A stretch of 43,103 bases of DNA from a virus. The position numbers and the translations under genes were made by a program. A model generated the notes under the pieces. That model ran no database searches, was not told the origin of the DNA, and saw nothing but the letters and a program-made list of their open reading frames with translations. The stretch is taken from positions 1-43,103 of the IMG/VR virus record IMGVR_UViG_3300049217_000031. One strand, written 5' to 3'. Below, in pieces: positions 1-43,103 of this stretch. The first letter of the stretch is position 1. Each line of letters begins with the position of its first letter.

Positions 1-262
1 GACATACGTGGCGACCGGCAGGTCGGGCAGCGCCGTCAGCCCAGGGCAGTTCATGACGCTGACATACGTGGCGGCCGGCAGGTCAGGCAGCGCCGTCAGC
101 CCAGGGCAGCCCCAGACGTGGACATCCGTGGCGGCCGGCAGGTCGGGCAGCGCCGTCAGCCCAGGGCAGGCCAAGACGCGGACATACGTGGCGGCCGGCA
201 GGTCGGGCAGCGCCGTCAGCCCAGGGCAGCCCTCGACGCGGACATCCGTGGCGACCGGCAGG
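1..262. repeat. 60-bp tandem repeat array (4 full copies plus a partial one)
   Basis: Units start at 1, 61, 121, 181 and 241. Unit positions 7-49 are almost invariant (only two substituted positions). Nearly all differences fall at unit position 6 and positions 50-60. The units encode the 20-residue LRRs of the minus-strand gene. The array enters the window from the left, so the copy number is not known. Confidence 0.95.
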
Positions 263-330
263 TTTTTAAGCAGCCAAGCCAAAGATCGGCGTGTTCCGTT
301 TATCGTAAGAAATATCTTATTTTGATCCAT
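1..330 (-). CDS. Leucine-rich-repeat protein, C-terminus beyond the left edge
   Basis: Reading leftwards from ATG at 330, the frame is open for 110 codons to the window edge, so the C-terminus is missing. AAAGGAGG (343-336) lies 5 nt before the ATG, a near-ideal ribosome binding site. After about 23 N-terminal residues come 20-residue repeats with core CPGLTALPDLPAAT followed by a V-x-V-x-x strand, the pattern of short bacterial LRRs of the YopM/IpaH kind (LxxLPxLP), with Cys where Asn is usual. I see no signal peptide. It is preceded by a small gene overlapping it by 14 nt. The role is unknown; LRRs bind proteins, so a host-interaction or accessory role is an inference. Confidence 0.8.
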   Translation of the reverse strand, partial: MDQNKIFLTINGTRRSLAWLLKNLPVATDVRVEGCPGLTALPDLPAATYVRVLACPGLTALPDLPAATDVHVWGCPGLTALPDLPAATYVSVMNCPGLTALPDLPVATYV

Positions 331-613
331 GTCCGCCTCCTTTCTCCATTGAAACCAAATACGCCTGCCGCGTAGCCGGGTGACCAAGCGGCACGTTCCG
401 TTGAAGCGCCCGGTCGATCAGCCGCCGGACCTGCCAATACTGAGGCCCGCGAAACTCGACCGCCTCGCGCATGCATCGGGCGGGACTGCGCAAAAGCGCC
501 TCCACCTCCAATAGCGTGCCGAGCAAATCGGGCTTGAACGGGTTAAAATCACACGCCTGATATGGGCAAAGCATGCTGTAGCTTCGCTCATCAGACGCCG
601 GAACTTGTGTCAT
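317..613 (-). CDS. Small hypothetical protein upstream of the LRR gene
   Basis: This 98-residue protein starts MTQVPASDERSY. I chose ATG at 613 because GGAGG (623-619) sits 5 nt before it. The in-frame ATG at 625 would place that GGAGG inside the coding region. Its TAA (319-317) lies past the start of the LRR gene (330), so the two are probably translationally coupled. Cys16 and Cys21 are the only cysteines near the N-terminus apart from one mid-protein, and there is a charged helical middle. I recognise no family. Transcription probably begins at the operator-bearing region just upstream. Confidence 0.65.
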   Translation of the reverse strand: MTQVPASDERSYSMLCPYQACDFNPFKPDLLGTLLEVEALLRSPARCMREAVEFRGPQYWQVRRLIDRALQRNVPLGHPATRQAYLVSMEKGGGHGSK

Positions 614-627
614 GGCGACCTCCATCC

Positions 628-676
628 GTTCACATATGAAAACTTTTGGCGCCCGTGTCTAGTTCATTTTTGAACT
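628..676. promoter_or_regulatory. Two operator-like palindromes in the divergent control region
   Basis: Site 1 (628-641) reads GTTCA-CATA-TGAAA and site 2 (661-676) reads AGTTCA-TTTT-TGAACT. A third site of the same form, GTTCA-AATA-TGAAC, lies at 8956-8969. The shared form GTTCA-N4-TGAAC between divergent genes, one of which encodes an HTH protein, suggests repressor binding sites. Site 1 covers the candidate leftward -10 and site 2 touches its -35. Confidence 0.6.
633..661 (-). promoter_or_regulatory. Candidate leftward promoter for the LRR operon
   Basis: On the minus strand TAGACA (661-656) is followed after 17 nt by CATATG (638-633). The -35 is close to TTGACA; the -10 is weak but lies inside an operator palindrome. 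The second promoter bearing this palindrome (8989-8961) has the same arrangement, with CATATT at the same spacing. Confidence 0.45.
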
Positions 677-711
677 TGCGCCGCGAATTTTCCGCCGCTA
701 CCGTCGCCCGC

Positions 712-909
712 ATGACCGAAACAGACACCGCCCCACGGGTGCCTCAACCCGAGGATATTGAGGCCTTGGCCGCCAAGCGCGGCATCAGCGTCGTGGCCCT
801 GTGTAGGGAGGCTGGCGTGTCCAGGCTGGCGTTCCGCCGCTGGCAGAAGGGCGAGACATCCCTGACCGTGAGCAACCTGGAGAAGCTCATCAAGGCCGGA
901 AAGGCATGA
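712..909 (+). CDS. Small helix-turn-helix DNA-binding protein (XRE/Cro-like)
   Basis: The 65-residue product has the layout of a Cro/CI-type HTH: GISVVALCREAGVSRLAFRR forms helices 2 and 3 (about residues 26-45), then a W-x-KGE turn and the final helix TVSNLEKLIKA. ATG at 712 is preferred, although no clear ribosome binding site precedes it; an in-frame TTG at 646 would add 22 residues running through operator site 2, which seems unlikely. It ends in an ATGA overlap with the next gene. As first gene of the rightward operon next to two operator-like palindromes, it is a good candidate for the regulator that binds them (inference). Confidence 0.65.
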   Translation: MTETDTAPRVPQPEDIEALAAKRGISVVALCREAGVSRLAFRRWQKGETSLTVSNLEKLIKAGKA

Positions 910-1775
910 AGCGCCAAGGCATCCTGCCGAAAACCGGACCGGACGCCGTCAATCCCTCGTTTGGGGGAAACTCCCGTCCGTCAGGCGGCGGCCGCACCCG
1001 GTTCGTTGGCACAACCCACCACGCCGACCTGGAAAGCGCCTCGCTCCGCGGAGATCACCCCGCTGCGGTCGATGGCCGCACGCTATTTCCCACGCGCGTC
1101 AAGGAGATCGCCGAATGCGATCGGGTGCTGATCAATGGGCACAACAACGCCAAGATCGGCGCCACCATCGAAAAGGGGCCATGGGCGGGCATGCCCGTGC
1201 TGACACTGACGCTTGAGGAGCGCGCAACCTGCCCGCGCACGTGTCATCACTGGCTGTCCTGCTACGGCAACGCCATGCCGATGCCACGCCGGCACAAGCA
1301 TGGGCCAGCTTTGGTTGAGCGGTTGGCACAGGAACTGGGCTACTACGCCGATCAGGACCGGGACGGCTTCGCGGTCCGGTTGCATATTCTCGGGGATTTT
1401 TACAGCGAGGAATACGTCGAGGCCTGGGCGAACTGGATGGCGCGTTTTCCCATGCTGCACGTGTGGGGCTACACGGCGCGGCTGCCCAGCACGCCGATCG
1501 GCCGCATGATTGATGCCATGAACTGCTACTGGCCGGATCGACGGGCGATCCGTTTTAGCGTGCCGCCTGATGCGCCGCTCGAATTCATGCAGGTCACGAC
1601 GATCTGGCGCCAGCCCGCGACAATGACACAACCCGAAGGCAGCGTGTGCCCCCAGCAGTTCAACCGCACCGCCACATGCGGAACGTGCGGGCTGTGTTGG
1701 AACGAGAGCATGGATCAGACGCGCATCGTGTTTGTCGGGCATGGCATGAACCGGCGCGGTCGGCGCTCGACGTGA
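906..1775 (+). CDS. GP88-like cysteine-rich phage protein
   Basis: The 289-residue protein starts at ATG 906, overlapping the previous stop (ATGA). Two cysteine clusters stand out: C109, C113, C119 in TCPRTCHHWLSCYGNAM and C248, C258, C261, C264 near the C-terminus. Between them are RLHILGDFYSEEY and the segment HVWGYTARLPS. This arrangement (CP-x-x-C...CY, then GDF-S-EY, then YT-R) matches my recollection of the mycobacteriophage GP88 family, whose biochemical function is not established. The cysteines could bind zinc or an Fe-S cluster (inference). The N-terminal 60 residues are variable and low in structure. Confidence 0.6.
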   Translation: MKRQGILPKTGPDAVNPSFGGNSRPSGGGRTRFVGTTHHADLESASLRGDHPAAVDGRTLFPTRVKEIAECDRVLINGHNNAKIGATIEKGPWAGMPVLTLTLEERATCPRTCHHWLSCYGNAMPMPRRHKHGPALVERLAQELGYYADQDRDGFAVRLHILGDFYSEEYVEAWANWMARFPMLHVWGYTARLPSTPIGRMIDAMNCYWPDRRAIRFSVPPDAPLEFMQVTTIWRQPATMTQPEGSVCPQQFNRTATCGTCGLCWNESMDQTRIVFVGHGMNRRGRRST

Positions 1776-2341
1776 GAATGATTGCCTGCGCCCGGTGCGG
1801 CGTCACTGCCGAGCCAGTGGCTGTTCAGCCGGGAGCGGAGGGCGAGTATTTTTACCTGCCGGGAAACCGCGGGTTTCGGCTTACGCGCGACCGTCCGGAT
1901 CGCGGATGGTGCTCATGGAGTTGCTGGCTGGATGTATTCGGCCGCATCGGTTTGACGGTTCACCTCAAGGAGCTTGTTCTGATGTCAGACGATTACGTGC
2001 CCGACCACACGGCTTTGCTGGCGATCATTCCATCGCCAGCCGTCATTCCGCAGCCCACCTACGCTTTGGTTGAGGTCTTCGGACACCGGATGCACTACGG
2101 CGAGATCCGCGAGGTTGAAGCCTTTGGCGCCAAGCTGCTTGAGGTGTCCGACGTGGATACCGGGCAGACGCATCGATACGGCGGCGCGGCTATCTTTTCC
2201 CTGACCATGCTGACGCAGGCGGACATGGACGCACACCTCGCGGGCGTCCGTCGGCAAAAGGAGCGTGAGGCCAAGTGGCAGGCGGAATGCGACGCTCGGC
2301 GAGCCGCATTCGATGCTCAGGGCGAAGGACTTCCGCTTTAA
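1772..2341 (+). CDS. Phage protein of unknown function, two-part
   Basis: GTG 1772 overlaps the previous stop (GTGA) and gives 189 residues. The N-terminal 70 residues contain CARCG and GWCSWSC, a possible zinc site. The C-terminal part starts at an internal ATG (1982) that has AAGGAG about 9 nt upstream and may be a second in-frame start yielding 119 residues. That part carries VEVFGHRMHYGEIREVEAFG and YGGAAIFSLT, a pattern I recall from many proteobacterial phage proteins of unknown function. The final 30 residues are a charged helix. Two products from one frame are possible. Confidence 0.65.
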   Translation: MRMIACARCGVTAEPVAVQPGAEGEYFYLPGNRGFRLTRDRPDRGWCSWSCWLDVFGRIGLTVHLKELVLMSDDYVPDHTALLAIIPSPAVIPQPTYALVEVFGHRMHYGEIREVEAFGAKLLEVSDVDTGQTHRYGGAAIFSLTMLTQADMDAHLAGVRRQKEREAKWQAECDARRAAFDAQGEGLPL

Positions 2342-2355
2342 CCCAGGAGAGAAAC

Positions 2356-2997
2356 GTGGCCAGACCGAAAAAAAACACTGAAGACGCCGCCGCACGCGCG
2401 GCCCGCGAGCAGGCTTTACACCAACAGATGGAAGAGCAGCGCGCCATCGCGCGCGAAGCGGCCAACACCTTGGCGGCCAACACTTTGGTGGGCGACATCC
2501 GCGACTGGATGCTGAACCGGCTTCGGTGGGAACAGGATCGGCGGCCTTGGGACCAGCGCAGCGAGGCCGACCAAAAGCTGACCGTTCAGACCGTCGAGGA
2601 AGCCGTCCGCGATATGGTGGACAAGGCCGTCCAAGTCATGGCCGCAGCCGGCCAACCGACGATTACGGGCACGCTGGAGTCCGTCATGATCAAGGATGGC
2701 ATCAAGGCCACTGTGGTGCTCAACAAGCACAATGCCGAGCGCATGAAACTCTACGACGCCCAAGGGGGCGTGGTGCTGATCGTCATTGCCGATGCCGAGG
2801 CATTTCACGGCGAGAAAGCTCCGGTCAAGATCGTGCGCGACCAGAAGGACATCTCCGACGTGCTGGCCGAGCACTCCAGCGACGACGCAGATCAGGCGGC
2901 CGAAAAGGCTGATGCGATCGTGAATGGAGCAGACGTCAAGCCCGGCTGGCGCGCCGATCGGGATTTCCGAGACAACACACAAAGCCCGCTCGACTGA
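2356..2997 (+). CDS. Conserved phage hypothetical protein
   Basis: GTG 2356 follows AGGAGA (2345-2350), giving 213 residues beginning MARPKKNTED. The first 45 residues are a charged, Ala-rich helix. The middle reads as alpha-helical (TVEEAVRDMVDKAVQVMAA) and is followed by a beta-rich part, TLESVMIKDGIKATVVLNK then GGVVLIVIADAEAFHGEK. The C-terminal 50 residues are acidic and probably disordered. I know this type from phage early regions but no activity is established. It sits just before the helicase gene with a 12-nt gap and is probably part of the same DNA-metabolism operon. Confidence 0.65.
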   Translation: MARPKKNTEDAAARAAREQALHQQMEEQRAIAREAANTLAANTLVGDIRDWMLNRLRWEQDRRPWDQRSEADQKLTVQTVEEAVRDMVDKAVQVMAAAGQPTITGTLESVMIKDGIKATVVLNKHNAERMKLYDAQGGVVLIVIADAEAFHGEKAPVKIVRDQKDISDVLAEHSSDDADQAAEKADAIVNGADVKPGWRADRDFRDNTQSPLD

Positions 2998-3009
2998 GGC
3001 GCGGCCGCT

Positions 3010-4386
3010 GTGCCCGTCGAACTGCGCGACTACCAGCAGAAAGCCGTCGATGACGTGCGCGTGGCCATGCGCCAGCATCGTCGCGTTCTGCTGTGCAGTC
3101 CTACCGGGTCGGGCAAGACAGTCATCTTCAGCCACATCGCGGAGCGTGTATGGAGCCGCGGCGAGCCCGTCCTTATACGCGCCCACCGGATTGAGATAGT
3201 CGAGCAGATTGGTGCGGCGCTGGCGCGCAACGGCGTGCGGCACGGGATCATTGCGCCTGGCTACCGCGAAAGCTCTTGGCCAGTGCAGGTCGGCATGGTC
3301 CAGACAATCCAGAACCGCATAGGGCGTATCCCGAAGCCCCGCCTGCTTGTCACCGACGAGTGTCACCATGCCGTGGCGAACTCCTACAAAACCCCATGGG
3401 ATGATGTTTACGAGCTGGGTGTGACGGCGACGCCTGCCCGCCTCGACGGCAAGGGCCTGGGCGGCGCCTACGACGTGCTGGTCATGGGCCCGTCGATGCG
3501 GGATCTGCAGGCGCGCGGCTTCCTGTCCCGCTATCAGTATTTTGCGCCGCCCGTGGTGGCAAACATTGATGCGATCAGCAAGCGCGCCGGTGACTACTCG
3601 GCCACCGAAGCGGCGGCCGCAATGGACCAGCGCTCGGTGACAGGCGACATCGTGGGCCATTACGCCAAGATGATGCCCGGCCGGCCGGCGAAGGTGTTCT
3701 GCGTGTCAGTCGACCACGCCAAGCATATGGCGGACGCCTTTCGGCGCGCTGGCTACCGGGCCGAATCGGTGGACGGATCCATGCAGAAGGATGAGCGCAG
3801 GCGGCTCATTGCCAGCATAGGGGATGGGCGCCTCGATGTGCTTTGCTCGTGCGATATCATCAGCGAGGGGACGGACATTCCTGCCATTGCAGGGGTAGTT
3901 TTGGCTAGGCCCACCCTGTCGATCGTGATTTTTATGCAGCAAGTCGGGCGCGGACTTCGGCCGAAACCGGACGGCTCGCCGACCATAATTCTCGATCACG
4001 TCGGCAACGTTTTGAAGCACGGTCTGCCCAACGCTGATCGCGAATGGACCCTGGAGGGAGCGCCCAAGCGCGTGGCTGCCGCTGCGGTGAAGGTGTGCCC
4101 TGAGTGCTACCTCAGTTTTCCGCCAGCGCCGAAGTGCCCTGCGTGTGGACACGTGCTGGTGGTCGCATCGGTGCGAACGCCGCCAAAGCAGGTTGCAGGC
4201 GACTTGCAGGAATTCTCTGGCGATATGCTGGACAAATTCAAGACTACGCCGATCAGGACGCTGCTCGCCGAGCACAAGACAGAGGCGGAGCTGCGCACCA
4301 TCGCCCGCGTGCGTGGCTACCATCCGAGATGGGTAGGCCATGTCATGCGCGAGTCGGGTTACAAGAAGAAGGTGGCATCGCCATGA
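3010..4386 (+). CDS. Superfamily 2 DEAD/DEAH-type helicase with C-terminal zinc ribbon
   Basis: The 458-residue protein has the full SF2 motif set: Walker A PTGSGKT (31-37), DECH (116-119), TATPAR (139-144), EGTDIP (286-291) and QVGRGLRP (311-318). A four-cysteine ribbon follows (C363, C366, C376, C379), then a basic tail. The organisation is that of phage DNA helicases related to RecG/UvrB-like or restriction-type translocases, so it probably unwinds or remodels phage DNA in replication or recombination. GTG 3010 is the start; its stop overlaps the methyltransferase start by ATGA. Confidence 0.9.
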   Translation: MPVELRDYQQKAVDDVRVAMRQHRRVLLCSPTGSGKTVIFSHIAERVWSRGEPVLIRAHRIEIVEQIGAALARNGVRHGIIAPGYRESSWPVQVGMVQTIQNRIGRIPKPRLLVTDECHHAVANSYKTPWDDVYELGVTATPARLDGKGLGGAYDVLVMGPSMRDLQARGFLSRYQYFAPPVVANIDAISKRAGDYSATEAAAAMDQRSVTGDIVGHYAKMMPGRPAKVFCVSVDHAKHMADAFRRAGYRAESVDGSMQKDERRRLIASIGDGRLDVLCSCDIISEGTDIPAIAGVVLARPTLSIVIFMQQVGRGLRPKPDGSPTIILDHVGNVLKHGLPNADREWTLEGAPKRVAAAAVKVCPECYLSFPPAPKCPACGHVLVVASVRTPPKQVAGDLQEFSGDMLDKFKTTPIRTLLAEHKTEAELRTIARVRGYHPRWVGHVMRESGYKKKVASP

Positions 4387-4745
4387 CCGTCCGTTTGCTT
4401 CGCGGCGACTGCCGGGCCGTGCTCAAGACGCTGCCGGACCGCAGCATGCACATGGCGGTCACCTCCCCGCCCTACTACGGGCTGCGCTCGTACTTGCCTG
4501 CTGACCATCCAGACAAAACCTTAGAGATTGGATCAGAGGCGACGCCAGAGGCGTACGTGGAGGCGCTCCCCGCGCCGGTGCCATGCACGGTGCTGGATCC
4601 GTTCGGCGGCGCCGGCACCACGGGCATGGTGGCCGATCGCCTGCAGCGTCACGCCATCCTGATTGAGCTTAACCCAAAGGATCACGAAATCACGAAGCGC
4701 CGACTGCGCAAGGATGGCGGCATGTTCGCCGAGGTGAGGACGTGA
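4383..4745 (+). CDS. DNA methyltransferase, internally deleted
   Basis: The product has only 120 residues but carries both ends of a beta-class DNA methyltransferase: TSPPYYGLR (motif IV, near residue 28) and VLDPFGGAGTTG (motif I, SAM binding, near residue 70), followed by ELNPKDHEITKRRL. Members of this family normally have well over 100 residues between these motifs, including the target-recognition part; here only about 30 remain, ending in YVEALPAPVPCT. The reading frame is intact and both gene overlaps (ATGA before, GTGA after) are preserved. It may be inactive, or act as a SAM or DNA-binding remnant. A sequencing or assembly deletion is not excluded. Confidence 0.75.
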   Translation: MTVRLLRGDCRAVLKTLPDRSMHMAVTSPPYYGLRSYLPADHPDKTLEIGSEATPEAYVEALPAPVPCTVLDPFGGAGTTGMVADRLQRHAILIELNPKDHEITKRRLRKDGGMFAEVRT

Positions 4746-5137
4746 GCGAGTCTCCACTGATGGCCAGCATCCGCCTCGCTCTTGGTCGCGAGGCCCGTCA
4801 CGCCCGCCTCCTGCGTAACAATCGCGGCCACGGCTGGGTCGGCGAACTCGTCCACAAGGATGAGGGCGTGGTGATCCTGCGTCGCGCCAGGCCAATCGAA
4901 TTCGGGCTGTGCAACGGCGCCGGCGACCTCATCGGATGGTCCTCCCGGCTGATCACGCCCGACATGGTGGGGCAGACGATCGGCGTGTTTACTTCGGGAG
5001 AGGTGAAGTTCGGCAAACGGCGGCCGAGCGAGGATCAGGAAAAGTGGCACGCGAACGTGGTGGCGGCCGGCGGCTACTCAGGGGTGCTGCGCTGCGAGCA
5101 GGATGCGATCGACCTAGCCTGGGGGCGGCTTAAATGA
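4742..5137 (+). CDS. VRR-NUC domain nuclease
   Basis: The 131-residue protein matches the VRR-NUC (PD-(D/E)xK-like) phage nucleases: GDLIGWSSRLITPDMVG, then VFTSGEVKFGKRRPSEDQ with the catalytic E-x-K (SGEVKF), then the AAGGYSGVLRCEQDAIDL helix and strand. Stand-alone VRR-NUC proteins act on branched DNA and are often found beside phage helicases, as here. GTG 4742 overlaps the preceding stop, and its own stop overlaps the next ATG. It probably works with the upstream helicase in recombination or replication-fork processing (inference). Confidence 0.8.
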   Translation: MSESPLMASIRLALGREARHARLLRNNRGHGWVGELVHKDEGVVILRRARPIEFGLCNGAGDLIGWSSRLITPDMVGQTIGVFTSGEVKFGKRRPSEDQEKWHANVVAAGGYSGVLRCEQDAIDLAWGRLK

Positions 5138-5319
5138 GCGACCTGTTCCCGATCACGCTTCCCGAAATGATCAATGAGATCAAACGCGAGATCGCGATGC
5201 GCGAGCGCATGTACCCGACTTGGGTCCGCGCCAAGACGCTCGCCAGCGACAAGGCCGACAGGCAACTGGCCATTGCGCGAGCCATCCTGAAAAATCTCGA
5301 AGCGCAGAGGCCGGCATGA
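5134..5319 (+). CDS. Small conserved phage protein
   Basis: A 61-residue helical protein starting MSDLFPITLPEMINEIKREI, then MRERMYPTWVRA and a C-terminal helix rich in Ala, Lys and Leu. Small proteins of this layout (LFP near the start, then a helical pair with RxRVYP) recur in early regions of proteobacterial phages; none has a known function to my knowledge. The start overlaps the nuclease stop (ATGA) and the stop overlaps the next start. Confidence 0.7.
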   Translation: MSDLFPITLPEMINEIKREIAMRERMYPTWVRAKTLASDKADRQLAIARAILKNLEAQRPA

Positions 5320-5591
5320 CGCTCACGACGAAACCGCTGGCGATCGACCTGTTTTGCGGCCTCGGCGGCTGGTCGGATGGCTCGTTTTACCTTTGGGGCG
5401 ACGTGCCGGCGTTGATGCCGATGACTTTCAAGGGCGAAGGGCGCAAGGGCAAAGGCTCTGGTGCAATATGGTTCGATCAGAACGCGTCCTCGCTGCCGAG
5501 CAACAGCATCCGCCGCAAGCAGGCCAGCGCCATGATCGCCAAGATACCGCTGCCTATCAGCACGCATATCGCAAGGGTGTTCCGTCCATGA
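5316..5591 (+). CDS. DNA (cytosine-5) methyltransferase, internally deleted
   Basis: The 91-residue product begins with motif I, AIDLFCGLGGWSDG (residues 9-22), and then jumps to SFYLWGDVPALMP and ends RKQASAMIAKIPLPISTHIA, the C-terminal segment of phage cytosine-5 methyltransferases. The whole middle, including the catalytic Pro-Cys motif IV and ENV motif VI, is absent, roughly 100-150 residues by recollection of the family. The frame is intact and the start overlaps the preceding stop (ATGA). It cannot methylate by the known mechanism. This is the second methyltransferase within 1 kb with an in-frame central deletion. Confidence 0.75.
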   Translation: MTLTTKPLAIDLFCGLGGWSDGSFYLWGDVPALMPMTFKGEGRKGKGSGAIWFDQNASSLPSNSIRRKQASAMIAKIPLPISTHIARVFRP

Positions 5592-5604
5592 ACAGGAAAG
5601 TCCA

Positions 5605-5829
5605 ATGATCCGGGGCGCCATAAAACCGATCACCGACGTGAAAATTGGCGATCTGCTTCTGCAGGGCGGCTATCCCGCAGAGGTGACAAGAGCCTTTCCC
5701 TGCACAAAGGGCTGTCATTTCTTCGTCATCGTTGATGCCGATACCATGTTGGTCGCGCCGCCAGAGGCCACCATTTTCGTCTGCGAGCCGGTCGAGGCAG
5801 CGGCATGGTCGCCGTCATCCCCGATTTAG
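5605..5829 (+). CDS. Small hypothetical protein
   Basis: 74 residues starting MIRGAIKPITDVKIGDLLLQ, with AGGAAAG upstream of the ATG. The N-terminal VKIGDLLLQGG and the beta-strand-rich middle, including CHFFVIVDADTMLVAP, suggest a small beta-barrel. No family recognised. The end overlaps the start of the next gene by 25 nt. Confidence 0.5.
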   Translation: MIRGAIKPITDVKIGDLLLQGGYPAEVTRAFPCTKGCHFFVIVDADTMLVAPPEATIFVCEPVEAAAWSPSSPI

Positions 5830-6518
5830 CTTTTCTCGACCGATGCGCCGTCCGGCGCGCCGCAGCGCTGCTGCTTGTGGCGGCAGGTGCCCGCGACGAG
5901 GCGGCGGTCGATGCCATCGTCACGGGTTTCACCAGCACCCAACGCCGCGCCATACGGGACGCCTGCATGGAGCGCATCATGAACTGGGGTTCGGATGAGC
6001 ACGTGCCGGCCTGGATTGACGATCGGCTTGCCAATATCAAGCAGAGGGCCTTGGATTACGACGCGCGGATGGTCGGCGAGTACAAGCGATCCGGCGCGCC
6101 GGAACGCACTGCCGAGGTGCCGCGCATCCTGTCTTGGCTTGCCCGCTACGTGCGCCACGTCGCTGACCAGTACGTCCTGGAGGACGCCATGGGCATGCTG
6201 GACGTTGATGCGGCATACTCCCTGGCGGAACTCTGCACGGCGATCTGCGGCCGCATGGGGTGGCCTAGCCACATCGGCGTCACCGCCGCGCTGGCCGTCG
6301 CCCAGGACGCCAAGGCGCGGTATCTGGACCTGACAATCACCCTGCAGTCCGTCGTGCGTCCGCTGGCATGGTCGCGAGCCGACGGCGACGTGATGATGGC
6401 CGCCGCTCGCCGCTGCCGCGATCGTGCGCGCGTCGATTGGCCCGACGCCCACCTCGTCGCGCTCGTCCGTCACGTCGCCCGCGGAACCATGCCACGGCGT
6501 CGTCGTGCGCGTGGCTGA
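5805..6518 (+). CDS. Hypothetical alpha-helical protein
   Basis: 237 residues, almost entirely helical by composition, with no recognised motif. The C-terminus is very basic (RGTMPRRRRARG), suggesting nucleic-acid contact. It ends inside the start of the RepA-like gene, so they are probably co-translated. Position between nuclease/helicase genes and the RepA-like ATPase suggests a replication accessory or loader role; that is inference from position only. A shorter start is possible. Confidence 0.55.
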   Translation: MVAVIPDLAFLDRCAVRRAAALLLVAAGARDEAAVDAIVTGFTSTQRRAIRDACMERIMNWGSDEHVPAWIDDRLANIKQRALDYDARMVGEYKRSGAPERTAEVPRILSWLARYVRHVADQYVLEDAMGMLDVDAAYSLAELCTAICGRMGWPSHIGVTAALAVAQDAKARYLDLTITLQSVVRPLAWSRADGDVMMAAARRCRDRARVDWPDAHLVALVRHVARGTMPRRRRARG

Positions 6519-7812
6519 GGACCCTATCTGGGGGCCAGCGGGCAAACCCCGCGGAGGGCCAGGTTTCCGCGTTGTAGGCGAAGACGAGCCGCTTGCCAGA
6601 CCGCCCCTGACGCCCACACCAGTACGGCTTGCCGCGCCGTGCACAATACCGCCCAGGCAATGGCTGCTGGGGCATCTGGCCCAGCGGCAGTTTGTGTCCG
6701 TCATGGTCAGCCCGGGCGGCGTTGGAAAATCATCGCTCGCCATGGCGGCCGCGCTCTCCCTTGCCACCAAGCGCCGGCTGATCGGCCAGCAGGTATGGCA
6801 GCAGGTGAATTCCTGGGTGATCAATCTGGACGATCCCCCCGACGAGCTGGACAGGCGCTTCAGCGCGCTGCGCATTTATCACGCCATCCCCGACAAACAG
6901 CTTCAGGGCGCGTTTTTCCTGGACTCTGGCGACGATCGATCGCTGGTGATGGCGACTATGGCAGATAACGGGTTTGACGTCGTCTCGCCCGACCAGGAAC
7001 CGATGATCGCCGCCCTTCTTGCCAATGACATCGGATTTTTGGTCGTGGACCCGTTCGCCGAGTCCCACGAACTCGAAGAAAACTCAAACCCCCAGATGGT
7101 GATCGCGGCGCGTAAATGGCGCGAGGTGGCGCGCGCCGCGAACTGCGCCATATGGCTCATCCACCACGTCCGCAAACTCCCCCCGACCGGCTTGGCGAAG
7201 CCCGGTGGCGTCGTCGCCGACATGGACTCGTCCCGCGGCGCGAAGTCCCTCACCGACAGCGCCAGGATCGGCATGGTTCTCACCCAGATGAGCGCTGAGG
7301 ACGGGCAAAGGCTCGGGATCCCGGAAACGCAGTGGCGAATCCATCTGCGCCTGGACAACCCCAAGGCAAACATGGCCCCGCCGGCCGAGAAGGCCACGTG
7401 GTTCAAGCTGCTGTCGATCGCATTGAAAAACGGAACCGAGACATACCCAGATGGCGACAACGTGCAGTGCTGCGTCACATGGGAGCCACCGGCCGTGTGC
7501 GATGCGATGACGCCCGAAGAGATCAACAAATTCCTCGACCTCGTCGAGCGTGGGCCAGAGCCAGGTTCGCGCTATACGAAGACCCAGCAGTCCGCTTCCC
7601 GCTGGATAGGGCGCGCCCTGTTTCGCGTGATGCCCGGGTTGGAGGAAAAGCAGGGCAAGGGGCTTCTAGCCACTTGGTTCAAAAGCGGCCTCCTGCGCGA
7701 GGACGACTACCAAGATCCGAACTTCAAAAACAAGACGATCGCCGGCGTCTTCGTCGATGAGGACAAGCGGCCGACCGCCAGCGGCATGGTGCAGGTCAAC
7801 ACAGAAAAATAG
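6511..7812 (+). CDS. RepA-like AAA ATPase / replicative helicase
   Basis: GTG 6511 (or GTG 6505) gives about 433 residues. Walker A is SPGGVGKSS (67-75) and Walker B is FLVVDPF (176-182); WLIHHVRK (216-222) is the sensor strand of RecA-fold hexameric helicases of the plasmid RepA/DnaB group. The C-terminal third is mixed and lacks a second ATPase site. Length and motif order fit RepA-type phage ATPases. With no polymerase visible, this is the main replication gene candidate. It ends the early operon; a GC-rich hairpin follows directly. Confidence 0.8.
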   Translation: MAEDPIWGPAGKPRGGPGFRVVGEDEPLARPPLTPTPVRLAAPCTIPPRQWLLGHLAQRQFVSVMVSPGGVGKSSLAMAAALSLATKRRLIGQQVWQQVNSWVINLDDPPDELDRRFSALRIYHAIPDKQLQGAFFLDSGDDRSLVMATMADNGFDVVSPDQEPMIAALLANDIGFLVVDPFAESHELEENSNPQMVIAARKWREVARAANCAIWLIHHVRKLPPTGLAKPGGVVADMDSSRGAKSLTDSARIGMVLTQMSAEDGQRLGIPETQWRIHLRLDNPKANMAPPAEKATWFKLLSIALKNGTETYPDGDNVQCCVTWEPPAVCDAMTPEEINKFLDLVERGPEPGSRYTKTQQSASRWIGRALFRVMPGLEEKQGKGLLATWFKSGLLREDDYQDPNFKNKTIAGVFVDEDKRPTASGMVQVNTEK

Positions 7813-7836
7813 CCGCCCAGGTCACCCCCGGGCGGC
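7812..7836. terminator. Hairpin between convergent operons
   Basis: GCCGCCC (7812-7818) and GGGCGGC (7830-7836) form a 7-bp all-GC stem with an 11-nt loop immediately after the RepA-like stop codon. No T-run follows, so it is an imperfect intrinsic terminator, but its place between the converging plus operon and minus operon fits. The remaining bases to 7933 hold nothing I can identify. Confidence 0.5.
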
Positions 7837-7933
7837 AGTTCAATGGAGGAAACGGCCTAGAAACCGAGGCGCGAACGCCCGGCGGCTCGACTATACGAGC
7901 CTGACCGTTTCGCGTTCAACGCATTTCACGGCA

Positions 7934-8167
7934 TCAGTCACCGCATGATGGGTTGCGCGGGCAGTAGCCGAGGTGCGAGCAGCGCTTGGGCTCAATGCAC
8001 CACGGGTAGGGCGTGCTGGTGGCTGGGCATGGACTGGTGTCCACCTCCGATGCGCCCAACGGGATTGCCGACACCTCCCACGCCGGATAGGATGATTGAT
8101 GGATTTTGCGGCGGGTCTCTGACGCCATCCTGACGCTGATGCGTTCTGCGTGGGTCAACGGCATCAC
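7934..8167 (-). CDS. Small cysteine-containing phage protein
   Basis: 77 residues. The C-terminus, WCIEPKRCSHLGYCPRNPSC, has four cysteines in a compact pattern that I recall from small phage proteins of unknown function; it could hold a metal. The N-terminus is basic and helical. ATG 8167 overlaps the stop of the gene upstream on the minus strand (ATGA), so it is last in the leftward operon. Confidence 0.6.
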   Translation of the reverse strand: MMPLTHAERISVRMASETRRKIHQSSYPAWEVSAIPLGASEVDTSPCPATSTPYPWCIEPKRCSHLGYCPRNPSCGD

Positions 8168-8547
8168 ACGCCCTCCAGTTCAAGCGACATGATCCCTGCG
8201 GCCGCACCGTACGCCATTCCGGCTTCGCCCGGCCTCCGAAGCGCCTCAAGCTCCCTGCCCAGACTTTCCATTAAGGAGGCGCATCGCTTGCGCATCCTGG
8301 CTTCCGCCGTCTCGACGGCCGCGATCCGAGCGGGCATCGGCGAGCGCGTGTAGGCGGTCAAGCAGACAGCCTGTCCCATCGAAACCGGGTCCAGGTTGAA
8401 GATCGAGGCCCATGCCATCTGACCATCGACCAAAAATCCGGCCTCGGCCATATCCGCAAAATGGTCTCCCGCGCGAAACCGGGCAATCCTGACGATGCCG
8501 TAGTCAGAATTTACCAAGTCGCCGACTTTAAGCCCGTTCGTTTGCAT
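8164..8547 (-). CDS. Hypothetical protein of the leftward operon
   Basis: ATG 8547 follows GGGAGGG on the minus strand at about 8 nt, better than the GTG at 8553. The 127-residue protein begins MQTNGLKVGDLVNSDYGIVR, a beta-barrel-like opening similar to KOW/SH3-type folds, and then becomes helical with many Ala, Arg and Glu residues (ARIAAVETAEARMRKRCASL). No family recognised. It is coupled to the following gene by ATGA. Confidence 0.6.
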   Translation of the reverse strand: MQTNGLKVGDLVNSDYGIVRIARFRAGDHFADMAEAGFLVDGQMAWASIFNLDPVSMGQAVCLTAYTRSPMPARIAAVETAEARMRKRCASLMESLGRELEALRRPGEAGMAYGAAAGIMSLELEGV

Positions 8548-8549
8548 GA

Positions 8550-8726
8550 TCACTTCCCTCCCTTGTCGTGCTCAATCAAAAACGCGTCGGCGTCGGCCAA
8601 AATCGTCCTGCGTGACACCGATTCATCGTGCGTGCTCGGCGCAGCGTCGCGCATCCACGCAACAGTCCGCCGCAGCAGTTCGACCGCCTCTAAAAGGCGC
8701 TTGTTCCGGTGCAAATGGTTAGCCAT
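8550..8726 (-). CDS. Small hypothetical protein, 58 residues
   Basis: ATG 8726 to TGA 8550 encodes MANHLHRNKRLLEAVELLRR followed by TVAWMRDAAPS and a C-terminal helix ending FLIEHDKGGK. The last codons contain the ribosome binding site of the next gene, and the start overlaps the previous stop by 8 nt, both typical of a true gene in this operon. Helical; function unknown. Confidence 0.6.
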   Translation of the reverse strand: MANHLHRNKRLLEAVELLRRTVAWMRDAAPSTHDESVSRRTILADADAFLIEHDKGGK

Positions 8727-8916
8727 CAATCACCTCGTCGGATATGCGCACGGAATGCAAGCCGTCCTGCTCGCGTTTTCCGCACCGCAGGCACTTCCGC
8801 TCATCCCATCGCATCTGGATGCGATACATCCTTCTGGCGCCGTCAAACCCAGCACCGCCGATTTGCACCGGCCACCACTCGGTCCAGTCGTGGAACAGCC
8901 AGCAATGCCGATTCAT
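8719..8916 (-). CDS. Small zinc-ribbon-like phage protein (DUF1660-like)
   Basis: ATG 8916 gives 65 residues starting MNRHCWLFHDWTEWWPVQ and containing RKCLRCGKREQ. The pattern Cys, His-x-W, then CxxC resembles small phage proteins grouped as DUF1660; a zinc site is likely. An in-frame GTG at 8973 would run through the operator palindrome, so I prefer 8916, which has GGCGGAG 8 nt upstream. It is the first gene behind the candidate promoter. Confidence 0.6.
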   Translation of the reverse strand: MNRHCWLFHDWTEWWPVQIGGAGFDGARRMYRIQMRWDERKCLRCGKREQDGLHSVRISDEVIDG

Positions 8917-8955
8917 AATCTGAACTCCGCCCCTGAACCGCCGAGGCGCGCGACC

Positions 8956-8989
8956 GTTCAAATATGAACGCACGTGACGGCAGGCGCAA
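8956..8989 (-). promoter_or_regulatory. Leftward promoter with overlapping operator
   Basis: GTTCA-AATA-TGAAC (8956-8969) is a perfect copy of the palindrome found at 628-676. On the minus strand TTGCGC (8989-8984), a 17-nt spacer and CATATT (8966-8961) form a candidate promoter whose -10 lies inside the palindrome, as in the 633-661 promoter. It would drive the genes from 8916 to 7934 and be shut by a protein bound to the palindrome. Confidence 0.55.
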
Positions 8990-9043
8990 CCCCAAAATCA
9001 GTCGTTGCTCAGACCGGCAGGCCGGCAGTCTTTAGCCCCTCCG

Positions 9044-9397
9044 TCAGTCAGCATCGGCCCCACCCGTGCCCTTTGCAGCCTGCCGAGCCGCGTTGACCTT
9101 CCGAAACAGATTCGGTCGGTAATACCGGTGCCCCTTTCCCACAGGAACACGCGGCTTCCTGTGCAAACCACACCGGCGGTTCGTTAATGAGGACCTGGCG
9201 TCCACGTTCGCCCCGCAATTCACGTGAAAAACGCGACCGCACTCAGCACATTCGCCAGCCCAAATGCGTATTTTAACCATCGCACCGCGCTGAGTGCTCC
9301 ATACCATATCCTCCCGCAAAAATCTGTAGATATGGCCGTTCTTCGCCTTCAGCCGCCCCAACGCGCCACTACGCGCCACTAATTTCTCTTGAACCAC
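9044..9397 (-). CDS. Hypothetical protein with zinc-binding-like cysteines
   Basis: Up to 117 residues from GTG 9397; ATG 9307 is an alternative. The middle reads AGECAECGRVFHVNCGANVD and RRCGLHRKPR, a CxxC...C...CxxH layout that would fit a zinc finger. The C-terminus is Lys/Arg/Ala-rich. The first 30 residues run through two direct 10-bp repeats and may not be coding. No family recognised. Confidence 0.5.
   Translation of the reverse strand: MVQEKLVARSGALGRLKAKNGHIYRFLREDMVWSTQRGAMVKIRIWAGECAECGRVFHVNCGANVDARSSLTNRRCGLHRKPRVPVGKGHRYYRPNLFRKVNAARQAAKGTGGADAD
9361..9380. repeat. Direct repeat pair ACGCGCCACT
   Basis: Two identical 10-bp copies in tandem, followed by AATTT. The octamer GCGCCACT in each copy recurs in pairs at 10542-10560, 10643-10660 and 10729-10747. 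Confidence 0.8.
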
Positions 9398-9523
9398 CGT
9401 AATGACCCCAAAACCCGTTGATAGAACTGCAACGCTCCACTAGCCACAGTCCGCATCGGCAGCCGACCGATATCATAGCTGCGCATAGAATCCAACAATC
9501 AAAATCCAGCAAAGGTTATGTAA

Positions 9524-9561
9524 GGGGATACACCCCCTCCTTGAGGTCGGGGTGTGTCCCC
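9524..9561. promoter_or_regulatory. Long hairpin in the divergent intergenic region 9398-9625
   Basis: GGGGATACACCCC (9524-9536) pairs with GGGGTGTGTCCCC (9549-9561) over 13 bp with one G-U wobble, around a 12-nt loop. It has no T-tract after it. The 228-nt divergent region is relatively AT-rich at 9495-9525 and 9580-9615. The hairpin could be an attenuator, a protein-binding cruciform or part of an origin; I see no clear sigma70 promoter around it. Confidence 0.55.
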
Positions 9562-9625
9562 CTTCCAAACCGATGCGGAAAAAATAATGAGGGACGCAAG
9601 ATAAACGGTTAGAAAACATCCTGTT

Positions 9626-10111
9626 ATGAAGGACCCCAGCCCCCTCGACCTGAAACTCACCCCAGAAGAGCTGGCGGATGCGCGCAGGCCCACGCCAGGC
9701 CGGAAGGGAGGCCGACCCAAGGGGTCGCTGAACAAACGCACGCTCCAGCAGCACGCCCTGGCCAGGAAGGCCGCAAGGACAGCCGAGCGGTCAGGCCTCA
9801 TGCCCATCGACGTGCTGCTCCACACGATGCGCGGCACCCAGAAGTTCAGCGACCGGCAGGTGGAGGCAGCCATAGCGGCCGCGCCGTATCTGCACCCCAA
9901 GCTCTCCGCAGTGGCGTACCGGAACATGGACGCGGATGCTGGAACGCTTGACCTGTCGTCCTGCTCGGCCGAGGAGCTGGCCGTGATCAGGCGCGTGGTG
10001 GAGCGTGGAAAGGCCGCCAAGCTGCCGGCGCCGGTGATTGAGCACATCCAAGCTGGCGAGGTCGTTGAGGGTGTACCTGACGCCCATGACGCTGAAATCT
10101 CAGGCGGTTAG
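9626..10111 (+). CDS. Putative terminase small subunit / GRPKGS-type DNA-binding protein
   Basis: 161 residues. The basic segment GRKGGRPKGSLNKRT (residues 25-39) is an AT-hook-like element common at the N-terminus of phage small-terminase-type proteins. After it come helices with PIDVLLHTMRG and RQVEAAIAAAPYLHPKLSAV, a layout I recall from proteins annotated as small terminase upstream of large terminases. It is separated from the large terminase by about 2.9 kb of small genes and a gene-poor stretch, so assignment to DNA packaging is likely but not certain. Confidence 0.55.
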   Translation: MKDPSPLDLKLTPEELADARRPTPGRKGGRPKGSLNKRTLQQHALARKAARTAERSGLMPIDVLLHTMRGTQKFSDRQVEAAIAAAPYLHPKLSAVAYRNMDADAGTLDLSSCSAEELAVIRRVVERGKAAKLPAPVIEHIQAGEVVEGVPDAHDAEISGG

Positions 10112-10293
10112 CGTCCGATCGCACGGTCGCGCGGGGTCTAACCTCACCAGAACCGCCGTCCCGTTCGCGCCACGTTCACCCTGGACGCTGTTTTGGCCCC
10201 GTGCTCACATGCGTTTGTCGATCGCAAGTGGACGCAAGAGGGAGCGGTGTACCCCGCCAGTGGCGCGGCCTTATATGGCGCCCCCCGAGACCT

Positions 10294-10310
10294 GGCTGGC
10301 TGAGCCAGCC
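10294..10310. repeat. 17-nt perfect palindrome
   Basis: GGCTGGCT and AGCCAGCC flank a single central G. The symmetric form suits binding by a dimer. It stands in the gene-poor region after the terminase-small-like gene. Confidence 0.6.
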
Positions 10311-10541
10311 CCTGATGAGCCTGGAGGAGGGAATACCAAACCTCTGGCCAAAGGGCGGGCAGTCGTTTGATGAGGCGGTCGGGGCTACGCGTACGGGATC
10401 CACGTGCCTGACCAGTCAGACGCTCCGATGGAGCGGGCTGGGGGAGCCATTCGCGGCCGGCCGGCGTCATCGTGGCGTGGGCTAGGGGCCGCCAACCGAG
10501 CGGAAGGCAACGGGCCCATGGGCGACTGATCCCCTCGACGT

Positions 10542-10560
10542 GCGCCACTAGCGCGCCACT
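10542..10560. repeat. GCGCCACT pair, 11-bp period
   Basis: Octamers at 10542-10549 and 10553-10560, followed directly by the palindrome TGTCGCGACA. Confidence 0.7.
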
Positions 10561-10642
10561 GTCGCGACACCTGACAACCTTGGCTGAGTGCGGCATTTGC
10601 CAGCCACGCCTGAGGTTTGCCCGGTCGATCGACAGGCTGAGC

Positions 10643-10660
10643 GCGCCACTGTGCGCCGCT
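10643..10660. repeat. GCGCCACT / GCGCCGCT pair, 10-bp period
   Basis: One exact octamer (10643-10650) and one with a single mismatch (10653-10660), followed by AAT as in the pair at 9361-9380. Confidence 0.6.
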
Positions 10661-10691
10661 AATGATCCACTATCAGGCAGGAGTTGATGCC

Positions 10692-10943
10692 GTGAAAAAC
10701 GCAGGTCCAGGCGTAGCAGGGGAGCCGCGCGCCACTGGTGCGCCACTAGCGGGTGTTCCGGTGTTGATGCTGACAGTCGCGTTTATCTGGCTCTGGGTGC
10801 GGGTCGATGCGCTGGAGAGGCGCTTGGCAGCGATTGAGCGCACGATCGCGGTCAGGGTGTCTGGGTATGGCGGCTCCGAGCCGATCGAAGGCTGCGTGGT
10901 CAGGCCGCTAGATGCGCGCCCGAGCAGGAGGGTGAGGACGTGA
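10692..10943 (+). CDS. Small membrane protein with one transmembrane helix
   Basis: GTG 10692 (AGGAG at 10678-10682) gives 83 residues. Residues 21-37, GVPVLMLTVAFIWLWVR, form one membrane helix, followed by a short amphipathic coiled coil (VDALERRLAAIERT). A positively charged cytoplasmic tail follows. The topology resembles spanin-like or small phage membrane proteins, but no lysis gene lies beside it and I do not assign a role. An ATG at 10662 would lengthen it by 10 residues. Confidence 0.6.
   Translation: MKNAGPGVAGEPRATGAPLAGVPVLMLTVAFIWLWVRVDALERRLAAIERTIAVRVSGYGGSEPIEGCVVRPLDARPSRRVRT
10729..10747. repeat. GCGCCACT pair, 11-bp period
   Basis: Octamers at 10729-10736 and 10740-10747. 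They fall in the first codons of the membrane-protein gene, where they encode RATGAPL. Confidence 0.7.
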
Positions 10944-11059
10944 GCGTCATCACCCTGTCGGAGGCAGTCCCACATTTCGGCTATCAGCGGGCGCGTCGGG
11001 CGTGCAATGGTTTGCGCCGATGGAGATCGGGCCGCGTAATCCATAGGAGGGGCGTATGA
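10940..11059 (+). CDS. Possible 39-residue basic peptide
   Basis: GTG 10940 overlaps the preceding stop (GTGA), and its TGA overlaps the next ATG at 11056 (ATGA). The product has a hydrophobic start (VSVITLSEAVPHFG) and a very arginine-rich end (RRWRSGRVIHRRG). The double overlap is the main argument; the AGGAGG used by the next gene lies inside it. Function unknown. Confidence 0.4.
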   Translation: MSVITLSEAVPHFGYQRARRACNGLRRWRSGRVIHRRGV

Positions 11060-11709
11060 CCAAACTGGTGACCAAACACTATGCCGACGGGACGTCGGCG
11101 ACTGGCAGCGAGGACATGCCGGACCATTCTGCCGGCGGCGCGGCTCTGCTGCGGGTTGATGAGCATGAGGAAAGAGGTTCGGCCGCAGCGCTGGACCTGC
11201 CCGAGACGCGTGCGACCGCACTGAGCCAGCAGGCCGCACCGATCTTGGCTGATCCGGCTGGAAATGGCGCGCTCGCGCCGGCACCTTTTGACGGTGCAAT
11301 GGCGGCCGATTTTGACGGTGCAATGGCGGCCGATCGCGTCCGATACGGAAGCGGCGACGCGATGTATGAGGGCGTTCGCTCGCCTGAGGTGACCAGGCCT
11401 GTGCCGAATGCCGACGACGCACCGCTGGACGGGCACGACGCCTACGCCGACGGATTCGACCTGCAACACAACCCCTTCGGCGCAGGCACATCCCGCGCGG
11501 CTCTGTGGGCGGACGATTGGAACGCGGCCAAGAAGGAGCATTTGGCCGACACGCAGGGCGCCGCAACGAAGGGCGGCCGAGACGTGCCGCCTCGCCCCGA
11601 GCGCCCATCGGTCAACGCCGATCACCAGACGGTGGTGCAGTATGTCGAGGACCTGTTCGCGCACCTGCGGGCCGAGCTGATTGCGCTGGGCCACGACGTC
11701 GCGCCGTAA
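11056..11709 (+). CDS. Protein with a ribosome-modulation-factor-like segment
   Basis: 217 residues with AGGAGG upstream. Most of the N-terminal 110 residues are low complexity. The segment DAYADGFDLQHNPFGAG followed by RAALWADDWNAAKKEH (about residues 129-163) has the A-x-x-x-G-x-x-x-x-x-NP-x-x...W-x-x-GW-x-x-A form of RMF and the related CrpP-type small proteins, with DDW in place of GW. RMF silences ribosomes by dimerising them. Whether this phage copy does so is not known. The C-terminus is a separate helical piece (VVQYVEDLFAHLRAELIALG). Confidence 0.5.
   Translation: MTKLVTKHYADGTSATGSEDMPDHSAGGAALLRVDEHEERGSAAALDLPETRATALSQQAAPILADPAGNGALAPAPFDGAMAADFDGAMAADRVRYGSGDAMYEGVRSPEVTRPVPNADDAPLDGHDAYADGFDLQHNPFGAGTSRAALWADDWNAAKKEHLADTQGAATKGGRDVPPRPERPSVNADHQTVVQYVEDLFAHLRAELIALGHDVAP
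11287..11334. repeat. 24-bp tandem duplication inside a coding region
   Basis: Two exact 24-bp copies (11287-11310 and 11311-11334) give the duplicated peptide FDGAMAAD in the low-complexity N-terminal half of the RMF-like protein. This is in frame and probably recent. Confidence 0.9.
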
Positions 11710-11715
11710 GGTGCG

Positions 11716-11919
11716 GTGACCGAACGGCTCTACTGCTGGCGCTGGCGCCGCATCCCTGACCGGCACGGCAAGGTGTGCCGCGTCAGGGCATGGGTGCGCA
11801 TGAACAGTGTGCTGGTGGAGTTTCTCGACGACAGGTGGACGATGCTCACCAAGCGGCACGCGCTGCGCTTGGTCAGGCCGGCGGAGAGGACGCATGAATT
11901 ACCTAGAGGGCGCCAATAA
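11716..11919 (+). CDS. Small conserved phage protein
   Basis: 67 residues from GTG 11716 (AAGG upstream). TERLYCWRWRRIPDRHGKVC followed by VLVEFLDDRWTMLTKRHALR is a compact beta-rich design I recall from small proteins near phage terminase genes; the function is unknown. Overlaps the next gene by 26 nt. Confidence 0.55.
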   Translation: MTERLYCWRWRRIPDRHGKVCRVRAWVRMNSVLVEFLDDRWTMLTKRHALRLVRPAERTHELPRGRQ

Positions 11920-12046
11920 GCCTTGTCCGCAGATAGCGGCGTGGTGCGCGGCGTGGGCTCGCGAGAAACCGGCGGTGATCAGCGAGCAGGAGCGCGCCGC
12001 TCTGGCGCTGAAATGGGACGTGGCGAAACTGGCGAACGACCAATGA
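11894..12046 (+). CDS. Small hypothetical protein, 50 residues
   Basis: ATG 11894 follows GGAGAGGA and reads MNYLEGANKPCPQIAAWCAA, then a helical Ala/Glu/Lys-rich remainder. The stop overlaps the next start (ATGA at 12043). No family recognised. Confidence 0.55.
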   Translation: MNYLEGANKPCPQIAAWCAAWAREKPAVISEQERAALALKWDVAKLANDQ

Positions 12047-12462
12047 GCGACCAGTCGATGACGTTCGGCCAAGCCATTGCCTACGTCTATGCCGGATCGG
12101 CGCGAGCGACGCCGGCGCTGATCGCTGAGTGCTTGGGGGTGCCGGTGCATCTGGTCGAGCAGGCGATAGCCGAAGGGTGCAAGTCCCACAAGGCAGGCAA
12201 AACGTTCTTGGCTGGCCGCTATCTGTCGGACGTGCGAGCGGAAGCGCGCAAAGCGATGCACGACGGCATTGACCCGGCCGTGGTCAGCTACCTGAACATG
12301 AAGCTGAACCAATGGAGGGCCAGCCTCGGTGTCGAGTTCAGTCAAGCGCTCGCCGCCGCCGGGACTACGCTGCATGAAAGGCTCGACGCGATCAGCGAAC
12401 GTGTAGTGCGGCTGGAGGAGACAATGGCCCACGTCCTCCCGGATGTATCGGCGGACGTGTGA
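12043..12462 (+). CDS. Hypothetical protein
   Basis: 139 residues from ATG 12043. The first half looks like a small helical DNA-binding or adaptor domain (TPALIAECLGVPVHLVEQA resembles an HTH), and the C-terminus is an amphipathic helix, LDAISERVVRLEETMAHVL, probably a coiled coil. Placed two genes before the large terminase, it might act in packaging; this is positional inference. Confidence 0.5.
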   Translation: MSDQSMTFGQAIAYVYAGSARATPALIAECLGVPVHLVEQAIAEGCKSHKAGKTFLAGRYLSDVRAEARKAMHDGIDPAVVSYLNMKLNQWRASLGVEFSQALAAAGTTLHERLDAISERVVRLEETMAHVLPDVSADV

Positions 12463-13022
12463 CACACCCGCCGTTTTGCTCGTGCTTCGCGTGCGTCGCG
12501 ACCGTTCCGGCACCCGGACGGCCGGTCCATCTTGCAAACTGCGGCTGTTCGTTCTGCACTGGCGTCCTCGCGTCTGTCGAACCGAAGGTGTGCGACCAGC
12601 GCGACGCGACCCAAGGCAGCTACCAAAGCGTCATCGACGCGCTGCAGGCGGAGGTCGGCAGCCTGTCTGCGGCGCTTGAGGCGTCTCGCCGACGCAACCG
12701 CGGCCTACGCGACGAGGTGATGGTGCTGCAGTGCGCGCTGACATCCGCGCAGACACTGATCGCGTCGATGCAGGTGCCGAAGGAGGCCGCTGCCGCCCAT
12801 GTCGAAGGCGCTCTGGTCGGCCTTCAGCGTGGCTTATCGTCGAGCTTGGACAGTCCCAGCAACGTCGAGAGCATGGCCGCGGCGTTCCACGCCGAGCTGC
12901 ATGGCGTAACTTGGCAGCAAGCTAAGCGCGCGATGAACCTCTGTAACTGGTCGATGCTGCGGCGGCTGGCAGAGGTCGCGATTGAGCACATAGATTACCT
13001 GCGCTGGCGGCAGCCGCCATGA
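12459..13022 (+). CDS. Hypothetical protein with a duplicated CxCxxC motif and coiled coil
   Basis: 187 residues from GTG 12459, overlapping the previous stop. C7-x-C9-x2-C12 and C28-x-C30-x2-C33 form two identical CxCxxC motifs 21 residues apart, a possible metal site. Residues about 55-100 form a heptad-like coiled coil (SVIDALQAEVGSLSAALEAS). The C-terminal third is helical with several Trp residues. The stop overlaps the terminase start (ATGA). Confidence 0.55.
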   Translation: MTHPPFCSCFACVATVPAPGRPVHLANCGCSFCTGVLASVEPKVCDQRDATQGSYQSVIDALQAEVGSLSAALEASRRRNRGLRDEVMVLQCALTSAQTLIASMQVPKEAAAAHVEGALVGLQRGLSSSLDSPSNVESMAAAFHAELHGVTWQQAKRAMNLCNWSMLRRLAEVAIEHIDYLRWRQPP

Positions 13023-14800
13023 CAGACTGGAGTACCAATCTTGGCTCGTTTCAAGGGCTGGGGAAAATCCCGTTTGCTCGCCTCGAACTTGAGCTTGACA
13101 AAGAGGAGTGCCGCCGATCGCTGTCGGTGTTCGTGCGCCGGGCGTGGCCGCACATCGATCCGGCGCCGTTCTCGCACAACTGGCACCTTGACGCGATTGC
13201 CGAGCACCTCGAGGCGGTCAATACCGGCGAAATCCGCCAACTCCTTTTGAACATTCCGCCGCGCCACATGAAAACTAGTTTGCTTGCGCTGTGGCAGGTG
13301 TGGACCTGGATACAGTTGCCGGCCAAGGGCGGCTTTAACCTGATGCGCGGGCCCGGCGTGACGTTCCTGTGCGGCGCGTACAATGCAACCAAGGCGCAGG
13401 AGGATGGCGCAATCGCGCGCCGGCTGATCCGCTCTGAGTGGTTCCAGCGCCGCTGGGGCGATTACGTCAGGATCAGCCCCTACGCCGACAATCGCGAGCG
13501 CTTCGAGACGCTGGCCGGCGGTCACCGCATATCGGTCGGCATCCCCGAGTCGCTGGGCAAGGGCGGCATCATCCGGGTGCTGGACGATCCGCACAAGACG
13601 GACGAGGTGGAGTCGGCGCAGGCGCTTGCGACGGTGCTGCGAAATTACGACGAAATCTGGTCGACCAGGTCAAACGATGCAATGCGCGGCGCCGAAGTGA
13701 TCGTGGGGCAGCGGCAGGCGTCAAACGATCTGTTTGACCACGTCCTAAACCGCGGCGGCTGGACGCACTTCTGCCTGCCGTACGGCTACGACCCGCTGCG
13801 TCACTGCGTCACCAAGCTCGGTTGGGAGGATCCGCGCGGCCTGGATGACGAAACCGGCGAAAAACTCGAGGGCGTCGTGTGGGCGCAGAAACCCGGAACG
13901 CCTGGAAGGTGGGAAATAGAGCCAGGCTCGCCGATTGAGGCTCGATTGGGAGAACCTATTTGGCCCGAAAAATTCCCCGAGGAATGGGGCGTAGAGCAAG
14001 CGGGCAAGATCGGCCCGTATGCCTACGCAGCCCAGTATCAGCAGATACCAGCACCGCGTGGCGGCGGTTTGATCCGCGATGACTCTTGGCGGACATGGGA
14101 GAAATACGACAAGGCGGGCAATCTCGTATTTCCGGCGCTCGACTTGGTCGTGGCCTCGCTCGACGGCGCGTTCACCGACAGGACCCTGAACGATCCGTCT
14201 GCGATCACCGTGTGGGGCCGGTTCAACCTGCCAGAGGTGCGCGAGCCGCAGTTCATCCTGCTGCACGCATGGCAGGGGCGGCTGATTTTCAACGAGCTGG
14301 TCGAGCACGCGACGCGCATCTGCCTGGGCGACTGGCGGGGCTCGGGCGACGATCCGATACCGGACGGGGGCACGAAAGTTGACGTGCTGCTGATTGAGAA
14401 CAAGGCGTGCGGCGCCTCGGTGGGGCAGGAGATCGTCAGGCGCCAGCGTCGGCGGAAGTGGCGCACGCTGATGATCAATCCCCGGGGCGACAAGACGTCG
14501 CGGCTGATTTCGGTGCAACCGTTGTTCTCGGGTGGCCGCCGGCCGGACGGCAGGATTGCGCCAGGCCAGATATGGGCGCCGGACCGCGACTGGGCGCAGA
14601 TGGTGATTGATCAGGTGACGAATTTCCCGCGCGCCGGGCACGACGACTTGACCGATACGGTCTCGCAAGCGCTGAAGTTCCTGCGCGACCAGGGGGCCGC
14701 CATGAGCCAGGAAGAGGCGGAAGAGGACTGGGAGCAGCGAAATCGGTATCACAAGCCGCCTCGTCCGCTGTATCCGTGCGCCGGGGGTGTAAGAGCATGA
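13019..14800 (+). CDS. terL: Terminase large subunit
   Basis: 593 residues. The ATPase half has a degenerate Walker A, NIPPRHMKTS (78-87), and Walker B VLDDP (187-191). The RNase H-like nuclease has its acidic residues in SLDGAF (D382), LLIENK (E460) and HDDLTD (D542/D543). The motor packages DNA into the prohead and cuts it at the end; the partner is probably the protein at 9626-10111. The start overlaps the preceding gene's stop. The C-terminal 40 residues are acidic and then proline-rich, and may be the portal-binding tail. Confidence 0.92.
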   Translation: MTDWSTNLGSFQGLGKIPFARLELELDKEECRRSLSVFVRRAWPHIDPAPFSHNWHLDAIAEHLEAVNTGEIRQLLLNIPPRHMKTSLLALWQVWTWIQLPAKGGFNLMRGPGVTFLCGAYNATKAQEDGAIARRLIRSEWFQRRWGDYVRISPYADNRERFETLAGGHRISVGIPESLGKGGIIRVLDDPHKTDEVESAQALATVLRNYDEIWSTRSNDAMRGAEVIVGQRQASNDLFDHVLNRGGWTHFCLPYGYDPLRHCVTKLGWEDPRGLDDETGEKLEGVVWAQKPGTPGRWEIEPGSPIEARLGEPIWPEKFPEEWGVEQAGKIGPYAYAAQYQQIPAPRGGGLIRDDSWRTWEKYDKAGNLVFPALDLVVASLDGAFTDRTLNDPSAITVWGRFNLPEVREPQFILLHAWQGRLIFNELVEHATRICLGDWRGSGDDPIPDGGTKVDVLLIENKACGASVGQEIVRRQRRRKWRTLMINPRGDKTSRLISVQPLFSGGRRPDGRIAPGQIWAPDRDWAQMVIDQVTNFPRAGHDDLTDTVSQALKFLRDQGAAMSQEEAEEDWEQRNRYHKPPRPLYPCAGGVRA

Positions 14801-14816
14801 TGCGAGTAGGCGGGTA

Positions 14817-15863
14817 GTGGCGACCACCTATACTCAGGCTTTGCGGCTCGCTCAGCCGGCGATCGGCGATCCGACCACGTACAACGTGTGGGGCGGGCTC
14901 CTGAACACCGACATGGCCCTGATCGAGGCCGCGATCACCGGGTTGCTGACACTGGACCTGAGTACGGTCGGTGGCGCGGTCACGCTGACATCGAACAATG
15001 GCGCGGCCGATCAGGCCCGGAATTTCGCGATAACTTTCATCAACGCGACCGAACAGGTCACGGTGACGTTGCCGCCGACCCCAAAGGTTTACGCCCTCGG
15101 AAACGCCGGCGGATATCCGATCATCCTGACCGCTGGCGGCGGAACAAACTACACGCTCAATCCGGACGGGCTCTGGCACAGCATCCTGGTGAACGCGTCG
15201 AACAATGTGGGCAGCCTGCTGCCAAACAAGCTGTCGCAGCAGATGGCTTTCTACGGTTCAAATACCGCTGGCACATTCACGGTCACCACCCCGACGATCA
15301 AGGTGTACATGTGGGGCGCGGGCGGGAATGGCGGCGCGGGTGCTGGCGCGGCCGGCAGCGGTGGCGGCGGCGGCGGCTACCTCGAATTCGTTTTGGCGCT
15401 GCCATACGGGACGGTTGTTACCTACTCAGTTGGCGCCACGGGCGCGCAGAACGCCACGACCCTTACAGCGGCCGGCGGCATATCGGCAACGGCACAAGGC
15501 GGTATGCCGGGCGGCGCTGGAAACTCGTCAACGTACGGGTATGCGTTGCAAGGCGTGGGTGGCGGCGTAACGGTGGCCGGCATCGGGTCGTATATTTCCT
15601 ACGCAGGCGAAACGTCCGCCACCGGATTTGCGCAGACCTCTGGCTCGACGATCGTGCTGGCCAGCGCCACGCGCGGCGGGTCGACCTATGGCGGCGGCCA
15701 GGGCGGCTGTGGCATCGTGCTGGGCAACAACACCACGACGGGGGTGGCCAACGGCGGCAACGGAACCGGGCCTGGCGGCGGCGGCGGTGGCGGTTTTGGC
15801 GCTGGCACAGGCGGCTTGGGCGCCGGCGGCCTGATCAAGGTCGAGTATCTGACGCAGGGGTAA
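14817..15863 (+). CDS. Tail fibre or adhesin with glycine-rich C-terminal domain
   Basis: 348 residues from GTG 14817. The N-terminal half (residues 1-150) is beta-rich, with TYTQALRLAQPAIGDPTTYN at the start and a repeated strand pattern. From about residue 160, glycine-rich segments appear (WGAGGNGGAGAGAAGSGG and, at the end, GPGGGGGGGFGAGTGGLG). Glycine-rich sandwich tips of this kind occur in receptor-binding adhesins of Salmonella phage S16/T2 type. It probably contacts the host surface. It stands between terminase and portal, an odd place for a fibre gene. Confidence 0.7.
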   Translation: MATTYTQALRLAQPAIGDPTTYNVWGGLLNTDMALIEAAITGLLTLDLSTVGGAVTLTSNNGAADQARNFAITFINATEQVTVTLPPTPKVYALGNAGGYPIILTAGGGTNYTLNPDGLWHSILVNASNNVGSLLPNKLSQQMAFYGSNTAGTFTVTTPTIKVYMWGAGGNGGAGAGAAGSGGGGGGYLEFVLALPYGTVVTYSVGATGAQNATTLTAAGGISATAQGGMPGGAGNSSTYGYALQGVGGGVTVAGIGSYISYAGETSATGFAQTSGSTIVLASATRGGSTYGGGQGGCGIVLGNNTTTGVANGGNGTGPGGGGGGGFGAGTGGLGAGGLIKVEYLTQG

Positions 15864-15866
15864 GCA

Positions 15867-16145
15867 ATGACTGAGGAATGCAGCAAGTGCCGTTTCTACG
15901 CCGAACTCGCCATGCCGGCGGGCAAGCAGCGCAACGGCCTGTGCCGGCGTCGCGCGCCTTCAGTGGTGCTGCTGGGGCACGTGCAGTCGCCAATTCAGGG
16001 GCGGCCGCCGCAGCCGATAATCCAGGGGTTTTTCCCGGAAATGGCACCGGCGGGATGGTGCGGCGATTTCGAGGCGCCGCGGGGTTTGGTGGATGTCGCC
16101 AACATCGACCTGTCGAAGCTGGATATCGGGGACTCGGTGCAGTGA
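15867..16145 (+). CDS. Small cysteine-rich phage protein
   Basis: 92 residues, MTEECSKCRFYAELA at the start with CxxC, then LCRRRAP, and GWCGDFEAP near residue 66. The four cysteines (5, 8, 26, 64 approximately) follow a pattern seen in small phage proteins of unknown function and could bind zinc. ATG 15867 lies 3 nt after the fibre gene. Overlaps the next gene (GTGA). Confidence 0.6.
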   Translation: MTEECSKCRFYAELAMPAGKQRNGLCRRRAPSVVLLGHVQSPIQGRPPQPIIQGFFPEMAPAGWCGDFEAPRGLVDVANIDLSKLDIGDSVQ

Positions 16146-16381
16146 CGGAGGGTGAACTCAAGCGAGCGATTGATCACCGCTACCTGCGCCAGAAACATCC
16201 GATGCATGTCACTCAAGATGAGCGCGGCGTGATGTTCGTGACGGCCATTGGCACGGACAAGCGGCGGCAGGTGTCAACCGATCAGGGCGACATGATCCAA
16301 GCGATGAACGCGACCTACGAGAATATCCTGGCCGAATTGGTCAGCGAGCAGCACGCAGCCGAGCAAAGCAACGCGCAGTGA
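16142..16381 (+). CDS. Small hypothetical protein before the portal gene
   Basis: 79 residues from GTG 16142. It reads as TEGELKRAIDHRYLRQKHPM, a small beta section, and then a helix, MIQAMNATYENILAELVSEQ. Both ends overlap neighbours (GTGA). No family recognised; co-expression with the portal is expected. Confidence 0.55.
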   Translation: MTEGELKRAIDHRYLRQKHPMHVTQDERGVMFVTAIGTDKRRQVSTDQGDMIQAMNATYENILAELVSEQHAAEQSNAQ

Positions 16382-18654
16382 GCGACCGGCCGCCCGGCCT
16401 GCAGTTCGCGCCAGCCGACCAAACCCGGCACTCCGCCGGCATGCAGGCGGCGCTTGAGCAGTCCAACGCAATCAACGTCCGCATCGGCGAGGACGGCAGC
16501 GTGAGCGTGGACGATCCGGCCTACGATGAGGTCGAGGAAGAGCCTGAAGGCAGCCAGCCGCCATACCTGCGCGGCGAATTTGGCGCCAACCTCGCCGAGG
16601 ACCTCCTGGAAAACGAGCTGCAGAACTTGGCCGCCGATATTCAAGCCGGCATCGACAGCGACATCAGCGACCGAAAGGACTGGGACGACACGGCGTCGAT
16701 GTTCATTGATTACCTCGGCCTCAAGATCATCAAGGACGCCGGCAGCAACGTGGGCGGCGGGGTTCTTACGAAGGTGTGGGACCCGCTGATGATGGAGGTG
16801 TCCATCACCTTCTGGGCCAACGCCGTCGCCGAATTTCTGCCGTCAGCGGGCCCATGCAAGGTGCGCGACGACTCGCCGCCAGCCGTGGCGCCCGCGCCGC
16901 CACCGCCGCTTGGCTCACCGCCACCTATGGGGCACAACGGCGGCCCCCCGCTGGTCGAGGCGGACGCGCCTGGCAATCGCGCGGTCAGCCGCACCGAATT
17001 GGCGCAGGCCTTCGAACTCGACATGAACCACTACCTGACGGTCGGCGATCGATCCTACTACCAGGATTTCTCGCGGATGCTGTTCAACCTGGGCCCGCTC
17101 GGTACGCAGTTCCGGAAAATCTACTACTGCCCACTGCGCGGCCGGCCTGTCAGCGAGTGGGTGCGGGCCACCGATCTGATCGTGTCGTCTGACGCCACCT
17201 CGCTGTCGACGGCCGCCAGGGTGACGCAGATCATCAAGATGCCGCAGTCCAAGCTGAAGCGCCTGCAGCTAAGCGGCTGGTGGCGCAAGGTCGACGTGTC
17301 CATGCCGATTGAAGAACAGTCGAACATGGAAAAGGAGATCGGCGCGGCCGAGGGCGTGACGCGCCAGCCGTTCGCCAGCGAAGACCACATGCACACCATT
17401 GAGGAGGTGTATGTCGAGCGGGACTTGGCCGGGTTCTGGCACACCGACGAGAACGGCGAAAAGACCGGCATTCCGCTGCCCTATCGCATTTCGATCGAAA
17501 AGACCTCGGGCAAAATCCTGGAAATCAGGCGGAACTGGCGCGAGGATGATGAGCATTTCGGGGCGCGGCCGCGCTTCGTGTTTTTCGGCATGATCCCTGG
17601 CGTCGGGTTCTACGCGATGGGGTTCATGCACGTCGTGGGCAACGGCGAACTCGCCCTGACTGCGATCGGCCGCATGCTGCTGGACGCCGGCCAGTTTGCC
17701 AACTTTCCGGGCTTCCTGATGTCAAAAGGGCTGGGGCGGCAGCAAAACACCCGCATGCAGGTCAACCCGGGCGAGGGAACAGAAATCGACACCGGCGAGA
17801 AAGCCATCGGCGATGTCGTCATGAAGCTGCCCTACAACGAACCGTCCCAGGTTCTGGCGGAGTTGGCGAGCGCTTACGTCCAGCGCTTCCAGAAACTCGC
17901 CGGCGCCGCAGACGTGCCAGTGGGCGAAGGCACGGCCGATATTCCGGTGGGAACCATGATCGCCATGCTTGAGCAGGGCACGAAGATCATGAGCGCGGTC
18001 CACAAGGGGCTTCATGCGAGCCGCGCCGAGGAGCTGGAACTGCTCCGCGAACTGATTGCTGAGGACCCGTCGGTCCTGACGAAAAAGAACAAGCGGCCAG
18101 CGCGGCGGTGGGAGCAGGCCGAAGAATTCCTGGACCTTGATCTCGTTCCGTCCAGCGACCCCAACGTGCCGTCGCAGCTTCACCGGATCATGCAGGCGAC
18201 CGCGCTGGCCCAGCTCGCGACGCAACTGCCTGGCGTGTTCAACCCGCGCTGGGTTGCCGAAGATGTGCTGCGCACGATCGGAAAGGAGACGCCGGCCGAG
18301 GCGTTCGCCGCGCCGCAGGGCGCGCCGCCGCCGTCTCTGGCCGATCAGGCCAAGATGGCGATGGCGCAGGCGTCGATGCAGCGCAACCAACTGATGGCGC
18401 AGGACACCCAGCGCAAGGCGGCCGAGGCGGTCACGTCGTCCGAAAACGACCGGCAGACGGCGGCGCTGAACGCCCAGACGCAGCAGGCGCAACTGGCGAG
18501 CAAGGAAAAAATCGCCGGCATGCAAGAACAGACAGAACGCGTGCGTCTTGCGGCCGAAACGGCTAAGAGCGCACATGAGGCTTCTTTGGCGGAGCGGCAG
18601 CACCAACAGAACGCCGCGAGCGGCATCGTGATACCCGGAGGGCATGGGCAGTGA
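16378..18654 (+). CDS. Portal protein
   Basis: 758 residues from GTG 16378. The position after terminase, the size and the layout fit a large podoviral portal: an acidic N-terminus; the conserved body with DRSYYQDFSRMLFNLGPLG and YYCPLRGRPVSEWVRATDLI; a C-terminal stem helix; then a long Gln/Ala-rich coiled coil (about residues 650-745). A low-complexity insert PPPPLGSPPPMGHNGGPPL (about 178-196) interrupts the N-terminal domain. Twelve copies form the DNA channel at one capsid vertex, and the helical C-terminus may form an internal barrel. Confidence rests on architecture and gene order. Confidence 0.8.
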   Translation: MSDRPPGLQFAPADQTRHSAGMQAALEQSNAINVRIGEDGSVSVDDPAYDEVEEEPEGSQPPYLRGEFGANLAEDLLENELQNLAADIQAGIDSDISDRKDWDDTASMFIDYLGLKIIKDAGSNVGGGVLTKVWDPLMMEVSITFWANAVAEFLPSAGPCKVRDDSPPAVAPAPPPPLGSPPPMGHNGGPPLVEADAPGNRAVSRTELAQAFELDMNHYLTVGDRSYYQDFSRMLFNLGPLGTQFRKIYYCPLRGRPVSEWVRATDLIVSSDATSLSTAARVTQIIKMPQSKLKRLQLSGWWRKVDVSMPIEEQSNMEKEIGAAEGVTRQPFASEDHMHTIEEVYVERDLAGFWHTDENGEKTGIPLPYRISIEKTSGKILEIRRNWREDDEHFGARPRFVFFGMIPGVGFYAMGFMHVVGNGELALTAIGRMLLDAGQFANFPGFLMSKGLGRQQNTRMQVNPGEGTEIDTGEKAIGDVVMKLPYNEPSQVLAELASAYVQRFQKLAGAADVPVGEGTADIPVGTMIAMLEQGTKIMSAVHKGLHASRAEELELLRELIAEDPSVLTKKNKRPARRWEQAEEFLDLDLVPSSDPNVPSQLHRIMQATALAQLATQLPGVFNPRWVAEDVLRTIGKETPAEAFAAPQGAPPPSLADQAKMAMAQASMQRNQLMAQDTQRKAAEAVTSSENDRQTAALNAQTQQAQLASKEKIAGMQEQTERVRLAAETAKSAHEASLAERQHQQNAASGIVIPGGHGQ

Positions 18655-19217
18655 GCGAGTGCAAAATTCTGACGCGTGAGGAAGAGCAGGCGCAGGCCAA
18701 GGCCATGCTGCACAGGGGCGGCTATGCCAGCGGCGGTCGATTGCGGCAGGAAGAAAAGCGCGACGATCTGAAGGACAAGCGCACGATCAAGAAGGCGGTC
18801 AGGCAGCACGAGTCCCACGATCATCCGGGCAAGCCGAAGACGGACCTGAAGCTTAAGCGCGGCGGCGTGGCGGCGGGCAGGGCTCCTGAGCCGCGCATGG
18901 ACAGGCGAGCGCGCGGTGGCGCGATGACGGAAAAGCAGCGCGGCCACGGCTCTCCCAAGGGCGGCAAGGGCGTGAACGTCAACATCATCAGCCCGGGCGC
19001 CGCCCAGGATGAGAAGAAGCAGGCGGCTCAGGCGGGGATGCAGGCCGGTATGCGCATGGGTGCAGCCGCCGCGTCGCGCCCGAAGCCAGCGATGGCGCCG
19101 CCGCCCCCAGGCGCCGGCGGCGGTGGGATGCCACCGGGCGGTGGCGCTCCGCCCGCGGCGATGCCCCCACCTGATCCCGGCCAGCCGCCGATGAAGCGCG
19201 GAGGTCGCGCCAAATAA
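18651..19217 (+). CDS. Basic low-complexity virion-region protein
   Basis: 188 residues from GTG 18651. It is Lys/Arg-rich with RGG-type pieces (LHRGGYASGGRLRQEEKRDD) and ends in a Pro/Gly-rich tail. It contains PRMDRRARGGAMT, closely matching MRMDKRARGGRMT in the protein at 25673-26137, so the two share a segment. Likely disordered. Role unknown; it may bind DNA or portal. Confidence 0.55.
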   Translation: MSECKILTREEEQAQAKAMLHRGGYASGGRLRQEEKRDDLKDKRTIKKAVRQHESHDHPGKPKTDLKLKRGGVAAGRAPEPRMDRRARGGAMTEKQRGHGSPKGGKGVNVNIISPGAAQDEKKQAAQAGMQAGMRMGAAAASRPKPAMAPPPPGAGGGGMPPGGGAPPAAMPPPDPGQPPMKRGGRAK

Positions 19218-19218
19218 T

Positions 19219-19440
19219 ATGCGCGACTGTCTTGCGACTGGACGCGAAAACAGGACGATTACGTTCTGCGCCGGTTGCGACTGGCAGACAGATGGTTCAG
19301 CGGCCGGTCGATGTCACGGACCTCTTCAGTATGTTCGGTGGGAGGCTGGCGTGGAAGACGACGCCGCTGTTGAGCACATCAATGCCATCCGACGAAGATT
19401 CCAGGCGGCTCTTCGTCATGGACGCGAGGTTCCGGCATGA
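19219..19440 (+). CDS. Small cysteine-containing hypothetical protein
   Basis: 73 residues, ATG 19219. CLATGRENRTITFCAGCDWQ holds CxxC, with a further Cys at SAAGRCHG; the C-terminus is helical. Coupled to the next gene by overlap at 19437-19440. No recognisable family; alternative frames overlap here, so confidence is moderate. Confidence 0.45.
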   Translation: MRDCLATGRENRTITFCAGCDWQTDGSAAGRCHGPLQYVRWEAGVEDDAAVEHINAIRRRFQAALRHGREVPA

Positions 19441-19643
19441 TGGTCGATGCCGACATCCTCGTCCGCGTGCTGCTGAAGCGCGTGGACGAGGCGCGGGATC
19501 GAGAGGCGGCAATTATTCTGAAGGGCCTGCAGGACTACACGGAATACCGCGAGCGCCTCGCCGCCCACAAAGCGTACGGCATCGTGAGCAAGATGCTGAA
19601 TGAAGCAATCGCCAAAGACGGCTTGATTGAGGGAGTGAAGTAA
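19437..19643 (+). CDS. Small helical hypothetical protein
   Basis: 68 residues, MMVDADILVRVLLKRVDEAR then GLQDYTEYRERLAAHKAYG; all helical, with the GLQDYTEYR segment typical of small proteins beside phage capsid genes by my recollection. TAATG overlap with the next gene. Confidence 0.6.
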   Translation: MMVDADILVRVLLKRVDEARDREAAIILKGLQDYTEYRERLAAHKAYGIVSKMLNEAIAKDGLIEGVK

Positions 19644-20161
19644 TGTCGATGATGCGTCACGCGTCTATGCTGCACCACGTGGATGACAGCCAAGTCGCCG
19701 AGGTCATCACCGAAATGGACCGGGTGCTGGGCTCGCTGGACGACGTCGTGCTGCGCGGCCAGGACGTGATGCTCGCCATCTTCATCCGGCCGAGCACGAA
19801 GAAACTCAGCAGCGGGGTGATCCTGCACACGGCCGGCACGGGCCAGGAGCAGGCTGAGGACTGCTTCCAGGGGACCATCGCCAGGATAGTGAAGCTCGGG
19901 CGCCACGCATTCAACCTTCAGGCGTTCCCGAAATCTCTGGCTGATGAATGGGGCGACATCGAAAACATTCCGAAGGTCGGCGATTGGGTGTACGTGGACG
20001 CCAAGACCGGCATTCAGGGCTCCTACAAGGGGTCCGGATCGCAGCGCACGGCGATGTTCGACGGGGTGACGCGTATGCCTGACGACGGCGGCTGGCCAAT
20101 CAGGATCGTGGCGTTTTCGGACATCATCGCGAAGGTGGCGCACCCGGCGGTGCTGGTGTGA
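19643..20161 (+). CDS. GroES-like (co-chaperonin fold) phage protein
   Basis: 172 residues. VMLAIFIRPSTKKLSSGVIL, then FQGTIARIVKLGRHAF and VGDWVYVDAKTG follow the Cpn10 beta-barrel pattern (VLVAIDRPE...GII...Y-G-V..VG.....GD-V). Phage GroES homologues such as T4 Gp31 help fold the capsid protein; this gene lies between portal and capsid, consistent with that role. The mobile-loop segment differs from bacterial GroES. Confidence 0.6.
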   Translation: MSMMRHASMLHHVDDSQVAEVITEMDRVLGSLDDVVLRGQDVMLAIFIRPSTKKLSSGVILHTAGTGQEQAEDCFQGTIARIVKLGRHAFNLQAFPKSLADEWGDIENIPKVGDWVYVDAKTGIQGSYKGSGSQRTAMFDGVTRMPDDGGWPIRIVAFSDIIAKVAHPAVLV

Positions 20162-20171
20162 AGCCGCGCGC

Positions 20172-20396
20172 ATGACCTTGGACGAGCACCTCCACGCCTG
20201 CATGCGCGAGGCGAACGGCGTCAAAGGGTCCGCCGGCGCCCAGGCCGCGCTGACGGCGGCGGTGAAGGCCGACCCCGCCCTGCAGGCTGCGTGCAACCAA
20301 GCGCTTCAGAACTTCCACGGCATTGATGATCGCCGCTGCACAATCACCAGAACCCACCGCCGAGCCATACAGGAGGCATTGAGCCATGTCGGATAG
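20172..20396 (+). CDS. Small hypothetical protein
   Basis: 74 residues, helical, MTLDEHLHACMREANGVKGS with two further cysteines. It overlaps the scaffold-like gene by 11 nt. No family recognised. Confidence 0.5.
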   Translation: MTLDEHLHACMREANGVKGSAGAQAALTAAVKADPALQAACNQALQNFHGIDDRRCTITRTHRRAIQEALSHVG

Positions 20397-21273
20397 AGTT
20401 TCCGAGCCGGTCGAGCAGCCAATTGCCCAGGAGGCGCCAGAAGACGCGATGGCCGCAATGCGGGCGCAACTGGAGGCGCGCGAGGCCGAACTTGCCGCCG
20501 CTCGTGCGGCCGCAGCCGACGCAGAGGCGCGCGCCGCCACCGCGGGCAACGCGGCCGCCAATTCCCAGGAAGCGCAGCTTGGCGCCCTGATCACCAGCGA
20601 GGAATCGAAGCTGCAGAACGCTCGCGTCGCGCTGCGCACGGCCCGAGCCGATGGAGACATGGAAAAGGAAGAGCAGGCGATTGAGGCCATGGCGTCCGCC
20701 AAGCAGAGGGTTGACCTGCTGAAAAGCGAGCAAACGCGCCTGCAATCCAGGCGCGGCCAGCCGCAACCTGCCGATGGCGGCAAGCAGCCGCAGCAGCAAG
20801 GGCGCATACCTGGGCCAGCCGCACGCCTCTGGATGGACGATCACCCGAAGATCAATCACGATCCGGCGTATCAGAAGGCAGCCGAAATGGCGCACAATCG
20901 CGCCATCGCCCGCGGTTTCGTGCCAGAGAGCCCGGAGTACTTCCAGTCCATCAATACCGAGCTTGAGCAGCGCTTCGGCGCCGACCACGGAAGGGATCAG
21001 AACATGCCGCCGCCGCGCCAGACGCAGCAGCCCGCGCGCCGCGCGCCGCCGGCCTCCAGCTTTGCGGCACCGCGCGGCGGCGGCGGCAACGGCGCGGGTG
21101 GTCGCACGTCGCCGGTGGAAATCGCGCGGCTCATGGGTGGCGATGTGACCGCCGACGACATCCGCGAGTTCGCCGTGGTGAACAAGCTGTCAGTCGAAGA
21201 ATACTGCACCAAAATGGCCAAGGCTCTCGAAGATCGAGGGGCTGCCTACGACAATGGCGGCGTGTATCGATAG
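20386..21273 (+). CDS. Putative scaffolding protein
   Basis: 295 residues. Residues about 20-125 form a long coiled coil (RAQLEAREAELAAARAAAAD and MEKEEQAIEAMASAKQRVDL), followed by a folded piece with GPAARLWMDDHPKIN, a disordered Pro/Arg-rich linker and a C-terminal helical domain (IREFAVVNKLSVEEYCTKMA). A coiled-coil protein of this size upstream of the major capsid gene is the usual place and form of a scaffold. Confidence 0.6.
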   Translation: MSDRVSEPVEQPIAQEAPEDAMAAMRAQLEAREAELAAARAAAADAEARAATAGNAAANSQEAQLGALITSEESKLQNARVALRTARADGDMEKEEQAIEAMASAKQRVDLLKSEQTRLQSRRGQPQPADGGKQPQQQGRIPGPAARLWMDDHPKINHDPAYQKAAEMAHNRAIARGFVPESPEYFQSINTELEQRFGADHGRDQNMPPPRQTQQPARRAPPASSFAAPRGGGGNGAGGRTSPVEIARLMGGDVTADDIREFAVVNKLSVEEYCTKMAKALEDRGAAYDNGGVYR

Positions 21274-21282
21274 GAGGCTGAT

Positions 21283-21927
21283 TTGACCGTCGAAATCGTG
21301 GACCCATCGCCAGAACGGCCAGTGCGGCGCTCGCGTGTGGGGCGGCCGCCCGGCAGGCCGAAGACGCAGCCAGAAGAAATCGGCGGCGATGCCGAATTTG
21401 AAGAGCCAGCTCGCACGTCTCGGTCGCCCCGCGGCGCGGCGCCCCGGGCGCGCGACGAAGAGTTCATCGACCCGGAGACCGGCGAGCCTTATCGACGCAG
21501 GTCGCCTACGCAGTTGGGCGCCGGCATTTTCGAGCTTGATGAGAAGTGGAAAATGAAGGGGTGGGATTATCAGTGGGCGGTCACCCGCGTGCTGAACCAA
21601 CCGACCGACAATTCCGAGTTCGTCACCATGCGCGCGGCCGGCTGGCGTTACGTGAAGGCCACGGAGATGCCGCAGGCGGTCCCGCCTGGCTGGACCGAGC
21701 CTTACATTGAGCGCGGCGGCCAAGTGCTGATGAAGCGTCCGATGCAGTTCACCCGTGAGGCGCAGAAGGAATTCAAGGACAAGGCCGACCAAGCGCTGAT
21801 CGACAAATTTGCCACGGCGGAAATGACGCCAGTCGGGGCCGCGCCGCGGACCGTGCGGGAAATCAGGCGCCGGTATGAGCGCATCCCGCGCGAGGTGCCG
21901 ACCGAGCAGGACTTCGATGAGGTCTGA
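21283..21927 (+). CDS. Virion-region protein of unknown function
   Basis: TTG 21283 is the best start (TAGGAGG at 21271-21277). Of 214 residues, the N-terminus carries GRPPGRPK, an AT-hook-like motif, in a disordered stretch. The folded part contains EKWKMKGWDYQWAVTRVLNQ and EFVTMRAAGWRYVKATEMP, a design I recall from phage proteins adjacent to scaffolds. It may be a DNA- or capsid-associated protein. Confidence 0.5.
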   Translation: MTVEIVDPSPERPVRRSRVGRPPGRPKTQPEEIGGDAEFEEPARTSRSPRGAAPRARDEEFIDPETGEPYRRRSPTQLGAGIFELDEKWKMKGWDYQWAVTRVLNQPTDNSEFVTMRAAGWRYVKATEMPQAVPPGWTEPYIERGGQVLMKRPMQFTREAQKEFKDKADQALIDKFATAEMTPVGAAPRTVREIRRRYERIPREVPTEQDFDEV

Positions 21928-21948
21928 CCCGCCAAATAGCTGTTGACG

Positions 21949-21980
21949 CAACCGTTACGTCCGTCGTAGCGGTTGTTTAT
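21949..21980 (+). terminator. Hairpin before the capsid cluster
   Basis: CAACCGTTACG (21949-21959) pairs with CGTAGCGGTTG (21965-21975) with one wobble and a 5-nt loop, then TTTAT. It resembles a weak intrinsic terminator or attenuator. The same bases also read as an open frame without start codon (to TAG at 22047), so a short coding sequence is a rival explanation. Confidence 0.4.
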
Positions 21981-22063
21981 ATGGGCGCTTCCGGCACGGG
22001 TGCGCCACTCGCGATCTTCTCCGGCGGCACGCAGGACCAGAGCGCATAGACGGGTATCGGTCT

Positions 22064-22714
22064 ATGGCTCTGAATTATGCGCCCAACGGGTTGCAGTGGC
22101 TTCGCCCGAAGTTCGCCAACATGCCGAACTTCGCCACCACGAACCGGTATTTCATCAAAAAGGGCTACGGGACCGCGATCGCCTTTGGCGACTTGGTCTA
22201 TACCCAGAATTCCGGCAGCGGAAACCAGGGCTACATCGCGCCCTACACGACCGAAGGCAGCGTCGGCGGCGGCACGGTCGGCGGCATCCTCGGCGTCTTC
22301 CTCGGGTGCGCCCCCTACTACGATCTGACCTATCAGACGGAGATCAACAAGAATTTCTGGGCGGGAACCGAAAACCCGTCCGGCGACGTGGACGCGTTCA
22401 TCTGCGACGATCCCCTCCAAGTGTTCCTCGCTCAGTGCAACGGCGGCCCGATCACCACCGCCCACCGCGGCCTGAACATTGATTTCGGCGGCGGCGGCTT
22501 GCCGAACGCGCTCGGTCAGAGCGTCGGCTACCTCGACTTCGCGACCGTGGCCACGACCTCCACCCTGCCGCTGCGCATCGTCGGGTGGAGCAATCGCGCG
22601 GCCTATGGCTACGACCCGACATCGGCCACCAGCGCCAATCAGCCGACCTACAATTACGCGGAGGTGAGCCTGAATCCAGGCGCCTGCGAGTCATTGCAGG
22701 GCACGGGCATCTAA
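22064..22714 (+). CDS. Putative capsid-associated (cement-like) protein
   Basis: 216 residues. APNGLQWLRPKF near the start, GYGTAIAFGDLVYTQNSGS, VGGILGVFLGCAPYYDLTYQ and AFICDDPLQVF reproduce the form GLRP...I..GYAT.I..GD.V...GVF.GC.Y...DDP..V.E that I recall from head-associated proteins in podovirus capsid clusters. It is directly before the major capsid gene. A head-decorating role is inference. Confidence 0.6.
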   Translation: MALNYAPNGLQWLRPKFANMPNFATTNRYFIKKGYGTAIAFGDLVYTQNSGSGNQGYIAPYTTEGSVGGGTVGGILGVFLGCAPYYDLTYQTEINKNFWAGTENPSGDVDAFICDDPLQVFLAQCNGGPITTAHRGLNIDFGGGGLPNALGQSVGYLDFATVATTSTLPLRIVGWSNRAAYGYDPTSATSANQPTYNYAEVSLNPGACESLQGTGI

Positions 22715-22728
22715 GGGGGATTTGAGCC

Positions 22729-23637
22729 ATGGCTGTAACAACCGCACAAATCCCGCAGCTCCTCCTGCCCGGCCTGCGCGAGGTCAAGGGCAAGTACGTC
22801 AAGCGGTCGGCGCAGTGGTCGAAGCTGTTTGCCAAGGGCACATCGTCGCTGCAGACCGAAAAGACGGTCCATGTCCGCCTGCTCGGGCTGCCGTCGCTCA
22901 AGGGGCAAGGCCAAGCCGTCGAGTTCGACAACAACTCTGGCACCCGGTACACCTACAACCACCTGCACCAAGTTGTCGGCCTCGGCTACACGTTCACCGA
23001 AGAAGCCATCGACGACAACCTCTACAAGGCGCAGTTCGACCCATCGAACATGGGCCTTGCGGACAGCTTCATGCAGTTCAAGGAGATATTGGGCGCCAAC
23101 ATCTTCAACAACGGCAACGTCTACAATCCGTCGATCGGCGGCGACGGTCAGCCATTGTTCAGCACGGTGCACCCGGTCGATGGCAACACCGTCGCCAACA
23201 CACCTCTGGTCCAGATGGGTCTCAATGAGGCCTCCATGGACATGGGCAGCAACATGATCCGCCGGTTCCGCGATTACGCGAACCTGCTGATCAGCGCCAA
23301 GGCGCGCACGCTGCTGGTTCCGGTCGAGCTGCGCCGCGTGGCCCAGCGCCTCTACGAGACGCCGCTGCGACCGGGCACGGCCGACAATGACATCAATGCG
23401 CGCAAGGAGTCCAGCGACTACAAGGATGATTACGAGGTCAACGACTTTCTGACGTCGCCGTATGCGTGGTTCATCCTGAGCGACAAGCCAGGCTTGATCT
23501 ACCTGGAGCGCAAGGCCTTTGACATCAGCATGCAGGTCGATTTCGTGACCAACAACCTTTTGGTCAAGGCGGTCGAGCGATACTACATCGGTTACGACGA
23601 CTGGCGCTGCGCCTGGGGCAGCTACCCGACCAACTAA
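22729..23637 (+). CDS. Major capsid protein, Mu gpT-like
   Basis: 302 residues. GLGYTFTEEAIDDN, QPLFSTVHPVDGNTVANT and ARTLLVPVELRRVAQRLYET, followed by YAWFILSDKPGLIYLERK, reproduce the order found in Mu gpT-like HK97-fold capsid proteins. The N-terminus lacks a long cleavable delta domain. It forms the icosahedral shell. GGGGGA before ATG is a good site. Gene order scaffold, cement, capsid supports the call. Confidence 0.85.
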   Translation: MAVTTAQIPQLLLPGLREVKGKYVKRSAQWSKLFAKGTSSLQTEKTVHVRLLGLPSLKGQGQAVEFDNNSGTRYTYNHLHQVVGLGYTFTEEAIDDNLYKAQFDPSNMGLADSFMQFKEILGANIFNNGNVYNPSIGGDGQPLFSTVHPVDGNTVANTPLVQMGLNEASMDMGSNMIRRFRDYANLLISAKARTLLVPVELRRVAQRLYETPLRPGTADNDINARKESSDYKDDYEVNDFLTSPYAWFILSDKPGLIYLERKAFDISMQVDFVTNNLLVKAVERYYIGYDDWRCAWGSYPTN

Positions 23638-23660
23638 CCTGGCAGGGATAGGAGAAGCCC

Positions 23661-24929
23661 ATGGGCACGACTGGATTTAAGGGGCCGCTCGTCGCGTACG
23701 GTTCAATGGAGTACATCACCGCAGCCATGGGCGGCGCGACCGGAGTTCTGCCAGAGTACAATCCGGATCAGGGTCCATCTTGGTTTTTTCAGGGTTCCGG
23801 CATTCCTGATCCGCGCTTCAATCTGAACAAGATGAAGCTGAACGGCTACGGCGGCGTGCAGCCTGGCTTCCTGCAAAGCGCGGGCATTGCGATGGTCGAT
23901 GCAGTTCCTGCGGCATTCGGCACGGCCAAGATCGCGGCCGCAGCCCATGTGACCAACGGCACCGCGATGACGCTGGTATCGGCGGCGGCCGCGGGCATTT
24001 CGATCAACATCCCGATTGCGCCCTTCTCTGGCCTGTTGAACGGCTCGGCCGTCGTCACGGCGCCGATCGTGCTGGACTTTGGCTTCGCTTTTGGCACGGC
24101 CACCGCCAGCTCGAAAACCCTGACCGTCGCGGACAGCACACAGTTCATCGTGGGCATGCCGCTGATCGTCGCCAGCGGCGCCGGCGCCACCACGGCGCTG
24201 AAAACGTGGGTGACGTCGCTCGGCAACGGCTCGACCACCATCACGGTGAACGACGCCTTGAGCGTGACCGGCACCGTGGCGATCGGCACTGGCGACATAT
24301 GGCCGGGCGCCCCGCTTTCGACCGCTGCCCAGCAGTATCCTCTTGGGCACCTGCCTTACCTTGCTGGCGGCCCTACGCTGTTTCTTGATCCTTCGCAGGC
24401 GCTGGCGCGCGGCGTGTCCGTCACCACCGTCACGGCCGGCACGGGCGGCAACATCAAGATCAGCGGGTGGGATACTTACTGGCAGCCCATGAACGAGACG
24501 ATCGCGGCCAGTGCTTCGGCATCGACTACCGTGTTTGGCAAAAAGGCCTTCAAAGCAATCAAATCAGTGACGCCGCAGTTCACCGATGCCGCCGGCACCT
24601 ATTCGGTAGGCACCTCGGACGTGTTCGGGTTCAACCTGCGTGCACGCCGGTGGGAAGAGTCCAGTGGGGCATGGGCTGCTGCGTTTATCACCGGCAGCGT
24701 CGGTTTTTCGTCGTTCGCTGCGCCGGCAGCGGGCGACGTGCGAGGCACTTTCCAAGTCAGCGCACAGGGCGGCGGCACGGGTTACGGCGCGACGAACTCG
24801 AACGGCGCAATCACCAGCCTTGTCATGACCGGCAACCGGCTCGCGCTCTACCAATCCCCAACCCTGGCCGACACGCTGCAGGCGACGCCGCTCGCCCCGC
24901 AGTCGATGTTCGGCGCGACGCAGACCTAA
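23661..24929 (+). CDS. Beta-rich virion protein
   Basis: 422 residues beginning MGTTGFKGPLVAYGSMEYIT; a TAGGAG site precedes. It is rich in Gly, Ala, Thr and Ser with many beta strands (TASSKTLTVADSTQFIVGM, STTITVNDALSVTGTVAIG) and no charged core, typical of capsid decoration or tail-associated proteins. No transmembrane segment. Homology is not recognised; its place right after the capsid gene suggests an outer head protein. Confidence 0.55.
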   Translation: MGTTGFKGPLVAYGSMEYITAAMGGATGVLPEYNPDQGPSWFFQGSGIPDPRFNLNKMKLNGYGGVQPGFLQSAGIAMVDAVPAAFGTAKIAAAAHVTNGTAMTLVSAAAAGISINIPIAPFSGLLNGSAVVTAPIVLDFGFAFGTATASSKTLTVADSTQFIVGMPLIVASGAGATTALKTWVTSLGNGSTTITVNDALSVTGTVAIGTGDIWPGAPLSTAAQQYPLGHLPYLAGGPTLFLDPSQALARGVSVTTVTAGTGGNIKISGWDTYWQPMNETIAASASASTTVFGKKAFKAIKSVTPQFTDAAGTYSVGTSDVFGFNLRARRWEESSGAWAAAFITGSVGFSSFAAPAAGDVRGTFQVSAQGGGTGYGATNSNGAITSLVMTGNRLALYQSPTLADTLQATPLAPQSMFGATQT

Positions 24930-24941
24930 TAGGCGCGCGGG

Positions 24942-25616
24942 GTGTCTAACCCCTACAAGATCACGCTACAGCTTCCGGCGGCGGTTGCGAATGGCATCGC
25001 ACTTTCGCAGTCGCGCGGCTCGGCCGGCGCGCTCGCGATCAATGGCTCGCTCGCCACTGGCGGCGTAGCCACACTCAGCAGCGCGAAGTGCCCGGCCACG
25101 CGTGTCCAGATCGTCAGTGCGGGCAACGATTCGGCTCTCGTTTGGACGATCACCGGCCTAAACCGCTACGGATTGGTCCACTCGGAAACCTTGGCTGGGG
25201 CCAATGCCGGTGCCGCAAATTCGGTGTATGACTATGCGACCGTCACCAGCATCGTCAGCTCGGGCGCCACCGCCTCGACCGTCACGGCCGGCACCAACGG
25301 CGTAGCCAGCACCGAATGGCGGGTGCAGGACTTCTTCCGCGAGAAGTTCAGTGTGGCCTGCTACATCGGTATTTCCGGGGTGGCGAACTGTCAGGTCGAA
25401 TATACGGCCGACGATCCGAACGCCGCGCTGCCAGGCTCGCTGCTGCCAAACAGCAACCAGCCGCCCGTCGCCTATCTGCACGGGACCCTGAACAACCTGT
25501 CGATGAATGCGACGGGCAATTTCAACGATCTTCCCGCGTTCGCCATCAGATTGACGGTGAACAGCGGCACAGGCGCCGTCACAATGACATTGATCCAAAG
25601 CGGGATCGGTTCATAA
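24942..25616 (+). CDS. Beta-rich virion protein
   Basis: 224 residues from GTG 24942, with YKITLQLPAAVANGIALSQS, YDYATVTSIVSSGATASTVT and CQVEYTADDPNAALPG. This pattern (strand-rich, repeated G-x-x-x-V-T-S-I-S, ending VEYTxDD) is one I recall from phage structural proteins near the capsid. Ig-like or jelly-roll folds are likely. Function not assigned. Confidence 0.55.
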   Translation: MSNPYKITLQLPAAVANGIALSQSRGSAGALAINGSLATGGVATLSSAKCPATRVQIVSAGNDSALVWTITGLNRYGLVHSETLAGANAGAANSVYDYATVTSIVSSGATASTVTAGTNGVASTEWRVQDFFREKFSVACYIGISGVANCQVEYTADDPNAALPGSLLPNSNQPPVAYLHGTLNNLSMNATGNFNDLPAFAIRLTVNSGTGAVTMTLIQSGIGS

Positions 25617-25672
25617 GGCGGATGAACGGCGCGCTTCCCGCCGCAACCGGGAGCTTGGCTTAGGAGGCCACG

Positions 25673-26137
25673 ATGAAGCACGAAAAGGAAGGCCACAAAG
25701 AGCGCAAGCACGGTGGCCGGGCTGAGCACGAGAAGAAGAAGGAGCACAAGAAGCGCGGAGGGAAGGTCGGTGGCAAGATGCCCGAAATGCGGATGGACAA
25801 GCGGGCCCGCGGTGGTCGCATGACGCCATCTTCGCCGCTGTCGGGCGCCGGCAACACCCACGGCGGCATTGCCACCGAGGATGGCGGCGCCAAGGACGAC
25901 GAGCGAGCAAGCGGGGGGCGGCTGTCGGCATCGGACCGAAACGCGCTCCCCGCTTCGAATTTCGCCCTGCCTGGGCACGGCGTGGGCAAGAACGGGAAGG
26001 GGTCCGGCAGCTACCCGATACCGGACGCCTCCCACGCCAGGAACGCGCTGGCGCGGTCGGCGAACAAGTCGCCGGCCGTGCGTGATGCGGTCCGCCAAAA
26101 GGTGCATGATAAGTTTCCGGAGATCAGCCAAAGCTGA
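25673..26137 (+). CDS. Lys/Arg-rich virion-region protein (DUF6582-like end)
   Basis: 154 residues, AGGAGG before ATG. The first 60 residues are extremely basic and then carry MRMDKRARGGRMT, shared with the protein at 18651-19217. The C-terminal half has ALPASNFALPG, SYPIPDASHARNALARSA and a final KVHDKFPEI, a motif set I associate with DUF6582. It may bind DNA; role unknown. Confidence 0.55.
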   Translation: MKHEKEGHKERKHGGRAEHEKKKEHKKRGGKVGGKMPEMRMDKRARGGRMTPSSPLSGAGNTHGGIATEDGGAKDDERASGGRLSASDRNALPASNFALPGHGVGKNGKGSGSYPIPDASHARNALARSANKSPAVRDAVRQKVHDKFPEISQS

Positions 26138-26156
26138 TTTTACCGTAGGAGGCGAC

Positions 26157-26201
26157 ATGCAGCAGGCTCGGGTGCGCACCCTCAATACCCTGAACGGCTG
26201 A
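26157..26201 (+). promoter_or_regulatory. 14-codon leader ORF with ideal ribosome binding site
   Basis: TAGGAGG lies 5 nt before ATG 26157; the frame encodes 14 residues (MQQARVRTLNTLNG) and ends TGA 26199-26201, one base before the ATG (26203) of the adaptor gene, which has no ribosome binding site of its own other than this one. The likely purpose is translational coupling by termination and restart. Confidence 0.5.
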
Positions 26202-26202
26202 T

Positions 26203-26913
26203 ATGGCAGAGGACAGTCCGAGCGGCAGTTATCTCTGGCAGATAGCCAACGCCGATCTTGTGCTTGAAGCCTTCGAGCGCATTGGCATGGGCGCCACCGA
26301 GATCGAAGACCGCCACATGATTTCGGCCAACCGGTCTTTCAATTACGAAATGCAAACCGCGGCCAATCGCGGCGTCACGCTGTTTGCCGTGAGCCAAGGC
26401 ACACCGATCAATCTCGTCCAAGGAACAGCCACGTACAGCCTGCCGACAAACTGCGTGCAGATGCTCGACACATACTACAGCTATCCCAACGGCGATGGGA
26501 CATACACCGACCGGATGATGTTGCCGATGACGCGCACGGATTATGCGCAGATCCCGAACAAGAACGCGCAGGCGCCTCCCAATCGATACTGGTTTCAGCG
26601 CACCCTCACGCCGCAGGTCACCACGTGGCAGGTCTATGACGGCAGCCAAGCCGGCGCACTGCTCAACTATTTCTTCCTCAGCCAGCTACAGGATGTGGCG
26701 CTGATGGGTTCGCAGTCGCCGGACCTGCTGAACCGGTTTCTCGAAGCCATCACGTCCGGGGTGACATCGAGGCTGGCGGAAAAGTTTGCGCCCGCACGCT
26801 TCGCCGAAAAATTAGGATTGGCCAAGGCCGCGTGGCAGGAAGCCAAAGAAGAGGATCGCGAGCAGGGGCCGCTGTCGATCAAGCCCCAGTTTGGCAGCTA
26901 CTCGCGGAGGTAG
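26203..26913 (+). CDS. Head-tail adaptor protein
   Basis: 236 residues. The series NADLVLEAFERIGMGATEI, FNYEMQTAANRGVTLFAVSQ, YSLPTNCVQMLDTYY, MTRTDYAQIPNKNAQ and PDLLNRFLEAITSGVTSRLA matches the pattern of P22 gp4/T7 gp11-type podovirus adaptors (a long four-helix body with a beta extension). It would sit under the portal and link it to the tail. Translation probably depends on the short leader ORF ahead. Confidence 0.7.
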   Translation: MAEDSPSGSYLWQIANADLVLEAFERIGMGATEIEDRHMISANRSFNYEMQTAANRGVTLFAVSQGTPINLVQGTATYSLPTNCVQMLDTYYSYPNGDGTYTDRMMLPMTRTDYAQIPNKNAQAPPNRYWFQRTLTPQVTTWQVYDGSQAGALLNYFFLSQLQDVALMGSQSPDLLNRFLEAITSGVTSRLAEKFAPARFAEKLGLAKAAWQEAKEEDREQGPLSIKPQFGSYSRR

Positions 26914-26916
26914 GCG

Positions 26917-27195
26917 GTGAACAGCAATCTGACGGGTTACGCACGCGTCCAAGCCAAGGCGCCCAAGGCCTTTGCCATCTGCGACACGTGCGGCCTGCTC
27001 TACAATCACGTCGACCTCGTTCCTCAGATGGAATTCCAGGGCAATGACCTGCGGCCGACGGGCTTCCTCGTGTGCACCAAAACCTGCAACGATCAGCCGC
27101 AGCCGCAGCTTACCACGCCGATCCTGCCGCCTGATCCGGAGCCTATCGAAAACCCGCGGCCAGACACGTCAGGGCAGGTAGGGCAGGCACCATGA
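26917..27195 (+). CDS. Zinc-ribbon-like phage protein
   Basis: 92 residues from GTG 26917. AFAICDTCGLLYNHVDLVPQ and FLVCTKTCND give two CxxC pairs spaced about 32 residues, then a proline-rich tail. This form recurs in podovirus connector clusters by recollection. The stop overlaps the next start (ATGA). Confidence 0.65.
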   Translation: MNSNLTGYARVQAKAPKAFAICDTCGLLYNHVDLVPQMEFQGNDLRPTGFLVCTKTCNDQPQPQLTTPILPPDPEPIENPRPDTSGQVGQAP

Positions 27196-27932
27196 GCATG
27201 AATTGGCTCCAGTACGTGCAGGCTTTGGCGGGGTTCCTGCCGGAAAACCTGTCGGCAAATCCAGCCGGCAGCGAGGCGCCGTTCATCGCCGGCAGCCGCT
27301 ACAACTTGGTGATTGATCGGTGCATCGAGTACGCCGAGCTTCGGATGTATCGCGACCCAGAACTGGATTTTTTGGGCGCCTATACCCTGGATGGTTCGCA
27401 GACTTCTGTCTCTCGCGTTGGCATTCGCGACGTTGCCAATCCCGGCTTGGTGGTGATCAAGAGCGTCAACGTCATCACGCCGGCCGGATCAATCCCGAAT
27501 TCTGCCGGCAGCTCGCGCACGCCCCTCATGCAGACTTCGGTGCCATTCCTGAACATGGCTTGGCCGGCAGTGGCGACGCAGGGAACGCCTGTGCACTGGG
27601 CGCGCAACGACGATGCGAACATCCTGGTCGGCCCCTACCCAGACGCCAGGTATCAGATCGAGTTCTATGGCACGATGCGACCTGCGCCGCTGACCTATCA
27701 GAACACCACCACGTTCCTGACGCTGAATTTGCCTGACCTCTTCGTCGCGGCCAGCATGATTTTCATGTCGGGCTACCAGAAGACGTTCGGCGCGATTTCG
27801 GGCGATCCGCAGCAAGGTATGACCTGGGAGCAGTATTACGGCTCGCTGCGGTCGGGCGCCGCAGTGGAAGAGGCGCGCAAGAAAGGTCGCCCGCCCGCGC
27901 CTCCGCCCGCTGCGCCGCCGCCGGCGGGATAA
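27192..27932 (+). CDS. Virion connector-region protein
   Basis: 246 residues. The N-terminus is helical (YNLVIDRCIEYAELRMYRD), then come strands with VSRVGIRDVANPGLVVIKSV and INVITPAG-like VNVITPAG, YQIEFYGTMRPAPLTYQNTT, and finally MIFMSGYQKTFGAISGDP. This order is one I recall from tail-connector proteins next to adaptors in podoviruses. It probably forms part of the short tail. Pro/Ala-rich C-terminal tail. Confidence 0.6.
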   Translation: MSMNWLQYVQALAGFLPENLSANPAGSEAPFIAGSRYNLVIDRCIEYAELRMYRDPELDFLGAYTLDGSQTSVSRVGIRDVANPGLVVIKSVNVITPAGSIPNSAGSSRTPLMQTSVPFLNMAWPAVATQGTPVHWARNDDANILVGPYPDARYQIEFYGTMRPAPLTYQNTTTFLTLNLPDLFVAASMIFMSGYQKTFGAISGDPQQGMTWEQYYGSLRSGAAVEEARKKGRPPAPPPAAPPPAG

Positions 27933-27935
27933 GCC

Positions 27936-29945
27936 ATGCCGATCGGCAAGGTCCGGCTCATGCCAGGCGTGGACGTGCAAAGCACGCCCACGCTGAACGC
28001 CGTCAACTGGTCATCCTCGCAGCTCATCCGTTTCTACGAGGGCATGATCCAGAAGATCGGTGGCTGGGCGCGTTACTGCGTCACGCCTGTCATTGGAACC
28101 TGCCGCTCACTGCTGGGATGGGCCGACCTTGCCGGCAACGCCTACTTGGCCACTGGCACCGAGCAGCGTCTCCAAGTCATCGTCGGCGGCGCACCGATCG
28201 ACATTACACCGGTACCTCAAACGACCAATCCGGCGGTCCATTTTTCCACGACAGCGACATCCACCGTGGTTTCGATCGCCGACACGTACGCGCCAAACGC
28301 GGGCGATTGGATCAATCTGATCACCCCCGTCTCAGTCGGCGGCATCGTCCTAGTAGGGTTTTACCGAGTGATCGCTGGCGGCACGACGTACACGATCGCC
28401 GCCGCGATGGCCGCGACATCGACGGTGGCCGCCGCAGGCGCTGTGCCATCGTTTACCACGACCAATACGTCGGCCTCCGTGTCGGTTGCCTTGGCCAATC
28501 ACGGCCTGACCGCCATGACCAACTCGTTCAATGTGCCTTTATCCACCAGCGTGGGCGGGGTGACCTTACTCGGGACGTACACGGTGCAGACGGTTCCCAA
28601 CGCGAACACCTTCACGATCTCCGCCGGCACTGTGGCGACATCGAGCGCGACGGCGTCGATGAATGGCGGAAACGCCCAGATCGAATATCTGCTGCCGACC
28701 GGCAATGCCGCGGATACGCTTCTTTCCGGCTATGGCATCGGAAACTACGGGGCCGGAAATTACGGTGAGGGGAACGCCACCGGCGGCACGTCTTTCGCCA
28801 GGGTGTGGGCCTTGGACCATTTTGGCCAGGACCTGATCGCCTCCCCGCTGGGCGGCAAAATCTACTACTGGAGCCCGCCAACCGCAGCGCCGGCCGTGCC
28901 ACTATCCAGCACGGCGCCGATCTACAACAACTGGGTCTTCGTCGCCGCCCAGATCGAGATCGTTGTTGCCCTAGGTGCCGAGAGCGGCGGCACGCAATAT
29001 CCGCTGCTGGTCAGGTGGTGTGACGCGGGCGATTTCACCGACTGGACGCCGTCGGTGTCGAACCAAGCGGGCAGCTTCCAGCTTTTCAGCGGATCAAAAC
29101 TGCTCTTCGGCTCGGCGAACGGCCTGACGCTGTTCCTCTGGACGGACTTCGGCGTGTGGAGCGTGGCGTACCAGGGGCTTCCCTACGTCTTTGCGTTCAG
29201 CGAGCTGGCGCGCGAATGCGGGGCAATCTCCGCAAGGTCGGTGGTCATTACCGCAATTGGGGCGGTGTGGCTGTCCGCTCAGGGGTTCTTCCAGCTTACC
29301 GGCGCCGGCGTGCAGCCGATGGAATGCCCGGTCTGGGACTTCTACTACAACAACCTGGATCGAACCCAGATATCGCAGATCACAGGGGGGCTCAACACAG
29401 CTTTCCACGAGGCGTTCTGGTTCTTCCCGATGATCGGCGGCGGCATAGGTTACGTCAAATGGAACTGGGTGGAGGGGCCTAGCGCCTGGGATTATGGTGT
29501 TTTGACGCGCACGGCTTGGACAGACGCTTCGCCAGCCGGTAACGCCATGGGCGTGGATGCGGCCGGTTTGGTGCAGCAGCACGAGGTAGGCGTGGATGCG
29601 GACGGCCAAGCCATGGCCCCTTCGGCCCAGACCCATTATTTTGATGCCCAGCAGGGCGATCAGTTCATTTTCGTCGATATGCTGCTACCCGACGCGGTGT
29701 GCTCGGTCGGGGCGACAATGGCGCTGACCGTGCTGTCAGAGGACTATGCCTCCGGCACGACGAAGACGGATGGTCCCTACCTCGTGCAGCCCAATCCCTC
29801 GACAAGCAGCCCTGGCCCGTCCGCCTTTGTGACGTGCAACAGCCGCGGACGACAGGTGGCCCTACAGGTCGGCTCAAGCGATCTGGGTTCGTCTTGGCGA
29901 ATGGGAGCGTTGCGGTATAGATACCGACCGGACGGGAGTCTGTGA
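27936..29945 (+). CDS. Tail hub / DNA-stabilisation (P22 gp10-like) protein
   Basis: 669 residues. N-terminus MPIGKVRLMPGVDVQSTPTL, then SSQLIRFYEGMIQKIGGWAR, and ending GRQVALQVGSSDLGSSWRMG. Large proteins of this size and ending follow the adaptor in P22-like and related podoviruses and close the tail channel. Residues about 95-260 contain repeated beta-sandwich-like units (TATSTVVSIADTYAPNAGDW and ASVSVALANHGLTAMTNSFN), possibly two Ig-like inserts. No enzymatic motif seen. Confidence 0.65.
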   Translation: MPIGKVRLMPGVDVQSTPTLNAVNWSSSQLIRFYEGMIQKIGGWARYCVTPVIGTCRSLLGWADLAGNAYLATGTEQRLQVIVGGAPIDITPVPQTTNPAVHFSTTATSTVVSIADTYAPNAGDWINLITPVSVGGIVLVGFYRVIAGGTTYTIAAAMAATSTVAAAGAVPSFTTTNTSASVSVALANHGLTAMTNSFNVPLSTSVGGVTLLGTYTVQTVPNANTFTISAGTVATSSATASMNGGNAQIEYLLPTGNAADTLLSGYGIGNYGAGNYGEGNATGGTSFARVWALDHFGQDLIASPLGGKIYYWSPPTAAPAVPLSSTAPIYNNWVFVAAQIEIVVALGAESGGTQYPLLVRWCDAGDFTDWTPSVSNQAGSFQLFSGSKLLFGSANGLTLFLWTDFGVWSVAYQGLPYVFAFSELARECGAISARSVVITAIGAVWLSAQGFFQLTGAGVQPMECPVWDFYYNNLDRTQISQITGGLNTAFHEAFWFFPMIGGGIGYVKWNWVEGPSAWDYGVLTRTAWTDASPAGNAMGVDAAGLVQQHEVGVDADGQAMAPSAQTHYFDAQQGDQFIFVDMLLPDAVCSVGATMALTVLSEDYASGTTKTDGPYLVQPNPSTSSPGPSAFVTCNSRGRQVALQVGSSDLGSSWRMGALRYRYRPDGSL

Positions 29946-30175
29946 TGTCAGGCCAACAGGGCACGCCAAATCAAGCCGCGACGACTGCGCAGCTACAGCG
30001 CAATGTGATCCTCGCGTCGATCCTGCAGGCGCTGAAGGGCCTAGGCATCCAGGTTGGCCCAGCGTCGAGCACGGCGAGCGCCGGTTCTGCCACACTTCCG
30101 GCCGCTCCCGTGGGCTTCCGCACCCTGACCTTTCCTGACGGCACGACGGGCAAGGTGGCGGTGTACGGGCCGTGA
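29945..30175 (+). CDS. Small virion-region protein
   Basis: 76 residues, start ATG 29945 overlapping the previous stop. MSGQQGTPNQAATTAQLQRN and VILASILQALKGLGIQVG at the start, then a beta-rich end (FRTLTFPDGTTGKVAVYGP). Small proteins starting this way accompany the gene that follows in related phages by recollection. Function unknown. Confidence 0.55.
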   Translation: MSGQQGTPNQAATTAQLQRNVILASILQALKGLGIQVGPASSTASAGSATLPAAPVGFRTLTFPDGTTGKVAVYGP

Positions 30176-31077
30176 GCGGCGCGCTTTCTCAAGGCCCGGG
30201 TGGCGGCATTCTCCCGGCTAGCCAAACGGGCGTGGGCAATCCTGCCGAGCAGCAGTACATTCAGCGCTTGGCGCAAATGCCGACCGAGCAGCTACAGGAA
30301 ATGGCCGCGCGCGCTGGCGCGTCGCCGCAAGGTCAGGTGGCCGCGAGACTGCTCCAGCAGCGGCACATGATGCCGAACGCCCAGCCGCAACAAGGCGGCG
30401 GTATAACGGCACCCCCTGCACCACAAGCGCCCGCCGGCGGCAATACCGCACAGCCGGGCGGCGCGCTCAGCCAGACACCGCAGGCAACCAACGCCGGTAT
30501 ATCCATTCCGCCAACCACGAACGCCATGCGGCGCGGCGGCGGCATAGACCGTCAGCACTTCGATATGGGGGGCATGCCTTCCTCGCAGGAAGACCCCTGG
30601 TGGACGCGCAGCGAAGCGCACGGCGAGTCCGGCTTGGTCCACGCGTTTTCGCCAGGCCGCACCGACACGATCAACATGCAGCCCCTCGCCGGTTCCTATG
30701 TGATTCCGGCCGATGTCGTCGCCGGGCTCGGCGAGGACAACACGCTCGCTGGCGCAAAGGTCATGGACCGCATGACATCCAGCGGCCCATTCGGGACGCA
30801 GCTTCCGAGGGGCGACCACGGCCGCGGGCCGCCGGCGCCGCCTCACGTTAGCAACCGCCAATTTGAGTCGCAGGGCGGCGCGCAAGACGGTGAGCCAGGT
30901 TCACGCGTGCCGATTATAGCTGCCGGCGGCGAATACATCGTGTCGCCAGAGCAGGTGGCTCGCATTGGCGGTGGCAACCTCAAGCGGGGCCATGACATCC
31001 TGGATGCCTTCGTGGTCGAAGCGCGCAGGCGCCATGCCGCGAAACTCCGCAAACTGCCGCCACCGAAGAAAAAATGA
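30172..31077 (+). CDS. Conserved phage protein with internal repeat
   Basis: 301 residues from GTG 30172. Two related segments are seen: GSYVIPADVVAGLGEDNTLA with VMDRM (about 178-205) and GEYIVSPEQVARIGGGNLKR with ILDAF (about 253-280). Each has G-[SE]-Y-x-[VI]-[PS]-x-[DE]-[VQ]-V followed by a helix. RRGGGIDRQHFDMGG near residue 121 recalls the GG-HF/HY-GG motifs of the next virion gene. Conserved in phages, function unknown to me. Confidence 0.6.
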   Translation: MSGALSQGPGGGILPASQTGVGNPAEQQYIQRLAQMPTEQLQEMAARAGASPQGQVAARLLQQRHMMPNAQPQQGGGITAPPAPQAPAGGNTAQPGGALSQTPQATNAGISIPPTTNAMRRGGGIDRQHFDMGGMPSSQEDPWWTRSEAHGESGLVHAFSPGRTDTINMQPLAGSYVIPADVVAGLGEDNTLAGAKVMDRMTSSGPFGTQLPRGDHGRGPPAPPHVSNRQFESQGGAQDGEPGSRVPIIAAGGEYIVSPEQVARIGGGNLKRGHDILDAFVVEARRRHAAKLRKLPPPKKK

Positions 31078-31778
31078 ACCATATCCGCCCTCGCAAAGAA
31101 GACGTGGCCGAGTGGGAAAAGCAGCCACCGGCCGCCGAAGGCGAGGGTATGTTCATCCCGCAGGCGGTGCTGCGGCGGCTGGATGAGGCGTCGCCGAAGA
31201 ACGCCCGCATGTGGATCAAGCGATGGATCAATAATGAGATAATGGCCCAGCCGATTGTCGGGCCAACAGAAAAGCCGCGCGGCGTCCGGCTGGCCGGGCC
31301 GGCGGACGAGGCCGCGCTGCTTGATCTCATGATGCGAGACGTGTCTGAAAATGCGATGGACATCGCCGCGCCATGCCCGGAGCGGATTATGGAACACATC
31401 CAGATGGCGACACGTCAGGGCAGGATGGGGCTGCTTCCGGTCATTGATGGTCCTGACGGCAAGCCAGTGGCCTGCATGCTCCTCGTGCCGTTTCAGTGGT
31501 GGTGGTCGAAGGCCTACTTCCTCCAGGAGGTGTGGAACTATGTGCACCCCGACCACCGCCTGTCGAAGCACGCTCATACGCTGATGCTTTGGGCGAGGTG
31601 GGCGTCCGACAATTTCAGCAACGAGTTCGGCCACCGGGTGTATCTCTTCCAGGGCGTGACCTCGAAGGACAGCGTCCGCGCAAAAGTGTCGTTCTACTCG
31701 CGGTTCACAAATTACATGGGCGCGCTCTTCATCTATCCGAACCCAAAAATTTCCTATACCCGGAGTATGAAGAAATGA
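31074..31778 (+). CDS. GNAT-type acetyltransferase-like protein
   Basis: 234 residues. RLAGPADEAALLDLMMRDVS, GLLPVIDGPDGKPVACMLLV and FLQEVWNYVHPDHRLSKHAH with ANL-like helix LMLWARWASDNF follow the GNAT order: motif D, central strands, motif A with V-x-P-x-x-R-x-x-x-[HK]-[AH]. Motif A is degenerate (VHPDHRLSKHA instead of V-x-P-x-[YF]-R-x-x-G-[IV]-G), as in other phage GNATs of virion clusters. The substrate is unknown. Confidence 0.65.
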   Translation: MNHIRPRKEDVAEWEKQPPAAEGEGMFIPQAVLRRLDEASPKNARMWIKRWINNEIMAQPIVGPTEKPRGVRLAGPADEAALLDLMMRDVSENAMDIAAPCPERIMEHIQMATRQGRMGLLPVIDGPDGKPVACMLLVPFQWWWSKAYFLQEVWNYVHPDHRLSKHAHTLMLWARWASDNFSNEFGHRVYLFQGVTSKDSVRAKVSFYSRFTNYMGALFIYPNPKISYTRSMKK

Positions 31779-34720
31779 GCGGCGGCGGGCAGTCCACTAC
31801 CACCTCGTCTTCCACCGTCCCGCAGACGTTTCTCAACGCCTACAATTCGACGGTCAATCGGGCGTCGAACGTCGCGAGCACGCCATACCAAGCCTACACG
31901 GGCAATCTGGTGGCGGGTTTTAACGGTCAGCAGACCCTGGCTCAAGCAGAGGTGCAGAACAACCAGACATCGTACCAGCCCCTGCTCAATCAGGCCGAAA
32001 GCAGCGTCGGATCGTCCACGAAGCCATTGTGGTCAAGCACTCAGCAGTTCAGCCCGTCGTCGATTTCGCAATACGAGTCGCCGTACCAGTCTCAGGTGAT
32101 CGGCGCGACCGAGGCACAGATCAACAACACGGACGCACAGCAGCAGGCCCAGCTTGCCGGCAACGCGGCCTCGTCTGGCGCGCTTGGTGGCGATCGAGAA
32201 GGCGTTGCTCAGGGCATCCTTGGTGGCCAGCAGGCCATAGCGAACAACAGCACCCTGGCCGGTCTGAACAACCAAAATTATTCCCAGGCGCTCGGCGAGT
32301 TCAATCAGCAGCAGGGCGCGCAGCTTGGCGCCAATGAGGCCAATTCCTGGCTCAATTCTCAGGCGGGTTACGCCTACGGCAACCTTGCGAACGAGGGCAA
32401 CAATCTGGCCATGGGCAACGCTTCGGCCCTGGCCGCGTCGGGGCTCACTGAGCAGCAGCAGGAGCAGGCTGGCCTGAACACGCAGTACGAGCAGTGGCAG
32501 GCGCAGCAAGCGTTTCCGTATCAGCAGACCGGGTGGCTCGCGAACATCACCGAGGGCATTGGGTCCAACGTCGGCGGATCAAGCACGACCACGCAGACCA
32601 ATAATGCGGGCGGCGGCAGGGTGCCGCGCGCGAACGGCGGCATCGTGCCGCAGCACTACGATGGCGGCGGCGGCATTCTTTCCGACATCCCGAACGTCTC
32701 GGCTTCCTACATACCTAGCATCAACGGTGCCGGCGGGGGCGGCCGCGGCGTCCCGAACGCGCCGAGCGCCCAGGTCCAGCAGAACCCCTGGGCAAATCCC
32801 GCGACAGACATCGGTGCTGTCAGCGGTGGCGTGTCGCTCTACAACAACCTGTTCGGCGGCGGTTCGTCCGCGGCGGCGACACCAGTAGGGTTCGGCAACG
32901 CCGGCATGGCCGCCGCAAGCACCGGTCAAATGGTTCCGGCTACTGACATAGGCTCGGCGGCGTTCGCGCCTGGCGTGGACACGCTGACCATGCCAGCGAA
33001 CGCCTCGGTGGCGGCGACCTCGCCGGGTTTCTTCGACACGGTCGGAAACGCGTTGACCGAAGGTGCCAGCAGCGCTGCGGATGCTATAGGCAGCGGCGCG
33101 GAGGCGATCGGTTCGGCGGCCGTCGATGCGGGCTCGTCCATCCTTTCCAGCCTAGGCGATGTCGCGTCATTCATCGCTGCCCTGTTCAACAAGGGCGGTG
33201 CGGTCGAGGCGCCCAGCGGCCACGCCGGCGGCGGCATCGTAGTGCCATTTCCGCAGCGTCGTGCGGCCGGCGGCGGGATCGGCAACGGCTCCGGGAATTA
33301 TGGCGAAATGCCCTACAGCATGCCGCCCCCGGTTCAGTTGCAATCCACTGGCACGGACGGCGGGAGTGGATACATACCCACCGGTTCGACGGCCGCGGCG
33401 CCAACATCTCGAGCCGCGGCTTCGCCTTATCAGAGCAGCAGCGGTGGCGGCCTCGGTGGCGCTTTGGATTCCTACGCGTCGAGCGGTGGTTTTGGCATAC
33501 TGCCGATGATGCTCTCGCGCGGCGGCCAAGCGGCGGGGCGCGCCGGCGGCGGCATTGTCATTCCTTTCCCCAAGCATTTTGACGATGGCGGTTCGACGCA
33601 ACCTGACGACGCGATGGTCAATCAGATGCGTGCGGACGAAGCGGCAGGCGAAGCCAGCGACTCGCAGGCAGCATCCGCTCCGCCGACCGCCTCAATCGCG
33701 GTGCCATCGGCGGACGGCGCGCCTGCGGCGACGTATCAGCCGCAGAAACCTGGCGGCTGGATCCCGATCTTGGCGGGCGTCGCGACAGCCGCGCTCGGTC
33801 GCCACCACGACGCCAGCCACAATGTGGCCGAGGGCGTTCTGGCCGGGCTTGGCACATACGGCAACGAGCAGAAGCAGTATCAGGAAGGGGCGCAGAAGGC
33901 TGCGACGATCCAGCAGGAGGCAAACCGCCTCGCCGACGACGCCGAGTTTCATCGCGAGCAGATTGCAAACGAGAATAAAAAAGCGGACGCGCAGGCAAGT
34001 TACTGGACTACCGAAGGCCAGAACAGCGCAGCGCGCGTAGCAAACGAGGCGAAATATCAGTCTGGCGAGCTTGGGTTGCGCGGGCAGGAGGTTTCCCAAC
34101 AAGGCGCCTACCAGCAGGGTGAGTTGGGTATTCGCGGGCAGGAGGCACAGACGCGGGCCGCCGCCGAGCAATCGCTGGAAAGCTACCGAAGCACGATGGC
34201 GGGGCGAGGAAATTACTCGCTGATCGGCACCACGCCAGATGGGCAACCAGTTTATGCCGACAAATTTTCCGGATCGCAGCAGACAGCGGACGGCAATCTC
34301 TACACTGGCATCGTCAGACCAACGGCGGCGCAGCAAGGGCGGCTCGACAATCAGCAACAGGGATTGGACATTCGCCGTCAGGCATTGGCGGTGGCGCACA
34401 ACGACCGTGAGCAAGCCTTGGCCGAGCACGGCAACGCCAGCACACTGTTCGCCGCCACGAACATCATGCGGGCCGACCCGACTGGAAAAACGACGCTGGA
34501 GCAGGCTTATACCCAGGCCGACGCTCACAACCCAAGCGGCGGCACGCAACCACAGCAGCCTGCGGAGCGACCAGCGCAACAGCCGCAGGCGGCAGCGCAA
34601 CAGCCCAAGGCAGCGGCGCAACCCGCAGGCGTTGGCCAATGGATGCAGAACAAGGCAACCGGCCAGTGGCGCAGTCCGACCGGCCAGATTTTTGACGCCA
34701 GCGGCAACCCAGTTCAATGA
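31775..34720 (+). CDS. Large virion protein, probably internal/ejection protein
   Basis: 981 residues, start ATG 31775 overlapping the previous stop. The Gln/Asn/Ser-rich N-terminal 280 residues (YTGNLVAGFNGQQTLAQAEV) form a helical region. The middle carries several GG-type motifs, NGGIVPQHYDGGGG, AGGGIVVPFPQR and AGGGIVIPFPKHFDDGG. A further coiled-coil-rich portion (residues about 700-900) ends in a Gln/Ala tail with a short folded tip (GQWMQNKATGQWRSPTGQIF). The position before the polyvalent gene and the composition suggest a protein injected with the DNA. Confidence 0.6.
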   Translation: MSGGGQSTTTSSSTVPQTFLNAYNSTVNRASNVASTPYQAYTGNLVAGFNGQQTLAQAEVQNNQTSYQPLLNQAESSVGSSTKPLWSSTQQFSPSSISQYESPYQSQVIGATEAQINNTDAQQQAQLAGNAASSGALGGDREGVAQGILGGQQAIANNSTLAGLNNQNYSQALGEFNQQQGAQLGANEANSWLNSQAGYAYGNLANEGNNLAMGNASALAASGLTEQQQEQAGLNTQYEQWQAQQAFPYQQTGWLANITEGIGSNVGGSSTTTQTNNAGGGRVPRANGGIVPQHYDGGGGILSDIPNVSASYIPSINGAGGGGRGVPNAPSAQVQQNPWANPATDIGAVSGGVSLYNNLFGGGSSAAATPVGFGNAGMAAASTGQMVPATDIGSAAFAPGVDTLTMPANASVAATSPGFFDTVGNALTEGASSAADAIGSGAEAIGSAAVDAGSSILSSLGDVASFIAALFNKGGAVEAPSGHAGGGIVVPFPQRRAAGGGIGNGSGNYGEMPYSMPPPVQLQSTGTDGGSGYIPTGSTAAAPTSRAAASPYQSSSGGGLGGALDSYASSGGFGILPMMLSRGGQAAGRAGGGIVIPFPKHFDDGGSTQPDDAMVNQMRADEAAGEASDSQAASAPPTASIAVPSADGAPAATYQPQKPGGWIPILAGVATAALGRHHDASHNVAEGVLAGLGTYGNEQKQYQEGAQKAATIQQEANRLADDAEFHREQIANENKKADAQASYWTTEGQNSAARVANEAKYQSGELGLRGQEVSQQGAYQQGELGIRGQEAQTRAAAEQSLESYRSTMAGRGNYSLIGTTPDGQPVYADKFSGSQQTADGNLYTGIVRPTAAQQGRLDNQQQGLDIRRQALAVAHNDREQALAEHGNASTLFAATNIMRADPTGKTTLEQAYTQADAHNPSGGTQPQQPAERPAQQPQAAAQQPKAAAQPAGVGQWMQNKATGQWRSPTGQIFDASGNPVQ

Positions 34721-37700
34721 CCCCGCCTGACGGCGATTGGGCGCCTGCGGCCGCACCTCCGCCGTGGGCCGCTCCGCAGGCGCAGCCGCAGCAGCAATCT
34801 AGCGACGGCTGGGCACCGGCCGCAGCCCCGCCACCGTGGGCACAGCCGCCGCCGACGCATGCGCGTTCTAGGACCGGCGGCCTTCCCCCAGCCGCGCTCG
34901 ACGACGGCAAATACGTGTCGGAAATTCCCGATCAGCCAGCGTCTTCCGCGCCTCCCGCACCTTCCGGACCCATCAATGCGACGGGCTTTGAAGACGCGGC
35001 GCCGGACGCGGACAAGGGCGGCCCATCGACCAGCACACAAACCCCAGGCCGCGTGGCGCAAGCCGTCATGAACGCTGGCAACCAAGGCCTGATCGCAGGC
35101 ACGGGGCAGGCCATCAAAGGCGCAGGCGAAGCCTATCGCGCTGCCACCGTGACGGCTGCCCAGCAGGATCTTGCAGCGCGAACGGACCCCAATGCCTTTG
35201 TCAGCGCGGGCGTAAACCCACGTGAACGTCAGTTTCGAGCGGCACAAGCCGCTTACCTGCAGCAGCAAGGGCCGGACGCCAACGCTGCTGCGGCTGCCAA
35301 TGATCAGGCAGCGATTGATGCCAGGACGCAGCCGGCGCCAGGCACCGAAACTGGGCAAGGGCTAATCAATTACGCGCAGAAAAACTACCCAGTGGACCCG
35401 GTGAATGCTGGCGTGGCCACGCGTGTCGCTGGCTTGATCGGCGGCGCCATTCCGGCGGTGGGCGCCGCAGCCGCTGGCACTGCTTTGGCCGGCCCGGTTG
35501 GCGGCGCTGCGGCCGGTGCCATGGTCATGTTTCCGCAGGCCTACGACACGACGTATCAGGATGCCGTCGCGAAGGGCGCCCCGCCCGACGTCGCCGACCA
35601 TGCGGCGACCATGTCCGCGGCGGCGCAGGCTGCGCTCATGTCCGCGCCGCTCGGCCGCTTGTTCCAGACGATTCCGGCACCGGTGCGGGATGGACTAGCG
35701 AAGACGCTGGTCAACCTGGGGCAGCACGGCGTCGAGTTTGGCTCGACCTCTGCCTTGTCGCAGTTCGCTGACAATTACGTGGCGAAGAACACGTACGATC
35801 CGCAGCGCACCTATACAGCCGGCGTCGCCGATGCTGCGCTCGAAGGCACGATCGCCGGCATCGTTGTGCCTGCAATGACGGGCGTAGCGCGGAATATCGG
35901 CGACCGTATCAGGCAGGGCACCGCGCCGGCCGCTTCTCCTGAATACACGCAGGCGATGGGCACGTTGCGCAAGCTCGCCGGGCAGCCTCCGTCTGACACG
36001 CCGCCGCAACGCCTGCCGCCGCCTGATGCCGACGCAGCGGCACCTACGCCGCCACCCGAGCCGCCGCCGACCCCGCCTGCCGCGCCCACAGAACCGCCGC
36101 AGGTGCCGGCCACGCCGACGCCGGCGCAGGCGGAGGCTGGCAACTACCAGAAGGTGCACAAGGCGGTCGGCGGTCTCGACATCGCTATTGAGACCGCCGC
36201 TGGCCAGCAACGCCAAGGTGTCGGGCCCGACGGCAAGCCTTGGTCCGTCACGATGCCGGTGGATTACGGCTACGTGAAACGCACCCAGGGCGCCGACGGC
36301 GATCCGGTGGACGTGTTTATGGCGCCCGTGCAGCCGCAGCTCGCGCGCAAGATGCCGGTCTATGTCGTGGATCAGATTGACCCGGCGACTGGCAAATTCG
36401 ACGAGCATAAGGCGTTGCTGGGCTTTCCATCGCAAGAAGCCGCTGTCGCTGCGTATCAGGGCTCTTTCTCGGACGGCTCGGGTGCCGCGCGCATGGGCGC
36501 GGTGAGCGTCATGCCGTTTAAGGATTTCCGGACCTGGGCCGAGAAAGGCGACACCTCCGAGCCGATCGTGTTCGGCAAAGACATACGACCCACGGGCGTG
36601 TCTCCTGGAAGTGGTGCGCAATCTGCGGCTGCCCAACCGAGCGCGGAGGCGCAACCTGCGCGGACACCAGATCAACCTGTTGTCAACGGTGAGAACGTTC
36701 CGGCACCGCAAAACGAGCCAGGAACAAGAACGGGTGTCATGCCCGTTTCCGAGTCTGCGCCTGCCGCCTTACCGCCGGCCGAGCCACCGCCCGCGCCTGC
36801 CGCAAAGACGCCCAAGCAGGCGCTCTACGATTTCAGAAAATCGGTCTCAGGCTGGTCATTCGCCAATCCGGCCGACATCCCGCAGATAGCGGCTGGCGCC
36901 CGATCGCGCTTGGCCGACCTGCCCGAGTCGGTGCGCCCTGAAGCCGCCGTCATCGTTGACAGCATGGACCGCGCCGCGGGCGCCGCACCGAAGCAACCCC
37001 CGCTGCAGCCCGCCGAGCCAGCCAAGGACGCCGCCGGCCGAACCATGATCGGCGTAAACCAAGACGGGCGCCCGGTGTGGGAAGACCCGAACGGCGTGCG
37101 GTCCATTCTCGACAACGGCATCAGGCAGACCGAACCGGTAGGCATGAGGCCCACCGAAGGCGGTATGCAGAACGTCGTTGACACGGCAAACCGCAGTCCC
37201 GATTTTCAAACCAAGGAGGAACTGGCCAGTGGAATTCGGCCCGCTGATAGCGGAAGCCCTGCGGCAGAGCGACCCCAGGGCGTTCAACCAGATAGCACGA
37301 TCGGGAACCCTCAACGCCTGGATGTCGGCCCGCCAGAAGGAAGCGGGGGCCAGGATGCGGGAGATTCTGGCGAAGGAGCCGCGCGACGCCGAAGGGCGCG
37401 TGTTAAACCAAAACGCAGTGAGGTGCGCGGAGGAGACGGTTCTGGCGGACCTGACGGACTTCCTGATGCCACTGCACCCGGAGCCGCCGAACGACCTGCC
37501 GATGCCGTCACCACGGAAGCAGCAGAGCGGGCAGCACCGTCCGTTGGCCAGAACCTCAACCTTGCCCCCGGCGAGATTGAAGAAGGTCGTGGCCTAGCCC
37601 AAAAGGCAAAGGACAATCTTGCCGCTATCGAAATCGCCAAGGCGATCATCGCCGACGGCCGCCTGCCTTCGCGCGCCGAGCAGGTGTCGCTCGCAAAATA

Positions 37701-40700
37701 CGTAGGCTGGGGCGGCCTCTCCATTGTATTTGCCAAACCCGATCCGACTGACACCGGCAGCTTGGCCAAGGTGGGCGCGCGCCTGCGCGAGATATTGACC
37801 AAGGAGGAATACGCACAGGCCAGAAGCAGCACCCAGTATGCCCACTACACGGCCGAAACAGTGGTGCGGGCCATGTGGGACACGATGGCCGCCATGGGTT
37901 TCGACGGCGGCATGGTGTTCGAGCCTGGCATGGGCGTGGGCAATTTCATCGGCATGATGCCGCCAGAGATCGCCTCCAAGGTGTCCTATCAGGGGCTCGA
38001 ACTCGACCCGCTCACGGCTCAGATCGCAAAGCTGATTTACCCCCAGGCCGGCATTCGTCAGGCGGATTTTTTCAAGACGCCAATACCGGAAGAGGCCTTC
38101 GACGTGGCGATCGGCAATCCGCCGTTCGCCGACTTGGTGGTGAAGTCCGACCCGAAATACTCGGCCAGGAAATTCCTGCTTCACGACTACTTTTTTGCCA
38201 AAAGCATGGACAGCGTTCGGCCGGGCGGCCTTCTGGGCTTCGTCACCAGCGCCGGCAGCATGAACAAGATGGATGCCGGCGCCCGCGAGTATCTGGCCCA
38301 GCGCGCCGAATTCCTGGGCGGCGTGCGGCTGCCGTCGAACGCATTCAAGCAGAATGCCGGCACCGAAGTGACCACCGACATCCTGTTTTTCAAACGGCGC
38401 CTCGAAGGCGTCGTGCCGCTTGCGCAGGCTGGCGATCTGGCTTGGACCCAGGTGGTGAAGCGCGATCTGCCAAACGCCGAGGGCGCCACGCAGGCAGGCA
38501 ACGTCAGCCGGTATTTCAGCGAGCATCCCGAGCAGGTGCTTGGGCAAGAGGGTTTTTTCGACAACCTCTACAAAGATCGATACGCCGTCCACGCTGCGTC
38601 CGGGCAGGACTTTGAGGCCGAGCTTCGCGCCGCATTGGGACGCCTGCCCAAAAACGTCATGACGCCGCCGATGACGGTCGGCGAGCGGGCGGCGCTGGAT
38701 TTCTCGTCCGGACAGAAGAAGGACGGCAGCTTCTACATCGCCCCCGTCACGAAGGGGCTGATGCAGTATCGCGGAGGCGCCGGCACGCCTGTGCAGCGCC
38801 GCGGCAAAGGGGTCGATGGCGGCTTTACCGCAGCCGACATGGAGAAGATCGCCGACCTCGTTCCAATCCGCGACGCGCTCCGAGAGGTGTTCCGAGCCGA
38901 TTTGGCAGACGATGCGCCAGCGGCGACCAAGGCCAGGAAGGCGCTCAACAGGTCGTATGATGCGTTCGTCGCCAAGCATGGGCCGATCAACAAGACGGAA
39001 GCCACGACGCGCCGGCCTAGCGTAATTCAGCAGGAGACGGCGCGGCGCAAAGCCTATGAGGAAGCCCGCGAGCTGGGGCTGCCGTGGGATCATGGCACGT
39101 TCAACCCAGAACCGTTCTACGCGAAGGATGCCGACAACAGCACGCTGGCCAAGGCCAGGCAGGCGGCGCGTGACGCAGCCGGCCAGAAGTTTGACGAAGG
39201 CACGTTCGACCCCGACGACATGCCTGACATCAAGATCGAGAAGCACCCGAACGCCGATCCGTTCCTCTCGGACCCGGAGAGCTACCGGCTGCGCTCCATC
39301 GAAAGCGTGGACAGCGAAACCGGCGCGGCTACCAAAAAGGAGATTTTCACCCGCAGCGTCATTACCCGGGAGAAGCCGCCCCAGATCAAATCGCCCGAAG
39401 ACGCAATCCTCTGGTCGCTGAACAAATTCGGCCGCCTCGACCTGGATGCGATGGCGCAGCAGATGGGGCAGCCGCGCAATGACCTGATCGCCTCCTTGGG
39501 CAACAAGGTGTTCCGTGTGCCGCAAGGCGGGGAACTGTATCAGGTCGCCGACGAGTATCTGTCCGGCGACGTGAAGACGAAGCTCGACATCGCGCGCCGG
39601 CAGGCCGACCGCGATCCTTCGTTTGAGCGCAACGTGGCGGCGCTTGAGCGCGTGCAGCCGGCACCCCTGCCGCCGACCGAAATCACCATGTCGCCAGGCA
39701 TGCCCTGGATACCCACGGCGACTATGACCGACTTCGCGCGTGAGGCCCTGAAAATGGGCGACATGCACATTGAGCACATTCCGACGCTCGGCCAGTGGAA
39801 GGTCGAGGCGCCGCAGTACATCAACGTGCGCCACGACTCGTCCGGCCTGACCAAGTTCGCGGTGCATCCGTATCTAAATGCGGCGGACCTTCTGCAGGCG
39901 GCCATGAACCGGGTGTGGCCGCGCTGCACCGACACGGTGCGCAAGCCAAGCGGCGGCACGGAAACGGTCTTCAACGCCGAGGCGACGCAGGCCGCCCATG
40001 ACCTGATCAACGAAATCAAGCAGGGCTTCGCCGACTGGCTCGACGCCAATCCGGCCCGCATGGATCAGTTGGCGGACCTCTACAACGACAAGATGAACCG
40101 GGACGTGCACCGGGTTTTCGACGGCAGCTATCTGACCACGCCTGACATCGCCGGCACGTGGAAATGGCGTCCGCATCAGACGCGGGTCGTGTCGCGCATC
40201 ATCCTGACCGGCAACACGTACATGGCGCATGCTGTGGGCGCGGGGAAAACCTCGGCAATGATTGGCGCCGGCATGGAAATGCGCCGCCTCGGCCTTGCTC
40301 GGAAGCCTATGTTTGCCGTGCCCAACCACATGCTCGGCCAGTTCACCAAGGAGTTCTACGAGCAGTATCCGACCGCCCGGATAGCCGTGGCGGACGAAGA
40401 ACGCTTCCACACGCACACCCGGCGCCAGTTTGTGGCGAACGTCGCGCAGGATGACCTGGACGCCGTGATCATCACGCACTCAGGTTTTGGCCACATTCCG
40501 ATCAGCGACGATTTTCAGGATGGCCTGATCCGAGAGGAAATCGAAAACATCACCGACGCCCTAGCAGGCTTGGATAAGAAAGGGGACGATCGCTTCACCG
40601 TCAAACAACTTGAGGCGATGAAGAAGAAACTTGAAGAAAAGCTGGGCAAGCGCAGCGATCGCAAAGATCAGGCCCTGACGTTTGAGCAAATGGGCGTCGA

Positions 40701-43103
40701 TTTCCTCTTCGTCGATGAGGCGCATCTGTTCCGCAAGCTGTCCTTCGCGACGCAGCTTGGCAACATGAAGGGCATCACGTCGCAGGGTTCAGAAATGGCG
40801 TGGGACCTCTACACGAAGGTCCAATACCTGGAGAGCAAAAACCCTGGCCGCTCTTTGGTTCTGGCGTCTGGCACGCCGATCACCAACACGATGGGTGAAC
40901 TCTATTCGATCAGCCGCTACATCCAACCGCAGGCGCTGGCGGCGCGCGGCCTGTCGCACTTCGACTCCTGGGCGCAGAATTTTGGCGACACGGGCACCGA
41001 ATTGGAGCCGCAGCCGGACGGCTCTTACAAGCAGGTAACTCGCTTTAATAAATTCGTAAACGTTTTTGAACTTTACAAAATGGTCGGCGCGCAGATGGAC
41101 ATCGTGACGCCGCACGAGCTGGGGCAGTACGTCGTCAGGCCGAAGTTCAAGACCGGCGAGCGCATGCTGACCAAGGCGCCCCTTACGCCCGAACTGGCCA
41201 ACTATCGAACCGAACTTGCTGGCCGCATGAAGGCCATTGCCGAGCGGAAAGGGCCGCCCGAGCCAGGCGACGACATCATCCTGTCCGTGATCAACGACGG
41301 GCGCCATGCGGCGCTCGACCCGCGCTTCGTCATGACGGTGCCAAGCGTGCCGACCAGCAAGCTGAACATGGCTCTTAATAACGTCTTCCGAATCTGGAAG
41401 AAGGGCAAAAACACGCAGTTCTATGACCCTGGCAGCAATTACAAAGAGAAGTCGTTTCGCGGACCCTCTACCCAGATGATCTTCTGCAATCTGGGCGTGA
41501 ACGGACGCGGCCCGAACGGCTTTTCTGCCTACCGCTGGATCAAGGCCGAACTCGCCAAGCGCGGCATTCCCGAGGCAGAGGTGGCCTTTATCGGCGACTT
41601 CAAGAACGCCCTGCAGCGGCAGGCCCTGTTCAACGACATGAACGAAGGGCGCGTTCGCATTCTGGTCGGCTCTGTGCAGAAGATGGGCACCGGCGTGAAC
41701 GCCCAGCGCCGACTGGCCGCCCTGCATAACCTGGACCCGCTGTGGTTTCCATCAGACGATGAGCAGCGGGTAGGGCGCATCCTTCGGCAGGGCAACCACA
41801 ACCCGGAAATTGAGGTGCACGACTACACGACCGAGGACACATACGACGCCACCATGTGGGGGATGATGGGGCGCAAAGGCCGCTTCATTGAGCAGTTCTT
41901 CCGCGGCGACCCGGAATTGCGGGACATGGAGGACCTCGGCGAGGCCAGCATGTACGAGCAGGCAGCCGCCATGACGATGACCGACCCGCGGGCCATGCAC
42001 CTCACGCAGTTCAAGCAGGATCTGCAAAAAGCCGAGCGGCGGCTGTCGGCCCACGAGCGCAAGCAGTCCGACATGAAAAACCAAGCCCAATCTTGGCTTG
42101 GAACCGCCGCAAGGCTTGAGGCGCGCATACCGCACATGGAGGCAGACATTGCCCGCCGCGTGGATACGAAAGGCGACGCCTTCCGCATGGCCGTGGACGG
42201 CAAGCTTTTTGAGAAGCGCAAGGAAGCGGCCGAGGCGCTGTCGGCCGTCATCAACGAGAAGTCCGCGGCGTGGCCGGAAAAGCAGGACGTGCCGATCGGC
42301 GAGATTGGCGGCTTTACCCTGGTCGGAACGAAGCACCTTCGAAAAAACGGCAATCCGGAATTGGACTTCGCGCTCAAGTTGTCAGGCGGCCGCGAAGTGA
42401 CGGTGCGCGGCGAAGGCACTGCGGCCGGGCTGATCCAGTCGGCCGAGCGCACGCTGCGTGACTTCGAAGGTGAGCTGGGCGTGGCCAAGGAAAGCGCCGC
42501 AGCATATCGCCAGCAGGCAGAGGAATTAAGGCCGCTGATCGGGCAGCCGTTCAAAGGCCACGAGCAGATCCGCGATCTCCGTCAGAAAGTGCGCGACCTG
42601 TCGGCCGAGTTGAAAGCCGAGTCCGACGTCAAGCCCATGCAGGTCGGCGCGGTCGAGCCAGAGGACGATACCAGAGAAAGCCGTCGCGAAGGAGAGGGCG
42701 CCCAGGGCTCGACCGGCCCGCGCGATCAGATCGCCGACCTGATGCACTCAATCATGCGCTACTCGGGACTGCCTGAGAGTGTGGGCGTCAAACTGGTGGA
42801 CAACCTGCGCAAGGGCGGCGCGGACGCGGCCTACGCCAAAAGGCTGATCACGTTCGCCATGGACACGCCGCCCGACCAAGTTCCGGCCAAGCTGTTCCAT
42901 GAGGTCGTGCACGCCCTGCTGGACCCGTCCCTGGGGCTGTTGACCGCTCAGGAGAGGCAGGCGCTGAACGTGGGCGCGGATCGCTTCCTACGCACGCCAG
43001 CGAACCGAACTGCCATAGAGCGGGCGTACGGCACCAATGCGGCGACCGTGCGCGAAGAAGCCATTGCCCGTCTCTCCGAACGTGCGCTGGCGAACGCCAT
43101 GAA
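34717..43103 (+). CDS. Giant polyvalent protein: pyrophosphatase-like, methyltransferase, SNF2 helicase, HExxH (open at right edge)
   Basis: The frame is open for at least 2795 codons from ATG 34717 and runs off the edge. Order: Pro/Ala-rich N-terminus; Gly/Ala hydrophobic segment (about 233-272); pyrophosphatase-like domain (about 475-620, VTMPVDYGYVKRTQGADGDP); linker; N6-adenine methyltransferase with EPGMGVGN (1069-1076) and NPPF (1134-1137); helicase with GAGKT (1841-1845), DEAH (2000-2003), SGTP (2051-2054) and QRVGRILRQ (2350-2358); coiled coil; HEVVH (2728-2732), a metallopeptidase-like site. Methyltransferase plus SNF2 resembles P1 DarB. The linker of residues about 838-950 overlaps another gene (37229-37597), so this may be two proteins, of 34717 to about 37230 and from about 37570 on. 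Confidence 0.8.
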   Translation, partial: MTPPDGDWAPAAAPPPWAAPQAQPQQQSSDGWAPAAAPPPWAQPPPTHARSRTGGLPPAALDDGKYVSEIPDQPASSAPPAPSGPINATGFEDAAPDADKGGPSTSTQTPGRVAQAVMNAGNQGLIAGTGQAIKGAGEAYRAATVTAAQQDLAARTDPNAFVSAGVNPRERQFRAAQAAYLQQQGPDANAAAAANDQAAIDARTQPAPGTETGQGLINYAQKNYPVDPVNAGVATRVAGLIGGAIPAVGAAAAGTALAGPVGGAAAGAMVMFPQAYDTTYQDAVAKGAPPDVADHAATMSAAAQAALMSAPLGRLFQTIPAPVRDGLAKTLVNLGQHGVEFGSTSALSQFADNYVAKNTYDPQRTYTAGVADAALEGTIAGIVVPAMTGVARNIGDRIRQGTAPAASPEYTQAMGTLRKLAGQPPSDTPPQRLPPPDADAAAPTPPPEPPPTPPAAPTEPPQVPATPTPAQAEAGNYQKVHKAVGGLDIAIETAAGQQRQGVGPDGKPWSVTMPVDYGYVKRTQGADGDPVDVFMAPVQPQLARKMPVYVVDQIDPATGKFDEHKALLGFPSQEAAVAAYQGSFSDGSGAARMGAVSVMPFKDFRTWAEKGDTSEPIVFGKDIRPTGVSPGSGAQSAAAQPSAEAQPARTPDQPVVNGENVPAPQNEPGTRTGVMPVSESAPAALPPAEPPPAPAAKTPKQALYDFRKSVSGWSFANPADIPQIAAGARSRLADLPESVRPEAAVIVDSMDRAAGAAPKQPPLQPAEPAKDAAGRTMIGVNQDGRPVWEDPNGVRSILDNGIRQTEPVGMRPTEGGMQNVVDTANRSPDFQTKEELASGIRPADSGSPAAERPQGVQPDSTIGNPQRLDVGPPEGSGGQDAGDSGEGAARRRRARVKPKRSEVRGGDGSGGPDGLPDATAPGAAERPADAVTTEAAERAAPSVGQNLNLAPGEIEEGRGLAQKAKDNLAAIEIAKAIIADGRLPSRAEQVSLAKYVGWGGLSIVFAKPDPTDTGSLAKVGARLREILTKEEYAQARSSTQYAHYTAETVVRAMWDTMAAMGFDGGMVFEPGMGVGNFIGMMPPEIASKVSYQGLELDPLTAQIAKLIYPQAGIRQADFFKTPIPEEAFDVAIGNPPFADLVVKSDPKYSARKFLLHDYFFAKSMDSVRPGGLLGFVTSAGSMNKMDAGAREYLAQRAEFLGGVRLPSNAFKQNAGTEVTTDILFFKRRLEGVVPLAQAGDLAWTQVVKRDLPNAEGATQAGNVSRYFSEHPEQVLGQEGFFDNLYKDRYAVHAASGQDFEAELRAALGRLPKNVMTPPMTVGERAALDFSSGQKKDGSFYIAPVTKGLMQYRGGAGTPVQRRGKGVDGGFTAADMEKIADLVPIRDALREVFRADLADDAPAATKARKALNRSYDAFVAKHGPINKTEATTRRPSVIQQETARRKAYEEARELGLPWDHGTFNPEPFYAKDADNSTLAKARQAARDAAGQKFDEGTFDPDDMPDIKIEKHPNADPFLSDPESYRLRSIESVDSETGAATKKEIFTRSVITREKPPQIKSPEDAILWSLNKFGRLDLDAMAQQMGQPRNDLIASLGNKVFRVPQGGELYQVADEYLSGDVKTKLDIARRQADRDPSFERNVAALERVQPAPLPPTEITMSPGMPWIPTATMTDFAREALKMGDMHIEHIPTLGQWKVEAPQYINVRHDSSGLTKFAVHPYLNAADLLQAAMNRVWPRCTDTVRKPSGGTETVFNAEATQAAHDLINEIKQGFADWLDANPARMDQLADLYNDKMNRDVHRVFDGSYLTTPDIAGTWKWRPHQTRVVSRIILTGNTYMAHAVGAGKTSAMIGAGMEMRRLGLARKPMFAVPNHMLGQFTKEFYEQYPTARIAVADEERFHTHTRRQFVANVAQDDLDAVIITHSGFGHIPISDDFQDGLIREEIENITDALAGLDKKGDDRFTVKQLEAMKKKLEEKLGKRSDRKDQALTFEQMGVDFLFVDEAHLFRKLSFATQLGNMKGITSQGSEMAWDLYTKVQYLESKNPGRSLVLASGTPITNTMGELYSISRYIQPQALAARGLSHFDSWAQNFGDTGTELEPQPDGSYKQVTRFNKFVNVFELYKMVGAQMDIVTPHELGQYVVRPKFKTGERMLTKAPLTPELANYRTELAGRMKAIAERKGPPEPGDDIILSVINDGRHAALDPRFVMTVPSVPTSKLNMALNNVFRIWKKGKNTQFYDPGSNYKEKSFRGPSTQMIFCNLGVNGRGPNGFSAYRWIKAELAKRGIPEAEVAFIGDFKNALQRQALFNDMNEGRVRILVGSVQKMGTGVNAQRRLAALHNLDPLWFPSDDEQRVGRILRQGNHNPEIEVHDYTTEDTYDATMWGMMGRKGRFIEQFFRGDPELRDMEDLGEASMYEQAAAMTMTDPRAMHLTQFKQDLQKAERRLSAHERKQSDMKNQAQSWLGTAARLEARIPHMEADIARRVDTKGDAFRMAVDGKLFEKRKEAAEALSAVINEKSAAWPEKQDVPIGEIGGFTLVGTKHLRKNGNPELDFALKLSGGREVTVRGEGTAAGLIQSAERTLRDFEGELGVAKESAAAYRQQAEELRPLIGQPFKGHEQIRDLRQKVRDLSAELKAESDVKPMQVGAVEPEDDTRESRREGEGAQGSTGPRDQIADLMHSIMRYSGLPESVGVKLVDNLRKGGADAAYAKRLITFAMDTPPDQVPAKLFHEVVHALLDPSLGLLTAQERQALNVGADRFLRTPANRTAIERAYGTNAATVREEAIARLSERALANAM
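37229..37597 (+). CDS. Small gene embedded inside the polyvalent frame
   Basis: GTG 37229 follows AAGGAGG (37213-37219) by 9 nt, in the +2 frame relative to the giant ORF. The 122-residue product begins VEFGPLIAEALRQSDPRAFN and then reads QIARSGTLNAWMSARQKEAG, an ordinary helical protein with Trp and hydrophobic positions. Counting by hand, 48 of the first 60 codons end in G or C, against 30 of 60 in the giant frame over the same bases and 33 of 40 there just upstream. So selection seems to favour this inner frame. The last 35 residues are basic and less protein-like. Function unknown. Confidence 0.65.
   Translation: MEFGPLIAEALRQSDPRAFNQIARSGTLNAWMSARQKEAGARMREILAKEPRDAEGRVLNQNAVRCAEETVLADLTDFLMPLHPEPPNDLPMPSPRKQQSGQHRPLARTSTLPPARLKKVVA

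Follow-up and report, generated by a model that had tools for sequence, protein, structure and literature searches.

The giant gene of the window and the gene nested in it

The window, that is, the whole stretch of viral DNA analysed here (43,103 bases), encodes a large terminase, a portal, and a major head protein, together with a giant gene that is still open at the window end. The following features of this gene and its surroundings were annotated.

31496..34720, plus strand: upstream ORF with a match to DNA ejection proteins (PHROG 4287, E 9e-16)
34717..43101, plus strand: outer giant gene, polyvalent/DarB-like; ATG at 34717, 2795 codons seen, no stop before the window end
36124..36540, plus strand: outer-protein InPase domain (PF18823), preceding the nested gene (Pfam E 5e-44, 149.9 bits)
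37213..37219, plus strand: Shine-Dalgarno motif AAGGAGG, read in the sequence, with a 9-nt spacer to the nested GTG
37229..37597, plus strand: putative nested tnpV-like gene; GTG start, TAG stop at 37595-37597, 122 codons
37231..37596, plus strand: overprinted outer stretch, a low-complexity linker of G/A/R/E/P residues that directly precedes the methylase domain (from the translation and a conservation comparison)
38062..38304, plus strand: outer-protein region with the Eco57I-type N6 methylase motif (Pfam PF07669, 28.4 bits; cut-off, 25.3)
40162..41793, plus strand: helicase region (ResIII and Helicase_C) of the outer protein (Pfam 20.3 and 20.4 bits, just under the curated cut-offs)

With the InPase and methylase domains scoring above their cut-offs, the outer protein combines several conflict-related domains in one large polypeptide, as is characteristic of polyvalent/DarB-like proteins, and its InPase, N6-methylase, and helicase regions are likewise found in the proteins described by Iyer et al. 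2017 (PMC5512222). The homologous methylase region begins at about position 37600, and its relatives are DarB-like proteins of Burkholderia, Erwinia, Pseudomonas, Vibrio, Klebsiella, Agrobacterium, and other phages, the close named relatives being annotated as "DarB-like antirestriction." One such protein is virion associated: the 4515-amino-acid DarB-like protein of Burkholderia phage JC1 was detected in virions with 51 unique peptides (PMC9144972), and the nested gene is present in DC1 and BcepIL02, which are close relatives of JC1. Only by analogy with JC1 gp69 (PMC9144972), and in view of the adjoining ejection-protein ORF, might the outer protein of the window also be packaged in the virion and injected. 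The stop codon of the ejection-protein-like ORF overlaps the ATG of the outer gene in the sequence ATGA (34717-34720), which suggests translational coupling of the two.

The first-pass annotation had pointed out, inside the polyvalent gene, a GTG with AAGGAGG that opens a 122-codon frame, and its coordinates, its spacer, and its position in the +1 frame relative to the open outer frame (34717..43101) were all recovered. The GC content at third codon positions (GC3) is 101/122 in the inner frame and 60/121 in the outer frame over the same bases, with outer-frame values of 301/409 upstream and 316/400 downstream of the nested gene. Over three 60-base blocks (37261-37440), our recount gave 49/60 for the inner and 31/60 for the outer frame, in good agreement with the earlier hand count (48/60 and 30/60). 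When the outer protein of the window was recoded with random synonymous codons, the inner frame stayed open in 0.6% of the trials; when the inner protein was recoded at random, the outer frame stayed open in 3.5%.

Comparison of the window inner protein with its nearest relatives gave alignment z values of 14.4, 13.6, and 7.6, whereas the outer linker gave only 1.6, 2.2, and 1.3 against the same relatives; in a more distant relative of the window group (L005), the similarity was equal in both frames (z 4.7 and 4.8). The earlier description of the outer product as a low-complexity linker is borne out by its poor conservation among the nearest relatives, and the small gene appears to be real, nested, and read in the more strongly constrained frame, as had been proposed. 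A conserved linker over an unconserved inner protein had been named as grounds for discarding the gene, and the nearest relatives show the opposite.

Relatives of the nested gene and their distribution

Used alone as the query, the inner protein of the window had no match in phages or in viral or genome contigs, and neither PHROGs nor NCBIfam offered a usable family for it. Relatives were reached through the outer gene first and then by family profile, a single mixed family alignment being too divergent to serve as a search query. A tblastn search with the inner protein on the outer-gene relatives gave matches with E values of 4e-9 and 1e-8 as well as weaker ones; they lie just upstream of the methylase domain, and the inner frame is at +1 inside a continuous outer frame. 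By family profile, the nested gene was also identified in named phages, none of which has a separate gene annotated there, and a viral scan with the nested family as the sole query yielded 66 loci. The homologues total 88 loci, corresponding to 75 distinct sequences, with 80 ATG and 8 GTG starts, so the possibility that the 122-residue protein has no homologue anywhere can be set aside. At all methylase-bearing loci (87/87), the nested gene is located upstream of the methylase domain, in the +1 phase, and inside an open outer frame; because the phase is the same in all of them, a sequencing error that creates the outer read-through, another early concern, is excluded. The one locus without a methylase (L112) resembles a prophage remnant.

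In Sinorhizobium phage PBC5 (L093 and L124), the outer frame is interrupted before it reaches the nested gene, and the annotated orf33 ends in the nested protein. A match of the inner family to PHROG 938, "endolysin," was rejected as one to a profile tail fitting PBC5 orf33, which seems to be the source of that tail. The CDSs annotated in this region of Pseudomonas phage Itty13 (L090) lie on the other strand from the real giant ORF, and in Pseudomonas phage 8P (L095:3130-3399) the expected site holds a +1 ORF, the product of which has diverged beyond the reach of the family profiles. Three helicase genes in public records (L176, L178, and L087) seem to have been given starts that are too far downstream, for which the nested gene is probably responsible.

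As judged from sequence profiles, the nested protein of the window is a distant relative of the transposon protein TnpV (PF14198), which is known from Tn4451-type elements. The window subfamily aligned with canonical TnpV over 68 columns (hhalign probability, 93.6%; E 2e-7). The window protein by itself reached 14 bits (E 0.05) against the Pfam TnpV model, which is under the curated cut-off of 27 bits, and for this reason it is named TnpV-related here and not filed as a TnpV member. The Pfam model matched 9 of the 21 nested-family members examined, weakly, and two nested relatives scored above the cut-off (L181, 144.8 bits; L184, 29 bits), so that bona fide TnpV members are nested in the same manner as the window gene. 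The window protein is predicted to consist of a four-helix domain (residues 4 to 77; helices 4-14, 16-25, 28-47, and 61-77) followed by a disordered tail. The predicted helices of TnpV (26-38, 40-49, 52-78, and 89-112) have the same order, and the S/G-x-L and AEE-hydrophobic motifs are also shared, whereas the N-terminal hairpin of TnpV is absent from the window protein. A Foldseek search of both predicted models against the PDB and viral models gave no significant match, and sequence-search matches of the inner protein in the PDB, mostly to designed helical proteins, were put down to composition. The other large phage subfamily has a weaker link (hhalign E 5e-4 to TnpV and 1e-3 to the window group), which its place, phase, and length support.

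The nested pair, as read from the sequences, spans proteobacterial phages and elements of Clostridia, Listeria, Enterococcus, and actinobacteria. A canonical TnpV is nested in the +1 phase in a Subdoligranulum plasmid (L181), as is the TnpV of a Listeria plasmid (L184), and an Enterococcus faecalis plasmid has a nested TnpV too. In a genome scan with TnpV, 14 Clostridia loci had a methylase-helicase, and in all of them (14/14) TnpV was in the +1 phase, with the outer frame containing it in 13. At the TnpV loci without a methylase, the outer-type frame was closed. Further TnpV copies were cleanly bimodal in this respect, and both kinds were found within one genome; classical TnpV stands alone beside a serine recombinase, whereas the window gene is nested. 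Two of the Clostridia elements are irregular: in L188, the outer frame stops soon after TnpV, and in L195 it is broken inside TnpV, TnpV being intact in both.

On actinobacterial plasmids, the nested gene is either annotated as TnpV next to a shortened helicase or hidden in an annotated long helicase, and Gordonia has a similar arrangement (profile E 4e-4). The arrangement is probably also present in Campylobacter, where a plasmid of 28% GC has a 159-codon ORF at the matching place and phase; its family similarity is weak (E 0.23), and both frames are open against the odds. A short +1 ORF occurs at the matching place in a Parabacteroides plasmid (L173:4046-4213), without recognisable family similarity. 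No nested gene was present in the Lactococcus garvieae Pa-2, Vagococcus, Rhizobium, Aeromonas, and Escherichia coli plasmids examined; since all of these have the methylase-helicase, the nested gene is not essential to it everywhere.

Coding in both frames

A Shine-Dalgarno motif of at least 4 nt precedes 72 of the 75 distinct nested starts, compared with 6.9% of 4918 control starts matched for frame and codon, although the first figure is somewhat flattered because the nested starts were picked partly by this motif among nearby candidates. The substitution pattern was followed in a cluster of 10 sequences. The difference at outer third positions was 0.30 to 0.44 across the 100 codons before the nested start (0.37 just before it), fell to 0.014 in the first 25 nested codons and 0.07 to 0.16 over the remainder, and returned to 0.36 to 0.53 just after the nested stop. 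Within the nested gene, change was fastest at outer position 1, which is the wobble position of the inner frame, and the same phase reversal was seen across 61 sequences. The inner 4-fold sites also changed less than those of the flanks (0.178 versus 0.366), as was the case in 20/20 pairs of the 10 to 16% bin, the pairs not being independent. By the synonymous-site analysis called for at the outset, both frames are constrained and under purifying selection in the relatives, and the phase switches at the nested start and stop. The nearest relative of the window, with 54% identity in the methylase-helicase region, is too diverged for this purpose, and the substitution tests cover the lineages of the relatives.

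That the inner ORF is merely a chance frame in GC-rich DNA can practically be dismissed. At many single loci, about half of the outer-protein recodings do leave the inner frame open, but the homology, the phase, the Shine-Dalgarno motifs, the substitution pattern, and the independent TnpV relatives are all contrary to such a reading.

The reverse possibility is that the inner gene alone is real, the outer frame being open by chance and the giant gene being two genes with the small gene between them. The linker is indeed poorly conserved and atypical in GC3 (0.39), and several plasmid annotations start the helicase after the nested gene. However, when the inner protein was kept and randomly recoded, the outer frame was open with a median probability of only 0.02, and the joint probability over 17 clusters, used because related sequences are not independent, was 10^-26 for a frame that is open in the same phase in every family; the third frame was never open at these loci. 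Stand-alone TnpV genes had two to seven stops in the -1 frame (13 genes), whereas nested TnpV genes had none in this frame, which is the outer one (12/12), and the third frame had many stops in both kinds. In the Campylobacter plasmid, at 28% GC, 159 codons are kept open (P < 1/4000), and the outer frame evolves as coding sequence right up to and right after the nested gene. We therefore consider a chance-open outer frame very improbable.

Slightly less credit still is given to ribosomal frameshifting, by which the upstream half of the outer protein would gain a TnpV-like C terminus with no internal initiation. Such a route would fit the annotated upstream ORF of PBC5, which continues in frame into the nested sequence, and the inner frames of some loci that are open well upstream of the start. 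The PBC5 case, though, has the appearance of a frame break in a single old record. In 24 of the 75 sequences, the inner frame has a stop within the 15 codons preceding the start, and in several within 2 codons; the start codon is conserved, has a Shine-Dalgarno motif, and marks the onset of the inner coding-phase signal. The window locus is thus very probably a dual-coding nested gene pair.

Comparison with known systems, possible role, and origin of the pair

In the case of the Rz/Rz1 lysis genes, a larger phage gene encloses, in its +1 frame, a small gene with its own start. The window pair has the same layout with unrelated proteins, and it differs in that its outer gene is giant, that the pair is found across phyla and across types of element, and that the overprinted newcomer would be part of the large gene. 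To our knowledge, long same-strand nested genes have rarely been demonstrated in bacteria and dsDNA phages, and the known ones are mostly young and narrow in distribution. The present pair appears to be old, broad, and mostly unannotated, annotation either omitting the small gene or cutting the large one short. Many unrelated phages, plasmids, and integrated elements have the nested gene at the same place and in the same frame, in most cases without annotation, which points to an ancient, selected protein that has been overlooked. It could offer a new handle on the working of giant anti-restriction proteins, and the pair would be an unusually clean case for dual-frame selection, the stand-alone TnpV genes serving as a built-in control. 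We found no paper in the open-access literature on a nested gene in these polyvalent/DarB-like proteins, and a term search of Iyer et al. 2017 (PMC5512222) returned no mention of TnpV or of overlapping genes.

At the window locus, two proteins would be made from one set of bases. Ribosomes in the outer frame would produce one giant polyvalent protein with the InPase, methylase, and helicase, and other ribosomes would start at the internal Shine-Dalgarno motif and GTG to produce the 122-residue, mostly helical tnpV-like protein in the +1 frame. Because the association with the methylase-helicase recurs, we tentatively suggest, as the likeliest role, that the nested protein may be a small cytoplasmic partner of the methylase-helicase part, the same mRNA keeping the two together. 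With similar reserve, it might be seen as a dedicated, hitherto unseen subunit or regulator of a widespread methylase-helicase anti-restriction family, from Clostridia elements to proteobacterial phages, kept in step by being encoded inside the gene of its partner. The idea is weakened by the existence of TnpV without a methylase-helicase, and stand-alone TnpV genes together with methylase-helicases that have no nested gene argue against strict dependence. The TnpV of Tn4451 has been postulated to be Xis-like (PMC3158075), a role that gains no support here, given that the predicted core is mostly helical and matched no solved fold.

The first-pass annotation had also proposed a history, in which the loss of a stop joined three separate genes (pyrophosphatase-like, small, and methyltransferase-helicase) into one in this lineage. 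One element of it stands: the existence of stand-alone TnpV genes in which the -1 frame is closed makes the small gene look older than the linker. Some relatives of the small gene stand alone, and its product is predicted to fold, whereas the linker is rich in G, A, R, and E; the outer linker is thus probably the newcomer, overprinted on the older small gene. The fusion itself is improbable. The stand-alone tnpV genes are in keeping with it, and the upstream domains could in principle be separate proteins, but no relative with three separate genes was found, and the nested +1 layout is already present, in identical phase, in distant groups. The domain upstream of the nested gene varies, being InPase in the window and ArdC-N in Listeria and, weakly, in Clostridia. 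On some plasmids, those of Paenarthrobacter/Arthrobacter, Gordonia, and Campylobacter, no domain precedes the nested gene, and just 70 to 97 nt separate its start from the point where the outer frame begins.

It is more economical to suppose that a tnpV-like gene was there first, that the methylase-helicase gene was extended over it at the 5' end, and that the N-terminal domains came later. The linker would have been overprinted as the 5' part was extended over the small gene, and the nested pair would then have moved as one unit among plasmids, integrated elements, and phages. The distances of the nested gene and the methylase were correlated with a Mantel r of 0.87, as expected if the two move as a unit.
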